DNA from: Nostoc cf. commune SO-36
GTDB taxonomy: Bacteria > Cyanobacteriota > Cyanobacteriia > Cyanobacteriales > Nostocaceae
Direction of reading: 5' to 3'
NCBI RefSeq assembly: GCF_023734775.1
Contig: NZ_AP025732.1
Span: 5,702,501-5,766,500, forward strand
DNA length: 64,000 nucleotides
Shown: positions 1-64,000 of the stretch, piece after piece
How the letters are laid out: each line of letters begins with the position of its first letter
How positions within the stretch are numbered: the first letter of the stretch is position 1
Translations under genes and position numbers: made by a program
Notes under the pieces: generated by a model
What the model was told of the DNA's origin: nothing
What the model saw: only the letters and a program-made list of their open reading frames with translations
Databases searched by the model: none

Positions 1-120
1 GGGGATAATAAAGCCTGTTGTCCAGATGTAAGTCGGAGTAAGGGAGGACGCAAGAAATCCACTGCTGCGCTTTCTGTTGGACAGGAAGCCTACACTGTAC
101 CGTCAGGTCAGTGTAGGTAG
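1..120 (+). pseudogene. tnpB: 3' end of an IS200/IS605-type tnpB (partial, runs off the window)
   Basis: Frame 1 is open from the first base to a TAG at 118-120. The last residues (SVGQEAYTVPSGQCR) resemble the C-terminal tail of the tnpB near 37 kb (KAYTVREASV), and both run into the same CCTACACTG hairpin next to the stop. This is what the right end of an IS200/IS605-family element looks like, where tnpB overlaps the end hairpin. The catalytic part lies outside the window, so I cannot say whether the gene is intact. The family call rests on the hairpin and tail, not on a domain. Confidence 0.55.
89..117 (+). repeat. IS200/IS605 right-end hairpin
   Basis: CCTACACTG (89-97) pairs with CAGTGTAGG (109-117), followed by TAGTTCAC. 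The same stem, with varied loop, occurs at 13442-13470 and 37030-37059. Subterminal hairpins like this are recognised by the TnpA transposase of this family; no tnpA is visible in the window. Confidence 0.7.
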
Positions 121-154
121 TTCACAATCGTCTCCGTTATTCGTTAACAGACTA

Positions 155-985
155 TTAGCTGGCTTTCATGTTCACACTAATCAGCTGTTCGATAAGTGCA
201 AAAACATCACTGCGGCTAAGTTTGTCTTTACCATTAGCAAGGGCATCAAGAGTGCCATTAGCCAAGGTTAAGGGAATTTGGCAAAAATCTAAGGCGGGGC
301 CCGTAGGAAGGTCTTTAACATAAGCTTCTGCCAAGGCTAAATTTCGCCGGGCATACTCTTGCATATTTTCTGCACTCCAACCCTCTGGGAAGAATTCTAC
401 CCCACGCCCCAAATCTTCAGTATGGTTACGTAGGATATTGACTGCTTGTAAACCCCGACCAAACCCAATTGCCTGGGTACGGTTCGTTTGTGTTCCATCA
501 TACCAAGCCCATAAGTCCGAAAGTAACAATCCCACTGCACCAGCAACCCCAAAGGTATAGCGATCTAAATCAGATTCTGTAGAAATTTTCCAGTTTCTTT
601 CTGCCCAATAAGCCATGCGGTCTGCCATTGCAGCAGTTGCATCCCAAATTCGAGGTGCAATGGTGTCTGGTGCTAGCAGTGACCATTCTCTAATGCTTAA
701 AGTGACTTCTTCTAATGAATTCTCATACCCACTAAATCCTGCCAAGAAAGCATCTAGCGGGAAGCCATCTACCCCTGCCTGTAATGTCAGGCTAATTGTT
801 TTTAACAGCTTCGCTTTAGTAGCGCTATCTAATTCGGAATGATCTTCAATTTCATCAATGGCACGCATACACAAATATGCTGATGCTACTGCCTCTTGTA
901 ATCCTGGCGGTAAAAGACTAATTGGAATATAAAAAGTTCGGCTAGTTTCTTTGAGGATTTGCAATGCATCTCTACGTAAATTCAT
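155..985 (-). CDS. Squalene/phytoene synthase family protein
   Basis: Predicted all-helical trans-isoprenyl diphosphate synthase that condenses two prenyl diphosphates head to head (squalene, hopanoid or carotenoid precursors). Aspartate-rich motif 1 reads RAIDEIEDH near residue 50; motif 2 reads NILRNHTEDLGRGVEFFP in the second half, the usual N-x3-ED-x2-RG pattern. The length, about 276 residues, fits the family. I chose the ATG at 985, not the one 33 bases upstream, because GGGGAG lies at good spacing before it and MNLRRDALQ matches family N-termini. Which product it makes cannot be read from the sequence. It stands alone, transcribed toward the tnpB remnant. Confidence 0.85.
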   Translation of the reverse strand: MNLRRDALQILKETSRTFYIPISLLPPGLQEAVASAYLCMRAIDEIEDHSELDSATKAKLLKTISLTLQAGVDGFPLDAFLAGFSGYENSLEEVTLSIREWSLLAPDTIAPRIWDATAAMADRMAYWAERNWKISTESDLDRYTFGVAGAVGLLLSDLWAWYDGTQTNRTQAIGFGRGLQAVNILRNHTEDLGRGVEFFPEGWSAENMQEYARRNLALAEAYVKDLPTGPALDFCQIPLTLANGTLDALANGKDKLSRSDVFALIEQLISVNMKAS

Positions 986-1715
986 GTTTTCACTCCCCGA
1001 TTGATTTTTGCACCACATGAAGTTTGCAGTTTTTTGATGATACTGGATATAGTTTTGACTAAACTTTAAAAACTATAGACTATAAGATACGCTAGTATTT
1101 CATCTAAAAATTAATAGTTTTTGGTGTTGCAATTAACAAAGCTCTCAAATTTATCAAAGTCTAGTCTAGTATATAGGTTTTTGGGTGCAAAAGTGTTTGA
1201 GGTGTCGTTTGATATAGCGTTCATAAACTTTTAGGAGATATATAAAGAATTATGCTAATATTTGGTTGAATATTGCAAATTTTTTCTATAAGCAAACAGT
1301 CATTTTCGGCATTTGAAAGTGTTTAAAGTCTGCGTTAATCTGACTAAGAAAGTGTAATTATTGTATATATAAAGACAATTTAGGAAAAGCTGATGACGGA
1401 TAACAGCATTTGTACGCATCTCAACGTTCGTACAGTGGCTTGCCGATGAGTTAGGGTAAGTTAAATTGGACACAAAGGGTTGCGGCGGTCGATGTCTACG
1501 CGTAACTTACGATAGTGACATCAAATGACCATAACCTAGAACCAAAAGTTGCCGTATATTTACTTGATTGACAATAAAAAAGTGGACAAAGTGGACTGTT
1601 GTCCACTCAAAAAACATTTGTGAATATTTTTACCAAAGAGCAGCATGACTGCACCTGTAGCAGGGGCGACTTTTTCGACGGAATCAACATCCCCTGGTTT
1701 CACCCACTCTAAATT
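986..1715. other. Intergenic, AT-rich, no gene recognised
   Basis: About 730 bases with no convincing reading frame. It should contain the promoter of the leftward prenyl synthase gene. The only clear structure is a hairpin at 1581-1607. A reading frame over 1645-1917 is made of repeat sequence and is not credible as a gene. Confidence 0.5.
1581..1607 (-). terminator. Hairpin with U-tract on the minus strand
   Basis: AGTGGACAA (1581-1589) pairs perfectly with TTGTCCACT (1599-1607). Read on the minus strand the stem is followed by TTTTTATTG, the form of an intrinsic terminator. No obvious minus-strand gene lies just to its right, so it may end a lost or unrecognised transcript. Confidence 0.4.
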
Positions 1716-1810
1716 AGGACTTACGCAAAATATCTCTCAAACTCTTATTTCTCCGTGTACTCTGCGCCTCTGTGGTTCGTTATTCCGTAACTCTTGCGTA
1801 AGTCAGTCCT
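1716..1810. repeat. Small MITE-like element with ACTTACGCA ends
   Basis: AGGACTTACGCA at 1716-1727 is mirrored by TGCGTAAGTCAGTCCT at 1795-1810, enclosing about 67 bases. The interior carries the phrase GTGTACTCTGCGCCTCTGTG, also found near 63950. It has no coding capacity. The form fits a non-autonomous palindromic element. Confidence 0.65.
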
Positions 1811-1843
1811 ATAAATATTGGGCAGCAACGTTGAGATTTTCGG

Positions 1844-2143
1844 ATATAGCAGTTCTCAATTGCATAGAATACAGAGCATTCGTAAGGGCACAGCAATGCT
1901 CATTGGTGTCAACTTAAGGTAAAACTCCTTTCAAATCTCGTTTCCAGCCTCTGGCTGGAAATGCTCATCATAGCTGCTCTGCCGCAAGTCTTGAGGCGGA
2001 GCCTCAACGACAGGCATTCCCAGTCGGAGACTGGGAACGAGGCAATCCTAAAAGCTTTTTCTAGACTGCTTTTCACGTTAAGTTGACACCAATGAGTAAT
2101 ACTGTGCCCCTACTGTGTTGCATCCAAACGAGAACCGCTATAT
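1844..2143. repeat. Nested palindromic element, copy 1
   Basis: Three layers are visible. The outer arms are ATAGCaGTTCTC (about 1846) and GAGAACcGCTAT (about 2130-2142). Inside, a long inverted repeat starts GTAAGGGCACAGCAATG at 1882 and closes with TACTGTGCCCCTAC at 2113; its arms continue through GGTGTCAACTTAA and its mirror. The core holds smaller hairpins (TTTCCAGCC/GGCTGGAAA and AGTCGGAGACT). A second copy of the inner part lies at 44320-44562 inside different outer arms. Confidence 0.8.
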
Positions 2144-2519
2144 TACAGCAGTTTTCGATCAAACCCACCACAAAAATAAATCCTAAAACAAAGCCCAGTA
2201 TTGCTTTCAGCACTTTTATCTGTAGCACGTTTGATTGCAATTTGCTGTAAGTCACCTATTTCCCCAATCCTCACACGCGATCGCTCATAAAGCTTTGCCT
2301 AAGTATTCTTTCGTCCTAAAATTAAATCAGTTAACAGTATCCCAGACAAAATCATTCAAAGGTACGGCAAAAACTAGGATAATTAGCAGCATAAAAGTGA
2401 ACCTTAAGCAAAAAATATCTGCTCATATTTAACCCAACTTCTAATGAAAGAAAGAGTTTAAGGCTGATTATCTCTGTAATCATGAATGCGGACAAGTATT
2501 AACCTGCTTAATAACTGAT
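2144..2519. other. Intergenic upstream of the GH31 gene
   Basis: No RNA or protein gene recognised. A minus-strand 60-codon frame reaching into the palindromic element (2073-2255) has no recognisable domain and is probably chance. The region should hold the promoter for the gene starting at 2520. Confidence 0.4.
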
Positions 2520-4979
2520 ATGCCCCAATATTTCGGAAAATTACCCACAACTAACCAACCTTGGACAACTGTTAGCAATGTAAAATCTGTAACCTGGAAC
2601 AATAATATTGTTAATTTTGACTGTGGCGACTCACGCCTTACTATCAGTGTACTTGCGCCCAATTTACTCCGTGTACGTTTTGCACCGACTGGGGAATTTA
2701 TGCCCCGCCGTCCTTGGGCAGTGACGCTGGATGATGGAGAATGGGCAACAACACCTTTTACGGTGCAAGAAAATGAAGCAACGGTAGAAATTGAAACAGC
2801 ACAGATTCATGTGTACATCCAGCGAGAAAAGTGTCGCATTGCCTGTTTCGATAAAGCTAATCGCCCTTTTGCCCAAGATGCAGAGATGGGTATAGGTTGG
2901 CGGATGGGTGCAGTTGCAGGGTGGAAGGAAATTGCAGCTGATGAACATTTCTATGGCTTTGGTGAACGCACAGGCTTTCTGGATAAACTCAGCGAAGTGA
3001 AAACCAACTGGACAACGGATGCTCTAGATTATGATTCACTCACTGATGAAATGTACCAAGCAATTCCATTTTTTATGGCTTTGCGCCCAGGGTTAGGCTA
3101 TGGCATCTTTTTCAACACCTCTTTTTGGAGTCAGTTCGATATCGGTGCTGAACAACCAGGTACTTGGAAGATGGAAACTCGTGGCGGTGAATTGGATTAT
3201 TACATTATCTATGGCCCCGAACCTGCCGAAATCCTGGAGACTTACACTCAGCTAACCGGGAGAATGCCATTACCGCCGAAATGGGCGCTAGGTTATCATC
3301 AATGTCGCTGGAGTTATGAATCAGAAACCGTTGTGCGGGAACTGGCGCAAGAATTTCGTCAGCGTCGCATTCCCTGTGATGTTATTCACTTGGATATTGA
3401 CTATATGCGGGGCTATCGAGTCTTTAGTTGGAGTCCTCAACGTTTCCCCAACGCAGCAAAACTCATTAGTGATTTAGCAGAGGATGGTTTCAAAACAGTC
3501 ACAATCATTGACCCTGGTGTGAAGTATGAACCAGAAGGTAATTATCATGTTTTTGACCAAGGAATAGAAAACGACTATTTTGTGCGTAAAGCTGATGGTA
3601 CGTTGTTCCACGGCTATGTTTGGCCAGAGAAAGCTGTTTTCCTGACTTTTTACGTCCTGATGTGTCTAACTGGTGGGGTGATTTACACAAAAGCCTAACT
3701 GATATTGGTGTGGCAGGAATTTGGAATGATATGAATGAACCTGCCATAAACGATCGTCCTTTCGGCGATGATGGTGAAAAGATTTGGTTTCCCTTAGATG
3801 CACCGCAGGGGAGTGAAGAGGCAGGGGGCAGGGGGCAGGGGGCAGGGGGAGCAGGGGAAGCAGGGGAAGCAGAGGGAGAGGAGGAGAACCAATCCAAAAT
3901 CCAAGTTGCGCTGGAAGCGCACCAAAGGTGCGACCTAAAATCTAAAATTGATGTGACTCATACGGAAGTGCATAATTTGTATGGGTTGATGATGGCTAAA
4001 GCTTGTTATGAAGGGTTGGAACGGCATCGAAGTTCACAGCGATCATTTGTGTTAACGCGATCGGGTTATGCTGGTGTGCAACGCTGGTCTTCTGTGTGGA
4101 TGGGAGATAACCAATCGTTGTGGGAGCATTTAGAAATGTCTCTGCCGATGCTTTGCAATATGGGACTTTCGGGTGTGGGGTTTGTGGGTTGCGATATTGG
4201 CGGGTTTGCTGGTAATGCCACAGCTGAATTATTCGCTCGGTGGATGCAGGTAGGAATGCTTTACCCATTGATGCGCGCTCATTCGGCAATGTCTACTGCT
4301 CGTCATGAACCTTGGGTATTTGGCGATCGCGTTGAAAATATCTGTCGAGAATATATTAATCTACGTTATCAGCTACTTCCCTACATTTATAGTCTTTTCT
4401 GGGAAGCGGCAACAACGGGCGCGCCGATTTTAAGACCATTATTGTACCATTTCCCTAACGATCTGAAAACTTATAGCCTCTACGATCAAGTATTGCTAGG
4501 TGCGTCGCTGATGGCTGCACCAATTTACCGCCCTGGAGTTGAGCATCGAGCTGTCTACTTACCTGCTGGCACTTGGTATGATTGGTGGACTGGCGATCGC
4601 TATGAAGGCCCAATTCACATTCTGGCCCATGCACCACTGGAAAAAATGCCACTGTATGTCCGTAGCGGTGCGATCGTTCCCATGCAACCTATCAGGCAAT
4701 ATGTTGATGAATCTCCACTCGACGAGATCCGATTACGGATTTGGCCTGGTAATAATGAATATCAGCTATTTGAAGATGATGGACAAACAAACAAGTATCA
4801 AGATAAAAAGTTTCGCTAGCAAATATCAGCGTATTACTAACTTTAATCAAACAGTAGTGGAAATTGGAGCAAGAGTTGGAGAATGGACACCTCCACCGCG
4901 TGAAGTAATTGTAGAAGTTGTTGGGGTTGGAGAGCAGCGTTTTCAGGATGATGGTAAGCGACATAGCCTGCAATTCTGA
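2520..4979 (+). pseudogene. GH31 alpha-glucosidase, two frameshifts and a repeat insertion
   Basis: Glycoside hydrolase family 31, retaining alpha-glucosidase type. The N-terminal sandwich domain starts MPQYFGKLPTTNQPW; the catalytic nucleophile is the Asp in GIWNDMNEP and the likely acid/base Asp is in WMGDNQSLW. The reading frame changes twice. Near 3637-3640 a T-run looks one base short (EKAVF then PDFLRPDV). Near 4810-4818 one extra base shifts FEDDGQTNKYQDKKF into a second frame that carries the normal C-terminus. Between these, about 45 residues of Gly/Glu-rich repeat interrupt the catalytic domain after FPLDAPQG. The frameshifts could be sequencing errors; the insertion could not. Confidence 0.85.
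3810..3948 (+). repeat. In-frame repeat insertion inside GH31
   Basis: Tandem GGGGGCA 7-mers (about 3821-3848), then GCAGGGGAA-like units and a short AATCCAAAATCC/AAATCTAAAATTG segment of the kind normally found between cyanobacterial genes. It sits between FPLDAPQG and THTEVHNLYG, which are expected to be nearly adjacent in the family, and it keeps the frame open. Confidence 0.65.
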
Positions 4980-4991
4980 ATATACTCGCAA

Positions 4992-5012
4992 AGGTGGTTT
5001 TTTGAGCCACCA
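4992..5012 (+). terminator. Weak hairpin after GH31
   Basis: GGTGG and CCACC flank a T-rich loop just after the GH31 stop. The stem is only five to six pairs with no clean U-tract downstream, so this is a weak terminator candidate. Confidence 0.25.
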
Positions 5013-5171
5013 TTATTTCCTACTTTAAATTGATTGTGCCAGAGAAAATATGCATAGAGGTAGATGAAAACCGAGTCAATGGGTAACATAAAATACAAAT
5101 AGTATTAATGATTAACCCGTAAGAAATACGGAAGTTTACCACGCTAGATAGATGCGGTTAGAGAACACCAA

Positions 5172-8100
5172 ATGTTAAACGTTAACCGCTTGCGGCTGCA
5201 AGATAGATTTAAAATCTCTACAAATTCACTTGTGGCAAAAGTCGCAAGTGCAATTTCCATAATGGTTGGTAGTTTCGTGTTAGTTGGCTGGTGGCTTGGC
5301 ATTGAAGTTCTCAAGCGCGGCTTTACCGATAGTCCTGCCACAATGAAAGTCAACACAGCGCTGTGTTTTGTGCTGTGTGGAGTGTCGCTGTGGCTATTTT
5401 TAAAAGGAAAGGGCAAGGAGGAGGGAACAGGAAAAAACAATTCAAAATTCTTTCCCCACTTTCCCTCTATTTTAATTTCCAGCGTCTGTGCAATAGCTGT
5501 CACCACAATTGGGACACTCACACTCTGTCAATATCTGTTTGGCTGGAATCTTGGTATTGATGAACTGGTGTTCCTGATTTGCCAATAGCATAAACGACAT
5601 CGCATCCGGGGCGAATGGGGGCGAACACAGCAATAAACTGATGCTAATCAGCATCGCCCTACAAATTCTGATTTATCCAAAAACCCACCGCAGTTATTGG
5701 TATGCCCCGATTATTACTCTGATAGCTACTTTAATTTCTTTTCAAGCACTGATGGGCTATGCCTACAAAGGAAAGTTCTCTATGGACTTGGCCTTACACA
5801 ACTTCAATGGCCTTACATACAGCTATATTGTTCAGCTTACTAAGTATGGGCATTTTTATCGGCGCGGGCAGAACAGGGGTTAATGAAGGTAGTTACAAGT
5901 GATTACTTACGGTGGCTTACTTGCACGCCGTTTATTAGTTGCTGCGATCGCAGTACCTTTTGTATTAGGCTGGGTAATTGTTGAAGGTCAACGGGCAGAA
6001 CAATATGATCCGGCGTTTGCAATATCGATATTTGCGATCATTTTAATTGTAATTTTTACTATTTTAATTTGGCAAAGCGCGGCGGTTATTGAATGCCTCA
6101 GCAATCAACGCGACTGCGCTCAAAAAGCACTGAGAACCTACGAAGCGAAACTGGGGAGTTTTGTCGATGCTAACGTTATCGGCATTTTGTTTGGCGACGT
6201 GTCTGGCGGTATCGAGCAGGCAAACGACGAATTTCTGAGGATAATTGGTTACACGCGGGAGGATTTGTTAGCAGGTAAATTAAGTTGGAGCAATATCACA
6301 CCACCAGAGTATTTATTACTTGGATGAGCGAAGTGTTGCTGAAGCACAAGAAAACACCAACGCTGCTTGTACACCCTACGAAAAAGAATATATCCGTAAG
6401 GATGGTAGCCGCATCCCGGTTTTAGTTGGTTACGTGCTACTAGGAGAAAACCGGAAAGAGTCAGTAGCCTTTGTTCTCGACTTAAGCGAACGCAAGCAAG
6501 CAGAAACAGAGCAACAAAAATTAGTATCGCTGGTAGAAAATAGCTCTGACTTTATCAGTATTGCCACTCTTGAAGGTCAATTACTCTACATAAATGATGC
6601 AGGTCAAAAACTGGTAGGGCTTGCCAGCCTTGAAGAAGTGAGGCAAAAAGCAGTATTAGATTACGTCATGCCCAAAGACAAAGCCTATTTTCAAGAACAT
6701 ATACTGCCAACTGTGCTGTTCCAAGGGCGCTGGCAGGGAGAATTCTGCTTTTGCCACCTTCAAACAGGTCAACCGATACCAGTTGATTACAACATCTTCA
6801 CTGTTACAGACAAGAAGACAGGTGAGCCAATTGCCTTAGCAACTGTAACTCGCAACATCAGCGAGCAAAAACAGGCCAAAGAACAAATATTACAACTAAA
6901 TAGGAATCTACAGCGCCGCATTACTGAGTTACAAACTTTGTTAGAAGTAATTCCGATTGGAATTGGTATTGCTGAAGATCCAGAATGCCAAAATATCAAA
7001 GTCAACCCTTCTTTTGCCAAGCAGTTGGGGATATTGCCAGATACAAATGCCTCCCTCAGTGCTTCCTTGAACGAAAGACCAACAAACTTTAAAATCTACC
7101 GCGAGGGAAGGGAACTGTCAGCAGAAGAACTCCCCATGCAATATTCCGCAACTCATGGTGTTGAAGTTCTGGATTGTGAACTCAATGTCATCCATGAAAA
7201 CGGAAAAATTGTCAAGCTGTTGGAGTACGTTGCACCCCTGTTCGACGAAGAGGGTAAAACCAGAGGAAGCGTTGGTGCATTTTTAGATATTACGGAGCGT
7301 AAGCAGACAGAAGAAGTTCTCTGGAATCAGCAAAAATGGCTAGAGGATGTGTTAAATCTGATGCCACGACCATTGCTATTTATCGAACCCGGAACAGCGC
7401 GGGTAACTTTTGCCAATCGTTCTGCTAACGAATTAGCTGGGGGCGAATTTCCCAAAGGTGTACCAGCCGCCGAGTATCACACAGTTTATCACTACACGAA
7501 TGCGGCTGGCGATCGCATCCCCAATGAACTTATGCCAGGTGTACGGGTTGCCCTTGGCGAACGCCTGAATGGATTGGAAGTAGATTGGCATACTCCCGGT
7601 GGTGTGCGCTCTCTATTAATATTTGCTGATACCTTGCCAGCAATGCACGGTCATCCGGCTACCTGTATTTTGGTGTTTCAAGAAATCAGCAACCTCAAAA
7701 AGGCACAAAAGGCACTCTCGTTAAGTTCAAAAGGCTAAAACTACTATTTGATACAGCTAACGATTTACTATCGAGTCAGCAACCAGTAGCGCTAATCGAT
7801 AGCGTCTATCGAAAACTAAGAGACCAAATTGATTTAGATATTTACTTTAACTATTTGGTTGAGGATAACTCTCAGGTAATGCGGTTGGCAGCTTATACTG
7901 GCATTACCCAAGAGATGGCAAAGGAAATTGAGTGTTTAGCATTTGGGCAAGGGGTTTGTAGTACTGTCGCCCAGGAACGCCATCCCATAGCTGTAGAGAA
8001 TGTACAGCAATCCACTGACCCGCAAACAGAATTGATTCGCTCGTTAGGCATTACTGCTTATTATGCATACCCATTGCTCGCCCAAGGACGTTTGTTGGGT

Positions 8101-9557
8101 ACTCTTTCTTTTGGCAGCCGCACTCTGTTAAGCTTCACCGAAAATCAAAAAGCGATGATGCAAGCAGTCTGCGACCAAATAGCGATAGCAATGGAACGGG
8201 CTATCTTAATTGCTTCTTTGCAACAACAGACAGAGCAGTTGCAACAAGCCAACCGCATGAAAGATGAGTTTCTGGGTGTATTGTCTCACGAATTGCGATC
8301 GCCCCTCAATGCCATCCTTGGCTGGGCGCAATTATTACAACGAAGCAAGCTCAGTGATACCCAAATGGCTAGGGCTACGGAGACAATTGAACGCAATGCT
8401 AAAGCGCAAACCCAGCTAATTGAAGATTTGCTAGATGTATCGCGGATGATTAGGGGCAAGTTACGCCTCAATGTTAGTACTTGTAATTTAGCTCCGATAA
8501 TTGAGTCAGCCATTGAAACTGTTAGTCTAGCCGCCCAGTCTAAGGAAATTGATTTGAGATTTTCCCTCATTCCCTCAAAAGAAACGCAAAATGTGCCACC
8601 GGGATACTCCCCGTGGTAACAATCGCGCCAAATTCCGATTTGGGATTAGGAGTTAATCACGAAATCTAGAATTTCCAGAAGCACAATCTCAAACCAATCA
8701 ACACTCAGCAGACAGCTTGCTGGGCGAAAATTCTCAATTCTTAGTTCCTGGTGATTTCGACCGCTTGCAACAAATCATCTGGAATCTGCTATCCAATGCC
8801 ATCAAATTCACACCCGTCGGCGGAAGGGTAGAGGTGCAATTGTCAGTGGTCATAGGACAAGAAAAACAACAGACAACGGATAAATATGCCCAAATTCAGG
8901 TGATTGATACAGGTATTGGTATCAGTCCTGATTTTCTTCCTTACGTTTTTGATCGCTTTCGTCAAGCTGATAGTTCTAATACTAGAACTTATGGTGGATT
9001 AGGGCTAGGATTAGCGATCGTCCGTCATTTAGTAGAATTACATGGTGGGACTGTCCACGCAGATAGTCCAGGTAAAGAACAAGGAGCGACATTTACAGTC
9101 AAAACTACCACTTTTGAAGAGTGCTTCCCTGCCCCTTCCTGTGCCCCTCCATCCTTGTGTCACTCCCTTTGTTTCTCTACTTGGCGTGCGCGTGCTAGTG
9201 GTAGATGACCAAGCCGATACCCGTGAATTCATCACTACAGTACTCGAACAGTGCCAAGCCGAAGTTAAAGCTGTAGCATCAGTTCAAGAAGCATTGCAAG
9301 TAATTACACAGTGGAAGCCAGATGCTTTAGTTAGCGACATCAGTATGCCCCAGGAGGATGGTTACTCTTTAATCCGTAAAGTGCGATCGCAACCACCAGA
9401 ACTAGGGGGGAATATTCCCGCCGCCGCGTTGACAACTTATGCTAGGGCTGAAGATCGGATGCGAGCTATACAAGAAGGTTATCAGCTACATTTACCTAAA
9501 CCTATTGAAGCCGCTGAGTTAGCTACAGTAGTCGCTAGCCTTGTGGGACGGACTTAG
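5172..9557 (+). pseudogene. Decayed hybrid sensor histidine kinase (PAS-GAF-HisKA-HATPase-REC)
   Basis: One large gene broken over all three plus frames. In order: membrane sensor segments (5172-5588, 5641-5883, 5899 on) with hydrophobic helices; PAS domains (about 6170-7710) ending in LDLSERKQAE and ITERKQTEE; a GAF domain (about 7750-8200); HisKA with phospho-accepting His in FLGVLSHELRSPLNAI (about 8270); HATPase_c with [14 protein letters not shown] and [10 protein letters not shown] (8717-9110); and a receiver domain (9190-9557) with [10 protein letters not shown], the Asp in SDISMPQ and Lys in HLPKP. Frame changes or stops occur near 5583, 5881, 6322, 7735, 8617-8715 and 9115. The number of lesions favours true decay, although separate fragments may still be translated. 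Confidence 0.85.
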
Positions 9558-10196
9558 AAAAAATAGGGATTGGAAAATTTGGGATAATTTATTTTTTGCA
9601 AGTCCCTTACCAAAAAACAGTTTTTTATTTGCAATTTAGCGTAGTTGGTGAATACCTACACTATATAGATATTGATGTGTGTATTTTTATTTCAATGTAA
9701 ATAATTATTGTCTATTAGGGTGATGAGTACTTAGTATAAGTGGCTTCAATATATTTCGGCTAGCTTGTTTATTACGAGAACATTCCCCTAACCTCTCTTA
9801 AAAAAACTTGCTCTTTTCCTCTTCTAAGCTCTTAAAAAAGAGGTCGCCACAGTTGCTTAGATGTGATCTGAAATATCTTCAATGCGGTTTCCGAAATAGG
9901 CAATTTCAGAGTTGTATTTAAATTATGTAGCCTAAAACAATTCAATCAGGCTACATCAAGTGTAACTTGGGTACTTTAGGAGGTTATTTATAAGAATTAG
10001 ACTTTCGTTTACCTTAGTGAGTGTAATTAATCTGTACTATTCACTCCTTGCGTAATGATACACACAGTTGTTAAGACACATTTTGTCTGCCTTTTAATCT
10101 CCTTAACGCATTAATTATGTAAAAAATAGATAGCGCAAATTTCAACTTTCATAAATCTAACCAATAAACAGTATTTTATACATTAATAAACCTCCT
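9558..10196. other. Intergenic, no gene recognised
   Basis: About 640 AT-rich bases between the kinase remnant and the LuxR-type gene. No long frame, tandem repeat or convincing RNA structure was seen. It should include the promoter of the 10197 gene, whose start follows CCTCCT at about 10191. Confidence 0.45.
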
Positions 10197-10809
10197 ATGA
10201 TTGCTTTAACAAAAACATTAGTAACAGAAAAGGTAGTTGAATTACAACAGCTAGATGCGATTGAATTACATGACTCGAAGCGGGCTGATTTTCTACAAGA
10301 AGTGATTGAAGGCTTAGAAGAGGGGATATTAATTTTAAGCCAAACAGGTGAAATCATTCATGCTAATGCATCTGCTCTTCGCCTGTGTTGTCAATTCAAC
10401 CAAGGCAATTTCAACCAAAATTTTGTACCGTCAATCATCTGGAATCTTTGTGAATCCTTACTGAGTCAGTGGGTATTTGTTTTCTGATAAACTGATCCTT
10501 CTGTCGGATGAAATTGTGGTTGATAAGTCAAATGTTTTTCGTATTAAGGTAAGACTGCTACATATAGATGGATTTGAAGTGCCTTGCTTATTAGTGACTA
10601 TCGAAAATCAATATGAGTCTTTGAAAAGTTTAGCAATCACTGAAGTTAAAAAATTTGACTTGACACCGCGAGAAGCTGAAATTTGGTTTCTCTATAGAAA
10701 CAACTACAGCTACAAAGAAATTGCCACTAAGCTTTACATCACAATAAATACAGTGAAAAAGCACATGAAAAATATTCACACTAAACGACAAGCATATCTT
10801 GTAGCTTAA
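10197..10809 (+). pseudogene. LuxR-type transcriptional regulator with one frameshift
   Basis: The first frame (10197-10487) has a PAS-like stretch (EEGILILSQTGEIIHANASA) and ends by running out of frame near 10465-10487. The second frame continues with FSDKLILLSDEIVV and a complete GerE/LuxR helix-turn-helix (FDLTPREAEIWFLYRNNYSY, then EIATKLYITINTVKKHMKNI). Joined, the protein would be about 200 residues, a single-input regulator with no receiver domain. The break lies near a T-rich stretch (TTTGTTTT, 10476-10483), so one extra base, real or technical, would explain it. DNA-binding residues look intact. Confidence 0.75.
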
Positions 10810-10852
10810 ATAGTATTACTGCCATCAGCATCTATTTAATTAATCCTTCTCC

Positions 10853-11335
10853 TTACCGAGAATCAGGAGTCTGTTGCAGACGTAATAAAGTATTGTAAAC
10901 CTGCCGTTTTAACATATTGTTGTTTTGTAGCTCTATAGTAATTTTGTTAAATTGATCAATGCTTAAACCATTATCTTCGACAATCTTTTGAGAGCGAGTA
11001 CAGTAATTTACCGCGATATCTTGAGCCTTCCGGGGAAGACCATTTATGCTGTCAGAATCGTTACAAACAATCTTAGGAATTTCTCCGTTGCCAATAAGTT
11101 TTTTAATTTCTTCAAAGGCATTTTGACGGGCTGGTTCCATTGCTAACACAGCTTGAGCGTAGCTGTTGATTTCAGTATTGTTAACTATTGGTGCTGGAGT
11201 TTGAGCATCAGCTTTTGAACTCAATAAAAAAGAATTAGAAATCAGACTAGCAGAAGCGATCGCGCCGAAAAAGAATGATTGCCAAAGAATTCGCTTTCGG
11301 CTGGAACGGAAAAATAAATCGGAAATTTTCTTCAT
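10853..11335 (-). CDS. DUF4168 domain-containing secreted protein
   Basis: 160 residues. A basic N-terminus and hydrophobic segment (about residues 17-38) end in ADAQTPA, a good signal-peptidase site, so the protein is probably periplasmic. The rest matches the cyanobacterial DUF4168 pattern: a helical domain with INSYAQAVLAMEPARQNAFEEI and a C-terminal FNKITIELQNN helix. Two cysteines (VCNDSD, NYCTRS) could form a disulfide. Function unknown. It lies downstream of holA on the same strand with about 110 bases between. Confidence 0.75.
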   Translation of the reverse strand: MKKISDLFFRSSRKRILWQSFFFGAIASASLISNSFLLSSKADAQTPAPIVNNTEINSYAQAVLAMEPARQNAFEEIKKLIGNGEIPKIVCNDSDSINGLPRKAQDIAVNYCTRSQKIVEDNGLSIDQFNKITIELQNNNMLKRQVYNTLLRLQQTPDSR

Positions 11336-11444
11336 ATAGTATGTGACACAAAACTACATCAGGGATATTATAGGGACTTTGAATTATTTTCGGAGTTGGA
11401 AGTTCCAGCAACTGCTCAATACATCAAGCTTTTATATTTAATTG

Positions 11445-12434
11445 TCAATTTCCTCGGCAAACTTGACAAAGTTCAATTACTTTAGTCTGGAGTGTTGACA
11501 TTTCTGATGATCCTTGCTTCAGACTCACTTCTAACTCCAGTAGTAGGGGTAAGCAAGAGATTAACTGTTGTACAGAAAGTAGCCTGATTTCTTGCTGTAA
11601 GAAGTAGATCCGTTTGGGATTACCGATATCAGCAGCCTGAGCGATCGCTTGTTGATTGCGCTCCCCACTTTCCATCATAATCTTCACCCACAGCCACGTC
11701 CGAAATTGTCCAATCAACGTGGCAACTATCCGTAATCCTGGTTCGGAAGCATTGCTCAAATCTGCCAATGTTGTCAAAGCTTTAGGTGTATCTCCTGTTC
11801 TGATTGCTGCTGCTAATTGTAAGCTATTTTGAGTAGTATTTCTTACTAACTTGGTAACGGTATCTGTGTCTAAAGGCTTATTACTACCTTGGGCATATAG
11901 CCGCAATTTCTCTAACTCATTGTAGAGAAGCCGTGTATCATTGCCTACAGAATCTGCCAACAACTGGGCAGTATTGGCAGTCAGTTTCACGCCGACAGTC
12001 TGGGCTGCTTGATTAACAGATTGCACCAGTAATTCTGTTTTCCAAGGGGGAATGAGGGGGAATTCTCGAAATTCAGTGGCAAACTGTTTTAACAATTTCG
12101 TGGATTTGAGGCGTTCATCTGGCTTGTTACGGCTAGTGAGCAATAAAAATGAATTTTCGGCAATGACAGGTAGCGATCGCCCCAATTCTGCCAACACATT
12201 GTCTGGACAGTGCTGGCAAAGAGTAGTATTTATCAGCCATACCAAGCGCCCACCAGCGCCAAAAGTAGGTGTCATGACCTGATTTAACCCCTGAATGGCA
12301 GCATCAGCCTGATCTGGGGAGAATGCAGTGTAATTAAAACTTATCCATTGGGGATCGAGGACGCGATCGCGCAGCATAGCGATCGCTTTTTCTATAGCAA
12401 AATCATCTTCACCCCAGTAAACATAAATTGGCAT
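11445..12434 (-). CDS. holA: DNA polymerase III subunit delta
   Basis: Clamp-loader delta subunit, which opens the beta sliding clamp. It starts MPIYVYWGEDDFAIEKAI, the usual cyanobacterial N-terminus, and carries the family features PVIAENSFLLLTSRNKPD and LADSVGNDTRLLYNELEKL, with the C-terminal collar domain LQLAAAIRTGDTPKAL onward. The length of 329 residues is normal. The ATG at 12434 is preferred over one 33 bases upstream because AAGAGG lies seven bases before it. HIP1 octamers lie inside the gene, as is common in this genome. Confidence 0.92.
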   Translation of the reverse strand: MPIYVYWGEDDFAIEKAIAMLRDRVLDPQWISFNYTAFSPDQADAAIQGLNQVMTPTFGAGGRLVWLINTTLCQHCPDNVLAELGRSLPVIAENSFLLLTSRNKPDERLKSTKLLKQFATEFREFPLIPPWKTELLVQSVNQAAQTVGVKLTANTAQLLADSVGNDTRLLYNELEKLRLYAQGSNKPLDTDTVTKLVRNTTQNSLQLAAAIRTGDTPKALTTLADLSNASEPGLRIVATLIGQFRTWLWVKIMMESGERNQQAIAQAADIGNPKRIYFLQQEIRLLSVQQLISCLPLLLELEVSLKQGSSEMSTLQTKVIELCQVCRGN

Positions 12435-12599
12435 AGATAAACCTCTTAGTAGATGGGGATTGGGCATGGGGCATTATCAATAATTAATAGTTCTTCTTCC
12501 CCAGTCCCCCTCCCAAAAATTAAATACTTTTGAAATCATTCTGTTAATCGGGGTAATTTTCCCTAAAATCTATCAAGTGAGAGCATGAGGCCATGAAGA

Positions 12600-13391
12600 T
12601 TGGACGATAACTATCAAACTTACTTAAATCGGTTAGCGCGACTGACGCTGCCAGAAACTTACAGATCCCAAGTCCAGCATATTCAGGAATCTTCTAAATT
12701 TCAGCCAAATTCCGGGTTGAGAGAAGCAGCATCCTTTCCTGGATATACGTTAATTACCCCGCCTGCGGCAGAAGAAGAATCAGAAAACTCTGCTTTCTAT
12801 AACAAATTACAGACTTACCAACAGGAACTTTTGCAGTTACCTGTAAACCGTAATTTGATTGTACCTGTACCTTCTGCTAGCTTCCATTTGACTTTAGCAG
12901 ATTTAATTTGGGACAGTGCTTATCTTCATGCCTGCGAAAAAAATCCCAAATTTGACGAGGAGTTACACTCTTGTTTAGCCGAAATATTTCAGCAATATCA
13001 ACAATTGATGACAAACAGGAGTCATCCGATTAAATGGCAAATACTGGGGCTGATACTCATGCCAAGAGCTATAGCTGTTTGTTTAGTACCCCAAAATGAA
13101 AGCTGTTACGAGGAAATTATTAAATTTCGCCGAACAATTTATCAAAATCCCAAGTTAATTGCCTTGGGTATTGAACAGCATTATCATTTCACAGCCCATG
13201 TTACATTAGCTTATTTTGGGGAGGTTTCATCTGACTTAGACCGCACAGGCTTCAGTACAATGCTTTCTCAATTGAATGAACAATGGCTATTAAATTTGCC
13301 AGAATTTTTAATCAACCGCGTCGAATTGCGAAAGTTTGACAACATGACACGCTATTATCGTGAACCAGACTGGCCAATTTTAGATTTTTGA
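12600..13391 (+). CDS. DUF1868 / 2H-phosphoesterase-like protein
   Basis: 263 residues, with two H-x-T/S motifs, SFHLTLADL and AHVTLAYFG, the hallmark of the 2H phosphoesterase / RNA-ligase-like fold; the overall pattern fits DUF1868. A likely role is hydrolysis of a cyclic phosphate or related RNA/nucleotide bond, but no substrate can be read. The first codon appears to be TTG at 12600: the two nearby ATGs upstream lead to immediate stops, and GAGG lies about ten bases before. It diverges from holA, sharing a short promoter region. Confidence 0.8.
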   Translation: MDDNYQTYLNRLARLTLPETYRSQVQHIQESSKFQPNSGLREAASFPGYTLITPPAAEEESENSAFYNKLQTYQQELLQLPVNRNLIVPVPSASFHLTLADLIWDSAYLHACEKNPKFDEELHSCLAEIFQQYQQLMTNRSHPIKWQILGLILMPRAIAVCLVPQNESCYEEIIKFRRTIYQNPKLIALGIEQHYHFTAHVTLAYFGEVSSDLDRTGFSTMLSQLNEQWLLNLPEFLINRVELRKFDNMTRYYREPDWPILDF

Positions 13392-13441
13392 CCTGCTTTG
13401 CCTATCATCTAAGCAACATTAAATTTGGGTTTAGTGAACTA

Positions 13442-13470
13442 CCTACAGTGACGCAAAGTGTCACTGTAGG
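13442..13470 (-). repeat. Solo IS200/IS605 right-end hairpin
   Basis: CCTACAGTGAC pairs with GTCACTGTAGG. Read on the minus strand it is preceded by GTACAGGAAGCC and followed by TAGTTCAC, like the element end at 81-124. The short reading frame entering it (VQEAYSDTLRHCR then stop) resembles a tnpB tail, but no tnpB body remains. Confidence 0.6.
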
Positions 13471-13499
13471 CTTCCTGTACAACCAAAAGCTGGGAGAGG

Positions 13500-13880
13500 A
13501 TTTATGATTCCCCTGCCATAAGGGTTTCAATCCCCTGAATTTATTTATCGAACAGAATTCAGGAGTTAGGAGTCAGAATTCAGAATGAATTCTGTACGAG
13601 TGGCGGATAGCGCAGCGTATACCCTTCGGGATGCTTCGCTTAGAGCGAGTCCGCGATAGCGTAGCGTTAGCGAGTATTTTCGAGTCGCGTCTGAATAAAC
13701 GGGTTTAAAACCCCCACCAAATTGAAAATTTGGTGGTCTTAAAGACGCTCGATAGCACAGCGTTAGCGACGCAGGAGCGTCTGACTCGCTTTCCGCGCCG
13801 CTATCAGTGGTGAGTCTGAATCCCCCACTGATTTATTCTGACTCCTGAATTCTGACTTCTGAATTCTTCTTCAATAAAGT
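13500..13880. repeat. Composite palindromic repeat region
   Basis: No gene. A large inverted arrangement is framed by CAGAATTCAGGAGTTAGG-like sequence at about 13553 and its mirror CTGACTCCTGAATTCTGA at about 13839. Inside are GCGATAGCGTAGCGTTAGCG-type repeats and a perfect small stem, CCACCAAATT/AATTTGGTGG, at about 13713. It looks like several repeat families inserted in one another. Confidence 0.6.
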
Positions 13881-14055
13881 AAAAGCACCCACATTACCAC
13901 GATGGTATATGAGCGCTCATAAATAAAAACATTATTGAGGATAATCTATCTGCTATGACAGACCGAAGTAACTATAAGAATAGCAGCCACTGGGTAAATA
14001 AACTGCAAGGGTAGTTACAAATGTTTTGTTAAAAATATTACTTACCGTAAATGTG

Positions 14056-14567
14056 ATGCTTGACTTAGCCAAAATCCAATCGATAGCGAAATCCTATTCT
14101 CCTCAAGAACTCTTTGCTGCCTTGGTTTGGCAGCATCGGTTCAATGAGTTTGATGGCGAAGAAGTAATTACTGACCTTTCCAGCCACAGAAATTATGGGC
14201 AAGCTTTCTGTTCACCAAACCAATCTTTGCACCAGATGAAAACGGTTTAAGCTTTGGTGGCATGGTCGATACCCTGCTTGCAATGGCGAACTATCGCCCT
14301 ATGCCTGAAACCAGTATCATCCATTTTATTGCTTATCCTGCCGATACGTTGTATATCCTGACAGAGAACCAAGACATAAAAGTGTCTGAGCTTTTAGACT
14401 TGGGTAAAAAGTGGCGAGCTGATTCAGTAGAGGTAAGTGATGGCACGAATGAAGACTACGGTTTGCGGCTTAAGCGCCGACTGAGAACTAGATTGGAAGG
14501 GGGGCTACAGGGTGAAGATGTTCAACAGGATTGTGATGCGGTTATTGTTACCTATTGGTGGGATTAA
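14056..14567 (+). pseudogene. Conserved-looking hypothetical protein with one frameshift
   Basis: The first frame runs MLDLAKIQSIAKSYSPQE to NYGQAF; the second resumes with LFTKPIFAPDENGLSFGG and runs to VIVTYWWD. The join needs one extra T in GCTTTCTG near 14203, giving an uninterrupted protein of about 170 residues. I do not recognise the family and see no signal peptide or membrane segment. The clean continuation either side of one base suggests either a recent mutation or a sequencing error. A good terminator follows the stop, as for an expressed gene. Confidence 0.6.
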
Positions 14568-14622
14568 ATTCTTGAAGGTTATTTCCACCGTTTTCCTGCT
14601 GATATTACCTGCACTCTAAATG

Positions 14623-14654
14623 GAGCCTGTGATCGCAGGCTCTTGGTCTTTTTT
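14623..14654 (+). terminator. Intrinsic terminator
   Basis: GAGCCTG (14623-14629) pairs with CAGGCTC (14636-14642), followed by TTGGTCTTTTTT. Placed about 55 bases after the stop at 14567. Confidence 0.75.
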
Positions 14655-15038
14655 GAACAAATTATTCTTTGTTAGCTATTGAGCCAAAATCTTCAACTCA
14701 ATACCTAATATTCCTTATCACAAAATCAGAGTTATTTAATTATCATTTTGTTAATATAGCAATCTGATTCTATATTTGAACAGAGAAAATTTGGAAGGCT
14801 TATGAATCAGGTATCCTACCGAACGTACTGTTCACAAACCATTTAGTCTTTACTATAGTAATTATATAAACTCTCAATATAATTTATTGTTAATTCTTTC
14901 CAGAAATAGTATTTACTATAATTTAATACTTGCGATATAAGCTGATGTTCTGGTAAGTTAATTCAGAAAAAATCCTGATCCCAAAAATTTAAAGTTAACA
15001 AGACTCTCTTGCTAGATTTACTTTAAATTTACTTATCA
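14655..15038. other. Upstream region of the porin gene
   Basis: About 380 AT-rich bases with no gene. It should contain the promoter and leader of the SLH/OprB porin starting at 15039. I could not identify a trustworthy Fur or NtcA operator. Confidence 0.4.
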
Positions 15039-17015
15039 ATGCATTTTAAAATCGCAATTAATTTTTCCTCTATTTTATTGGTGTTGGGAGTTATGATGGC
15101 AAAATATCTACTAGCTTCTGCTAGTGGGATGGGATTTTTATGTTTAATTGCTGGGTTATTACCTGTGCAAGCCCTTCCTAGTTTAGAAATTGCAGATAAA
15201 AACATAGCTGTTAATCAAGATGATGGCAGCTATAAAAAAAATGATTCTCATCAAAGCAATTTAACAAATAATATATCCAGTAAATTGTTGATAGCCAATG
15301 AGAGTCAAAAAAACTTATCCTCAGTTAGTCAACAGCCGAAAAATCAAGATTTAGAAGTAGATTCTACTGTTAACTTTTGGCAGCCAATCATACCACAATC
15401 TGCAAGTTCATCTCCAACCTCATACAAACTTGCACAAGTAACATCTGTATCCCAGTTGTCTGATGTACAGCCAACTGATTGGGCTTTTCAAGCACTCCAA
15501 TCTTTAGTCGAGCGCTATGGTTGTATCGCAGGTTATCCCAATCAAACCTATCGCGGTAATCGGGCGATGACTCGCTATGAATTTGCTGCTGGCTTAAATG
15601 CTTGTTTAGACCGAATCAACGAATTGATTGCGACTGCAACTGGTGATTTGGTCAAGAAAGAAGATTTAGCCACGTTGCAGAATCTACAAGAACAATTTGC
15701 GGCGGAATTGGCAACATTGCGAGGTCGAGTAGATGCTGTAGAAGCTCGCACAGCAGAGCTAGAAGCAAATCAGTTTTCTACAACTACCAAACTTAATGGA
15801 GAGGTAATTATTGCTGGTATTGGTGCTAGCGGTGGCGCTCCTAATAACAGCGACTCGAACATCATCCTAGTCAATAGAGTGCGGTTAAATCTCACCACTA
15901 GCTTTACTGGTAAAGATTTATTAATTACTGGATTGCAAGCTTATAACTTTTTGGGTGGAGCCACTGGAGAGGGTAGCTTACAACAAAGTTTAGGATTAGC
16001 TTCGCCGATTTTAAGTGCAAGTAGCGCTCGTACCAGTTTTGAACCACAATTTCCGGGGTTAAATGTCAATACTTTGTCGAGTGTTGGCGCAAACAGTGTT
16101 CAGCTTTACAAATTGTTGTATATCTTTCCTGTCGCTAGTAAATTAACCTTGTTTGCGGGAACTGCGGCGGAAACATCAGATGCTTTCCCAGCAATTACGC
16201 CTTTTTATGGTGAAGGACAAGAGTCAATTTCTCGTTTTGCCGGCTTGAATCCTGTGGTACGGATTTCTGGTGGTACTTCGGGTACTGGTTTAGCATCGGC
16301 GGCGGGATTTATTTTCAACATTTCGCCAAATTTGGATTTAAGAGCTTTATACGGCAATCCAAATGCCAATTTAACCCAAAAATCTCCCGATGAAGCGCTA
16401 CCAGGAGTTTCTACTACACCTTTGGGAGCAGGTTTATTTAGTGGTAGCAGTGTTATTGCCACACAGTTAACCTTCAAGCCAAGTCCCGCTCTGGATATTG
16501 GTTTAAACTATGCCCACAGTTATCACGAAATCAATATTTTGGGTACGGGATTAATTAGTGGTGATATCGGTGCTTTAGCAGGGGTTGCAGCTGGGACACC
16601 TGTTACACTCAACTCTGTTGGCGGTACGGTAACATGGCGACTGTCTCCCAAGATAGCCTTATCTGGCTACGGTGCAGCACTATTTGTTGATGCTGCTTCA
16701 AATAGCGTGAATGCTTCCACAACCTTTACAAGTTGGATGGCGGGAGTTCACTTCAGAGATTTATTCAAGTCAGGGAACACTGCCGGGATTATTTTTGGTC
16801 AGCCGCTTTTCCGTAGTGATACAGGTGGTTCTGCTCAACTTACTCCCACAGGCGAGAATCGGGCGACTCCTTACCATTTAGAAGCCTATTACCGCCTTCA
16901 AGTTACCGATAATATCAGCATTACCCCTGGTGCATTTGTTCTCTTTAACCCAGAAGGTAACAGCAACAATGAAACTACAACAGTAGGTGTACTTCGGACT
17001 ACTTTTACCTTTTAA
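15039..17015 (+). CDS. SLH-domain / OprB-type outer-membrane porin (iron uptake porin family)
   Basis: 658 residues. Hydrophobic signal region (about residues 8-45); a long Ser/Asn-rich linker; one SLH domain (DVQPTDWAFQALQSLVERYG then AMTRYEFAAGLNACLDRINE, about residues 145-200) that binds the cell wall; a coiled coil (EDLATLQNLQEQFAAELATL); then a beta-strand-rich OprB-like barrel ending TTVGVLRTTFTF with the terminal Phe typical of outer-membrane proteins. This architecture is the major cyanobacterial porin class, often linked to iron or small-solute uptake. An in-frame ATG at 15093 is an alternative start with a shorter signal peptide. Confidence 0.88.
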   Translation: MHFKIAINFSSILLVLGVMMAKYLLASASGMGFLCLIAGLLPVQALPSLEIADKNIAVNQDDGSYKKNDSHQSNLTNNISSKLLIANESQKNLSSVSQQPKNQDLEVDSTVNFWQPIIPQSASSSPTSYKLAQVTSVSQLSDVQPTDWAFQALQSLVERYGCIAGYPNQTYRGNRAMTRYEFAAGLNACLDRINELIATATGDLVKKEDLATLQNLQEQFAAELATLRGRVDAVEARTAELEANQFSTTTKLNGEVIIAGIGASGGAPNNSDSNIILVNRVRLNLTTSFTGKDLLITGLQAYNFLGGATGEGSLQQSLGLASPILSASSARTSFEPQFPGLNVNTLSSVGANSVQLYKLLYIFPVASKLTLFAGTAAETSDAFPAITPFYGEGQESISRFAGLNPVVRISGGTSGTGLASAAGFIFNISPNLDLRALYGNPNANLTQKSPDEALPGVSTTPLGAGLFSGSSVIATQLTFKPSPALDIGLNYAHSYHEINILGTGLISGDIGALAGVAAGTPVTLNSVGGTVTWRLSPKIALSGYGAALFVDAASNSVNASTTFTSWMAGVHFRDLFKSGNTAGIIFGQPLFRSDTGGSAQLTPTGENRATPYHLEAYYRLQVTDNISITPGAFVLFNPEGNSNNETTTVGVLRTTFTF

Positions 17016-17034
17016 GAGATTGACAGTAGGGAGT

Positions 17035-17064
17035 CAAAATCCCCCAATAAATTGGGGGATTTTG
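17035..17064. terminator. Bidirectional terminator between convergent genes
   Basis: CAAAATCCCCCAA (17035-17047) pairs perfectly with TTGGGGGATTTTG (17052-17064) over a four-base loop. The AAAAT/ATTTT edges give a short U-tract in both directions, fitting its place between the porin (+) and GUN4 gene (-). Confidence 0.65.
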
Positions 17065-17111
17065 AGATTGGTTAACAAAGTTCACAGTAATAACAATATT
17101 GCCCTGTCTCA

Positions 17112-17585
17112 CTAGTATCGTGACAAAAAAATCTTTACTCGATGCTGAACCCCACTAAGGTTTGTAGAATCTAAACCCACTAACCGACATATAGATGGAA
17201 AGTGTCCTTTAGGTGCGTCTAAGCTGAAAGTATATTCTTCATATTTAACCCATTCATGATTGACAAGACTTGGTAGCCATCCAACTTTATAAGCAAAGCG
17301 CTTACAATCTTTCTTGGCTTGCCAAATACGTTGTTGGACGCTAAAACCAAATCTGCCTTCACTATATTGAACCCAGAGCTTATTAATAATATAAAGGTCA
17401 TGACGAGGAAATCTTTTAATTTCGCCATCATCTAACCAGCCTTCTTCTTCACGCTCACATATTTTGAGCATAGTAGAGTAAGTTTCTCTATCAGCTTCCT
17501 GCCATTTTTGCTCTGCTAGTAATTCCTGTAATTTTCTATAATCAATACCAGATGTATGAGATACAAGAGTTAATTCTGCTGTCAA
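17112..17585 (-). CDS. GUN4 domain-containing protein (C-terminal half of an interrupted gene?)
   Basis: 157 residues forming a GUN4 domain: IDYRKLQELLAEQKWQEAD, then EREEEGWLDDGEIKRFP, LWVQYSEGRFGFSVQQRIW and FSLDAPKGHFPS. In cyanobacteria and plants GUN4 binds porphyrins and activates Mg-chelatase; GUN4 domains also occur as sensors in other proteins. The only start is TTG at 17585. This frame is the same as that of the upstream coiled-coil gene, separated by one TAG and five sense codons, so the natural protein may be a single coiled-coil-GUN4 fusion of about 304 residues. Confidence 0.8.
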   Translation of the reverse strand: MTAELTLVSHTSGIDYRKLQELLAEQKWQEADRETYSTMLKICEREEEGWLDDGEIKRFPRHDLYIINKLWVQYSEGRFGFSVQQRIWQAKKDCKRFAYKVGWLPSLVNHEWVKYEEYTFSLDAPKGHFPSICRLVGLDSTNLSGVQHRVKIFLSRY

Positions 17586-17600
17586 TTGAGACAGATGTAA

Positions 17601-18041
17601 CTACACATTTGATAAAGATTTAATAATTGATGTTTGTGAATCTGACTCCACAACTTGAGATGGTAATTGAGATATTTGCTCTTTTATTTGAACCAATTCT
17701 TCAAAAATTTTATAATTTAATTTTTGTTCATCAGTCATAATTTCTTTCAAAGCTTGTAGTTCAGCTTGAGCAGCTAGTGAGGCTTTTTGAGTCTCAGCTA
17801 AAGTAATCTGAGCTTGTATTGCCGTTTCTTCAGTATTTGCCAATCGCTTTTGCATAGTCCGAAGCTCAGATTTTAATTCCTTTATTTCCGTTTGAAAGCT
17901 TGCAATAGTTGATTCAATATTATGCAAATTATTATTTGCTTTCATATCCTGCAACTCTTCACGGGTACGTCTGAGTTCTTCAATTGCTTTTTCGTAATAT
18001 CCTAATGGCGTTTTCCAGTTATCATTACCTGCTTTGAACAT
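17601..18041 (-). CDS. Coiled-coil protein, in frame with the GUN4 domain downstream
   Basis: 146 residues, dominated by a long coiled coil (about residues 15-125: EELRRTREELQDMKAN to EELVQIKEQISQLPSQ) with regular heptads and no membrane segment. It ends at TAG (17601-17603), after which the same frame reads LHLSQL and straight into the GUN4 domain. I regard the two as parts of one gene split by a nonsense codon, or separated by a sequencing error. The ATG at 18041 is 19 bases past the end of the next minus-strand gene, suggesting an operon. Confidence 0.65.
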   Translation of the reverse strand: MFKAGNDNWKTPLGYYEKAIEELRRTREELQDMKANNNLHNIESTIASFQTEIKELKSELRTMQKRLANTEETAIQAQITLAETQKASLAAQAELQALKEIMTDEQKLNYKIFEELVQIKEQISQLPSQVVESDSQTSIIKSLSNV

Positions 18042-18059
18042 AAAATAAATTTGCTTATT

Positions 18060-18941
18060 TTATTGCTTATCTATTAATAATATTTGTGAAGACTTGTCCT
18101 CTGATATAAGATTGTTTTTGAAATCATAATTATTCATTATGTTACGCCAAAAATTACAAAGTAAACCATATTTTATCCAGTCTTTAATAGCTCGATTTTT
18201 CAATTCTGGAGAATTTCTGACTAAAGCAGCCATCATAGCGGCATTTTGTTGTAATTGTCCATAAATTTTCAATACCTCGTCAATAGAAGTATTTTCATCT
18301 AACTTACTCAGTTCATAGCATTCGCTTAACTCATAAAGCTCAACATCAGAAAATAGACCACCAGGCTTCCATGCGATTTTGAGCCTTTGTCTACATTTAT
18401 CAAGAGGACTGGGTAAACCGTGAACTAAATATTTTTTTAACTCATTCCGAATTAGTTCAAATTTTCCATCTATCAGTTCCGATATTTTATCAACTATTTG
18501 ATTGGCATCTTGAAATAACTTATTTTCCAAATATTCGATTCTTTCCAAACTCTGCTCAATGCTGTTTTGAGACAAGCTAATCGCCTGCATTACAGCTAGT
18601 GACATTTGATTAATTCTGTTTTCTATATAAAAATTACTTTTACTAACAGTCTCCGTGAGGAATCTCTCACGAATGTTATTTATTTCCTCAAGTTGATGTT
18701 TAATTTTTTCATCTGCGGTATTCAACAGATATTCAATATCAACTTTAGCTTTGCTTTCTAATTCCTCAATTCTTTCTATTGCGTGATTAATGCTTTCTTG
18801 AGCTATATAATCAAGCTTGTCAGCTAAAGGGTAAAGTTTGTCATCAAATAAGTTAGCTATTTCCTTACTACTCTCTCTCACAAGCTTCTTAGCTGCACCC
18901 TCAAATTGTTTAATAAGACCTCCAAATAGCCATCCCATCAT
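18060..18941 (-). CDS. Hypothetical coiled-coil protein, first gene of the GUN4 operon
   Basis: 293 residues, not recognised. It begins with a short hydrophobic/amphipathic segment (MMGWLFGGLIKQFEGAAKKL), then a long predicted coiled coil (about residues 25-180) and a compact C-terminal part with KIAWKPGGLFSDVELYELSE and NRAIKDWIKYGLL. This could be a membrane-associating helix plus a dimerising rod. AAAGGA precedes the start by a suitable distance, and a second ATG follows at once. The gap to the next coiled-coil gene is 18 bases, so the genes are probably co-transcribed. Confidence 0.65.
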   Translation of the reverse strand: MMGWLFGGLIKQFEGAAKKLVRESSKEIANLFDDKLYPLADKLDYIAQESINHAIERIEELESKAKVDIEYLLNTADEKIKHQLEEINNIRERFLTETVSKSNFYIENRINQMSLAVMQAISLSQNSIEQSLERIEYLENKLFQDANQIVDKISELIDGKFELIRNELKKYLVHGLPSPLDKCRQRLKIAWKPGGLFSDVELYELSECYELSKLDENTSIDEVLKIYGQLQQNAAMMAALVRNSPELKNRAIKDWIKYGLLCNFWRNIMNNYDFKNNLISEDKSSQILLIDKQ

Positions 18942-19221
18942 TTATCCACATCCTTTCACAACATAATTAGCAAGCAGATATCCTCACAAAAATAACACTC
19001 TTTTTCAGGAGTGTCGAGGATAAAATCATGGCTAATAAACAAGTATAAATTCGGTGGACTATTATCACACAATACTATTATTTAGTGTTTGACAAAAATA
19101 TAGTTGCTTTGTCTAAAATCTGTTGTGCGAAACTGGTGCGATGCCTACCTTGTTATACAAAACTACACTAAAAATAAATTATGTAGGTGTAGCTCATCGT
19201 AGACATCGCCCCACAGATAAC

Positions 19222-19386
19222 CTAATTATTTCTTTTGCCTGATTGACCAGTTTGATTTGAAATTTGGTGCTTTTGTATAACCTGCTCAATTTGGGAAGTC
19301 ACCGCATCTATTCTATATTTAACCTTATCAAAATCAATATTCACCCAAATATAGGCTTTGTCAGGTCTTTGCTGCTTATGATTCAT
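19222..19386 (-). CDS. Possible small protein, 54 residues
   Basis: Short open frame MNHKQQRPDKAYIWVNIDFD to GQSGKRNN, ending at TAG (19222-19224). The composition is protein-like (charged, no low complexity) and it lies upstream of the coiled-coil/GUN4 genes on the same strand. No clear ribosome-binding site, no known family; a gap of about 280 bases separates it from the next gene. May be a remnant or chance frame. Confidence 0.3.
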   Translation of the reverse strand: MNHKQQRPDKAYIWVNIDFDKVKYRIDAVTSQIEQVIQKHQISNQTGQSGKRNN

Positions 19387-19603
19387 ATATTGCTTTACTT
19401 GTCAAGATATTTTGTTATATCTATACAATATAGCCATCTCAATTTCTAAACTCCAATCTCTAGACGTATAAGTAGATATGCTTAATATTTACTTAGGGTT
19501 TTACACGGTTATTCGTAGGGCAACAGCTAGCTGTGCTACCCCACTAAAAAAGACGCGATATTCCGCGCCTCTGGCAGCTAAAATCCAAATTTTAAGTGTT
19601 AGC

Positions 19604-19921
19604 TTAAACCTTTGTTTGTAGATATTGCACCAGCTGCGGTGCTTGCATCACTCCCTCTATCCTATCCACAGGTTGACCCTGCTTAAACAGTACCAAGGTT
19701 GGTAGAGAGGCAATTTTATACTGAGTAGCCAAATCTGTGTATTTTTCTGTGTCGATTTTGACAATTCGCAGGCGATCCTTAAGTTGGACATTGACTTGCT
19801 CTAAAATTGGCACCATCATTTGGCATGGGCCCACACCAGTCAGCGTAAAAATCTACTAATACAGGTACATCAGAAGCAGATAGCATCTCTTCAAAGCTAT
19901 TAAATTGCTTTTAGTTGCCAT
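19604..19921 (-). pseudogene. Thioredoxin with two single-base frameshifts
   Basis: When two length changes are corrected the gene reads MATKKQFNSFEEMLSASDVP, VLVDFYADWCGPCQMM, then KIDTEKYTDLATQYKIASLP and VQYLQTKV: a typical m-type thioredoxin of about 106 residues with WCGPC active site and cis-Pro (SLPT). The raw sequence has one A too few in ACTAAAAGC near 19906-19914 and one C too many in GGGCCC near 19827-19832. Two independent homopolymer errors in a short, normally conserved gene make a sequencing artefact quite likely. As given, only residues after CGPC are in a long open frame. Confidence 0.85.
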
Positions 19922-20247
19922 GTGACACACACCGATTTTCAATTGTTTGTTTCAATAGTAATTCTTAGAAAATAAAAGCGGTATAGATTCACGGGTTTTT
20001 GTTGGGAAAATATTAGATTAGTTAATATAAACTGATTTCTAGTCCAAAATCTTAAATAATTATAATATTGGGATTGTGATATTTCGCTAAATACGACGTA
20101 TAACTTTATCTATTAGCTATTTAATTTGCAACATGACGGTAAGATTGTCATCCCGCAAGAGTTAGATTTTATTCAGACAATATTCAGATGTTCCCGAAAT
20201 CACCATAAGATAATTAGCGCGGTATTTCTAAGATTGAGGAACATTGA

Positions 20248-20994
20248 ATGACACTATTACAAGATAAAGTTGCAATTGTTACAGGTGCATCACGAGGAAT
20301 TGGGCGTGCGATCGCAATTGAATTAGCCTCACAAGGAGCGATCGCAGTTGTCAATTATGCCAGTTCGAGTGCTGCTGCTGAGGCGGTTGTTACAGAAATT
20401 ACAAGTGCGGGAGGTCAGGCGATCGCTATCCAAGCAGACGTTTCTAAAGGCGATCAAGTAGACGCATTAGTTAACACCGTCATGGAAAAGTTCAGCCGTG
20501 TGGATATCTTAGTTAACAACGCGGGTATTACTCGTGATACACTGCTTTTGCGTTTGAAGCCAGAAGATTGGCAAGCTGTGATAGACCTTAATCTAACTGG
20601 TGTTTTCTTATGTACACGCGCCGTAAGTAAAATTATGCTCAAGCAGCGATCGGGGCGGATTATCAACATTACCTCCGTTGCTGGGCAAATGGGCAACCCA
20701 GGGCAATCAAACTACAGCGCCGCCAAAGCAGGTGTAATCGGCTTCACCAAAAGCGTTGCCAAAGAACTAGCTACTCGTGGGATCACCGTTAACGCCGTCG
20801 CCCCTGGATTCATCTCCACCGACATGACCAGCGACCTCAACAACCCCGAAGATATTCTCAAGTACATCCCACTCGGTCGCTTCGGTCAACCCGAAGAAGT
20901 CGCTGGTATGGTGCGTTTCCTCGCCGCCGATCCCGCCGCCAACTACATCACCGGACAAGTTTTTAATGTCGATGGTGGTATGGTCATGGCGTAA
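20248..20994 (+). CDS. fabG: 3-oxoacyl-[acyl-carrier-protein] reductase
   Basis: 248-residue short-chain dehydrogenase: NADP-binding TGASRGIG at residues 12-19, NNAG near 90, catalytic Ser near 141 (ITSVAGQMG) and YSAAK around 154-158, PGFISTDMT and a C-terminal TGQVFNVDGGM. This is the standard FabG that reduces 3-oxoacyl-ACP in fatty-acid elongation. The start ATG follows GAGGAACATTGA. The gene stands alone; the approximately 320 bases before it separate it from the divergent thioredoxin gene. Confidence 0.92.
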   Translation: MTLLQDKVAIVTGASRGIGRAIAIELASQGAIAVVNYASSSAAAEAVVTEITSAGGQAIAIQADVSKGDQVDALVNTVMEKFSRVDILVNNAGITRDTLLLRLKPEDWQAVIDLNLTGVFLCTRAVSKIMLKQRSGRIINITSVAGQMGNPGQSNYSAAKAGVIGFTKSVAKELATRGITVNAVAPGFISTDMTSDLNNPEDILKYIPLGRFGQPEEVAGMVRFLAADPAANYITGQVFNVDGGMVMA

Positions 20995-21085
20995 ATAGTG
21001 CTGAGTTAGGAGTTAATGATTTTTGTCAATTATTAGTCAATACAGTTCAGTTAAGCATCTCTTTCTTCTCTCTGCGTTCTCTGCG

Positions 21086-21135
21086 CCTTCTCTACGAGAC
21101 GCTACGCGTTGGCGAAAGCCTCTCGTAGAGAAGGC
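21086..21135. repeat. Palindrome with CTTCTCTACGAGA stem
   Basis: GCCTTCTCTACGAGA (21086-21100) pairs with TCTCGTAGAGAAGGC (21121-21135) around a GC-rich loop. It follows the CTCTGCGTTCTCTGCGCC phrase seen in other repeats here and lies after fabG. The reading frame through it is repeat-derived. Confidence 0.6.
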
Positions 21136-21352
21136 GGTAGCCTGCGGCAAGCCGAAGCGTCTACGTAAAAAAAACGACTTTGGTAACAGAGTTTTAGCCT
21201 TAACTGAACCGTATTGCTTTATAGTTGAATAAATTTTTTTGTAAGCTTTACCCCAGTTTTATAGGTTTTGTGTACTAGCTCTCGTAGACATCGCTTCCAT
21301 ACGAAAATAAATCATAGTAGGGCTAGCATTGCAATGCCCACCCTACAAACAA

Positions 21353-22435
21353 TTAAGGCTGTTGACGTATCCTTTGCCAGACAGTAAAGCCCAAAAGAAT
21401 AATAATGCTACTGGCGGTAGCCAGCATCACAGCCAAACTCATACCTTGTATTCTCATCGCCAGCAAGTTGAAAACTAAGGTAATTGACCAAAGGGTAAAC
21501 GCAGCATGGCGCTGGGAGAGTCCCCAAGCAAGTAAGCGGTGGTGCAAGTGGTCTTTGCCAGGAGTACTCAGAGGATTATTTCCTGCTAATAGCCGTCGCA
21601 CAAATACTTGAGTGGTATCTAACACTGGTAACAGTAGAAATAAAACCGTAGGAATTAGCGCATAAATTGTGTTTTGTTGCAGTTTGCCTAAAATACTAGT
21701 TGCTGCCAGCACATAGCCAAAAAAGTATGCTCCGGCATCACCCATAATAATTCGTGAAGGATGAAAGTTATGGCGTAAAAAGCCTAGTGCAGCACCTCCC
21801 AAGGCTGCGAGTACCAAAATTGCTGCTGCACGATTGTTAAATTGGGCTGCAACAGCTAACAAACTCATGGCAGTAATAAAACTAATTCCTCCTGCCAAGC
21901 CATCCATGCCATCCATCAAGTTGATAGCATTAGTAATCCCTACTACCCATAGTACTGTTAGCAATATGGACAGGAACGAGTCGATGGGCGTGCCAAACAG
22001 AACTTTGACGCTGATGCCATTAGCTACCAGCAACAGTGCTGTGACAATTTGTGCCCACAATCGAACAGAGGGCGGTAAGCCAAACTGATCATCGATAAAG
22101 CCCACAAGGACTAATATCGAACCCCCTAACAGAATAGTGAGTACCTGAGCCAATACAGTTTGGAGTTCGATAGGTCGTAATAGGCTAGCTAATACCAGCG
22201 CGGCAATTACACCCGCGTAGATAGCTAACCCCCCTGCGTTGGGTAAAGGTTCTCGGTTGAGTCGCCGTGCGTTGGGTTGATCAGCCCAACCTACCCGCAA
22301 GGCGAATTTGCGTACTGTCGGAATTAAACGCCAAGTTACCAGCCAAGCCAAGAGGAACGTAAATACTACTGCCAACCAGCCGGTGCCGCTAGGTTCGGCA
22401 ATACCAAGGAACTTAAGGGAGTTGTCTAGATTCAT
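21353..22435 (-). CDS. MraY/WecA-family undecaprenyl-phosphate sugar-1-phosphate transferase
   Basis: Integral membrane enzyme of about 360 residues with roughly ten hydrophobic helices. Family motifs: NAGGLAIYAG, the Mg-binding NLMDGMDGLAGG, MGDAGAYFFG and the cytosolic DHLHHRLLAWG (HxHH). Lack of MraY-specific context and overall pattern favour the WecA/TagO branch, which moves GlcNAc-1-P (or similar) to undecaprenyl phosphate to start cell-surface polysaccharide. The ATG at 22435 is the likely start; a TTG 12 bases upstream is possible. It diverges from groEL. Confidence 0.85.
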   Translation of the reverse strand: MNLDNSLKFLGIAEPSGTGWLAVVFTFLLAWLVTWRLIPTVRKFALRVGWADQPNARRLNREPLPNAGGLAIYAGVIAALVLASLLRPIELQTVLAQVLTILLGGSILVLVGFIDDQFGLPPSVRLWAQIVTALLLVANGISVKVLFGTPIDSFLSILLTVLWVVGITNAINLMDGMDGLAGGISFITAMSLLAVAAQFNNRAAAILVLAALGGAALGFLRHNFHPSRIIMGDAGAYFFGYVLAATSILGKLQQNTIYALIPTVLFLLLPVLDTTQVFVRRLLAGNNPLSTPGKDHLHHRLLAWGLSQRHAAFTLWSITLVFNLLAMRIQGMSLAVMLATASSIIILLGFTVWQRIRQQP

Positions 22436-22533
22436 CTCCCAATTCAAGCATTACTGCCTGTATCTAATATGAGCATCACCTGTATATTAATCAATTTTTT
22501 TATTTCCATTTGTAACTTGAGCCGCTTGGGAGA

Positions 22534-22560
22534 TTAGCACTCTGGCGCTGTGAGTGCTAA
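22534..22560 (+). promoter_or_regulatory. CIRCE operator (HrcA site)
   Basis: TTAGCACTC, nine bases, GAGTGCTAA: a perfect match to the CIRCE inverted repeat. It ends 32 bases before the groEL start, where bound HrcA repressor would block transcription until heat shock. Confidence 0.95.
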
Positions 22561-22589
22561 ATTGTCTAATGGAAGCGCTGGAGAAATAA

Positions 22590-24275
<1,686 letters not shown>

Positions 24276-24306
24276 CTTCTGCTCACCCAGATAAATATTT
24301 TTTCAG

Positions 24307-24338
24307 CAGTTTGTCTTACCAAGGCAAACTGTTTTTTT
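24307..24338 (+). terminator. Intrinsic terminator of groEL
   Basis: CAGTTTGTCTT pairs with AAGGCAAACTG (one G-U) over a three-base loop, followed by seven T. It begins 32 bases after the stop. Confidence 0.9.
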
Positions 24339-24445
24339 ATACTTACCATTGCTGATTCAGAAGCAATATGTTATCTGTATTGCTGTTAACTCATTGAACG
24401 TAAATAAACTTACAGCAGTTTTCATCTATTTAAACCACACATATC

Positions 24446-24474
24446 GTAGGGGCACAGCATTGCTGTGCCCTTAC
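24446..24474. repeat. GTAGGGGCACA palindrome
   Basis: GTAGGGGCACAGCA and TGCTGTGCCCTTAC form a near-perfect hairpin. The same phrase forms the arms of the nested elements at 1882-2113 and 44320-44562 and recurs as a solo hairpin at 39849-39879. Confidence 0.8.
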
Positions 24475-24646
24475 AACTGAATATTAACAAAATGTTGATG
24501 ACCAAATTAGCAACCTAAATAATTGATTAATCTAGAAATTGCCGTCTTTATATTAATTTTTGTAAAATTATGTGTAATCGGTTATTAGTCATTAGCCAAT
24601 TATTTTTACTAATGACTAATGACTAATAACTATTAGGTAATATTGC

Positions 24647-25789
24647 ATGGCACGAAAACTGAGTCGCCTTCCCAAAATAATCAGCAAGCTATATGAAGAT
24701 GAGTTCTATCACCAACCAGGGGCTATACCTGGAACCATTTTTATTGATGCAGATGCTCCACCACCGGTAATTTTTTTGATTGACTATAACCAAACCAATT
24801 TGATCCGCAAACAAATAGCGACTCCAGAAGAATGTATCCCTTATCTGGACAGGGAATCGATTTCTTGGGTAGATGTACAAGGTTTAGGCAGTCAAGATAT
24901 ATTACAACGATTAGGTCAGGTTTTTGAATTACATCCTCTAGTTTTAGAAGATATAGTCAATGTGCCAGAGCGTCCCAAAACAGAGGATTATGAAGACCAA
25001 TTGCTATTCATTGCCCGCATGGTAGTACCAAAGGAAAGAACATGTGGTTTTCACAGCGAGCAAGTGAGTTTGATATTAGGGAAAAATTATTTGCTGACAG
25101 TACAAGAGGAACCAGAACATGATTGCTTTGAAGCGGTGCGATCGCGAATTGAAAAAAACAAAGGGATCATCCGTAAACAGGGAGCAGATTATTTAGCTTA
25201 TGCTCTGTTAGATGCAATTATTGATGGATTTTTCCCAGTACTAGAGCTTTATGGGGAGCGAATCGAAGAGTTAGAAGAGGAGGTAATAGTTAAACCTACT
25301 CCACAAACACTACAAAATATTTATCAAATTAGGCGAGAATTACTGCAACTACGTCGTGCTATCTGGCCCCAGCGAGATGCAATTAATGCCTTAATTCGAG
25401 ATGCTCCCGATTTGATTAGTGAAGAAGTGCGAATCTACTTGCGAGATTGTTATGACCACACAGTGCAAGTAATGGATATGGTAGAAACTTATCGAGAACT
25501 AGCATCTGGGTTAATGGATGTGTATCTTTCGGCGGTGAGTAATAAAATGAATGAAATCATGAAGGTACTAACAATAGTTTCAACAATTTTTATTCCACTA
25601 ACTTTTATTGCCGGAATATATGGTATGAATTTCAATACTGAAAAATCGCCATATAATATGCCTGAACTGAATTGGTATTGGGGTTATCCACTTTGTTGGG
25701 CAGTAATGTTAGCGATCGCACTTGGTTTGCTATTCTTTTTTTGGCGACGAGGCTGGCTGCAAAATTCTGTAACCATCAAGCGTAATTAA
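24647..25789 (+). CDS. corA: CorA-type magnesium/cobalt channel
   Basis: 380 residues: a cytosolic N-terminal domain (SWVDVQGLGSQDILQRLG, HPLVLEDIVN), long helices, and two C-terminal membrane segments. The CorA signature YGMNF has GMN at residues 326-328 at the end of the first membrane helix, and the basic C-terminus WRRGWLQ follows the second. It acts as a pentameric Mg2+ (and Co2+/Ni2+) channel. The upstream region carries ATTAGTCATTAG-like repeats near 24580-24630. Confidence 0.92.
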   Translation: MARKLSRLPKIISKLYEDEFYHQPGAIPGTIFIDADAPPPVIFLIDYNQTNLIRKQIATPEECIPYLDRESISWVDVQGLGSQDILQRLGQVFELHPLVLEDIVNVPERPKTEDYEDQLLFIARMVVPKERTCGFHSEQVSLILGKNYLLTVQEEPEHDCFEAVRSRIEKNKGIIRKQGADYLAYALLDAIIDGFFPVLELYGERIEELEEEVIVKPTPQTLQNIYQIRRELLQLRRAIWPQRDAINALIRDAPDLISEEVRIYLRDCYDHTVQVMDMVETYRELASGLMDVYLSAVSNKMNEIMKVLTIVSTIFIPLTFIAGIYGMNFNTEKSPYNMPELNWYWGYPLCWAVMLAIALGLLFFFWRRGWLQNSVTIKRN

Positions 25790-25853
25790 AAATTTTAGAT
25801 TAACGATAAGTAAAATCTACATTCATTAGCACCGGGAGTTAATATTTTAAGTT

Positions 25854-26549
25854 ATGAGGAGTAGCGACCAGAATTTAGTAGTTTTAACGATTTATATTAT
25901 CGGTGTTTCCTACATTTTTAACCGCATGGTTGAATCCATCGATGATCAAATTAAGTTTGAGTTTAAAAAAGGAATCGTTGATGAGCAACTCAAAGAAAAC
26001 AATCTCGACGATAAAATTGGGATTTCTTTTAAACTCAAATCCTCATACCCAATTGACGATTTGAAAGATTTAGGAATTAGCATTGAAAATAAATCGGATA
26101 ATGTTGCCGTATACGTTGACTGGGACAATAGCTCTTTAGTCGTTGAACATAGCAAACAATCGCGCCGCGTAATTCGGAAATCACCAGACTTAACCCGCGA
26201 CTTAGCAGTACCCCAAAGTCCTAGCTTAATTGCCCCTAAGAAAACACTTTCGGAAACGGTGACAGCAGAAGATGTATTCGAGCGCGATCAAGTAGCTGGA
26301 ACCTATTCAGCTAAAAAACCATTAATTGATATCAATGGGCTACAAAAAGGTCAAAAAAAGTTATACAACGACTTTATTAACAGAAGAAAAGAGTTGGACT
26401 TTTCCTTGCAACTGGTACTAAGGATATCTGAAGTGCGTTTAGGTCTAGCTCCAGGTCGTGATTTTCCTCCCATTAGTATTATCAATTGTCCTTTCACAGT
26501 CAGGAAACTACCTTGGACTTACGCTCTACCTTGGAATAAAAAAAAGTAA
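25854..26549 (+). CDS. Hypothetical protein downstream of corA
   Basis: 231 residues, family not recognised. A short hydrophobic stretch (LVVLTIYIIGVSYIFN, residues 8-23) may anchor it; the rest is soluble and mixed, with YPIDDLKDLGISIENKSDNV and VYVDWDNSSLVVE, suggesting a beta-rich domain, and a conserved-looking end (RDFPPISIINCPFTVRKLPW). It starts 64 bases after corA on the same strand and ends just before rnpB. Co-transcription with corA is possible but unproven. Confidence 0.6.
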   Translation: MRSSDQNLVVLTIYIIGVSYIFNRMVESIDDQIKFEFKKGIVDEQLKENNLDDKIGISFKLKSSYPIDDLKDLGISIENKSDNVAVYVDWDNSSLVVEHSKQSRRVIRKSPDLTRDLAVPQSPSLIAPKKTLSETVTAEDVFERDQVAGTYSAKKPLIDINGLQKGQKKLYNDFINRRKELDFSLQLVLRISEVRLGLAPGRDFPPISIINCPFTVRKLPWTYALPWNKKK

Positions 26550-26594
26550 TGCCATGTCAACATACTACGTCAACCAAAGATTACACTGGATCTA

Positions 26595-27025
26595 AGGAGA
26601 GAGTAGGCGCAGGTGGTTGCAGATCAGTCATAGTTACTGGTTTGAGGAAAGTCCGGACTCCCGAAAGACCAAACTTGCTGGATAACGTCCAGTGCGAGCG
26701 ATCGTGAGGATAGTGCCACAGAAAGATACCGCCAGATCAATTAAAAATTAAAAATTAAAAATGTAAAATGAACAATTTTTAATTTTTAATTTTACATTTT
26801 TAATTGTTCTGGTAAGGGTGCAAAGGTGCGGTAAGAGCGCACCAGCAGTATCGAGAGGTGCTGGCTCGGTAAACCCCGGTTGGGAGCAAGGCGATAGGAA
26901 CTACGGTTGGTCTTTTACCAGTTCCGCTCAATGAGAGCCGCTTGAGGCGTTTGGTAACAAACGTCCCAGATAGATAACTGCCCTCGCAAGAGAACAGAAC
27001 CCGGCTTATGTCCTGCTCTCTCCCC
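26595..27025 (+). ncRNA. rnpB: RNase P RNA
   Basis: Catalytic RNA of RNase P, which trims tRNA 5' ends. Conserved core blocks are all present: GAGGAAAGTCCGGACTCC near 26643, AGTGCCACAGAAA near 26732, GGTAAACCCCGG near 26870, GAGCAAGGCGATAGGAAC near 26884, and CAGATAGATAACTGCC near 26968, AGAACAGAACCCGGCTTATG near 26990. The terminal AGAGAG/CTCTCT pairing gives P1. Ends are estimated from P1. The P12 arm is enlarged by a heptamer repeat, a trait described for heterocyst-forming cyanobacteria. Confidence 0.96.
26739..26808 (+). repeat. Heptameric STRR in the P12 arm of rnpB
   Basis: Tandem ATTAAAA units and their mirror image (TTTTTAATTTTTAATTTTAC) fold into one long AT-only hairpin that extends P12. 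The repeat is therefore symmetric and does not disturb the flanking core. Confidence 0.85.
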
Positions 27026-27126
27026 CCTTTATTTAGTGCTGAGTTAGGAGTCAGAAGTAAGTATTTTTCCCCTGCCTCCCCTGCCCCATGCCCTCAATGC
27101 CCCTTGCCCCCTGCCCCCTGCCCTCA

Positions 27127-27846
27127 ATGCCCCTTGCTTATCCACGCCGTCAGCGGCAACTCGAAAGTTTAGTCCAAAAATTAGGTTTGCCTCTAGAAGC
27201 ACCTATAAAGTGGGAACTGCTGGATTTAGCCCTAACTCATCCCACTGTCTCTGATTCGGCAAATTATGAACAACTTGAGTTTGTTGGCGATGCAGTGGTG
27301 CGGCTGGTGTCGGCTGTTGTGTTATGGGAAAATTATCCTGATTGTCCAGTAGGGGATTTTGCGGCAATTCGTTCGGTGTTGGTGAGCGATCGCATCCTCG
27401 CCCAATTGGCCAGAGTTTATGGTTTGGAGTTATACTTACTAGTCGCTGGTAGTGCTACCGCCGATAAAGTTGGTCAGGAGTCACGACTAGCAGATTCCTT
27501 TGAAGCAGTTTTGGGTGCGCTTTACTTAAGTACTCAAAATCTGGAATTGATCCGCTCTTGGCTAGATCCCCACTTCCACCAACTAGCAACAGAAATTCGC
27601 CTCGATCCTGCCAGACTTAATTACAAAGCTGCTCTCCAAGAATGGACTCAGGCACAATTCAAAGTTTTACCAGAGTATCGGGTTGTGGAAGTCAGTCAAC
27701 CGCATCGCAATCAAGAACGTTTTATGGCTGAAGTGTGGCTGCACGGAAACAAGCTAGGAGTTGGTAAAGGACGCTCGATCAAAACTGCTGAACAAGCCGC
27801 AGCTAAGGTAGCTTTTTTAGCAATTCCTAAACCGGAAATACCCTAA
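27127..27846 (+). CDS. rnc: Ribonuclease III
   Basis: About 239 residues: RNase III domain with the signature YEQLEFVGDAVVRL (residues 47-60) and DSFEAVLGALYLS, then a dsRNA-binding domain (YKAALQEWTQAQFKVLPEY to GRSIKTAEQAAAKVAF). It processes rRNA and other structured RNAs. An ATG 39 bases upstream would add a Met/Pro/Leu-rich peptide encoded by CCCCTGCCC-type repeats; I take the ATG at 27127, where family similarity begins. It directly follows rnpB on the same strand, so two RNA-processing genes are neighbours. Confidence 0.9.
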   Translation: MPLAYPRRQRQLESLVQKLGLPLEAPIKWELLDLALTHPTVSDSANYEQLEFVGDAVVRLVSAVVLWENYPDCPVGDFAAIRSVLVSDRILAQLARVYGLELYLLVAGSATADKVGQESRLADSFEAVLGALYLSTQNLELIRSWLDPHFHQLATEIRLDPARLNYKAALQEWTQAQFKVLPEYRVVEVSQPHRNQERFMAEVWLHGNKLGVGKGRSIKTAEQAAAKVAFLAIPKPEIP

Positions 27847-27918
27847 ACCAAAAATAGTGTTGATAAACTGATAACTCATGTGGTTGTCAGTGGTCATTTG
27901 TCCCTAGTCCCTTGCATA

Positions 27919-27957
27919 CTAATGACAAATGACAAATGACAAATGACAAATGACAAA
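27919..27957 (+). repeat. Heptamer tandem repeat (ATGACAA)n
   Basis: About five units of ATGACAA. The last unit supplies the ATG of the oxidoreductase at 27950; since seven is not a multiple of three, the other ATGs fall in different frames, except at every third unit. Confidence 0.85.
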
Positions 27958-29014
27958 CCAAATTAAAATTGCTGTCATCGGAGTTGGGCGTTGGGGAGTG
28001 CATCTGCTGAGAAATTTCTTAGCACATCCTTTGGTAAATGTAGTTGCTGTAGTAGACCCGCATCCAGAGCGATTAGTGGCGATAAAGCAGCAGTTTAACT
28101 TAGATGATCGTGTACTATTAACAACGCAATGGGAAGAGTTAAAGAAAGTGCCAGGGTTGACGGGAGTGGCGATCGCAACTCCAGCTACCACCCACTATGC
28201 TTTAGTTAAAGACTCTCTCCAAAAGGGATATCATGTTTTAGCTGAAAAACCCCTAACTCTCAACCCAGCAGAATGTCGGGAACTTTGCCAGTTGGCAAAG
28301 CAGCATCATTTAATACTTATGGTTGACCATACTTATTTATTTCACCCAGCAGTTGAGCGAGGAAAAACTGTAGTACAGGCGGGTAAATTAGGTTATTTAC
28401 GCTATGGTTACGCTACCCGCACCCATTTAGGGCCTGTTCGGCAAGATGTTGATGCGCTGTGGGACTTAGCCATTCACGATATTGCTATCTTTAACGCTTG
28501 GCTGGGTCAAATTCCTCTGAAAGTACAAGCGACGGGTACAGTGTGGCTACAAGGGGAGGGGAGTGAAAAAATGGCCTACTCCCCATCTCAAGGACTAGCT
28601 GATTTAGTATGGCTGACACTAACATACCCAAATGGCTTTCAAGCTTATATTCACCTCTGCTGGCTGAATCCTGATAAACAGAGACGACTGGGGATTGTCG
28701 GAAGCCTTGGCAGTTTGATTTTTGATGAAATGTCACTATTATCACCTCTCACCCTGCTACATGGGGAGTTTGAACAGCAGGGCAATCAATTTATTCCTGT
28801 TAATCAAAGGCAGGTGGTGCTGGAATTAGAATCAGGGGAACCATTGGCGCGAGTTTGCGATCGCTTTATTGTCTCTATTCTTAACGATACTCCCCCAGAG
28901 GTTTCATCGGGCTGGGTAGGCACTGAGTTAGTAGAAATTCTTACGGCTCTAACATCATCCCTTGAGCAAGGTGGCAAACCTGTTTTTTTAAACGATAGTT
29001 TCAGTGACTCTTGA
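27950..29014 (+). CDS. Gfo/Idh/MocA-family oxidoreductase
   Basis: 354 residues. N-terminal Rossmann fold: IAVIGVGRWGVHLL with GVGRWG at residues 11-16; the family Glu-Lys-Pro appears as VLAEKPLTL, and DLAIHDIAIFNAWLG supplies the catalytic-region His/Asp. Such enzymes oxidise or reduce sugars or related compounds with NAD(P); the substrate here cannot be read. The start codon lies in a heptamer repeat, with no usual ribosome-binding site before it, so translation initiation may depend on repeat number. Confidence 0.85.
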   Translation: MTNQIKIAVIGVGRWGVHLLRNFLAHPLVNVVAVVDPHPERLVAIKQQFNLDDRVLLTTQWEELKKVPGLTGVAIATPATTHYALVKDSLQKGYHVLAEKPLTLNPAECRELCQLAKQHHLILMVDHTYLFHPAVERGKTVVQAGKLGYLRYGYATRTHLGPVRQDVDALWDLAIHDIAIFNAWLGQIPLKVQATGTVWLQGEGSEKMAYSPSQGLADLVWLTLTYPNGFQAYIHLCWLNPDKQRRLGIVGSLGSLIFDEMSLLSPLTLLHGEFEQQGNQFIPVNQRQVVLELESGEPLARVCDRFIVSILNDTPPEVSSGWVGTELVEILTALTSSLEQGGKPVFLNDSFSDS

Positions 29015-29137
29015 ATTATGGAATTCTGGCTAAATTAGGGACTTCCAAAAAAAACTAATTATCCCAAATTGTTTGTACCTTTCTTGGTAGCACAGATGTA
29101 CATCTCTACGATGAGATGTTTTTCTAATATAAGTCTC

Positions 29138-31267
29138 TTACCTCTTGACAGTCCCATTCGCACAAACTCCCCCTTTTGGAAGACTTACCAAGATAGTTTG
29201 CAAGGGCGAAAGACGGATCTCACAAGTCTCCTTCCCAAGTAAAACCAGGGACTTCGGCAACATCTCTTTGTCTACCTCTGCTTTCACAGATTTGTTGTTC
29301 CCCAAAGAAGGACTTACACCAGACTCTTGTCGGCTAGGGTAATTGCTTGCTTTTACGCCCTCATTCCCAGAGGAAAACTCAAGATCCCCTACGTTTTCTT
29401 CTTTCTTGGGAACAGCTAACAGCGAGATATCAATCAAAGGTAAAGTAATTTTCAGTGTTGTACCTTGATAAAGCCCTGCACTCTCAAGAGTAATGCTGCC
29501 TCCCATGAGTTCGATTAAGTTTCGTGAAATTGCTAATCCCAATCCAGTACCTTCAAACTGGCGCGTGGTTGTGCCATTCACCATTACAAAGGGGCGAAAT
29601 AGCTTGTGCTGTTGAGTTGGATCAATCCCTATACCTGTATCTTTAACAGCGACTACCACCTGAGATTGACCACCACTAGATTGAATCTCTGTACTAATGG
29701 TAATACTTCCTGTATCGGTGAACTTAGTGGCGTTGCCGATAACATTAATCAGCACCTGCTTCAGTTTTGCCCCGTCTGCTTTAATTGGTATCGGTTGGGG
29801 ATCTAGCTCACATTTCAACTGTAAGCCTTTTTGTTGAACATTAACTGATTGTAAATTAATCACCTCTAACAATGTTTGTCGGAGGTCAATAGGTGTGGAA
29901 ACAACTGAAAGCTTACCTGCTTCGATTTTAGAAATGTCGAGTAAATCATTAATAATACCTAGCAAGTGAATCGTTGTTTCATCGGCACGCTTGAGAAAGT
30001 CCATTTCTTCTTCCCGGTCATCACATAAGCCATCTTCAACCAGGCGAATACAGTTAATAATAATATTTAATGGGTTTCTTAATTCATGGGAAGTCGTAGC
30101 CAGAAACTGGCTTTTAATCTGGTTAGCGGTTTTTGCTTCTTTCCAAGCTATTTCTAGTTCTTCTGACCCAGCTTTGAGCCGTTCTACCATTTGGTCTAAG
30201 GCTTGGGCTAGTTGATTGAATTCCCGGATTTGAAAATTGTGCGGAACTGGTTGTGCAGCGTGGTGAGAGTGAATATTGAGGGCATAATCTCGCAGTTCTT
30301 CTACAGGGCGTGCCAAGTAAGGAGCTAAATATAGAGATGCTAACAAACTTGCACCAATCAACCCAACTGTCAAAACGATGAGAATTAGTTTGATTTCCTC
30401 TAAACCAAAAAGCGCATTTTCGACACTAGTAATAGCTAAAACTATCCATTTTTCCTGTTGCTGTTGGCTGAGTGGATTTGTAATAGCTGTATAGCCAGCT
30501 ACTAATTCTTTGCCATCTGTAAAAGACAAATTTATGGAATCGTTTCGTCCGGCGATGGCATTTTTAATTATGCTTTTGAACTGAGAAGCATAAGGGTGCT
30601 GACTGATATTAGTTCCCACCCACTCTGTGAATGGGTGCGCCAAAATTGTGCCATCTTCAGCAATCACTACCATAGCGCCTGTGAGCGATCCCGGCGCATT
30701 TCTGGTTTGTTGGTACAATGCAGACTGAATACTTAAGCTGTAAACTGAATTTTTTCGGTTATCGGAGACTGGTGCAGATAACACTACTTGCAGTTGATTT
30801 TGTGTGTTTCTTTTGCCAGTTCTTCCTGTCTTTGACGGAAAGATTGTTTTGACATCAATTCCTTCATTAGGTAAAGGTGATGTCACTTCTTTGATAGGTT
30901 GATCCCCGCAGCTACTGGCAATTATTTTCTGGTTGAGGAGGTTTGTTAATTGGATGCACTCAATACTTGCTGGAAGTTGTTGCCTAAACTGCGTGAGAAT
31001 TTCTTGTTCTTGTATGGGCGAACCTGAAGGAATCACAGTCGTTTTACTTACACTCAGCAAATTAGCTTTTAAGATAGCGATCGCATCTCCAATTCTTTCC
31101 CCTTTACTGATGGCGCTTTCTGTTAAATTTTGACGTGCAGTTCCTAATATACTAGAACGTGCCTTATTTAAGGCAACAATCTCGCCTATAAGTAAAACTG
31201 GGACAAACAGAAGCAATATTCTCGTTACTAAAATTCGACGAAAGGAAGATTGGCGGGAATTAGTCAT
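29138..31267 (-). CDS. Membrane sensor histidine kinase
   Basis: 709 residues from the ATG at 31267. Membrane helix 1 (about 11-33); a periplasmic dCache-like sensor (about 34-290, with GAMVVIAEDGTILAHP); helix 2 (about 292-314); HAMP linker; HisKA with phospho-accepting His394 in FLATTSHELRNPLN; HATPase_c with NVIGNATKFTDTGS, DTGIGI and EGTGLGLAIS. The last 85 or so residues are low-complexity and may be disordered. No response regulator is adjacent. A more upstream ATG (31315) would add a Cys-rich tail before the first helix and is less likely. Confidence 0.9.
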   Translation of the reverse strand: MTNSRQSSFRRILVTRILLLFVPVLLIGEIVALNKARSSILGTARQNLTESAISKGERIGDAIAILKANLLSVSKTTVIPSGSPIQEQEILTQFRQQLPASIECIQLTNLLNQKIIASSCGDQPIKEVTSPLPNEGIDVKTIFPSKTGRTGKRNTQNQLQVVLSAPVSDNRKNSVYSLSIQSALYQQTRNAPGSLTGAMVVIAEDGTILAHPFTEWVGTNISQHPYASQFKSIIKNAIAGRNDSINLSFTDGKELVAGYTAITNPLSQQQQEKWIVLAITSVENALFGLEEIKLILIVLTVGLIGASLLASLYLAPYLARPVEELRDYALNIHSHHAAQPVPHNFQIREFNQLAQALDQMVERLKAGSEELEIAWKEAKTANQIKSQFLATTSHELRNPLNIIINCIRLVEDGLCDDREEEMDFLKRADETTIHLLGIINDLLDISKIEAGKLSVVSTPIDLRQTLLEVINLQSVNVQQKGLQLKCELDPQPIPIKADGAKLKQVLINVIGNATKFTDTGSITISTEIQSSGGQSQVVVAVKDTGIGIDPTQQHKLFRPFVMVNGTTTRQFEGTGLGLAISRNLIELMGGSITLESAGLYQGTTLKITLPLIDISLLAVPKKEENVGDLEFSSGNEGVKASNYPSRQESGVSPSLGNNKSVKAEVDKEMLPKSLVLLGKETCEIRLSPLQTILVSLPKGGVCANGTVKR

Positions 31268-31561
31268 CAAGTGTCTCACTTTGCACCTGCAAACCACTAC
31301 AGCGAAGATATGCAATTAGACGAGCTAAATGAGACATTTTATTAATTTATGAGAGTTTTATTTTCAATGTTTAAAAATAACAAATTGCTATAATTTAAAA
31401 AGAAACGTAGTATACCAAAACCCTTGTTTAGTAGATGTAAAAGCGACTTGTGTAGCACACAAATACAGTAGTGGAATAGCGAAAGAGTAACTTCCAAGCA
31501 TAGATTTTTTGGAGAATCTACATACTAGTAAAGAAAATAATAAAACTATCAAATCAATTTA

Positions 31562-32302
31562 ATGTTGCAACATCGTCCTACTACTACAGTTGTTTTAGCA
31601 ATGAGTGCAGATGGCAAGATAGCAGATTTTAGGCGATCGCCTGCCCGGTTTGGTTCGAAGGTTGATAAAGCCCATTTAGAAAAACAAATTGCTGCCGCTG
31701 ATGCCGTTTTATTTGGTGCTGGTACTTTAAGTGCCTACGGAACAACGCTTACCGTTACAGATCCAACTCTAGTGCAACATCGGGTGCAAGAGGGGAAGCC
31801 AGAGCAGCCAGTTCATATAGTGACTACAAGCTCTGCAAACCTTAATCCGGAAATTCGCTTTTTTAAGCAACCAGTTAGACGCTGGCTACTAACGACAACA
31901 GCAGGAGCGCTTTCATGGAAAGAACGCTTACAGACGCTTGCCTCAACTCTGGGAACCGAAGAACAGAAGTGCCCTCCAGAATTTGAGCAGATTCTGGTTT
32001 TTGAAACACCAACGCGAGAAATTGACATTCTCGCAGCTTTGAAGCATCTGGCCACTCTACATATAACACGCTTAGTCATCTTGGGTGGAGGTGAATTAGT
32101 AGCTTCTTTACTGGCATTAGATTTAATTGATGAATTATGGCTGACTGTCTGTCCGCTGATTTTAGGTGGTAATACTGCACCCACACCCGTCGAAGGGAAA
32201 GGATTTTTACCCGATTTAGCTCCCAAGTTGCAACTTATAGAAGTTCAGACAGTTGAGCAAGAAGTGTTTTTGCACTATCGCCTGCAACGACCAGTAGATT
32301 AG
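31562..32302 (+). CDS. RibD C-terminal-type reductase family protein
   Basis: 246 residues with the dihydrofolate-reductase-like RibD_C fold: TTTVVLAMSADGKIADFRRS at the start, ADAVLFGAGTLSAYG, VILGGGELVASLLALDLIDE and LTVCPLILGGNTAPTP. Homologues reduce the ribosylamino-pyrimidine of riboflavin synthesis with NADPH. There is no deaminase domain, so it may be a stand-alone reductase or a paralogue of unknown substrate. It diverges from the histidine kinase upstream. Confidence 0.82.
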   Translation: MLQHRPTTTVVLAMSADGKIADFRRSPARFGSKVDKAHLEKQIAAADAVLFGAGTLSAYGTTLTVTDPTLVQHRVQEGKPEQPVHIVTTSSANLNPEIRFFKQPVRRWLLTTTAGALSWKERLQTLASTLGTEEQKCPPEFEQILVFETPTREIDILAALKHLATLHITRLVILGGGELVASLLALDLIDELWLTVCPLILGGNTAPTPVEGKGFLPDLAPKLQLIEVQTVEQEVFLHYRLQRPVD

Positions 32303-32329
32303 ATTACGCTAAGTAAAGTTATTTATTGG

Positions 32330-32470
32330 GCATGGGAAAGAGGCAGAGGGGCAGGAAGCAGGGAGCAGAAGAGAAAGAGCTAATTTTTTATTCTCCCCTT
32401 TCCCTGCTTCCCCCTGCTCCTCTTCCCCCCACTCTCCACTCCCCACTCCCTACTCCCCAAAAAAACCCAG
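32330..32470. repeat. Purine/pyrimidine palindromic spacer
   Basis: GGCAGGAAGCAGGGAGCAG on the left mirrors CTGCTTCCCCCTGCTCC on the right, giving an irregular hairpin around an AT-rich loop, followed by CCCACTCCCTACTCCCC. Such spacers recur at 3821 and 27070. No gene. Confidence 0.6.
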
Positions 32471-32473
32471 ACA

Positions 32474-33643
32474 ATGGTGGAACAACTTAAGCCTCGCTAT
32501 TCTGTCGTTTGGACGAACAAAATCGCTGAAGTACCCCAAAATGCCTGGAATGCTTTGGCAATGCCACTCAAAACGCCATTTTTAGAATGGGAGTGGCTAA
32601 ATAATCTCGAAACCTCCCAGAGTACTACGGCTAAAACTGGTTGGTTGCCAAATCACTTGACATTGTGGCGAGATAGAACGCTGATTGCTGCTGCGCCACT
32701 TTATCTTAAAGGACATAGTTCTGGTGAATTTGTTTTCGATCACCAATGGGCAGAGTTAGCCGATCGCATCGGAGTCCAATATTACCCAAAATTGCTGGGA
32801 ATGACACCATTTACTCCTGCTGAAGGCTATAGATTTTTAATCGCCCCAGGAGAAGATGAGGATGAAATCACAGCGCTAATGGTGCATGAAATTGACACTT
32901 TTTGCTCAAAAAATCGAATTTCTGGGTGTCATTTTCTCTACGTCGATCCCCAATGGCGTCCGATGCTGGAACGGCATGGGTTTACAACTTGGCTGCACCA
33001 CAGCTATGTCTGGGAAAATGCTGGCTTTAAAACTTTTGATGACTATTTAAAGGTGTTTAACGCCAATCAGCGCCGCAATATTAAGCGGGAACGCAAAGCT
33101 GTGGAAAAAGCAGGTTTACGATTACAACCTTTGACTGGCGATGAAATTCCTCAATCTGTGTTTCGCTTGATGTATCAGTTTTATGCTGACACCTGTGATA
33201 AGTTTGGCTGGTGGGGTAGCAAGTATCTCACACAGCGCTTTTTTGAGCAGCTACAGGCCGATTATCGCCATCGAGTCTTGTTTTTCGCCGCATATAGTGA
33301 GCAAGATAATTCTCATCCTTTAGGAATGTCGTTTTGTTTGTTTAAAGGTGACAAACTCTATGGACGCTATTGGGGAAGTTTTCAAGAAATAGATTGTTTA
33401 CATTTTGATGCTTGCTATTATGCGCCAATTGAGTGGGCGATCGCTAACGGAATCCAAGTTTTTGATCCTGGCGCGGGTGGCCGCCATAAAAAACGCCGTG
33501 GTTTCCCCGCTATGCCCAATCACAGTCTGCACCGCTTTTACAATAATCGTTTAGGGCAAATTTTACGTCCCTATATTAAGGAAGTGAATCAACTCGAACA
33601 GCAGGAGATTGAGGCAATTAATGCAGATTTACCATTTAGCTAG
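32474..33643 (+). CDS. GNAT/FemAB-like protein (DUF482, peptidogalycan biosynthesis family)
   Basis: 389 residues of the DUF482 type: PFLEWEWLNNLE near the start, ISGCHFLYVDPQWRPMLE, FNANQRRNIKRERKAVEKAG and the C-terminal FDACYYAPIEWAIANGIQVF, FDPGAGGRHKKRRGFPA. The fold is related to FemAB/GNAT acyltransferases, so an aminoacyl- or acyltransfer role in the envelope has been proposed for the family, but none is proven. The start follows a pyrimidine-rich repeat with no clear Shine-Dalgarno. Confidence 0.8.
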   Translation: MVEQLKPRYSVVWTNKIAEVPQNAWNALAMPLKTPFLEWEWLNNLETSQSTTAKTGWLPNHLTLWRDRTLIAAAPLYLKGHSSGEFVFDHQWAELADRIGVQYYPKLLGMTPFTPAEGYRFLIAPGEDEDEITALMVHEIDTFCSKNRISGCHFLYVDPQWRPMLERHGFTTWLHHSYVWENAGFKTFDDYLKVFNANQRRNIKRERKAVEKAGLRLQPLTGDEIPQSVFRLMYQFYADTCDKFGWWGSKYLTQRFFEQLQADYRHRVLFFAAYSEQDNSHPLGMSFCLFKGDKLYGRYWGSFQEIDCLHFDACYYAPIEWAIANGIQVFDPGAGGRHKKRRGFPAMPNHSLHRFYNNRLGQILRPYIKEVNQLEQQEIEAINADLPFS

Positions 33644-33822
33644 CTCTACAACAAGCCTGTCGCTTACTTTTTTGCAAAGCCTTACTCTGTTGGGGTAAAA
33701 CGGCAGAGTTAAAAAGCTGAAAGCTATATGGAAAAAGGTTTTTAGCCTCTAGCTACGTCTTTACACGGATCTTGGCTCAATAGACATCTCCAGAAATTAA
33801 TTATTCGTTGGCTGAAACCCTT

Positions 33823-33851
33823 GTAGAGACGTAGCAGTGCTACGTCTCTAC
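33823..33851. repeat. GTAGAGACGTAGCA palindrome
   Basis: GTAGAGACGTAGCA and TGCTACGTCTCTAC form a perfect hairpin between the FemAB-like gene and thrC. It has the same size and layout as the GTAGGGGCACA palindromes but a different sequence. Confidence 0.75.
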
Positions 33852-34028
33852 TTCATTTTTGCTCATATCTCTAATGTCAATACAGAAATTACTGATATTA
33901 AAGTTTTACAAGAATCATTACTTTCAGTACTAGCTATACCCGACAATTTTTATCGGGTATGTTTGACTGGTATTTTTGCTCGTGTTAGTATCAGGCGACA
34001 GTGACAGACAAAACAGGGAAAGCTAGTT

Positions 34029-35333
34029 ATGACTCAGGCAATCACAACCCAAACCAAAGCCAGCACTGCCTACTTTCAAGCCTTGAAGTGTAAGGAATGT
34101 GGTGCAGAATATGAACTCAAAGCCAGTAATGTTTGTGAGTTGTGTTTTGGGCCGTTAGAAGTCAAGTATGACTACAATGCTCTACGTCTAACTGTCACTC
34201 GTGAAACAATTCAAGCCGGGCCTAATTCAATTTGGCGCTACCGCCCATTTTTGCCTGTCGCAACTGACAATGTTATAGATGTGGGAACGGGGATGACTCC
34301 GTTGGTTCGTTCCCACCGTCTTGCCCGTCGCCTGGGTCTAAATAAGCTTTATATAAAAAATGATGCCGTTAATATGCCCACCCTGAGCTTTAAGGATCGG
34401 GTGGTGTCAGTCGCTCTCTCCAGAGCGCGGGAGTTAGGTTTCACTACTGTTTCTTGCGCTAGCACTGGCAACTTGGCAAATTCTACAGCTGCGATCGCAG
34501 CTCACGCAGGTTTAGACTGCTGTGTATTTATTCCCGCAGATTTAGAAGCTGGTAAAATTATCGGTAGTTTGATATACAGTCCTACCCTGATGGCCGTCAA
34601 GGGCAACTACGATCAAGTAAATCGCCTCTGTTCAGAAGTTGCAAATACACATGGTTGGGGTTTTGTCAACATTAATCTGCGTCCTTATTACTCTGAAGGT
34701 TCTAAGACACTAGGTTTTGAAGTTGCGGAACAACTGGGTTGGGAACTACCGGATCATGTTGTTGCTCCCTTGGCATCTGGTTCTCTGTTTACCAAAATTT
34801 ATAAAGGCTTCCAAGAATTTATAGAAGTTGGTTTGGTAGAAAACAAAAAAGTCCGTTTCAGTGGCGCTCAAGCTGAAGGTTGTTCACCCATCGCCCAAGC
34901 CTTCAAAGAAGGACGCGACTTTATTAAGCCAGTTAAACCGAATACAATTGCCAAATCCCTAGCGATCGGCAATCCAGCAGACGGCATTTATGCTGTGGAG
35001 TTAGCTCAGAAGACTGGTGGTAACATTGAATCAGTCAATGATGCAGAAATTATTGATGGCATCAAACTACTGGCAGAAACCGAAGGCATCTTCACCGAAA
35101 CGGCTGGTGGTACAACTGTAGCCGTGCTGAAGAAATTGGTAGAAGCTGGCAAAATTGATCCAGATGAAACTACCGTAATTTACATCACTGGTAACGGTCT
35201 AAAAACCCAAGAAGCAATTCAAGGCTACGTTGGCGAACCCTTGACTATTGATGCCAAACTCGATAGTTTTGAACGTGCCCTAGAGCGATCGCGTACTCTT
35301 GATCGCTTGGAATGGCAACAAGTTCTCGTTTAG
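34029..35333 (+). CDS. thrC: Threonine synthase
   Basis: 434 residues, fold-type II PLP enzyme that makes threonine from O-phosphohomoserine. The PLP-lysine is K122 in TLSFKDRV; GNLANSTAAIAA and the TETAGGTTVA loop bind the cofactor and substrate phosphate. The N-terminus has two Cys pairs (C21/C24 and C36/C39) that could hold a metal. The next gene encodes a MoaD-like protein about 105 bases downstream, an arrangement that recalls CysM/CysO; this link is inference. Confidence 0.92.
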   Translation: MTQAITTQTKASTAYFQALKCKECGAEYELKASNVCELCFGPLEVKYDYNALRLTVTRETIQAGPNSIWRYRPFLPVATDNVIDVGTGMTPLVRSHRLARRLGLNKLYIKNDAVNMPTLSFKDRVVSVALSRARELGFTTVSCASTGNLANSTAAIAAHAGLDCCVFIPADLEAGKIIGSLIYSPTLMAVKGNYDQVNRLCSEVANTHGWGFVNINLRPYYSEGSKTLGFEVAEQLGWELPDHVVAPLASGSLFTKIYKGFQEFIEVGLVENKKVRFSGAQAEGCSPIAQAFKEGRDFIKPVKPNTIAKSLAIGNPADGIYAVELAQKTGGNIESVNDAEIIDGIKLLAETEGIFTETAGGTTVAVLKKLVEAGKIDPDETTVIYITGNGLKTQEAIQGYVGEPLTIDAKLDSFERALERSRTLDRLEWQQVLV

Positions 35334-35347
35334 TTAAGAGTTATCAG

Positions 35348-35383
35348 TTAAGAGTTATAAGTTTTTTGATTTATAACTCTTAA
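35348..35383 (+). terminator. Hairpin between thrC and the MoaD-like gene
   Basis: TTAAGAGTTATAA pairs perfectly with TTATAACTCTTAA over a T-rich loop. There is no long T-run afterwards, so it could attenuate rather than stop transcription, or protect the thrC 3' end. Confidence 0.45.
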
Positions 35384-35439
35384 GTTTATTCCTAGCTCCT
35401 AACTTCTCACTCTTCATTCTTCACTTTGTACTTACTTCT

Positions 35440-35715
35440 ATGGCTGTAAAAGTTTTAGTTCCGACGACTCTTCAGAGTTTTACTAATAATCAAGCTACTC
35501 TAGAATCCAACGGTAGCACCATTGCTGAATTGTTGGAATCCTTAGAACAAAGCTTTCCTGGTATTAAATCGCGTTTGTGCGATGAAGAAGGCAAGCTACG
35601 TCGATTTGTAAATTTTTACGTAGATAGCGAAGATATCCGCCATTTAGATGGTATTAACACAACTCTTAAAGATGGCGACGAGGTAAGTATTGTCCCAGCT
35701 GTCGCTGGTGGTTAA
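35440..35715 (+). CDS. MoaD/ThiS-family small ubiquitin-like protein
   Basis: 91 residues with a beta-grasp pattern and the obligatory C-terminal Gly-Gly (SIVPAVAGG). MoaD/ThiS proteins are adenylated at this tail and carry sulfur as a thiocarboxylate. The [14 protein letters not shown] ending is typical. No moa or thi gene is nearby; the neighbour is thrC, suggesting a sulfur carrier for an amino-acid pathway rather than molybdopterin, though that is inference. Confidence 0.88.
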
Positions 35716-36050
35716 TGCAGAAAACACGAAATCCACTAGAAGCCTGACTAGACAACCTCTTGAAACATTACCTCGTTAAGAGTCTCCGACTATTGGTGAC
35801 AACTTAAGAAAAAGGTAATGTACTCAAGAGGTACATTTCTAGGAAAAAAGTGATGAGCAAGGCACGGGTAGAAAATCCAGACCACAAGCGATCGCCAGGA
35901 TTTTCGTTAAATGGTATCAAGCAGGATAATTTCTTTAGCCTGTGTTGTTTGAACCATAATCCCAAAATAGTTTTGTAATTGATAGTGAATGTATAAATTT
36001 ACTTTTGGGTTTATGGCTGCAAATATTTAGCTTTTATAGTCTTCTCAAAA
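35716..36050. other. Intergenic with a hairpin; possible 41-residue frame
   Basis: GAAAATCC (35871-35878) pairs with GGATTTTC (35898-35905), a possible terminator of the MoaD-like gene. A short frame starting at 35852 (MSKARVENPDHKRSPGF) spans this hairpin; it has no recognised family and I do not call it. Confidence 0.35.
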
Positions 36051-36731
36051 TTAGGATTGGATACGTTCTAGCCAAGATTTGACATGAGAATATGATAATA
36101 TCCGCTCTTTAAGCGGACTGGTGCGAAGTATTTCATCTATTTGTGCAGCTACAGCTAGATCCGCTATAGTTTGATGGTTTCCCACCAACCAATCTTGCTG
36201 GCTGAGGATGGTTTCAAAGTTGCCTATATGGGCAAAAAACTTTTTTTCAACGCGGTTCTTGTCGATGCGACCAATTCCTTGAGCATTCAGTTGCCTTTCA
36301 TAAGTGTAGCGGGCTAGAGGAGCAAAAATTACTTGCTCAAACTTTGATCGTCCTTTACACAGTAAGCTGGTCGCTAGCTGGAGAGCATCTGGATAGCGGA
36401 AGCGAAAATATACTTCAAACCAGTACAATGATTCATCTGCCCAGTCTTCCCAAAAATAGGCTTGTGCTAAATCTTTGCTGTCTGCGGGGTAAAGTGGATG
36501 TTGTGGGTGTCGGGCTTCCAGAAATTCTGCAATATCCGAGCTGTCTTGAACCTTCTCGCCATCGTATTCAATCACGGGAAGCTTTCCCGCAGATGACAAT
36601 CGTGAAGCTGCTACTGCCAGCAGACCGTTATAGTTAACGACAGAATAGGCAAGATGTTTGTATTTGAGAATCTTACGAACCTTGTTACAAAAGGGAGAAA
36701 CTTCCCATTGATGCAGGATAATTTTTGGCAT
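36051..36731 (-). CDS. Glutathione S-transferase family protein
   Basis: About 226 residues. Thioredoxin-like N-terminal domain with SPFCNKVRKIL (possible catalytic Cys or nearby Ser), the cis-Pro motif KLPVIEYDGEKVQDSSDIAEFLE that binds glutathione, and a helical C-terminal domain with WLVGNHQTIADLAVAAQI. Glutathione conjugation or a redox role is likely; substrate unknown. GGTGAG precedes the ATG at 36731; a GTG nine bases upstream is a less likely start. Confidence 0.85.
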   Translation of the reverse strand: MPKIILHQWEVSPFCNKVRKILKYKHLAYSVVNYNGLLAVAASRLSSAGKLPVIEYDGEKVQDSSDIAEFLEARHPQHPLYPADSKDLAQAYFWEDWADESLYWFEVYFRFRYPDALQLATSLLCKGRSKFEQVIFAPLARYTYERQLNAQGIGRIDKNRVEKKFFAHIGNFETILSQQDWLVGNHQTIADLAVAAQIDEILRTSPLKERILSYSHVKSWLERIQS

Positions 36732-37029
36732 CACACTCACCGATATTTTTGAATGTCGATAGTCTGGAATTAGGGATTGAGGATTGGCAAGATTTAAAAA
36801 ACATTAGCGCGATCGCTGTTTGATGTTAGCAGAACAATAGAATTCTAGTAAACATACTGAGGGCTAGAGGAAAGACTGTTAGATTTATCTACAAATTTTT
36901 ACGCTTTTTTCTTGATTTAAGAAATTTTGACAATTTTACTTATGTCTTTACTTGAGCAAAAGTTGCTGCCCAGATACACAACTTATTGAAGAAGTTGGGT
37001 AACTAAATCTAGCTTAAGTAAGTAAACTA

Positions 37030-37059
37030 CCTACACTGACGCTTCGCGTACAGTGTAGG
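37030..37059 (-). repeat. IS200/IS605 right-end hairpin at the tnpB stop
   Basis: CCTACACTG pairs with CAGTGTAGG. The tnpB stop codon (37031-37033) lies inside the stem. In this family the region also gives rise to the guide RNA (omegaRNA/reRNA) used by TnpB; whether this copy still makes one is unknown. Confidence 0.75.
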
Positions 37060-38172
37060 CTTTTAGTAGCCCTGAACTATCTACACTGAGTTTACAGCAC
37101 AAACAGTTCGAGCCTCTGGGCGAGTTTACAAGATTCGCCCCAATAGTAGCAATATTCTTTGCTCCGTTTAAATCAGCGTCACCACTCCAAGAACAAGCCT
37201 CATTAGTACATCTGAAACGCTTATCAGAACGCAGTCCAATATGTAGGCATTGATGACAAGTAAGACTAGTCCATGCTGGAGGAACAGCAATTACTTCTAC
37301 TCCAAATTGGATGCCTTTGTATTCCAAAAAAGACCTTAATTGATAGAAAGACCAAGAATTTGAACGCCTACGCTCTGTTTTGTTTCTTGGCTTTTGATTA
37401 GTTCTTTCACGAATACCCGTTAAGTCTTCAATTGCCACTGCTGCATTATTTTTTAATGCGTCCTGAATAATGGACTTGCTAATGTTGTGGTTTAGCCATT
37501 GTTGAAATCTTCTCTCCTTCCCCGACAACCGTTTCAAAGTCTGTTTTGCTCTGCGGCGAGTAGACCTTGTGCCTTTCGTGGCTTTCCTTTGGAAAGAACT
37601 TCTCACTCTAGAAAATCTGTCTCTAATATCGTTAATTTGCTTTCCATCCCACTTATCATTATTGCTAGTTACAGCAATGTCTCTGCGCCCAAAATCAACA
37701 CCAATTACATTAGTTGATTTGATTAGTGTTAGTGGCTCATCCTTGATTTGGATGTGGATATAGTAGTTACCATCACGATGCTTGCATAGTTGTGCCGATG
37801 TTGGCTTTCTGCCTTTTAATTTACCTCTTTGGTAATTACCAGCATCAATTTTGATGTGTTCTCTGCCATTAGTCAGAGTTAAGCTAACAGTCCAGTCTTT
37901 CTCTCTAAATGAGAAAATTCTGGCATCATAATCAGCCGATGTTGGCTTAAATGTTTTAACTGGCTTGTCTTTTTGTTTGGCAGTTTTGCGATTAGCTCCA
38001 ACTCTGGCACAAGCACGAACAGCTAAATTTGCGCTTAACCCAAAAAAAGCGCGAATCTCGTTATAAACCAGATTTTGAATAGTCATCTTAGGGACTTGCA
38101 AGAAAATAAAATACCAGCCATTCTAGAAGAGAAGAAGCGGTGAACTGTCCGCGCCTAGTTTAAATATCTAGA

Positions 38173-39386
38173 ATGGGAATCCCTCAATTCATGCTCACCG
38201 ACACCATCAAATCGACCTTTAAAGATGCAGCACAGAAACTGACTAGCAATCGCAAACGAGATTTCATGGCAAAAGTTACCGAAGATTACTTCGATAGTTC
38301 AGCACGCATTGCAGAAACCGTTATGGGATGGAATCGCCAGAGTGTGCAACTCGGCTTGCATGAAAGGCGGACGGGGATAGTCTGTGTAGAGAATTATCAG
38401 GCAAGGGGACGACACAATAGTATTGAGGTATTGCCCAACTTAGAAGCAGATATTCGTTCATTGGTGGATGCTCAAGCTCAAGCCGACCCTAAATTTCAAT
38501 CGACCTTTCTGTATGCCCGCATTAGTGCCAGAGCAGTAAGAGAAGCATTAGTAAGTGTTCATGGCTATAACGAGAGCGAATTGCCATCTCGTCAAACTTG
38601 TGGAGAAATTCTCAATCGCTTAGGGTATCGCCTAAAAAAACACAAAAAACGAAACCCTTGAAAAAGATTCCGCAAACTGATGCCATTTTCGAGAATGTGT
38701 TCCGGGAGAATCAGGCATCAGATGAAAACCCCAAATCGTTGCGAGTGTCTATAGATACTAAAGCTAAGGTGAAGATTGGCAACCTTTCTAGAGGCGGTAA
38801 AGCTCGGACAATGGAGGCGAAAGCTGCTGATGACCACGATACACAGTGGTCATCAGTCTTAGTTCCCTTTGGCATTCTCAATACACATAATGACCAGCTA
38901 TCGATTTACTTGGGTCAGTCGGCGGAAACCAGTGATTTTATCGTCGATTGTTTAACCGCTTGGTGGCATGAGAATCAACACAATTACCTGGAACTTGATG
39001 AGTGGGTGATTGATCTTGATGGCGGTGCCGCTACTCGCAGTAACCGCACACAATTTATCAAACGCATGGTTGAGTTGTCTTGTGCAATTAATTTAAAAAT
39101 TCGACTGATTTATTATCCCCCTTACCATAGCAAGTACAATCCAATAGAGCGGTGTTGGGCTGCCTTGGAGAACTATTGGAATGGTGCGATTTTAGATTCT
39201 GTTGCCGCCGCAGCACAATGGGCCGCCAATATGACTTGGAAAGGAATTGCTCCCATTGTACATCTGGTTCAAACCACATATCACAAAGGAATCAAGGTTC
39301 TCTCGCAAGAGTTAGAACAATACCAACCCCAATGGCAGCGTTCTGAAACATTACCCAAATGGGATATTACTATTGTCCCTGTTTAG
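38173..39386 (+). CDS. ISAzo13-family transposase, two frames joined by -1 frameshifting
   Basis: The first frame (38173-38661) holds the DNA-binding half (MGIPQFMLTDTIKSTFKDAA to GEILNRLGYRLKK). The second frame (to 39386), one base back, holds the DDE catalytic half: Asp in LRVSIDTKAKVKIG, Asp in WVIDLDGGAATRSN and Glu in SKYNPIERCW. The A AAA AAA heptamer lies exactly where the frames overlap, so a programmed shift giving a protein of about 404 residues is the likely expression route. The homopolymer could also hide a sequencing error, but the heptamer phase is right for slippage. Confidence 0.88.
38634..38640 (+). promoter_or_regulatory. Slippery heptamer A AAA AAA for -1 frameshift
   Basis: In the first frame codons read CTA AAA AAA CAC, so the heptamer is in X XXY YYZ phase. 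The -1 frame stays open from here to the end of the transposase. Confidence 0.75.
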
Positions 39387-39600
39387 CTGGTACTTTATTT
39401 TCTTGCAAGTCCCTTACTGGTTATTTGAGACTTAACTTTTTCGTTGGCGTAGTTACACGCATCAGCAAAAGCTTTTAGTACCAGTTCGATTTCTTCTGCC
39501 TGTCTTTGAGAGGGGTTGAGTTTGCAAACTAGCGTCAATACTTGTTCCATGACTTCGACCTAATCACATGTGAATATAATACATTCAAAATAGTCGTGTT

Positions 39601-39946
39601 GTACCAAACATTTGTTTGGGAAAAGCTCAACTATCCCTCTCCCTAACTTCGCTGACGCTCAGTATTGGTCAAGGGATGTTTCGCTTTTCCCCCGCAATTC
39701 CTCTCAACACTGAAACGGAGTACCGTTTCAGTGTGAGCCTCCTTGCGGAAATAGGTGAAATTCTACTGTAAGGATTGTTAGGCGTATATTGTGGGATGCT
39801 GAGTCCCGAAATACAGCAGATTGCAACAGGCGTGAGCTACAGATAATCGTAGGGGCACAACATATTATTGTGCCCCTACCCCCATACTTCATTTACCTGA
39901 AATACGCTGTGTCAGAAAAACGCCTAACACTCCGTTATACAACAGG
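39601..39946. other. Intergenic with two palindromes
   Basis: ACACTGAAACGG (39707-39718) pairs perfectly with CCGTTTCAGTGT (39723-39734). A GTAGGGGCACA palindrome follows at 39849-39879. No gene recognised. Confidence 0.55.
39849..39879. repeat. GTAGGGGCACA palindrome, second solo copy
   Basis: GTAGGGGCACAACA and mirror ATTGTGCCCCTAC. Same family as 24446-24474 and the arms of both nested elements. Confidence 0.8.
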
Positions 39947-41515
39947 TCAACCTTCTTTTTGATTATTCTGCAAAACATCCTCAAGCATAGACGCTAATTC
40001 TTTATTTAAGCGACCAGACTTGACAAATTCTGCATAAGTATCGGCTTCAATTGCCAGCAGTTCTCCTCGGAATTGTTCAGTTGTAAAGCTTTGAAGATTG
40101 GGGTACTCATCCTGTAATTTGTCAATTTCTATCCGTAAATCTGCAAGTTCGCCTTTGATCAATGTTTCTTGATAACGACGAAACTCTGGATCAATGCCAG
40201 GGCGTTTATCTGCCTGGAGATGTTCTAGAACGCGTTCTAAGGCAACATGACGGGCAACGAATTCTAAATATTGCTCACGTAAGGGTGCATCGCCTAGCAA
40301 ATTGAGTTTTTCTAGCAATGGTTTGATGGTTAATCCTTGGACAAGTAGAGTAAATAAAACTACTCCAAATACCGTTGCAATGATTTTTTCTCGCTCTGGT
40401 AATGTTACTGGTACACTCAATGCCAGGGCAATGGAGACGGAACCACGTAACCCACCCCACCAGAGGATAGTTTGTTCTGGTAACGAAATGTCCGATTTGG
40501 TGATGCTAGTACTCAATTTGCTGAGAATAAAAATAGCAACTGCCCGCATTAAAATCATGGCTACCACTGTCACCATGATGATTTGCAGATTTTCGCCTAA
40601 ACTAGCAAAGCGTATTTGGTCGCCAATTAGCAGGAAGACAATGGAGTTAACAAAGAATGCCAAAAATTCCCAAAATTCAGAAACAATAATCCGGGTGCGG
40701 GGATTCATGCCAATACGAGAACCAAAGTTGCCTAAAATCAAACCTGTGGTGACAACTCCAATTACCCCAGAACCGCCCAAGTCTTCAATAATCAGGTAAG
40801 TGCCATAAGCGGAAACCAAAGTTAAGGATTGTTCCACTAAAGGTAAATCGAAGCGCTGGGTAAGGTAGGAAATACCAAATCCGATAAAAGCTCCCACCGC
40901 TACACCGATGCCAACAACTGTAAATAACTGCAATAAAATTGGCTGGAATTCCAATTCCACAGTTCCCAAAGATAAGGCCACCAAAAAACTAAAGGCAACT
41001 ACAGCCATGCCATCATTAAACAAGCTTTCGCCTTCCATTAAGGTGGTAAGACGACTACCTACGCCGAGTTGCCGAAACAAAGCGGTGACAGAAACAGGGT
41101 CAGTTGCAGATAGACTGGCTGCAATGAGTAAAGCTGTAGTTAGAGAAATGCCAACAAGTTGATTGAGAGCGATCGCTACTCCGGCGATCGCAATTAACAC
41201 CCCAAACACTGCATACAAGCAAATTGGCACTAAATCCCGCTTCAGTTCCGACCATTTCAAATTCCAGGCGGCTTCAAATAGCAGTGGTGGTAAAAAAATG
41301 AACAAAATTAATTCGGGAGAAAGGGTTACTAAACGGACATCCACCAACGCCAAACCTAAGCCGACAATCACCAGTAGTAAGGTGTAAGGTATATTGCGAA
41401 ACCAGCTAAATATCTGCGGTAGTGTCGCCACACCTAAAGATACCGAAAGTACCAACAGAAACTGCTTGAGATTGTTTGTAATCACTTCCTCTGCGATCGC
41501 GGATTCAAGCACCAT
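39947..41515 (-). CDS. CPA1-type cation/proton antiporter (Na+/H+)
   Basis: About 522 residues with 11-12 hydrophobic helices and a cytosolic C-terminal tail. Conserved CPA1 points: PPLLFEAAW, ASLSATDPVSVTALF, and the ion-binding ESLFNDGMAVV. It would exchange Na+ (or K+) for H+ across the plasma or thylakoid membrane. The ATG at 41515 is chosen because AGGA lies nine bases before it; the ATG at 41542 would add nine residues. The C-terminal tail (about 100 residues, DLRIEIDKLQDEYPN) may be regulatory. Confidence 0.9.
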   Translation of the reverse strand: MVLESAIAEEVITNNLKQFLLVLSVSLGVATLPQIFSWFRNIPYTLLLVIVGLGLALVDVRLVTLSPELILFIFLPPLLFEAAWNLKWSELKRDLVPICLYAVFGVLIAIAGVAIALNQLVGISLTTALLIAASLSATDPVSVTALFRQLGVGSRLTTLMEGESLFNDGMAVVAFSFLVALSLGTVELEFQPILLQLFTVVGIGVAVGAFIGFGISYLTQRFDLPLVEQSLTLVSAYGTYLIIEDLGGSGVIGVVTTGLILGNFGSRIGMNPRTRIIVSEFWEFLAFFVNSIVFLLIGDQIRFASLGENLQIIMVTVVAMILMRAVAIFILSKLSTSITKSDISLPEQTILWWGGLRGSVSIALALSVPVTLPEREKIIATVFGVVLFTLLVQGLTIKPLLEKLNLLGDAPLREQYLEFVARHVALERVLEHLQADKRPGIDPEFRRYQETLIKGELADLRIEIDKLQDEYPNLQSFTTEQFRGELLAIEADTYAEFVKSGRLNKELASMLEDVLQNNQKEG

Positions 41516-41644
41516 AGAGAAATTCCTGATATAACTTTGCATTTATCATCATCTGATTATTTTCAGATGACATCGGCTTAATGTAAGGCTTTAATAGCAG
41601 AGATTGAATATTTTACAGTTAACCGAGTATTTAGGAGGAAAGTC

Positions 41645-42646
41645 TTGGGTAATAACATTCGAGATCGCTTTAAAAATTTCCGCCGCCGGGGTTCGCACCC
41701 GGAACAACTCCAAGAGCTACATACAGACTTGCTGGCAGAATCAACCCTAGACTCAGCTTACATAATTTTGATTACTAGCTCCTGTGCGATCGCTACTTTA
41801 GGTTTATTGTCCAACAGTGCGGCTGTGATTATTGGCGCGATGATTATTGCCCCCCTAATGTTGCCGATTCGGGGTTTAGCTTTTGGGGCTTTGCAGGCAG
41901 ATATTACCTTGTTTCGCAAGGGTGTAATAGCTGTAGTAGTGGGCACAGTTTTAGCAGTGGCGATCGCCTTTTCTCTGGGTTGGCTAGTGGGATTGCCCAG
42001 CTACGGTAGTGAGGTGCTAGCTCGTTCAAGGCCAACATTATTAGATTTGGGAATTGCGGTAGCGGCTGGTGGTATCAGTGGCTACGCTAAAATTGAAACA
42101 AAAATTTCTACTAGTTTAGCGGGAACTGCGATCGCTGTTGCCCTTATGCCCCCCATTTGTGTGATTGGCTTAGGCTTGGCACAAGGAAATTGGTCACTCA
42201 GTTTCGGGGCAACCCTACTTTATCTCACCAACTTATTAGGTATTGCTCTCTCCTGTATGGTGACGTTCTTAGTAGCGGGTTACACTTCAATGGCGCGGGC
42301 ACATAAGCCCCTAATTTGGACTATGGCTTTGACAGCTATCTTGCTAATTCCCTTGGGAGTCAGCTTTGCCCGACTTGTACGACAAGCACAACTAGAAACC
42401 AGTCTACGACGGGCATTATTAAACCGAACTGTCACCTTTGGGCGATTGCAGTTACTCAATAGCAATACCAACTGGTTGACAAATCCTCCAGAAGTGCGTT
42501 TGAGCGTCCGGGCAAAAGAACCTGTCACACCCCGGCAAGTAGAATTATTAGAAGAATTTGTCAAGCGAGAGATGGGGCAAACATTCACTCTAATTTTTGA
42601 AGTTGGTCAAGTAGAGGAAATTAGAAGTTCTGAACCCACACTCTAA
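41645..42646 (+). CDS. DUF389 (TIGR00341-type) membrane protein
   Basis: 333 residues. Core DUF389 features: SAYIILITSSCAIATLGLL, SAAVIIGAMIIAPLMLPIRG, and several further membrane helices through about residue 240, then a soluble C-terminal domain (PEVRLSVRAKEPVTPRQVEL). Function unknown in the family. Start is TTG at 41645, supported by GGAGGA six bases before it; no ATG fits. It diverges from the antiporter, and both could be regulated from the shared gap of about 130 bases. Confidence 0.85.
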   Translation: MGNNIRDRFKNFRRRGSHPEQLQELHTDLLAESTLDSAYIILITSSCAIATLGLLSNSAAVIIGAMIIAPLMLPIRGLAFGALQADITLFRKGVIAVVVGTVLAVAIAFSLGWLVGLPSYGSEVLARSRPTLLDLGIAVAAGGISGYAKIETKISTSLAGTAIAVALMPPICVIGLGLAQGNWSLSFGATLLYLTNLLGIALSCMVTFLVAGYTSMARAHKPLIWTMALTAILLIPLGVSFARLVRQAQLETSLRRALLNRTVTFGRLQLLNSNTNWLTNPPEVRLSVRAKEPVTPRQVELLEEFVKREMGQTFTLIFEVGQVEEIRSSEPTL

Positions 42647-42819
42647 AGCAATATGCTTGGGTTAAGGGACTTCCAACTAAAAAAATACCCATTGCTTTGG
42701 TGAGCAGGGGAAGCAGGGGAGGAAGAATCTAACGATCATCTTCGCTTGATGAAGAATTGTTAAAATTAGAAAATGATTAACCATAATTGCAAACCTAAAT
42801 TTACAGTTAAATCAGCATA

Positions 42820-44202
42820 ATGGTAACAATAGCAATCAATCCGTATCTTGATCGCAATTTCGCTCCAGTTCATGAAGAAATCACCACCGACAAATTGTCA
42901 GTCATTGGTGAATTACCCCTTGAGCTATCGGGGATGTTTATACGGAATGGCCCTAACCCTCAATGGAAACCCATCGGTCAATATCACTGGTTTGATGGAG
43001 ATGGGATGTTACATGGTGTGCAAATTAGCAACGGCGTAGCCACTTATCGTAACCGCTACGTCCAGACAGCCGGATGGAAAAAAGAACGAGAAGCGGGTAA
43101 GGCTTTCTGGAGTGGGTTTTTAGAACCACCACAGATGGATAACCCCCACGGCCCCGGCAAAAACACTGCCAACACTGCTTTAGTCTGGCACGCTGGTAAG
43201 ATGTTGGCGCTAAATGAGGGGGGTAAACCTCACGCCATCAAGCTTCCTGAATTAGATACTATTGGCGAGTATACCTACAATGGCAAGCTGGTTTCTGCCT
43301 TCACAGCCCATCCCAAAGTAGACCCGGTTACAGGGGAAATGATCTTCTTTGGCTACTCTCCCATCGTGCCACCGTACCTGCAATATAGTGTGGTTTCAGC
43401 ACAAGAGGAACTGTTGCGGACAGTGCCAATTGACTTGCCAATAGGGGTAATGATGCATGATTTCGCCATCACTGAAAACTACACGATTTTCATGGATTTG
43501 CCGTTGACTTTTAACCTTAAAAGAGCGCAACGAGGAGAACCTGTGATGATGTTTGAGCGCGATCGCTCCAGTCGTTTTGGGATTGTACCACGTCACGGTG
43601 ATAACAGTAATATCCGATGGTTTGAAAGTTCCCCTTGCTACGTCTTCCATACCCTCAATGCCTACGAAGAGGGAGACGAAGTAGTACTGATTGCTTGTCG
43701 CCTGAGTTCTACTAACCTCTTGATTTCTAGTGATTCGCAACCCGATCCAGACGCAGATATTCCCCGCCTGTACCGTTGGCGATTTAACCTCAGCACAGGA
43801 ACAGTACACGAAGAAATGTTGGATGATGTAGTTTCAGAATTTCCCCGCGTCAACGAAAACCTATTGGGGCGACAAACCCGATATGGCTACACCAACAAAA
43901 TAAAGTACACTCCCGTACCTTTATTTGAAAGTATTATCAAATACGATTTCAGCAGTGGAAAATCCCAAATCCACCAACACGGACGGGGACGCTATGGCAG
44001 CGAAGCACTATTTGCGCCGCGTCCTGGTGCAACGGCTGAAGATGATGGTTGGCTTCTGACTTTTGTCTATGATGAAAGTTCAAATACTTCAGAGTTGGTA
44101 GTGGTGAATGCTCAAGATATAACGGCTGAACCCGTAGCGCGGGTGATAATTCCTCAACGGGTTCCTTATGGGTTTCATGGTACTTGGGTTGCAGGGAAAT
44201 AA
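42820..44202 (+). CDS. Carotenoid cleavage oxygenase (RPE65/ACO family)
   Basis: 460 residues, seven-bladed propeller enzyme that splits carotenoids or apocarotenoids with O2. The four iron-binding histidines are in VWHAGKMLAL, FTAHPKVDP, VMMHDFAITENY and the C-terminal PYGFHGTWVAGK. FIRNGPNPQW and YHWFDGDGMLHGV are family hallmarks. A 15,15'-type apocarotenoid oxygenase is plausible, but substrate cannot be fixed from sequence. Stand-alone gene; the AT-rich leader starts after a GCAGGGGAA repeat. Confidence 0.92.
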   Translation: MVTIAINPYLDRNFAPVHEEITTDKLSVIGELPLELSGMFIRNGPNPQWKPIGQYHWFDGDGMLHGVQISNGVATYRNRYVQTAGWKKEREAGKAFWSGFLEPPQMDNPHGPGKNTANTALVWHAGKMLALNEGGKPHAIKLPELDTIGEYTYNGKLVSAFTAHPKVDPVTGEMIFFGYSPIVPPYLQYSVVSAQEELLRTVPIDLPIGVMMHDFAITENYTIFMDLPLTFNLKRAQRGEPVMMFERDRSSRFGIVPRHGDNSNIRWFESSPCYVFHTLNAYEEGDEVVLIACRLSSTNLLISSDSQPDPDADIPRLYRWRFNLSTGTVHEEMLDDVVSEFPRVNENLLGRQTRYGYTNKIKYTPVPLFESIIKYDFSSGKSQIHQHGRGRYGSEALFAPRPGATAEDDGWLLTFVYDESSNTSELVVVNAQDITAEPVARVIIPQRVPYGFHGTWVAGK

Positions 44203-44280
44203 CGTTAGGTAGACAATACTGTTCGGTTAAGGCAAGATACGCGATGAATCGCGTCTTTGAACCTCGACGTTGAGCCTTTT

Positions 44281-44595
44281 ATACCAATTTAAATAATGTT
44301 TGCGACACATCAATTATTTGTAAGGGCACAACAATGTTCATACGTGTCAACTTAAGCTAAAAGCTTTGTCAAATCTCGTTTCCAGCCTCTGGGCTGGAAA
44401 TGCTGCTCTTGGCGGCTCTGCCGCCAGCAAAGGAGGCGGAGCCTCTAAGATGGCATTCCCAGTCGGAGACTGGGGAACGAGACAATGAGACAATATGTAA
44501 AAGCTTTTTCTAGACAGGCTTTCAGGTTAAGTTAACACTAATGAACAATGTTGTGCCCCTACCCATCTGTCGCATTCTTTTTTCAAATTGGTATT
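44281..44595. repeat. Nested palindromic element, copy 2
   Basis: Outer arms ATACCAATTTAAA (44281) and TTCAAATTGGTAT (44583-44595), followed inward by TTTGCGACA/TGTCGCA. Inside, 44320-44562 is homologous to 1882-2113: GTAAGGGCACAACAATG, GTGTCAACTTAAG, the TTTCCAGCC and AGTCGGAGACT hairpins and the closing GTGCCCCTAC. The outer arms differ entirely from those of copy 1. Confidence 0.8.
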
Positions 44596-44610
44596 AGCCT
44601 CGACGTTGAG

Positions 44611-44714
44611 CCTTTTAGCCTCAACTTAGAAATATATTTAAACTATTCTTGAATTTACAGGGGCGAGGTTTAGTAAAATTTGCTCACCTCCGTAAAGTGA
44701 AACATGGCTTTAGA
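44611..44714 (+). repeat. Direct repeat A: relic promoter and start of the pentapeptide gene
   Basis: About 104 bases, near-identical to 45408-45512, covering CCTCAACTTAGAAATATATT through the start context AAACATGGCTTTAGA. Here the frame reads MALEVV and stops, so it is a dead copy of the pentapeptide gene start. Confidence 0.8.
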
Positions 44715-44781
44715 GGTTGTTTGAAAAGTGTTTTGCTGTGACTTTAGGCACTTTAGATCCCCCCTAACCCCCTTAAAAAGG

Positions 44782-45063
44782 CTACGGTGTACACACAAGT
44801 CTCTTGATCTGCACCTTTGATGCATCGCCCTGCACCTTTGATGCATCGACTTGCACCTTTGATGCATCGCCCTGCACCTTTGTTGCATCGACTCGCACCT
44901 TTGTTGCATCGACTCGCACCTTTGTTGCATCAACTCGCACCTTTGTTGCATGGTCATTAAATCCAGTATCAATGACAAAATCTAGAGAAAAATCTGGTTG
45001 CGAAGGTAAACGAAAAACCACTGGAATTATTACCCTACCATCGATTACTTGGCCATAAATCAT
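44782..45063 (-). pseudogene. Retropepsin-like aspartic protease, truncated by a minisatellite
   Basis: Residues 1-38 look like the N-terminal half of a clan AA aspartic protease: MIYGQVIDGRVIIPVVFRLP then FVIDTGFNDH with catalytic D32-T33-G34. From residue 39 the normal domain is replaced by seven TKVRVDA/SKVQGDA heptapeptides coded by the 21-bp array, ending KRLVCTP. The flap and second half are missing, so activity is unlikely. The start overlaps the stop of the 90-residue partner upstream (ATGA), showing that the two were translationally coupled. Confidence 0.7.
44811..44951. repeat. 21-bp coding minisatellite, copy 1
   Basis: Seven units of TGCACCTTTGATGCATCGCC-type (21 bases). Each unit codes for a heptapeptide on the minus strand. 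The left flank, CTACGGTGTACACACAAG then TCTCTTGATC, matches the end of the element at 52619-52870 in reverse. Confidence 0.9.
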
Positions 45064-45332
45064 TCAGCAGTACGCTCCATCGCACCACCAAAACTTACAG
45101 CAACGTCATAACCAATCCGTATAGTAAACAATCTCGCGTTCGGGTTTTTCTGTTTTAACTTTAAGGCTGTCTCTACACCAGTTGGATCTATACCATATTC
45201 ACCAGTTTCTGCATCAATTACAATCATCTTGCCGATATTGTCACCAGACTCGACATTTTGACGAATACCGTTTTCGTAAAACTGTTTAGCTCTGAAGGCT
45301 ACTTCTTCTACACTCCAGAAAATTGATTGCAT
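45060..45332 (-). CDS. Small hypothetical protein paired with the aspartic protease
   Basis: 90 residues: VEEVAFRAKQFYENGIRQNV, then KMIVIDAETGEYGIDPTG and FTIRIGYDVAVSFGGAMERT. Soluble, no signal. I recall similar proteins beside clan AA proteases in cyanobacteria, a toxin-antitoxin-like arrangement, but no function is known to me. Its stop overlaps the protease start by four bases. Likely promoter in the 45333-45407 gap, divergent from the pentapeptide gene. The open frame looks intact although its partner is broken. Confidence 0.65.
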   Translation of the reverse strand: MQSIFWSVEEVAFRAKQFYENGIRQNVESGDNIGKMIVIDAETGEYGIDPTGVETALKLKQKNPNARLFTIRIGYDVAVSFGGAMERTAE

Positions 45333-45407
45333 TACAATTACACCTACTTTTGCTTCTTAAAGCATTGTAGTGCCTGAATGTTGGCGTCTTTCAGCTTTGA
45401 AGTTGCA

Positions 45408-45512
45408 CCTTTTAACCTCAACTTAGAAATATATTTAAACTATTCTTGAATTTACAGGAGTGAGCGTGTAGTAAAATTTGCTCACCTCCGTAAAGTGGAA
45501 CATGGCTTTAGA
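45408..45512 (+). repeat. Direct repeat B: promoter and start of the pentapeptide gene
   Basis: Second copy of 44611-44714. It contains the living start AACATGGCTTTAGA of the pentapeptide gene and its leader (TCACCTCCGTAAAGTGG). Confidence 0.8.
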
Positions 45513-47571
45513 CTTCTCCGGTCAAAATCTCCGAGGACGCAACTTCAAAGGTAGAAAAGACCTTGCGGGTGCAAACTTTAGCTATGCCGACATCCGAGGA
45601 GCAAACTTCACCAACGCCAACCTGACAGGGGCAAACTTCAGCCATGCCAAAGCTGGACTGCAACGGCGTTGGGCTATTGGTTTAGTTATTATCTCATTCT
45701 TATTGTCGGGACTGTCAGGATTTCTTTGGGCTGTCAATGGTTACTTGGTGTCGCTGATATTTAGCTCATCCAGTAATGACCAGATTGGGGGCTGGGTTGC
45801 TCTAGTCACATTGATTGCCTTTTTCTTCATCACGATTCGCCAAGGAATAATATCTGGTTTAGGAGCCGTCGCCTTCGCCTTCGCTTTCGCCGTCGCCGCA
45901 ACCGTCGTCGCAACCTTCGCCGTCGCTGGACTCGCAGCCGGAGCCTTCGTCGTCGTCGCAGCCGGAGCCGCAGCCGTCGCCTTCGCCGGAGCCGCAGCCG
46001 CAGCCGCAGCCGGAGCCGCAGCCGTCGTTGGAGCTTTCGCCGGAGCCTTCGCTGTCGCCTTCGCCGTCGCCCCAGCCGTCGCCTTCGCCGTCACCGCAGC
46101 CTTCGCCGGAGTTTTCGCCGGAGCCGTCGCCGTCGCCGCAGCCGGAGCCGCAGCCGCAGCCGTCACCGGAACGTTATTTGGTATCTACATCAGCTGGCGA
46201 GCCATGAAAGGAGATCAAAAACACTCCTTAATTCGCAATATTGCGATCGCCTTTGCTGCAACAGGAGGTACAAGTTTTCGTGGCGCTAACTTAACCAATG
46301 CTGACTTTACCCAAGCTACGCTCAAAAGTACAGATTTCCGAAACACTATTCTTATCTGTAGCCGTTGGCATCAAGCCAAAATGCTTGACCGTGTTCGTCC
46401 TGGCTCAACTTATCTGCAAAACACACAAGTACGTCAACTGCTGGTTACAGGACAGGGACAGGATAAGAATTTTTACCGTGAAAACCTGCGGGGTATCAAC
46501 TTAAAAAAAGCTAACCTAGCAGATGCCAGCTTTATTGGCGCTGACCTCAGTGAAGCCAATTTGCAAGATGCTGATTTGTCAAGAGCAAAGCTCAAGCAAA
46601 CCCAACTAGACGGCACAGATTTAACAGGTGCAACCCTCACAGGCGCGTACATCGAAGATTGGGGCATTACAAATACAACTAAATTGCATGGGGTGAGGTG
46701 TGAATATGTCTTCATGCGCTTACCCACCAAAGAAGACCCCGACCCGCTCCGCAAACCTGATAATAAACAAGAAGTATTTGCAGACGGCGACTTTGCCGAC
46801 TTTATCCAGCCAATTTTTGACACCCTCGACCTTTATCATAATCAAGGCGTTGACCCTCGCGCTGTTGCGATCGCCTTCAAAAACCTTGCCGAAAACCATC
46901 CCGAAGCCGAGTTAGAAATCGTGGCAATGGAGAAACGCGGCGATGATAAAATCTTACTTAGAGCCAAAACCGCCGCAGGTAGCGATAAATCTCAATTAAG
47001 TGCAGAATATTTTGATGACTATAATCAACTTAAAGCGTTATCGCAGAGTCAGCAATTATTGCTGATAGAAAAAGATAGTTATGTTAGTGATTTAAAAAAT
47101 ATGCTCACAACCGCACTTGGGCAGCCTAAATTTTATACACAAGGAGATACAAATATGTCAGATATCAGCGGCATCAATATTGAAGGTAGCAGTAATGTTA
47201 GCGGTATCGCTGGCAATAATTCTATTGCTAATCTAGGAAACATTAGCGGTAACGTGAGTATTGCCCTCACTCAGCTACCTGATGCAACCGATGCCGAGAA
47301 ACCAGGAATTAAAGAATTATTGTCGCAGTTGCAAGATGCAATCATCCAATCCACATATTTGTCAGAAGAAGAAAAAGCTGAGGCGCTGGAACAGGTGAAA
47401 GCTTTAGCTGAAGCTGGTAAAACTCCTCAAGAATCCACCAAGCAAAAGACTGCAAAAACCGCAATCACAATGTTGAAAGGAATATTTTCTGGCTTACCCG
47501 CTGTCGCCTCCCTGGTTGAAGCGGGTAATAAATTATTACCTGCGATCGCCAAGCTATTCAGCTTAGGATAA
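45502..47571 (+). CDS. Pentapeptide-repeat membrane protein with Ala-rich core
   Basis: 689 residues. Order: pentapeptide repeats (residues 2-52, ANFSYADIRGANF); membrane helix (AIGLVIISFLLSGLSGFLW); second helix; an extreme Ala/Val/Phe/Gly block of about 100 residues (FAFAVAATVVATFAVAG) that could make several helices; a second pentapeptide block (TSFRGANLTNADF, LADASFIGADLSEANLQDAD); a soluble region; then SDISGINIEGSSNVSGIAGN and a helical C-terminus (EEEKAEALEQVKALAEAGK to LLPAIAKLFSLG). The start at 45502 matches the duplicated copy; an upstream in-frame TTG is less likely. Function unknown; the C-terminal module also looks like a detachable domain. Confidence 0.75.
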   Translation: MALDFSGQNLRGRNFKGRKDLAGANFSYADIRGANFTNANLTGANFSHAKAGLQRRWAIGLVIISFLLSGLSGFLWAVNGYLVSLIFSSSSNDQIGGWVALVTLIAFFFITIRQGIISGLGAVAFAFAFAVAATVVATFAVAGLAAGAFVVVAAGAAAVAFAGAAAAAAAGAAAVVGAFAGAFAVAFAVAPAVAFAVTAAFAGVFAGAVAVAAAGAAAAAVTGTLFGIYISWRAMKGDQKHSLIRNIAIAFAATGGTSFRGANLTNADFTQATLKSTDFRNTILICSRWHQAKMLDRVRPGSTYLQNTQVRQLLVTGQGQDKNFYRENLRGINLKKANLADASFIGADLSEANLQDADLSRAKLKQTQLDGTDLTGATLTGAYIEDWGITNTTKLHGVRCEYVFMRLPTKEDPDPLRKPDNKQEVFADGDFADFIQPIFDTLDLYHNQGVDPRAVAIAFKNLAENHPEAELEIVAMEKRGDDKILLRAKTAAGSDKSQLSAEYFDDYNQLKALSQSQQLLLIEKDSYVSDLKNMLTTALGQPKFYTQGDTNMSDISGINIEGSSNVSGIAGNNSIANLGNISGNVSIALTQLPDATDAEKPGIKELLSQLQDAIIQSTYLSEEEKAEALEQVKALAEAGKTPQESTKQKTAKTAITMLKGIFSGLPAVASLVEAGNKLLPAIAKLFSLG
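45855..46165 (+). repeat. GCC-rich codon-phase repeat coding the Ala-rich core
   Basis: Irregular tandem GCCGTC, GCCTTC and GGAGCC hexamers, much more GC-rich than the surroundings. In frame they give Ala-Val, Ala-Phe and Gly-Ala pairs. The other strand is also open here but codes only Ala/Thr/Lys and is a shadow. Confidence 0.8.
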
Positions 47572-47621
47572 TTTTGCAATTATCCTTTAGTGTCAAAGCT
47601 TCGTAGATTGGCGAATTATTA

Positions 47622-50600
47622 CTAGTTAGTAGCTAGTTTGTCCGGCTGTTTTGCAGCTGGCGATCGCGGCGATTTCCGTCCAGAGATATCATGTAGTAAA
47701 CCCATCAGTGCAGGTACAACAGTAGGAGTCAAAATAGTAGAAAAAGCTAGACCACCTGTTAAGACAATACCCAACCCCTGATATAACTCTGAACCTTGAC
47801 CTGGTAAAACAGCTAGGGGTAACATCCCCAATACACTAGTTCCAGCAGACATGAAAATTGCACGTAAGCGATCGCTCGTCGCATTATATAAGGATGCATC
47901 AAAATCTTCACCTGATTGCTGGAGTTGCAAGGCGCGATCGACTAGTAGAATGGCGTTGTTAACAACCACACCTGTAAGGATCACAAATCCCAAAGCTGTA
48001 ATCATATCCAATGCCACATTCATTCCCGGAATCATGTTGGCAATCACTAAACTCAATAGTGCGCCACTCATACCCATCGGCACTGTTGCCATAATCACCA
48101 CTGGGTAAAGGAATGAGCGATACAACGCCACCAGTAACAAGTAAGTAATCAAAATCGAAAATGCAAAGGCAGCAGCTAATTGACCAACAGTTGTTGCTAA
48201 CTGATCTGCTGAACCTGCCAGTTCTAGCCGATAGCCTGTTGGTAAGGTAGCACGCAGAGGATTCAGAATTTCTTCTTCGGTACGTTCTACCAGCGTAGCA
48301 AGAGGGGCATCGGGTGCAAGAGAAACAGTGAGGCTAATTGAGCGCTCTAAATTGACGTGGTTAATGGCATCGGCTCCCGTTGTTTCACGAACTTCGGCAA
48401 TATCTCCCAGTTGTACTTGTCGTCCCCGCGCATATAAAGGCAATTGGCGCAGTTGTTCTGGCGTTTCCACAGCAGTATTTTGCAGTTCCACTGAAACATC
48501 TAATTCTTCTTTGCCATCAATGTAATCGGAAGCAACTCGTCCACCCAAGGCTGCTTCTACCATTGAACCAATTTCTGCTTCCGAAAGTCCCACTTCCGCA
48601 ATGCGTTCGCGGTTGGGAATCACTTGTAATTCTCCTGCACCCAATACAAAGTTTGAGCGCACATTCTGAACCCCAGCAAGCGATCGCAATTTGCCGGTAA
48701 TTTGCTTTTCTAAGTCACCAATTTGGTTTAAATCAGCGCCAACAATATCCACTTCAAATTCTTTACCCGGATCGCGGAAGATAGAAATCCGTGTTGGGAT
48801 GACAAAGCGGTATCCAGCAAAGTTACTACTTTGGGCGCGTAACCGATCCACCATATCAGCGAGTCCGGTAGTCGTGGCAAATTCTGGTTTTAAAATAGTT
48901 GCAATACCTCGCAGCGCCCCTGGACGGTCAACATACATGATGCGCTCAACTTCTGGTTGCGATCGCAGAAATTTCTGTATAGGTTCAGATTGCCGAATCG
49001 CTTCGGGTATACTGGTTCCCGGTAACGGTTCCGCCCGTAGTACAACTAAGTTACGATTTCCTTCTGGTAAATAATCGGCAGGTGGTAAGAGAAAAATACT
49101 AACCACGAGTAAAACAATCGGAATCGACAGCACAATTAATCTGCGCCCAATCCGCTTACGCCCCAGTGACCAACTAACAGTAGCGACGAGAAAGTTTTCC
49201 AGTTTGGTTTGGAAATGACGGAAAACCGCAGAGGTTTTGGCTACCATCCGTTCAAACCAATTACCGCCCCGATATTCACCACCCTCCATCATTTGCATCG
49301 CTTCCGATTGCTTGAGGAACAAACCTGATAGCATTGGGACTAAAGTTAATGCTGCAAACAGCGAGAATAGAGAAGAGGCAGAAAGAGCGATCGCCATATC
49401 AGCATAAAGTTGTCCTGCTTCACCCGTCACCATTAACAAGGGTACAAAAACCACTACGTTGGTTAAGGTGGAACCAAGCATTGCGCCCCAAACTTCCTGA
49501 GTCCCTTCAATGGCTGCTCGCATGGCACTTTTACCTTGCTGCATGTGGGTGAAAACATTCTCTATTACGACGATCGCATTATCTACAACCATACCCACTG
49601 CAAACGCTAATCCCGCCAAACTGATAATGTTTAATGTGCGTCCAAATGCAGACATGACAATAAACACCATAATCAGTGTAATGGGAATTGTAATTGCCAC
49701 CACTGCAACGGTACGCATGGAGCCAAGGAACAGAACCAAGACAATGGTTGCTAATAGCGCCCCACTAATTAAGTTGCCTTGGACAAATTCAATGGATTGA
49801 TTGATATACTGGCTCTCATCGTAGTTGTAGACAAAGCGAATCCCTTGGTTTTGCCGATCAAATTCAGTTTGCAGTGCAGCAATTTCCGCCCGAATGCCTT
49901 TAGCCACCTCTGGCACATTCGCCCCAATTTGCCGAATTACACCGACTGCTGTCCCAGGTTTGCCGTTGAACACCAACGCCCCATCTTGGGGTTTGCGTCC
50001 CATCTGGACTGTTGCTACATCTCGCAAGTAAACAGTGCCCGATTGGTCACGTCGCAGCACAAAACCTTCAATTTGTGATAAATCTTGCGATCTGCTGATT
50101 GTGCGGACTCGATATTCCCGTCGTCCCAAAATTAATGGCCCACCCCGAATATCGCGGTTGTTTTCTTGAAGAACTCGGACTACATCGCCAATTGCGAGGT
50201 TGCGATCGCTTAATGCTTTCGGATCAACCTTCACCTCTACTTCTCGTTCTTGTCCACCTACTAACAAAAATTGTCCAGTTCCCTCGACTCGCCGCAAACG
50301 GGGAATTACCACTTCTTCTGCTAAATCCCGATAACGGTCTGCATCCGGTTTAAATCCGTCTTTGGTATCAAAGGGAATCCACATCATCGGCGAACTGTTA
50401 CCACCTACCAGTTCTACACTCGATTCTTGAGCTTCTGGCGGCAAGCTTTCCACCTGTTGCAAGCGGTTGAGAACATCTACCATCCGCTCTCTGGCGTTGG
50501 CATCCTGAGCAAATTCCAAGGTAATGCTGCTGCGTCCAGCACGAGAAGTACTGCTAATTTCTTGGACACCTAGCACCTCTTCCATCTGTTCTTCGATGGG

Positions 50601-50795
50601 GCGGGTAATTAAGTCTTCTACTTCTGTTGGGCCTGCGCCGGGATATGTAGTTGTGATCGTAATTTCTGGGCGATCGCCTCCTGGCTGCAATTCTAGGGGT
50701 AACTTTAGTAGGGAGAATACCCCAAACATTGCTAGCAAGCAAAACAAAACAAAAGTTCCATGTCGCCAACGAACGGCGGTTTCAATAAAGTTCAT
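47622..50795 (-). CDS. RND-family efflux permease (AcrB/HAE1 type)
   Basis: 1057 residues, the proton-driven inner-membrane pump of a tripartite efflux system. Two copies of helices around large periplasmic loops are clear: first helix (WRHGTFVLFCLLAMFGVFSL), GMVVDNAIVVIENVFTH in TM4 and VVNNAILLVDRALQL in TM10. The length is normal. TM4 has Asp-Asn where AcrB has Asp-Asp, as in a subset of HAE pumps. Its adaptor lies upstream on the same strand, so the two should form an operon; no outer-membrane TolC-type gene is nearby. Confidence 0.93.
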   Translation of the reverse strand: MNFIETAVRWRHGTFVLFCLLAMFGVFSLLKLPLELQPGGDRPEITITTTYPGAGPTEVEDLITRPIEEQMEEVLGVQEISSTSRAGRSSITLEFAQDANARERMVDVLNRLQQVESLPPEAQESSVELVGGNSSPMMWIPFDTKDGFKPDADRYRDLAEEVVIPRLRRVEGTGQFLLVGGQEREVEVKVDPKALSDRNLAIGDVVRVLQENNRDIRGGPLILGRREYRVRTISRSQDLSQIEGFVLRRDQSGTVYLRDVATVQMGRKPQDGALVFNGKPGTAVGVIRQIGANVPEVAKGIRAEIAALQTEFDRQNQGIRFVYNYDESQYINQSIEFVQGNLISGALLATIVLVLFLGSMRTVAVVAITIPITLIMVFIVMSAFGRTLNIISLAGLAFAVGMVVDNAIVVIENVFTHMQQGKSAMRAAIEGTQEVWGAMLGSTLTNVVVFVPLLMVTGEAGQLYADMAIALSASSLFSLFAALTLVPMLSGLFLKQSEAMQMMEGGEYRGGNWFERMVAKTSAVFRHFQTKLENFLVATVSWSLGRKRIGRRLIVLSIPIVLLVVSIFLLPPADYLPEGNRNLVVLRAEPLPGTSIPEAIRQSEPIQKFLRSQPEVERIMYVDRPGALRGIATILKPEFATTTGLADMVDRLRAQSSNFAGYRFVIPTRISIFRDPGKEFEVDIVGADLNQIGDLEKQITGKLRSLAGVQNVRSNFVLGAGELQVIPNRERIAEVGLSEAEIGSMVEAALGGRVASDYIDGKEELDVSVELQNTAVETPEQLRQLPLYARGRQVQLGDIAEVRETTGADAINHVNLERSISLTVSLAPDAPLATLVERTEEEILNPLRATLPTGYRLELAGSADQLATTVGQLAAAFAFSILITYLLLVALYRSFLYPVVIMATVPMGMSGALLSLVIANMIPGMNVALDMITALGFVILTGVVVNNAILLVDRALQLQQSGEDFDASLYNATSDRLRAIFMSAGTSVLGMLPLAVLPGQGSELYQGLGIVLTGGLAFSTILTPTVVPALMGLLHDISGRKSPRSPAAKQPDKLATN

Positions 50796-51005
50796 ATTAA
50801 TTCGTAATTCAGAAAATTATATCTAAACTGGGTTATCCAATATTTTGAAGGAAAGGTTAAAGGAGAAAGAGACGATTCTTCCTCTTTAACCAACTTCTGC
50901 AAGAAGTCTATGGAAGTGTGGTGCAACCGATGTTTTAACCAATTTTGGGGGTTTAAATCCCCGGACGCTCGCAGACTCGCTAACGCTGCGCTAACACAAA
51001 ACGTA

Positions 51006-51036
51006 ATTGCGAATTGCGAATTGCGAATTGCGAATT
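51006..51036. repeat. Heptamer repeat (GCGAATT)n
   Basis: About four tandem units of GCGAATT between the RND adaptor and pump genes. It adds to a 245-base gap within the probable operon. Confidence 0.8.
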
Positions 51037-51039
51037 GTT

Positions 51040-52389
51040 TTAATTTGGATCAACTATCTTTACAGGCGCACCATCTTGCAATCCATCACCGCCACGTAGC
51101 ACTATGCGTTGACCGGTGCGTAAAGTGGGATGATAAATTGCGACATTTTTACCCATGTCAGAAACCATCTCGACTGGAGTTTGTTTAGCTTTGCCATCTG
51201 CAACTGCAAAAACTAGCCACTCGTTTTGTCTTCTGGTTAATGCATCTCGTGATACTACAAAGCTGGAGCGATTCGAGGGCATATTTAGGTTGCCTGCGAT
51301 CGCCATTCCTGGTATTAATCCTGATGGGGGTTTGTTAATTTGGACACGCACAAGCTGGCGACGAGAGGCTGTATCAGCAGAAGGGACTACAGCAGTAATA
51401 GTGGCGCGTTGTTTCCATTGCGGTAGGGCGCGAGTTGTGAGATCGATTGTCATCCCTGGGGTAACTTTACCACTGAGTTCTTCTGGTAACTCTAGGAAAA
51501 TGTCGAAGCGATCGCCTGCTACTAAGGTGACAATTTCACCAGAACTTTGGACTAAATCACCATTGCTGATATGACGAGTCTGCACTATTCCCGATTCCGA
51601 TGCCAGAATTCGCGTGCGCTGTTGGGCTAATTCTGCTTGAGCTAAGGTGGCTTTGGCTGCTTCTACATTTGCTCGTTGAGCGGCAATTTCTTCTTGAATC
51701 GGCCCAGCTTTCGCTTCAGCAAGTTCTGCTTCGGCTTCTAACCGTTCTCCTTGAATGCTATTCAATTGTGCTTGGGCTTCCACTAACAATCTTTGAGATA
51801 AAGCACCCTCTTTCACAAGATCGCTAGTTCGTTTTAGGTTATCCCGTGCTTCCAGTTCTCGCGCCTTCGCAGATGTGACAGCCGCTTGCCGTTGAGCAAT
51901 GATTTCAGGACGAGTGCCAACTTCCAAACGTGCCAAATTGCTGCGCTGTTGTGCCAGTTGCGCTCGTGCTTGGCTAATTGCCAATTGCTGATCGGTATCA
52001 TCTAATAATGCGATCGCCATCCCTATTGTGACGCGATCGCCCGGTTGCACTGAAATTTTCTTGACAATTCCACTAGTTTGAGCGCGGATTGTTGACTGCT
52101 GAGTGGCTTCTACTTGTCCCAACAACTGGACACTTCTTGTAGCACTTCCAGTTGCGAGGGAGATTGTTTCAATTGGTTTTGCAGGTGGCAACCCTTGTTG
52201 TGCCACAGAAGAGGGTTGTGTGCCACCAGGAGCAAACATCCGCCAGAGGATAATGCCACCGGTTGCCAAAAATGAAATCAGCAATCTCCAGAACCAAGGT
52301 TTACCCGAACGAGTCGGTGCTAACTCAGAAGGCACAGAACTATCTGATTGGGTTTCAACCTTTGAAACTTCGGTTTCAGAAGTATCCAT
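51040..52389 (-). CDS. RND efflux periplasmic adaptor (HlyD/MFP family)
   Basis: 449 residues. N-terminal membrane anchor (WRLLISFLATGGIILW, about residues 34-50), barrel-sandwich hybrid (GQVEATQQSTIRAQTSGIV, SVQPGDRVTIGMAIALLDD), a long coiled-coil hairpin (ARAQLAQQRSNLARLEVG to AKATLAQAELAQQRT), beta-barrel and a membrane-proximal domain (NKPPSGLIPGMAIAGNLNMP). It bridges the pump to an outer-membrane channel. The pump gene follows about 245 bases on; a heptamer repeat lies between. Confidence 0.92.
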   Translation of the reverse strand: MDTSETEVSKVETQSDSSVPSELAPTRSGKPWFWRLLISFLATGGIILWRMFAPGGTQPSSVAQQGLPPAKPIETISLATGSATRSVQLLGQVEATQQSTIRAQTSGIVKKISVQPGDRVTIGMAIALLDDTDQQLAISQARAQLAQQRSNLARLEVGTRPEIIAQRQAAVTSAKARELEARDNLKRTSDLVKEGALSQRLLVEAQAQLNSIQGERLEAEAELAEAKAGPIQEEIAAQRANVEAAKATLAQAELAQQRTRILASESGIVQTRHISNGDLVQSSGEIVTLVAGDRFDIFLELPEELSGKVTPGMTIDLTTRALPQWKQRATITAVVPSADTASRRQLVRVQINKPPSGLIPGMAIAGNLNMPSNRSSFVVSRDALTRRQNEWLVFAVADGKAKQTPVEMVSDMGKNVAIYHPTLRTGQRIVLRGGDGLQDGAPVKIVDPN

Positions 52390-52618
52390 AGCGATTAACG
52401 GTGGGCTACTGAGGGTTAAGTACTAACTATTAACCGTTGAAAGTGAACAATGAATAGTCAAATGTTTGCTATCAACAGTCAATTATTTAGACAAAAGTAA
52501 AATTATGTTACTTTTTTGTAGTTTATTAGATAAATATGACAAAGAAATGTCAAAGATGGTCATCGGTCATTAGACCTCTTGTATAAATTAAAAATAAGAA
52601 CCCCACCTAGTTTGCCTA

Positions 52619-52870
52619 GTGTGTATACACAAATCTTTTAAATTTACTGCGTAGTGTAGGGTAAATTAATTTTTGCAGGTCAATGCAACAAAGGTGCAGG
52701 TCAATGCAACAAAGGTGCAAGTTGATGCAACAAAGGTGCAGGTCAATGCAACAAAGGTGCAAGTTGATGCAACAAAGGTGCAGGTTAATGCAATAAAGGT
52801 GCAGGTTAATGCAATAAAGGTGCAGGTTAATGCAATAAAGGTGCAGGTTAAGAGACTTGTATACACCACC
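52619..52870. repeat. TIR-bounded minisatellite element (21-bp units), copy 2
   Basis: Inverted ends GTGTATACACAAATCTTTTA (52621) and TTAAGAGACTTGTATACACC (52848-52867) bracket about eight 21-bp units of GCAGGTCAATGCAACAAAGG type (52675-52848). Both strands are open through the array; the plus strand gives VNATKVQ heptapeptides and runs out as KVQVKRLVYTT, close to the KVQIKRLVCTP end of the protease copy at 44.8 kb. No gene is interrupted here. Confidence 0.85.
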
Positions 52871-52986
52871 GTAGCTCGAAAAACGGAGAGGGGTGTTAGA
52901 CAATACGGTTTGATTTCGGTTAAGGTTTTTTTTTGATGAAAATTCTAGATCACAAAGACGCGATAAATCATCACAAAGACGGCGAT

Positions 52987-53391
52987 TCATCGCGTCTCTT
53001 GCCTTAATGCATTGGATTCAACTATTAGTTCTTTAACCCGATCGCGCGGTAAGCCTAATTCCTGACTAAGAGCGGCTTCAAGTTTGCTTATATCTGTGAT
53101 TGGAAATTCAAATACTATCCTTGTGAGAACTGAGTTATTAGTTTTAACGTTCACCCGTGAAATTCCTTTTTCGGGGAGAACTTCGACTTTGATCGCTACT
53201 ATTCTTTTCATAATTTGTCGTGCCGATTGGGTATCTGCTAGCAGATATTTCTTGGTGAGGTTGGAACGACTTAAAATCTGATCTCCGACAAAGTTGCTCC
53301 CCAGCCAAAAAACTAACCCAATCAACGGCAAAGACAACCAAAACACAAAGCCTAATGATCGCAACGCTTGAAAAAGTTGGAGCTGCTGCAT
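52987..53391 (-). CDS. Hypothetical membrane-anchored protein
   Basis: 134 residues, not recognised. One N-terminal hydrophobic region (LGFVFWLSLPLIGLVFWLGS, residues 13-32), then a soluble alpha/beta domain with RIVAIKVEVLPEKGISRVNV and ALSQELGLPRDRVKELIVES. It diverges from the response regulator gene, from which it is 86 bases apart; the two may share control. Confidence 0.65.
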   Translation of the reverse strand: MQQLQLFQALRSLGFVFWLSLPLIGLVFWLGSNFVGDQILSRSNLTKKYLLADTQSARQIMKRIVAIKVEVLPEKGISRVNVKTNNSVLTRIVFEFPITDISKLEAALSQELGLPRDRVKELIVESNALRQETR

Positions 53392-53477
53392 GAAAGGTAT
53401 AAGGTTGAGTGTTTCCCGTCACTTTTACCTTAATCTAAAATTAGCAAGGAAAAATTACGGCAACCTGAGCAAATAGG

Positions 53478-54155
53478 ATGTTGATCTTACTAGTCGAAGA
53501 TGATCCATCGCAGTTAGAGCCACTGAGGGCAGCCTTATTGAAGGTGGGGCATACAGTCGATGCGATCGCTGATGGGGAAACAGCACAATGGTTTGCCTTT
53601 CGCAAAGACTATGACTTGCTGATTCTAGATTGGATGTTGCCTAAAGTGAGTGGCGTAGAATTGTGTCAAGTATATCGACGAGCAGGTAAGCTGGCTCCTG
53701 TATTGATGCTGACGGCGAAAGACACGGTTTTAGATAAGGTAATAGGTTTAGATGCTGGAGCCGATGATTACTTGGTAAAGCCTGTGGATGTCCTGGAGTT
53801 ATTGGCACGAGTCCGGGCACTAGGAAGGCGATCGCCTATGTGGCAAGGAGATATACTTAGCTTGGGCGATTTGCAACTTCATTTATCCAATTTGACGCTC
53901 GAACTTGGTTCGTTGACAACTCAACTTTCTAGCCGGGAGTTTCAATTGATGGAGTATTTAATGCGTCATCCCCGGCAAGTATTATCTCATAGCCAGATTG
54001 AGCAAGCCCTTTGGAGCTGCGGAGAGGAACCAGAAAGTAACGCGGTTACTACCTTGGTTCGCCGCTTGCGCCAGCGCCTACAGACCATTGGTGTCAAAGA
54101 TTGGATAGAAACAGTGCATCGGATGGGCTATCGAATAAATCCGCCAAATTTGTAA
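53478..54155 (+). CDS. OmpR-family response regulator (RppA-like)
   Basis: 225 residues. Receiver domain with acidic pair D8/D9, phospho-acceptor D51 (LILDWMLP), T79 and K101 (DYLVKPVD); then an OmpR winged helix (LSSREFQLMEYLMRHPRQVL to VHRMGYRINPP). It resembles cyanobacterial RppA, which works with kinase RppB in control of redox- and metal-responsive genes. No kinase gene follows here; petF is next on the same strand after 380 bases. The partner must be elsewhere. Confidence 0.88.
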   Translation: MLILLVEDDPSQLEPLRAALLKVGHTVDAIADGETAQWFAFRKDYDLLILDWMLPKVSGVELCQVYRRAGKLAPVLMLTAKDTVLDKVIGLDAGADDYLVKPVDVLELLARVRALGRRSPMWQGDILSLGDLQLHLSNLTLELGSLTTQLSSREFQLMEYLMRHPRQVLSHSQIEQALWSCGEEPESNAVTTLVRRLRQRLQTIGVKDWIETVHRMGYRINPPNL

Positions 54156-54835
<680 letters not shown>

Positions 54836-54977
54836 GAGTTAAGCGACTCAACTATAAACCTCTTGCAAGAGTTACTAATGTTGACAAAATACAAGCAGGG
54901 CATCTAGGGTCAATACCCTTCTAGTGTCGTGTGTGCTTCTAAAAGAGACTTTGACAAAAAGCCTAATTTTGTGTAGG

Positions 54978-55017
54978 GCAGGAACACAGTAGATGTTGTG
55001 TTCCTGCTTAATTTTTT
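54978..55017 (+). terminator. Intrinsic terminator after petF
   Basis: GCAGGAACACA (54978-54988) pairs perfectly with TGTGTTCCTGC (54997-55007), followed by TTAATTTTTT. It lies about 140 bases past the petF stop. Confidence 0.8.
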
Positions 55018-55216
55018 ATAGCAATTTTCAGATAAATAGACCACATAGTGCAATACGCTTGGGTTAAGCAAAGCGCAACCCAACAAAGCCCCGAAAATGT
55101 TGGGTTTCGTTCCTCAAACGCCACGTGCTACAAGTCGGCATAGCCGCCCAACGCAGTGGCTCCCCAACCTACACATTTCAAGGTTGTTGGCGCTAACCCA
55201 AGCGTATTGCCACATA

Positions 55217-55244
55217 GTAGGGGCGCAAGACTTTGCACTCCTAC
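55217..55244. repeat. GTAGGGGCGCA palindrome
   Basis: GTAGGGGCGCAA and TTGCACTCCTAC, an imperfect member of the GTAGGGGCACA family, in the gap between petF and the SpoIID-like gene. Confidence 0.6.
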
Positions 55245-55299
55245 GACAGATGTGGTTGAATACATGAAATTTGCTCTAAGTGTGGAGTTTCTAATTAGC

Positions 55300-56888
55300 T
55301 TAAAGTTTAATCTCTTTAGTAAGAATTTGAATCTGAGTACCAGGATAGTAAAATTGGAGAATTTTCGGACTTGACCAACCTAATTTAGCTAAATTTTGAG
55401 CGCCAGTTTGACTCAAGCCGACTCCATGTCCTAATCCACCACCAATAAAAGCGTATCCCCAGAGATTCGGTTCACCTTTGTTCAAAGGTTCTATGTAAAA
55501 AAGCGTACTTGTGGGAGCTGCAAAAGCACTGCGAACTTCGTCTTTGTGCAGAATAAAGGTGCTGCGATCAGTTTTAACCGCTAGTTCAAGGATGCGTCCA
55601 CTCTGGCTTCGCTTCACTACTGCCATCGCTTGAATTGTCTTAAATTTGGCATGGGGACTGTTTTTTCACCTGTAAAATTTCTGCAAGTCTTTGATAATAT
55701 CCTTTAAAGGGGTTTCCTTATGCCAACGAAACATATCCCACTTGCTTTCATTAAATCCTTGTTTCGTATTAATAAATTTTTGGAATTTCTTTCGTCTGCT
55801 AAATTCTGCTTAGACAAGTCCCAAAAATTAGTCGCAGCATCTAGTACAGGGCGCAGATAGGGACGATCGCTGCCATTCCAGACATCACTGAAGGAGGCGG
55901 TAACACCGCCAGTGGTAGAAGAATATAAAGCGTCTACCAGTTCATTTTTATAAGTTACTACTTTACCCCTGGTTGAGGCGATCGCTTGGTCTGTTTTGGC
56001 AGATGCTCCCTTCAGCCCATAATAAACTTGGCAATGAGTATCAGCACACAACTGATAGTTATCGGCGGCAAATCTACGTAAATTTCTCAAGGCATAAGTC
56101 CGGGCGAGAATCGCTTGGGCTTCTAGCGCCGCTTTTGGTGCATCCGTGCCTATTTCATAAGGCACAACCCCACGCAAATAAGTTTCTAAAGGTACTTGGT
56201 TAACTAGAGTGTATGTACCATAAGCATTTGGCTGCAAATTCAATCGACCAGCATAAAGACGAGCATTTTCTGGTTTGTCACTTTTATTCACCCGAATCAA
56301 ATTTTTATCTGTGCTAATTTCCAAATCATTCGGACTATAGCGATTACCATCCACCACCCAACTAACTCGCGGCACTTGTTTTAAAATCTTAGTATCGAGA
56401 TATACCTTGTCTTTGATAGAAACTTGGATGTTCTGCAATAACAAGCGTCGCAGTAAAGGAGTGCTGTAAACATCTCGTTTTGCCCAAACTTGCCAGCGTT
56501 CTGGCTGGGCTATTTCCACTTCCATTCCCTGAGAACGCCATTTATTAGCACTGTCTTCCGCAGTCTCAAAAGTGCGGTATGTGCCCAAAACTACAACTTC
56601 TTCAACTGCTGACTGGGGTAAAGCTTGCATTACTGTTTCCAGCTTTACAGGGTTCTTGGTAAACAGGATTTGCTGCTTGTTACCCGCTTGAAACTTTAAC
56701 CTTAAGCGATCGCCCTTTAGAGGTTCTAGTTGCAGCTTGGCTGTGGCTTCGGCTCCAAATCGCTGCACAATCCCAATTTTCAGTTCGATATCCTGGATAT
56801 TGCTCTCGGGCCCTGATGCAGCAGTCAGCCCCAATAGACAAAATGTTGTCAGCACAGTGTGGGAAAAACGCCAAAAAGAAAATTTCAT
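55300..56888 (-). pseudogene. SpoIID/LytB-domain protein with two single-base frameshifts
   Basis: Signal peptide at the start (MKFSFWRFSHTVLTTFCLLG); a helical/SPOR-like segment; then the SpoIID domain (NAYGTYTLVNQVPLETYLRG, LEAQAILARTYALRN, QVYYGLKGASAKTDQAIAST and SSTTGGVTASFSDVWNG) and the C-terminal GHGVGLSQTGAQNLAKLGWS. SpoIID-type proteins are lytic enzymes that cut denuded glycan strands. The frame breaks near 55800 (one T too few in GAAATTCC) and near 55665 (one A too many), after which the C-terminal motif is read in a third frame. Both are at homopolymers. The ATG at 56888 is preferred over an upstream ATG that would precede the signal peptide by 50 residues. Confidence 0.85.
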
Positions 56889-56921
56889 GGCTACCTGATA
56901 GTGAAGCGATAGCGAGTAATC

Positions 56922-56958
56922 GTTCGCGCAGCATCTGTCTACGACATGCTGCGCGAAC
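56922..56958. repeat. Hairpin upstream of the SpoIID-like gene
   Basis: GTTCGCGCAGCAT (56922-56934) pairs perfectly with ATGCTGCGCGAAC (56946-56958). A repeat of this kind at a 5' region could affect translation. Confidence 0.7.
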
Positions 56959-57153
56959 GTAGAGAGCGTCTTCTGCCCCTTAATGCGTCGTTGGAGCTGA
57001 TTTTCCAACTGCTTTATAGCGCGGTTTTTTTGTCGCATGAGTGCCCCAATGATACCATTACCAATTTTGCCCCAAATATTAGTTGCAAAACGAAGTCATA
57101 ATGACTATGATTTATTTAGAGGTACGAAACAGAACTAGTTGGATAAACTCTTT

Positions 57154-57417
57154 ATGGTTAGAGTCCAAGAAATTCCATTAAATCAGATAAAACGGCCATT
57201 GCCCCGTGTAAACGATCCAAATAAAGTGCAAGCTTTAATGGAATCGATTACGGAAATTGGGCAACAAGAACCTATTGATGTCCTAGAAGTAGATGGACAA
57301 TATTATGGCTTTTCTGGTTGCCATCGGTATGAAGCTTGCCAGCGTTTAGGCAAAGAAACCGTTTTAGCCAGAGTCCGTAAAGCACCCCGCAGCGTTTTAA
57401 AGATGCACTTGGCATAG
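57154..57417 (+). CDS. srx: Sulfiredoxin
   Basis: 87 residues. ParB-like fold with FSGCHRYEAC; the catalytic Cys is C56 in GCHR. It restores overoxidised (sulfinic) peroxiredoxin using ATP. MVRVQEIPL at 57154 is the natural start; a TTG 15 bases upstream is possible. It is followed on the same strand by dps, so two peroxide-defence genes are neighbours. Confidence 0.85.
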   Translation: MVRVQEIPLNQIKRPLPRVNDPNKVQALMESITEIGQQEPIDVLEVDGQYYGFSGCHRYEACQRLGKETVLARVRKAPRSVLKMHLA

Positions 57418-57579
57418 AGAATGGGGAGTGAAGAAGGGTAGAGGTTATTCCCTATCACATGTCACCTCTTTGTTGGTCTTCTACGCTGGCTACTTGTCGG
57501 TTAAGATTATTCTCTGTCACCTCTCCCCTGTCACCTCTCCGCCATTCCCAATTACATATAACCTAATTAGGAGAAAATT

Positions 57580-58071
57580 ATGTCATCGAAAGTAACAGTC
57601 AAAAATTTGAATATCGGCATTGACGACGCGAGTAGGGCTAAAATTGCCGATGGTTTATCTCACCTATTGGCTGACACTTATACACTGTATCTGAAAACTC
57701 ATAACTTCCATTGGAATGTTACCGGGCCGATGTTCCAAACGTTACATCTGATGTTTGAAACCCAGTATACAGAGTTAGCCTTAGCAGTTGATTTAATAGC
57801 CGAGAGAATTAGAGCGCTTGGTTATCCAGCACCAGGAACCTACAGCGAATATGCCAAACTAAGTTCGATTCCAGAAACTCCCGGAGTTCCTAAAGCTGTG
57901 GAGATGATCGGCTTGCTAGTGGAAGGACAAGAAGCTGTAGTCAGAACTGCACGATCTATTTTCCCCCTGCTAGAAGAAGTTAACGACGAACCTACCGCCG
58001 ATTTATTAACTCAACGGATGCAAGTACACGAAAAGACAGCTTGGATGTTGAGAAGTTTACTGGAAGAATAG
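57580..58071 (+). CDS. dps: Dps-family DNA-protection / mini-ferritin
   Basis: 163 residues. Ferroxidase signature: [16 protein letters not shown] with H44 and H56, then D71 and E75 in [15 protein letters not shown]. Dps dodecamers oxidise Fe2+ with H2O2 and store iron, protecting DNA. Complete length. AGGAG precedes the ATG with good spacing. With sulfiredoxin upstream it suggests peroxide or iron-stress control. Confidence 0.92.
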
Positions 58072-58162
58072 GGAATAGGGGATAGGGCATAGGGAATAGG
58101 GAACAGAGAATAAAACTTAATCGCCAATGCCCGATTCCCAATGCCCTAATGCCCCAAGTTCC

Positions 58163-58816
58163 ATGCCCAATATTAATTTCACCCAAAAGTTGCAAAACTT
58201 AATGCAACAAGTAGGTATTTCTAATTTTAAAGCGCTGAGTCGCGCGGCTGGTGTCTCAGAGCGTCAACTTTTGCGGTTACGTCAAGGAAAGTTAGAGCAG
58301 ATGCGCGTAGATGTGCTGCTCAAGCTGTCGCCAGTCCTACAGATGCCATTGAGTGAATTAATCACAACTTTTTCAAGGGTAGAGTTGTTTCAAGAGAAAA
58401 CAGCGCCTACCCAGGAATTGTTACAAGAAATTACAGATTTAAGAAGAGAGTACGATCGCTCGCAACTTCAATTAGAACAGCAGCGAGAGATAGTGCTACA
58501 AGAGCTCCAGCAGTCGAGTTTGCAACTGCTGGAGTCTTTATTATTGCAATGGCCAACAGCAGCACAGAAAGCGCAGGAGAATCCCCAGCTAACGGCAGTC
58601 AAAATAGTGCCGTTGGTGCAGAAACCCCTAGAAAAGCTTTTGCAGGCATGGGGAGTGGAAGCGATCGCACCCGTGGGAGCAGAATTACCTTATGATCCCC
58701 AACTGCACCAATTAATGGAGGGAACAGCACAACCTGGAGAAACAGTCAAGGTACGCTACATTGGCTACTTTCAAGGTGAAAAGCTGCTTTACAGAGCTAA
58801 AGTGAGTCCTGTTTGA
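58163..58816 (+). CDS. Helix-turn-helix / GrpE-like fusion protein
   Basis: About 217 residues. The N-terminus has a Cro/CI-type HTH (FKALSRAAGVSERQLLRLRQ, about 20-40) and RVDVLLKLSPVLQMPLSEL; the middle is a coiled coil (EITDLRREYDRSQLQLEQQR); the C-terminus matches the GrpE beta-wing (WGVEAIAPVGAELPYDPQLH to VKVRYIGYFQGEKLLYRAKV). GrpE is the nucleotide exchanger of DnaK; an HTH-bearing version could tie DnaK to DNA or act as a regulator. The start at 58163 follows repeat sequence. The combination seems widespread in cyanobacteria but its function is unknown to me. Confidence 0.75.
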   Translation: MPNINFTQKLQNLMQQVGISNFKALSRAAGVSERQLLRLRQGKLEQMRVDVLLKLSPVLQMPLSELITTFSRVELFQEKTAPTQELLQEITDLRREYDRSQLQLEQQREIVLQELQQSSLQLLESLLLQWPTAAQKAQENPQLTAVKIVPLVQKPLEKLLQAWGVEAIAPVGAELPYDPQLHQLMEGTAQPGETVKVRYIGYFQGEKLLYRAKVSPV

Positions 58817-59690
58817 GGGAATTAGGAGTTACAAATTCATAACTCTTTACTTTTTGTGTTGTCTGCTGAGAAATGACAGATATTGGGAATACTAAAATTG
58901 CAGAGGCGAGATCGCTTCTGACAAATTCTCCTAGGCGTTGGTGTAAGTTCCGCCTTTCTTCGGGCTGTTGAAAGCGAAATTTTTGGCTCTAGAGGGGTAG
59001 TTCAGAGGTAAATTATTTCAATAATGTAAGTAATTGGACATAAATAAACGTAGATCCTAGTTACTATCATAAATACTCAGTAGTCAAGAAATGATCATAT
59101 CTAAATAATGATTTTGATCTGAAATCCCGATAGCTGAGTAATTTTCATAGTATTTTTGCTTGTAGTGCTGAATTGGGGGCTGGATATTGGGAAAATTTGG
59201 TGGGTGATGCAGACCTGCCGCTAAATTATAAAATCAATTTATACCCAGTACCCAGTAATCAGGCAGAGGAACGCTCCTACTATACTCGGTTTAGCTGCGC
59301 GTAGGGATCGCTGTTACCCTTGAAATTTTGAATGGTTTAATGACGGCTACCACGATCAGATTTATTGGAGAATCTTAATTTGGCAAAAATATTTGGTAAA
59401 TAATCTGAAAAACACTAACTTCAGCTTGTAAAAGAGTATATGTTTAATCAATGAGATTTACCTTGTTTCTCTAGAACTGGTTTGTTCTTAATAGTAAAAC
59501 AATACTTATGAAATTAAGGGGTTTTGACTTCATAAAATCAGATTAAAATATTGATAATTCAGCTTTATAATCATTTCAATTATCAATAATTACTCAATAT
59601 TTAATCATAGATTTTATTTTACAAGCATTTTTAAATGTTCTATAATGGCGAAATCAGAGCCTCCTTTACACAAATCAGCGTGACATAATT
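58817..59690. other. Long intergenic region, no gene recognised
   Basis: About 875 bases, AT-rich, without a long frame. A small stem, CCGCCTTTCTTCGGGCTG, near 58950 is not a clear terminator. A small RNA or an unannotated short protein cannot be excluded. Confidence 0.4.
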
Positions 59691-60017
59691 ATGAGAGAAC
59701 AAGTAAAAGTTATTAAGCTAAGTGGTAATTTAAATGCCACAACTTCACAAGATTTTCGACAAAAGATCACTGATATTTTAGAAAATGGTGCGAAGATTGT
59801 GTTAGTTGATTTTAAAGATGTAACATTTATGGATAGTTCCGGTTTGGGAGCTTTGGTGTTAGCTTTCAAAACATTGCGGGCTGCGGACACTAAGCTTGTT
59901 CTCTGCTCAATTAATGAGCAAGTCAGGATATTATTTGAACTGACTAATATGGATAAAGTATTTGAAATATTCCCTAGTCAAGATGCATTTAATCAGATTT
60001 TAGTCTCCAAAACGTAA
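59691..60017 (+). CDS. STAS-domain anti-sigma-factor antagonist
   Basis: 108 residues, whole STAS domain. VTFMDSSGLGALVLAFK carries the phosphorylatable S50. Such proteins bind an anti-sigma kinase when unphosphorylated. It faces a response-regulator/PP2C phosphatase whose stop codon directly abuts its own; the phosphatase may dephosphorylate this STAS protein, a standard partner-switch pair. No anti-sigma kinase is visible nearby. Confidence 0.9.
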   Translation: MREQVKVIKLSGNLNATTSQDFRQKITDILENGAKIVLVDFKDVTFMDSSGLGALVLAFKTLRAADTKLVLCSINEQVRILFELTNMDKVFEIFPSQDAFNQILVSKT

Positions 60018-61154
60018 TTAATCAAACTTCATTTGCAAAATAGATAAATCATCATCAAAAGCATCTTTGGAGTTTAGGGCAATTAAATAACTCAGTACAT
60101 GATCCAGTTGACAATCAAGCGGATTTTGTAAGCTAACTAGTAGCTGAATAAAAGCATCCAAACTCCAAAGCGTGCCATCTGATTTAGTGATTTCATAAGC
60201 GCCATCACTAAAAATGTAAAGGGTACTGAATTTTTGAATATCGCAAGATTCATCAACATATTTTGCCTCTGTAAACATCCCAACAGGCATACCGGGGGTT
60301 TTCAAGAGTTTAACTTTAGACTTCCTTGGAGATATGCCAGTTATTAAAACTGCTGGTGGATGGCCGGCGCTGGCATAAACTAGCTGGCGGTTAATTCGGT
60401 TGTAAACTCCGTACCAAATTGTAAAGTACTTATCATTTTGATAATTCATTTGAAAGGTATCATTCAAAGCCTTCAATACTTCACTAGGTTGATAGTAATT
60501 CAGACCTTTTAGCGCACGAGAACGCAGCAAATTTAGCACCGAAACAGAGGGAAGGGTTGCTTTGAGTCCATGCCCGGCAGTATCGAGTAAGTAAATTGCC
60601 AGATAATCATCATCGAGCCAATAATAATCGAAACAATCACCACCGAGTTGTCGTGAGGGAATGAATCGAAAATTTATATTGAAGGGTTCAGTCATAGAAA
60701 CAGGCAGTAGCGATCGCACATATTCTGCTGCTTCTGACATTTCTGCTTCTAAAAGCAACTTTTGAGCCTGCAAATCTCTACTCAACTGATGCAAACGTAA
60801 TCCTGCTCTTACCCTTGCTTGTAATTCATTGTGTTCAATAGGTTTGGAAATAAAGTCATCAGCACCAGCATCTAGACCTTTGACGCAATCGGCAACGGAA
60901 TCTAAGGATGTTAATAAAATAAAAAATGTAGTAAAAAATTGGGGATCTGTCTTAATACGGTGGCAAACTTCCAAGCCAGTTAAACCAGGCATGATCCAAT
61001 CACAAATAATTAGTGCTGGATGGTAAACCAGTGCCTTTTCTATTCCTTCCTCCCCGCTACTGGCAGTAACTACCTCATAACCCTGTTTTTCTAACATCCT
61101 CTTGAGGAGTATTTTTATTGAATAATCGTCATCAATTATTAGTATTTGAAACAT
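60018..61154 (-). CDS. Response regulator with PP2C (SpoIIE-type) phosphatase domain
   Basis: 378 residues from ATG at 61154. Receiver domain: D8/D9/D10, phospho-acceptor D52 (ICDWIMPGL), K104 (ISKPIEH). Then a coiled-coil linker (QKLLLEAEMSEAAEYVRSL) and a PP2C/SpoIIE domain with RFIPSRQLGGDCFDYYWLDD, LLDTAGHGLKATL, VYASAGHPPAVLI, LYIFSDGAYE and a final DDDLSILQMKF, holding the metal-binding Asp. Phosphorylation of D52 probably controls dephosphorylation of a STAS protein. Confidence 0.93.
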   Translation of the reverse strand: MFQILIIDDDYSIKILLKRMLEKQGYEVVTASSGEEGIEKALVYHPALIICDWIMPGLTGLEVCHRIKTDPQFFTTFFILLTSLDSVADCVKGLDAGADDFISKPIEHNELQARVRAGLRLHQLSRDLQAQKLLLEAEMSEAAEYVRSLLPVSMTEPFNINFRFIPSRQLGGDCFDYYWLDDDYLAIYLLDTAGHGLKATLPSVSVLNLLRSRALKGLNYYQPSEVLKALNDTFQMNYQNDKYFTIWYGVYNRINRQLVYASAGHPPAVLITGISPRKSKVKLLKTPGMPVGMFTEAKYVDESCDIQKFSTLYIFSDGAYEITKSDGTLWSLDAFIQLLVSLQNPLDCQLDHVLSYLIALNSKDAFDDDLSILQMKFD

Positions 61155-61575
61155 ACGGCGTTTTTGCAAAGACTCATTAATAATTTGCTGTCAAAATACA
61201 AAATAAAAATAAGATATGGGCTAATTAGTTAGTAGTATCAATACAGGGATGCTACTATAAGTAAATAGGCATAAATAAACTTAACTATGTAACCAAATCT
61301 AAAACGCTCAAAACCTTTGCGATTACTTCGCTCCGTTCGCAATGGCATAGTTATAAGTTTTTTCGCCTACCTACTTAGCACTTATGATTTGTACGCAATA
61401 GAATTTTACCTCATTCCAAACCTCTCTTCTAAAAGAAGGGAGGCTTTGAATTTTACTCCCCTTCCTTTGTAGAGAAGGGGTTGGGGGTTAGGTGTCTATT
61501 AGACTCAACTAAAAAGCGCTATAACTCATTTCTATTTACCTATCGAATTTACGACTGTTTGATAGTCATAAAACA
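61155..61575. other. Intergenic with repeat-like hairpin
   Basis: About 420 bases. AACCTCTCTTCTAAAAGAAG and GGGAGG near 61420-61443 form an imperfect hairpin in a stretch that resembles known plant-like repeats (GAGAAGGGGTTGGGGG). No gene recognised. Confidence 0.4.
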
Positions 61576-62343
61576 TTATGGTGCTGCCAGAGGATTTAAC
61601 CACAAGAGGATATTGCTTTTTAGCTGATTCAAGTCGCGGTATGCTTCTTGCTTGAACCATTGTCCTAAAGCGTCAAAGGGAGTGAAAGATGTTCCAGTTT
61701 GCCATTTAATATCTTGACCTAAAGGTGTTGTATGAGTTCCTGGTAATGTTTGTGCTGTCACCATCTCATCAAAACGTTCCTGTAAGATTTTGGTTAAAGC
61801 TGCCGATTGATCTATGGTGTCATTACTGAATTTTATTAATAAATTGCGCCGGATATTGTAACGCTCTTGGACAAGCTGGTTAGTTTCCAACGGTGAGGGA
61901 GTAAACTCAATCGCAAAAGTAGAATTGAACTGCTCTACTAAAGGGATAGCTTCTTTAGCGGCATAGTTGTTAAAGGATATTAAAATATTGCCTGCGCGTT
62001 CTACTTCAAAGAGGCTACCAATCAGCAAGTGAAGTTTACAGCCCATACTGTGACCAATGCCGTAGATGGGGAAGTAAAGCTTGCGTAATGCTCCAGAGTC
62101 ATGTAAGCGTTCGAGGGTGCGGTCAAAGTTTAACAGCACAGATTTTGCGATCGCAGTATGATCCAGTGTATTGACAAAAGGCGTAGCAATTACAACATAA
62201 CCTTTACTTGCCAGTTGTTCAAGTAACCAGCGATAAGTAATGTGCGGTGCAGTGGCGACAAATGCACCTCCTAAAAAATGAACGATACCTATGGGATTTC
62301 GGGGAATGATTACCCAGTTCCCTCTAATTTCTTTCCAGTCCAT
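61576..62343 (-). CDS. DUF1350 alpha/beta-hydrolase-like protein
   Basis: 255 residues. GIVHFLGGAFVATAPHITYR at the start and a GHSMG nucleophile elbow (YGIGHSMGCKL) fit an alpha/beta hydrolase and the DUF1350 family, found in cyanobacteria and plastids. SWISS-type active Asp and His cannot be assigned by eye. Function unknown. Complete length, no signal peptide. Confidence 0.82.
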   Translation of the reverse strand: MDWKEIRGNWVIIPRNPIGIVHFLGGAFVATAPHITYRWLLEQLASKGYVVIATPFVNTLDHTAIAKSVLLNFDRTLERLHDSGALRKLYFPIYGIGHSMGCKLHLLIGSLFEVERAGNILISFNNYAAKEAIPLVEQFNSTFAIEFTPSPLETNQLVQERYNIRRNLLIKFSNDTIDQSAALTKILQERFDEMVTAQTLPGTHTTPLGQDIKWQTGTSFTPFDALGQWFKQEAYRDLNQLKSNILLWLNPLAAP

Positions 62344-62554
62344 ATGGATAAGCGATCGCTTTACGAATATTCTTTATGTTAGACCGGGGATTGCAACCGT
62401 GGGAAAGATTATGGAAAAAGCCATTAATATCTAGCAAGTAGGCTACCAATCCACCCAGAACCGCCTATGCATTTACGCCTTCCCCAATTCTTACTGAGTG
62501 CTAAGTGAATTCAGCAGTGCTTTCTAAATTTACATTACGAATTACGAACTATAC

Positions 62555-63274
62555 TTAACGCTGAGTCTGCAATCTTTTCATTTCGTGTTGTACGTCTAAT
62601 GCAATTTGTAATGCTTCATTGAGCAATCTTCCATGCTCAGTAGCCTGTTCATTTACTTGCATGGCTGTTAAAGTTGCTAAATTATTGACAAATAATTCTG
62701 TATTGCTAAGAATAAAATTTTTATTTTCCCTCAAAATTCTTTCTGTTTTTAAAGCGCGAACTAGATCAGATTTGGTGAGTTTCAGGGCTTCGATCACACC
62801 CTCTCTTTTATTTATAACTACTTCTGGATTCCCAGCTTCTTCTATTTGATCATTAATATTTATTACTCTAATAACAGTGTTATATCTATTTACCTCATTT
62901 AACAGAATTTGCAGAGATTTTGTCATGTTATTTTTAACAAGCTTACTTCTACTTTTCCAGATAAAATATAAGATGGTTTGCGTAAGTCCACCAACCCAAA
63001 GACCTAATAAGATTAATAATATCCAAGATGGAATTGTTACCCATGTAACAAAAAACTTAATAGTTATCTCAAACAAGATGTAAACAAAAACAAATGTAGA
63101 AAAACCCATAAATACAACAGTTGCTCCTTCAGAGCTTTTAATTTTTTGTATATATGTTTTTGCTAATCTCTTGAGAGGATTTGTAATGATTAAAAGTTCC
63201 TCATTGACAGGCAAATTAGTCAGCTTTTGCAGCTCATCCTGACTAATTTCCAAGCCCTGTAAATCATCCCGCAC
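62555..63274 (-). CDS. Hypothetical protein with two membrane helices
   Basis: 239 residues, not recognised. Soluble N-terminus (QGLEISQDELQKLTNLPVNE); two close membrane helices (VVFMGFSTFVFVYILFE and WILLILLGLWVGGLTQTILY, about residues 53-110); then a long helical C-terminal part (RSKLVKNNMTKSLQILLNEV to QVNEQATEHGRLLNEALQI). Could be a membrane-tethered coiled-coil protein. Confidence 0.65.
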   Translation of the reverse strand: MRDDLQGLEISQDELQKLTNLPVNEELLIITNPLKRLAKTYIQKIKSSEGATVVFMGFSTFVFVYILFEITIKFFVTWVTIPSWILLILLGLWVGGLTQTILYFIWKSRSKLVKNNMTKSLQILLNEVNRYNTVIRVININDQIEEAGNPEVVINKREGVIEALKLTKSDLVRALKTERILRENKNFILSNTELFVNNLATLTAMQVNEQATEHGRLLNEALQIALDVQHEMKRLQTQR

Positions 63275-63385
63275 AGCTTTTCAACCCTTGCCAGAATAGT
63301 TATTTAATCTAATATAGCAATCAAATTTCTGAAATGTTGAGATTTTGTCTAAACTTTTTTAAGTAAGTTAATACTTCTAGGCAGT

Positions 63386-63712
63386 CTAAATATTGTTTGT
63401 ACAATATGATACATTTTTACAAAAATAACTGTTGCCTGTAAATGTAATAAAAAGGCAACAGATTATAGTTCTGGTAAATAGCCAACGGAGATAGGAAATT
63501 TTATATAAGCTTCCGATTGCGATCGCAACTATTGTAATCCCAGCCACGTAGAGAAACATCCCTGGATGCCACCAAATACGGGGAGCCATGCGGAACAGAA
63601 ATAGAGTGGCAATATAAATCGCCATAATCATAACTGCGATCGACAGGGAAAATAACCCGATTAATTGTTGCGTATTTTGGCGTGCCCGATCCTGATGTTC
63701 AAAGAAATTCAT
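63386..63712 (-). pseudogene. N-terminal remnant of an M48-type membrane metalloprotease?
   Basis: 108 residues from the ATG at 63712 (AGGTG just upstream). MNFFEHQDRARQNTQQLIGL with two hydrophobic helices resembles the N-terminus of cyanobacterial M48 peptidases, but the frame loses that likeness after GSLYKIS and stops with no HEXXH motif. It may therefore be a truncated gene; alternatively it is an unrelated small membrane protein. Confidence 0.45.
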
Positions 63713-63867
63713 AGACACCTAAAAAGACACGCGTGGGGCATTTCTAATTTCTGGAGTAGCTTCGGGGAGCAATTCTGCAACAGTAAAGTTAAAAGTATTG
63801 GCCACAAGTTGGCTTCGTCGCCTGTAAAATTAGTTACGCAATTTTACTGATCTAAAATGTTTTAAAT

Positions 63868-63972
63868 AACCGCAGAGGCGCAGAGAACGCAGAGAGAAAT
63901 AATTTCCAAAAATTCCAAATTATTTGTGAATATCATCTCTCTTTTCTCTGTGTACTCTGTGCCTCTGTGGTT
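63868..63972. repeat. Palindromic repeat, AACCGCAGAGGCGCAGAG type
   Basis: AACCGCAGAGGCGCAGAG on the left mirrors CTCTGTGCCTCTGTGGTT on the right, with GAACGCAGAGAG/CTCTCTTTTCTC inside. The same phrase appears near 1751-1780 and 21064-21090. Confidence 0.75.
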
Positions 63973-64000
63973 GATTAAAAATTATAGTAAGAGTAAGTTA

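Follow-up and report, generated by a model that had tools for sequence, protein, structure and literature searches.

The MITE BrickBuilt of Porphyromonas gingivalis, as described in the passages of its source available here, consists of a minisatellite lying between a distinct leader and tail and bounded by small inverted ends. It is present in 19 copies per genome, always intergenic, with a variable number of units (PMC4596501). In Streptococcus pneumoniae, BOX elements consist of boxA and boxC flanking a variable tandem number of boxB, and the excerpts used here propose ISSpn2-like ends for them (PMC3049150). Rickettsia palindromic elements are, on the part of the literature drawn on here, known small repeats inserted in frame into genes (PMC10969869). 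From cyanobacteria, the passages at hand describe Nezha, a MITE moved by an insertion sequence, and LTRR, tandem repeats located between genes in Nostoc sp. PCC 7120 (PMC3049150, PMC2408588).

We examined computationally a 64,000-nucleotide stretch of the Nostoc cf. commune SO-36 genome (the window) that contains an element with inverted ends and a 21-bp tandem repeat, and compared it with these systems.

A minisatellite between inverted ends

An earlier note on this DNA had described imperfect inverted ends around eight 21-bp units, and that arrangement is indeed present, in a copy whose ends are degraded. Its parts are as follows.

52616..52874, + strand: the window element at its true limits, 259 bp long
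52616..52635, + strand: left inverted end, CTAGTGTGTATACACAAATC, a degraded version of the 20-bp IS4/Tn5-like end
52616..52674, + strand: leader, 59 bp including the left end, last letters TTAATTTTT
52675..52842, + strand: minisatellite core of eight whole 21-bp units, family consensus GCAGGTCGATGCAACAAAGGT
52843..52874, + strand: 32-bp tail containing the altered right inverted end (52854-52874)

The tandem array as a whole (52674-52851) comprises 8.5 copies of the 21-bp period. The left end, CTAGTGTGTATACACAAATC, has four mismatches to the consensus end, CTACGGTGTACACACAAGTC, and the altered right end was missed by the end-pattern search and recognised by eye. A leader length of 59 bp was found in 30 of 33 distinct leaders, collected with a restrictive pattern. 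Elsewhere in the window lie a bacterial class A RNase P RNA (26600-27023, 255.7 bits) and GCC-rich repeats with periods of 6, 12, and 30 (45865-46168), the latter within a long open reading frame (ORF), 45478-47571, that has an alanine-rich stretch.

A repeat dispersed among Nostoc genomes

Searching the genome that contains the window (7.41 Mb in five contigs) gave 28 alignments, the best non-self match having an E value of 3e-77; merging four continuation pieces (L023, L024, L027, and L028) with their neighbours left 24 places. Both ends were present at 13 of them, 11 recognised by pattern and two (L001, the window copy, and L022) by eye. Another four had one end (L008, L015, L016, and L018), and seven had none (L014, L017, L019, L020, L021, L025, and L026). 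Because these seven arrays lack ends altogether, arrays may exist and persist independently of the ends. Six arrays of the same unit family (family A), namely L015, L017, L019, L020, L021, and L026, form a cluster at G000:C1:2489500-2507500 (L107) in which five are endless; the neighbouring genes there encode an ArgZ-like enzyme, a cadherin/RTX-like protein, and a histidine kinase.

Beyond this genome, the repeat was found in at least 28 of 34 other genomes of the genus, whereas 24 genomes from the remaining families of the order that were searched gave none; the per-genome scoring took part of the candidates, so that these zeros and the copy counts are lower bounds. An exact 38-base pattern matched 39 stretches in GTDB species genomes, 38 titled Nostoc and one Desmonostoc, in a list that may omit records close to the window's genome. 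An exact pattern search of viral contigs had no match, so that carriage by phage was not seen there, and two plasmid records, both from Nostoc, contained partial matches.

Shared ends with a Tn5-like insertion sequence

The 20-bp end occurs in 101 copies in the genome at three or fewer mismatches, against none for a reversed-pattern control. Together with the 24 array places, this result from the genome-wide search proposed in the earlier note supports a dispersed element with consistent ends. Facing copies of the end bound elements with many different interiors. Among the fetched loci, 13 of 31 distinct end-bounded elements were flanked by exact target duplications of 9 to 11 bp, ten of which were exactly 10 bp; flanks taken from different elements matched in 3.5% of cases, a control that is not zero because many of the targets are CCTTAAAAAG-like sites. 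The remaining 18, including the window copy, had no exact duplication. For the 11 of the 31 elements that carry the 21-bp core described here, two duplications were exact and five had at most one mismatch. The target duplications that the earlier note had suggested looking for are therefore a property of many end-bounded elements, at about 10 bp, and are missing from the window copy itself. Many MITEs of this end family (L096, L097, L098, L101, and others) sit inside CCCCCTTAAAAAGGGGG-type palindromic repeats.

In this genome the same ends also bound a 2.8-kb element, L081, whose transposase pieces are split by an ISAzo13-type gene; a Pfam search with these pieces found no match at an E value of 0.01. 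In a genome of the same genus we found a 1,508-bp version with the same ends (L151) and a 490-codon open frame, the product of which matched the IS4-family transposase model NF033590 (E = 1.1e-114) and the Tn5 transposase (E = 1.3e-36); in Pfam it matched DDE_Tnp_1 alone, just below the cut-off. Past the end itself, comparison by eye showed no evident likeness between the leader and the insertion sequence. A search of this genome with one 149-amino-acid C-terminal piece found no intact partner, only the split copy and a 48-amino-acid stretch in another MITE. Since no intact partner was found, the copies in this genome may be stranded and their movement possibly over.

These elements thus have terminal inverted repeats and ends in common with an autonomous insertion sequence. 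They are small (214 to 319 bp across 26 complete elements), occupy 24 places in this genome, and contain no transposase, and orthologous sites were seen both occupied and unoccupied. The end family as a whole shows target-site duplication, a feature that the window copy does not share. We conclude that the feature is very probably a nonautonomous, noncoding MITE with a minisatellite core and Tn5/IS50-like ends, in which units turn over after insertion. Judging from the common ends and the duplications, an IS4-family transposase of the Tn5/IS50 type would move the MITE in trans, and insertion would duplicate about 10 bp of the target. Copies would then persist between genes, decaying through loss of their ends.

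Gain and loss of whole units

Unit number was compared between species at orthologous sites. At the coxA-coxC site, 46 loci were examined (from 53 genomes searched, plus two found earlier), of which 45 could be anchored. Nine of these carry the units, in counts of 8, 11, 10, 7, 8, 9, 6, 6, and 9 at six or fewer mismatches, so that unit number spans 6 to 11 among loci with units; in one of the nine, L232, the left side differs. Three of the 36 loci without units (L169, L233, and L239) show spacers of 0 to 7 bp and are apparent anchoring errors. The spacers of the five comparable copies measure 290, 311, 332, 332, and 353 bp, exact steps of 21 bp, and the unit sequences also vary from species to species. 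The window's own site has eight units in the window, ten and three in two relatives (both without the right end), and none in two others. Differences in unit number, which the earlier note had suggested checking between strains, are thus seen between species at orthologous sites, and the one-unit steps at a single locus are those of a minisatellite or VNTR. The core of the MITE thus gains and loses whole 21-bp units, for which slippage or unequal recombination would be the simplest routes.

Placed arrays lie mostly between genes

According to the earlier note, no frame of the array holds a stop, and the element can insert into a gene on either strand and add TKVQVDA-like heptapeptides, which would make it a protein-neutral mobile repeat. 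Such in-frame insertion into genes matches what the source passages say of Rickettsia palindromic elements (PMC10969869). Several features fit the proposal: the 21-bp period is divisible by three, all six frames of the consensus unit are open, and the canonical element, with its 90-bp framework plus 21n, also has a length divisible by three until the duplication is added. The 26 distinct complete elements, seven of which come from the coxA-coxC site, have lengths of 0 modulo 3 in 15 cases, 1 in seven, and 2 in four. One plasmid record annotates a 50-codon ORF over a partial match as a hypothetical protein. However, three frames of the window array (L001) itself, out of six, contain stops, numbering 5, 3, and 6, contrary to the statement that there are none, and of 434 units examined, 304 are interrupted by a stop in one frame or more when arranged in tandem. 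For 53 arrays examined frame by frame, the numbers that are open in each of the six frames are 24, 37, 21, 50, 23, and 30. The open consensus unit is itself unremarkable, because 11% of shuffled units and 5% of random 21-mers of 40% GC are also stop-free in six frames. No frame is open from end to end in 19 of the 26 complete elements, and the other seven have one such frame each; in the four of the seven that have the standard layout, arithmetic places the register at RSMQQRC, not TKVQVDA.

Nor does the element preserve frame. As the canonical element is 90 + 21n bp and comes with a duplication of about 10 bp, its insertion is 1 modulo 3 and frame-shifting, and the 259-bp window copy is likewise 1 modulo 3. 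Variation in the TKVQVDA frame was 0.147, 0.081, and 0.116 at codon positions 1, 2, and 3, with no concentration at the third position.

We then placed the arrays relative to mechanically called ORFs of at least 100 codons, leaving out arrays that lacked an ORF on both sides and using three overlapping locus sets (24 own, 39 named, and 24 from the same genus) with duplicates dropped within each set. On this count, 72 array placements are between ORFs, three touch an ORF edge, and none is within a preserved gene, which answers the question of inside versus between genes that the earlier note had posed. Two of the ORFs overlapped at an edge, L265 and L017, when translated, matched no Pfam family, and the third case, L139, is apparently the same place as L265, where the array lies by eye upstream of the apparent real start. 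No placed array showed the in-frame, protein-inserting (RPE-like) arrangement of an array inside a gene that is still open.

An array has cut into one gene in the window. The earlier note had pointed to a related array with one end at 44778-44951; we place it at 44782-44951, with a perfect end.

44782..44812, - strand: second copy, which has one end; its tail, including the perfect end (44782-44801)
44813..44951, - strand: second copy, array; no leader or opposite end is present
44952..45063, - strand: remnant, the first 38 codons, of a gene that the second copy truncates and that has 121 codons in three relatives

This copy consists of tail and array alone, adjoining the gene remnant, and its tandem array (44810-44951, 6.8 copies) is related to that at 52674-52851. 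DATKVRV repeats can indeed be read in the ORF at 44782-45063. The start of this ORF resembles a 121-codon protein of three relatives, from which it diverges after codon 38; the comparison took in nine loci, one being the window's own and five having no such protein by the short motif used. The second copy has cut a gene and decayed by end loss. The region of the truncated gene (window 44952-45332) has a 96% identical second copy in the same genome, on contig C3 (G000:C3:17156-17575).

Stops, codon-position variation, placement between genes, and the truncation at 44952 together lead us to reject protein coding of the unit, and for the loci examined they make a protein-neutral mobile repeat extremely improbable. 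Dispersal, consistent ends, and variable unit number are, by contrast, all supported. The MITE codes for nothing that shows selection.

Its position between genes is also what would be expected if the element were kept for promoters, terminators, or protein binding sites that it gives to its neighbours, and bidirectional promoter elements have been reported for BrickBuilt in the passages available (PMC4596501). Against this idea, the window element folds as RNA no better than shuffles (z = 0.16; 106 of 200 shuffles at least as good), no Rfam family lies over it, and divergent, promoter-type gaps are not preferred, with 0 of 14 sampled arrays of 21n period and 1 of 18, 6 of 32, and 2 of 22 arrays in other sets. 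We consider a regulatory array improbable. Active avoidance of divergent gaps, as the first sample might suggest (0 of 14, from 15 given and one unplaced), is not claimed either, the other sets giving 1/18, 6/32, and 2/22 (P = 0.05, 0.17, and 0.17).

A 21-bp period in noncoding arrays

Element L080 (G000:C1:1352131-1352530) has the same ends and an exact 10-bp duplication around a different 21-bp array, family B (AACAAATGCGAACCCCGAAGT type). Each of the 31 further genomes of the genus that were examined contained family B, as against none of 22 genomes of other families; it also occurs as arrays with one end or none (L314:12187-12518 and L351:9828-10134). Noncoding arrays with still other units, of 21 or 42 bp, belong to families C, D, and E (L312:14732-14949, L335:19631-19857, L337:12166-12395, L343:17479-17916, L340:3486-3663, and L341:2757-3014).

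To survey such arrays, DNA was sampled at fixed spacing, amounting to 864 kb of this genome, including the window, and 800 kb from six genomes of the same genus, and noncoding arrays with a period of at least 15 bp that are not heptamer derived were counted. Arrays in open frames that extend for at least 100 codons beyond the array (15 in this genome, 16 in the other six) and heptamer-derived arrays (3 and 2, respectively) were dropped before the count; ten dropped arrays with periods that are multiples of 21 were inspected, and most of them were repeats of a heptamer, coding repeats, or arrays that lie immediately upstream of a gene. The 17 counted in this genome have periods of 21 (11 arrays), 42 (three arrays), 57, 73, and 84. 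Across the seven genomes (1.66 Mb), the period is a multiple of 21 in 28 of 31 noncoding minisatellites, or 26 of 29 without two 84-bp units that are not visibly four 21-mers. The three exceptions have periods of 73 (CRISPR-like), 57 (probably coding), and 22. An array of 73-bp period that resembles a CRISPR array lies at L334:10408-10953.

Coding does not explain the 21-bp step, since it recurs in other noncoding arrays built of different units. Twenty-one base pairs are two turns of the helix. For comparison, the LTRR unit is 37 bp and the boxB unit is larger than 21 bp. In families A to D, 1,096 neighbour spacings, counted for units close enough to match so that units too diverged were missed, equal 21, with two real exceptions (22 and 25 bp); neighbouring units differ at 2,034 letters. 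Either descent has preserved the step very faithfully, or a factor that responds to two turns of the helix maintains it.

Inheritance alone would mean one ancient 21-bp repeat superfamily, its length kept by descent, some copies of which were captured by Tn5-like MITEs. The spacing count is consistent with this, and so is the relatedness of units of families C, E, F, and G, which align better than shuffles; the A-B and B-D alignments are of borderline significance (P = 0.016 and 0.012, with no correction for the 55 pairs compared). Families A and C, however, fail to align (no pair with P < 0.1), and the fidelity of length despite the 2,034 letter differences appears to exceed what we would expect of unconstrained DNA. 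We hold descent from one superfamily to be somewhat short of an even prospect. A helix-phased protein or process that acts on the arrays and maintains the two-turn step would explain why multiples of 21 recur across unit families in the seven genomes. No binding protein or function surfaced in the analysis, however, the units share no common signal of half-turn repetition, and the two genomes of other families (400 kb) yielded no noncoding array for comparison; such a process therefore seems rather unlikely, if worth keeping in view. In its fullest form, which we offer as a tentative proposal of similarly low probability, the intergenic arrays of Nostoc would be a class locked at 21 bp whose several unit families cannot all be aligned with one another; a helix-phased machine, either a DNA-binding protein that acts cooperatively or a process that makes arrays of fixed length, would bind or build them, and Tn5-like MITEs would have taken up arrays at least twice, in families A and B, and spread them.

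Discussion

The earlier note had regarded the repeat as a new element type. As far as the passages drawn on go, BrickBuilt already has this layout (PMC4596501) and BOX has it too (PMC3049150), and the Nostoc MITE is therefore a further case of a known architecture. It differs from BrickBuilt in its unit, which is 21 bp rather than 23 nt, and is set apart from it by description on that length; within-array indels of 0 to 6% are reported for BrickBuilt, and the passages name no parent for it, whereas the Nostoc element has a Tn5-like relative with the same ends (PMC4596501). BOX belongs to another host and has predicted RNA stem-loops in the excerpts used, in contrast to an element that folds no better than shuffles (PMC3049150). 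Unlike Rickettsia palindromic elements, as the source passages present them, the Nostoc element was not found inside any preserved gene among the arrays placed, and it does not form a palindrome that carries an open frame (PMC10969869). Its likeness to Nezha and LTRR is one of description, not of sequence, on the parts of their sources available. The IS50/Tn5 group of the IS4 family is related through the L151 transposase, which matches both models; that group has other ends and another host, and the Nostoc MITE has no transposase. Searches of the literature outside subscription papers found no recognised account of this Nostoc element or of a 21-bp rule, and searches with four forms of the end sequence found no paper.

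What is new here is a cyanobacterial case, together with a same-ended Tn5-like relative, of a bacterial MITE built around a minisatellite, a kind of which few are known. The 21-bp steps of the element provide a natural typing marker. That the 21-bp period is kept while the letters change raises the question of whether the helical phase of bacterial tandem repeats is under selection.
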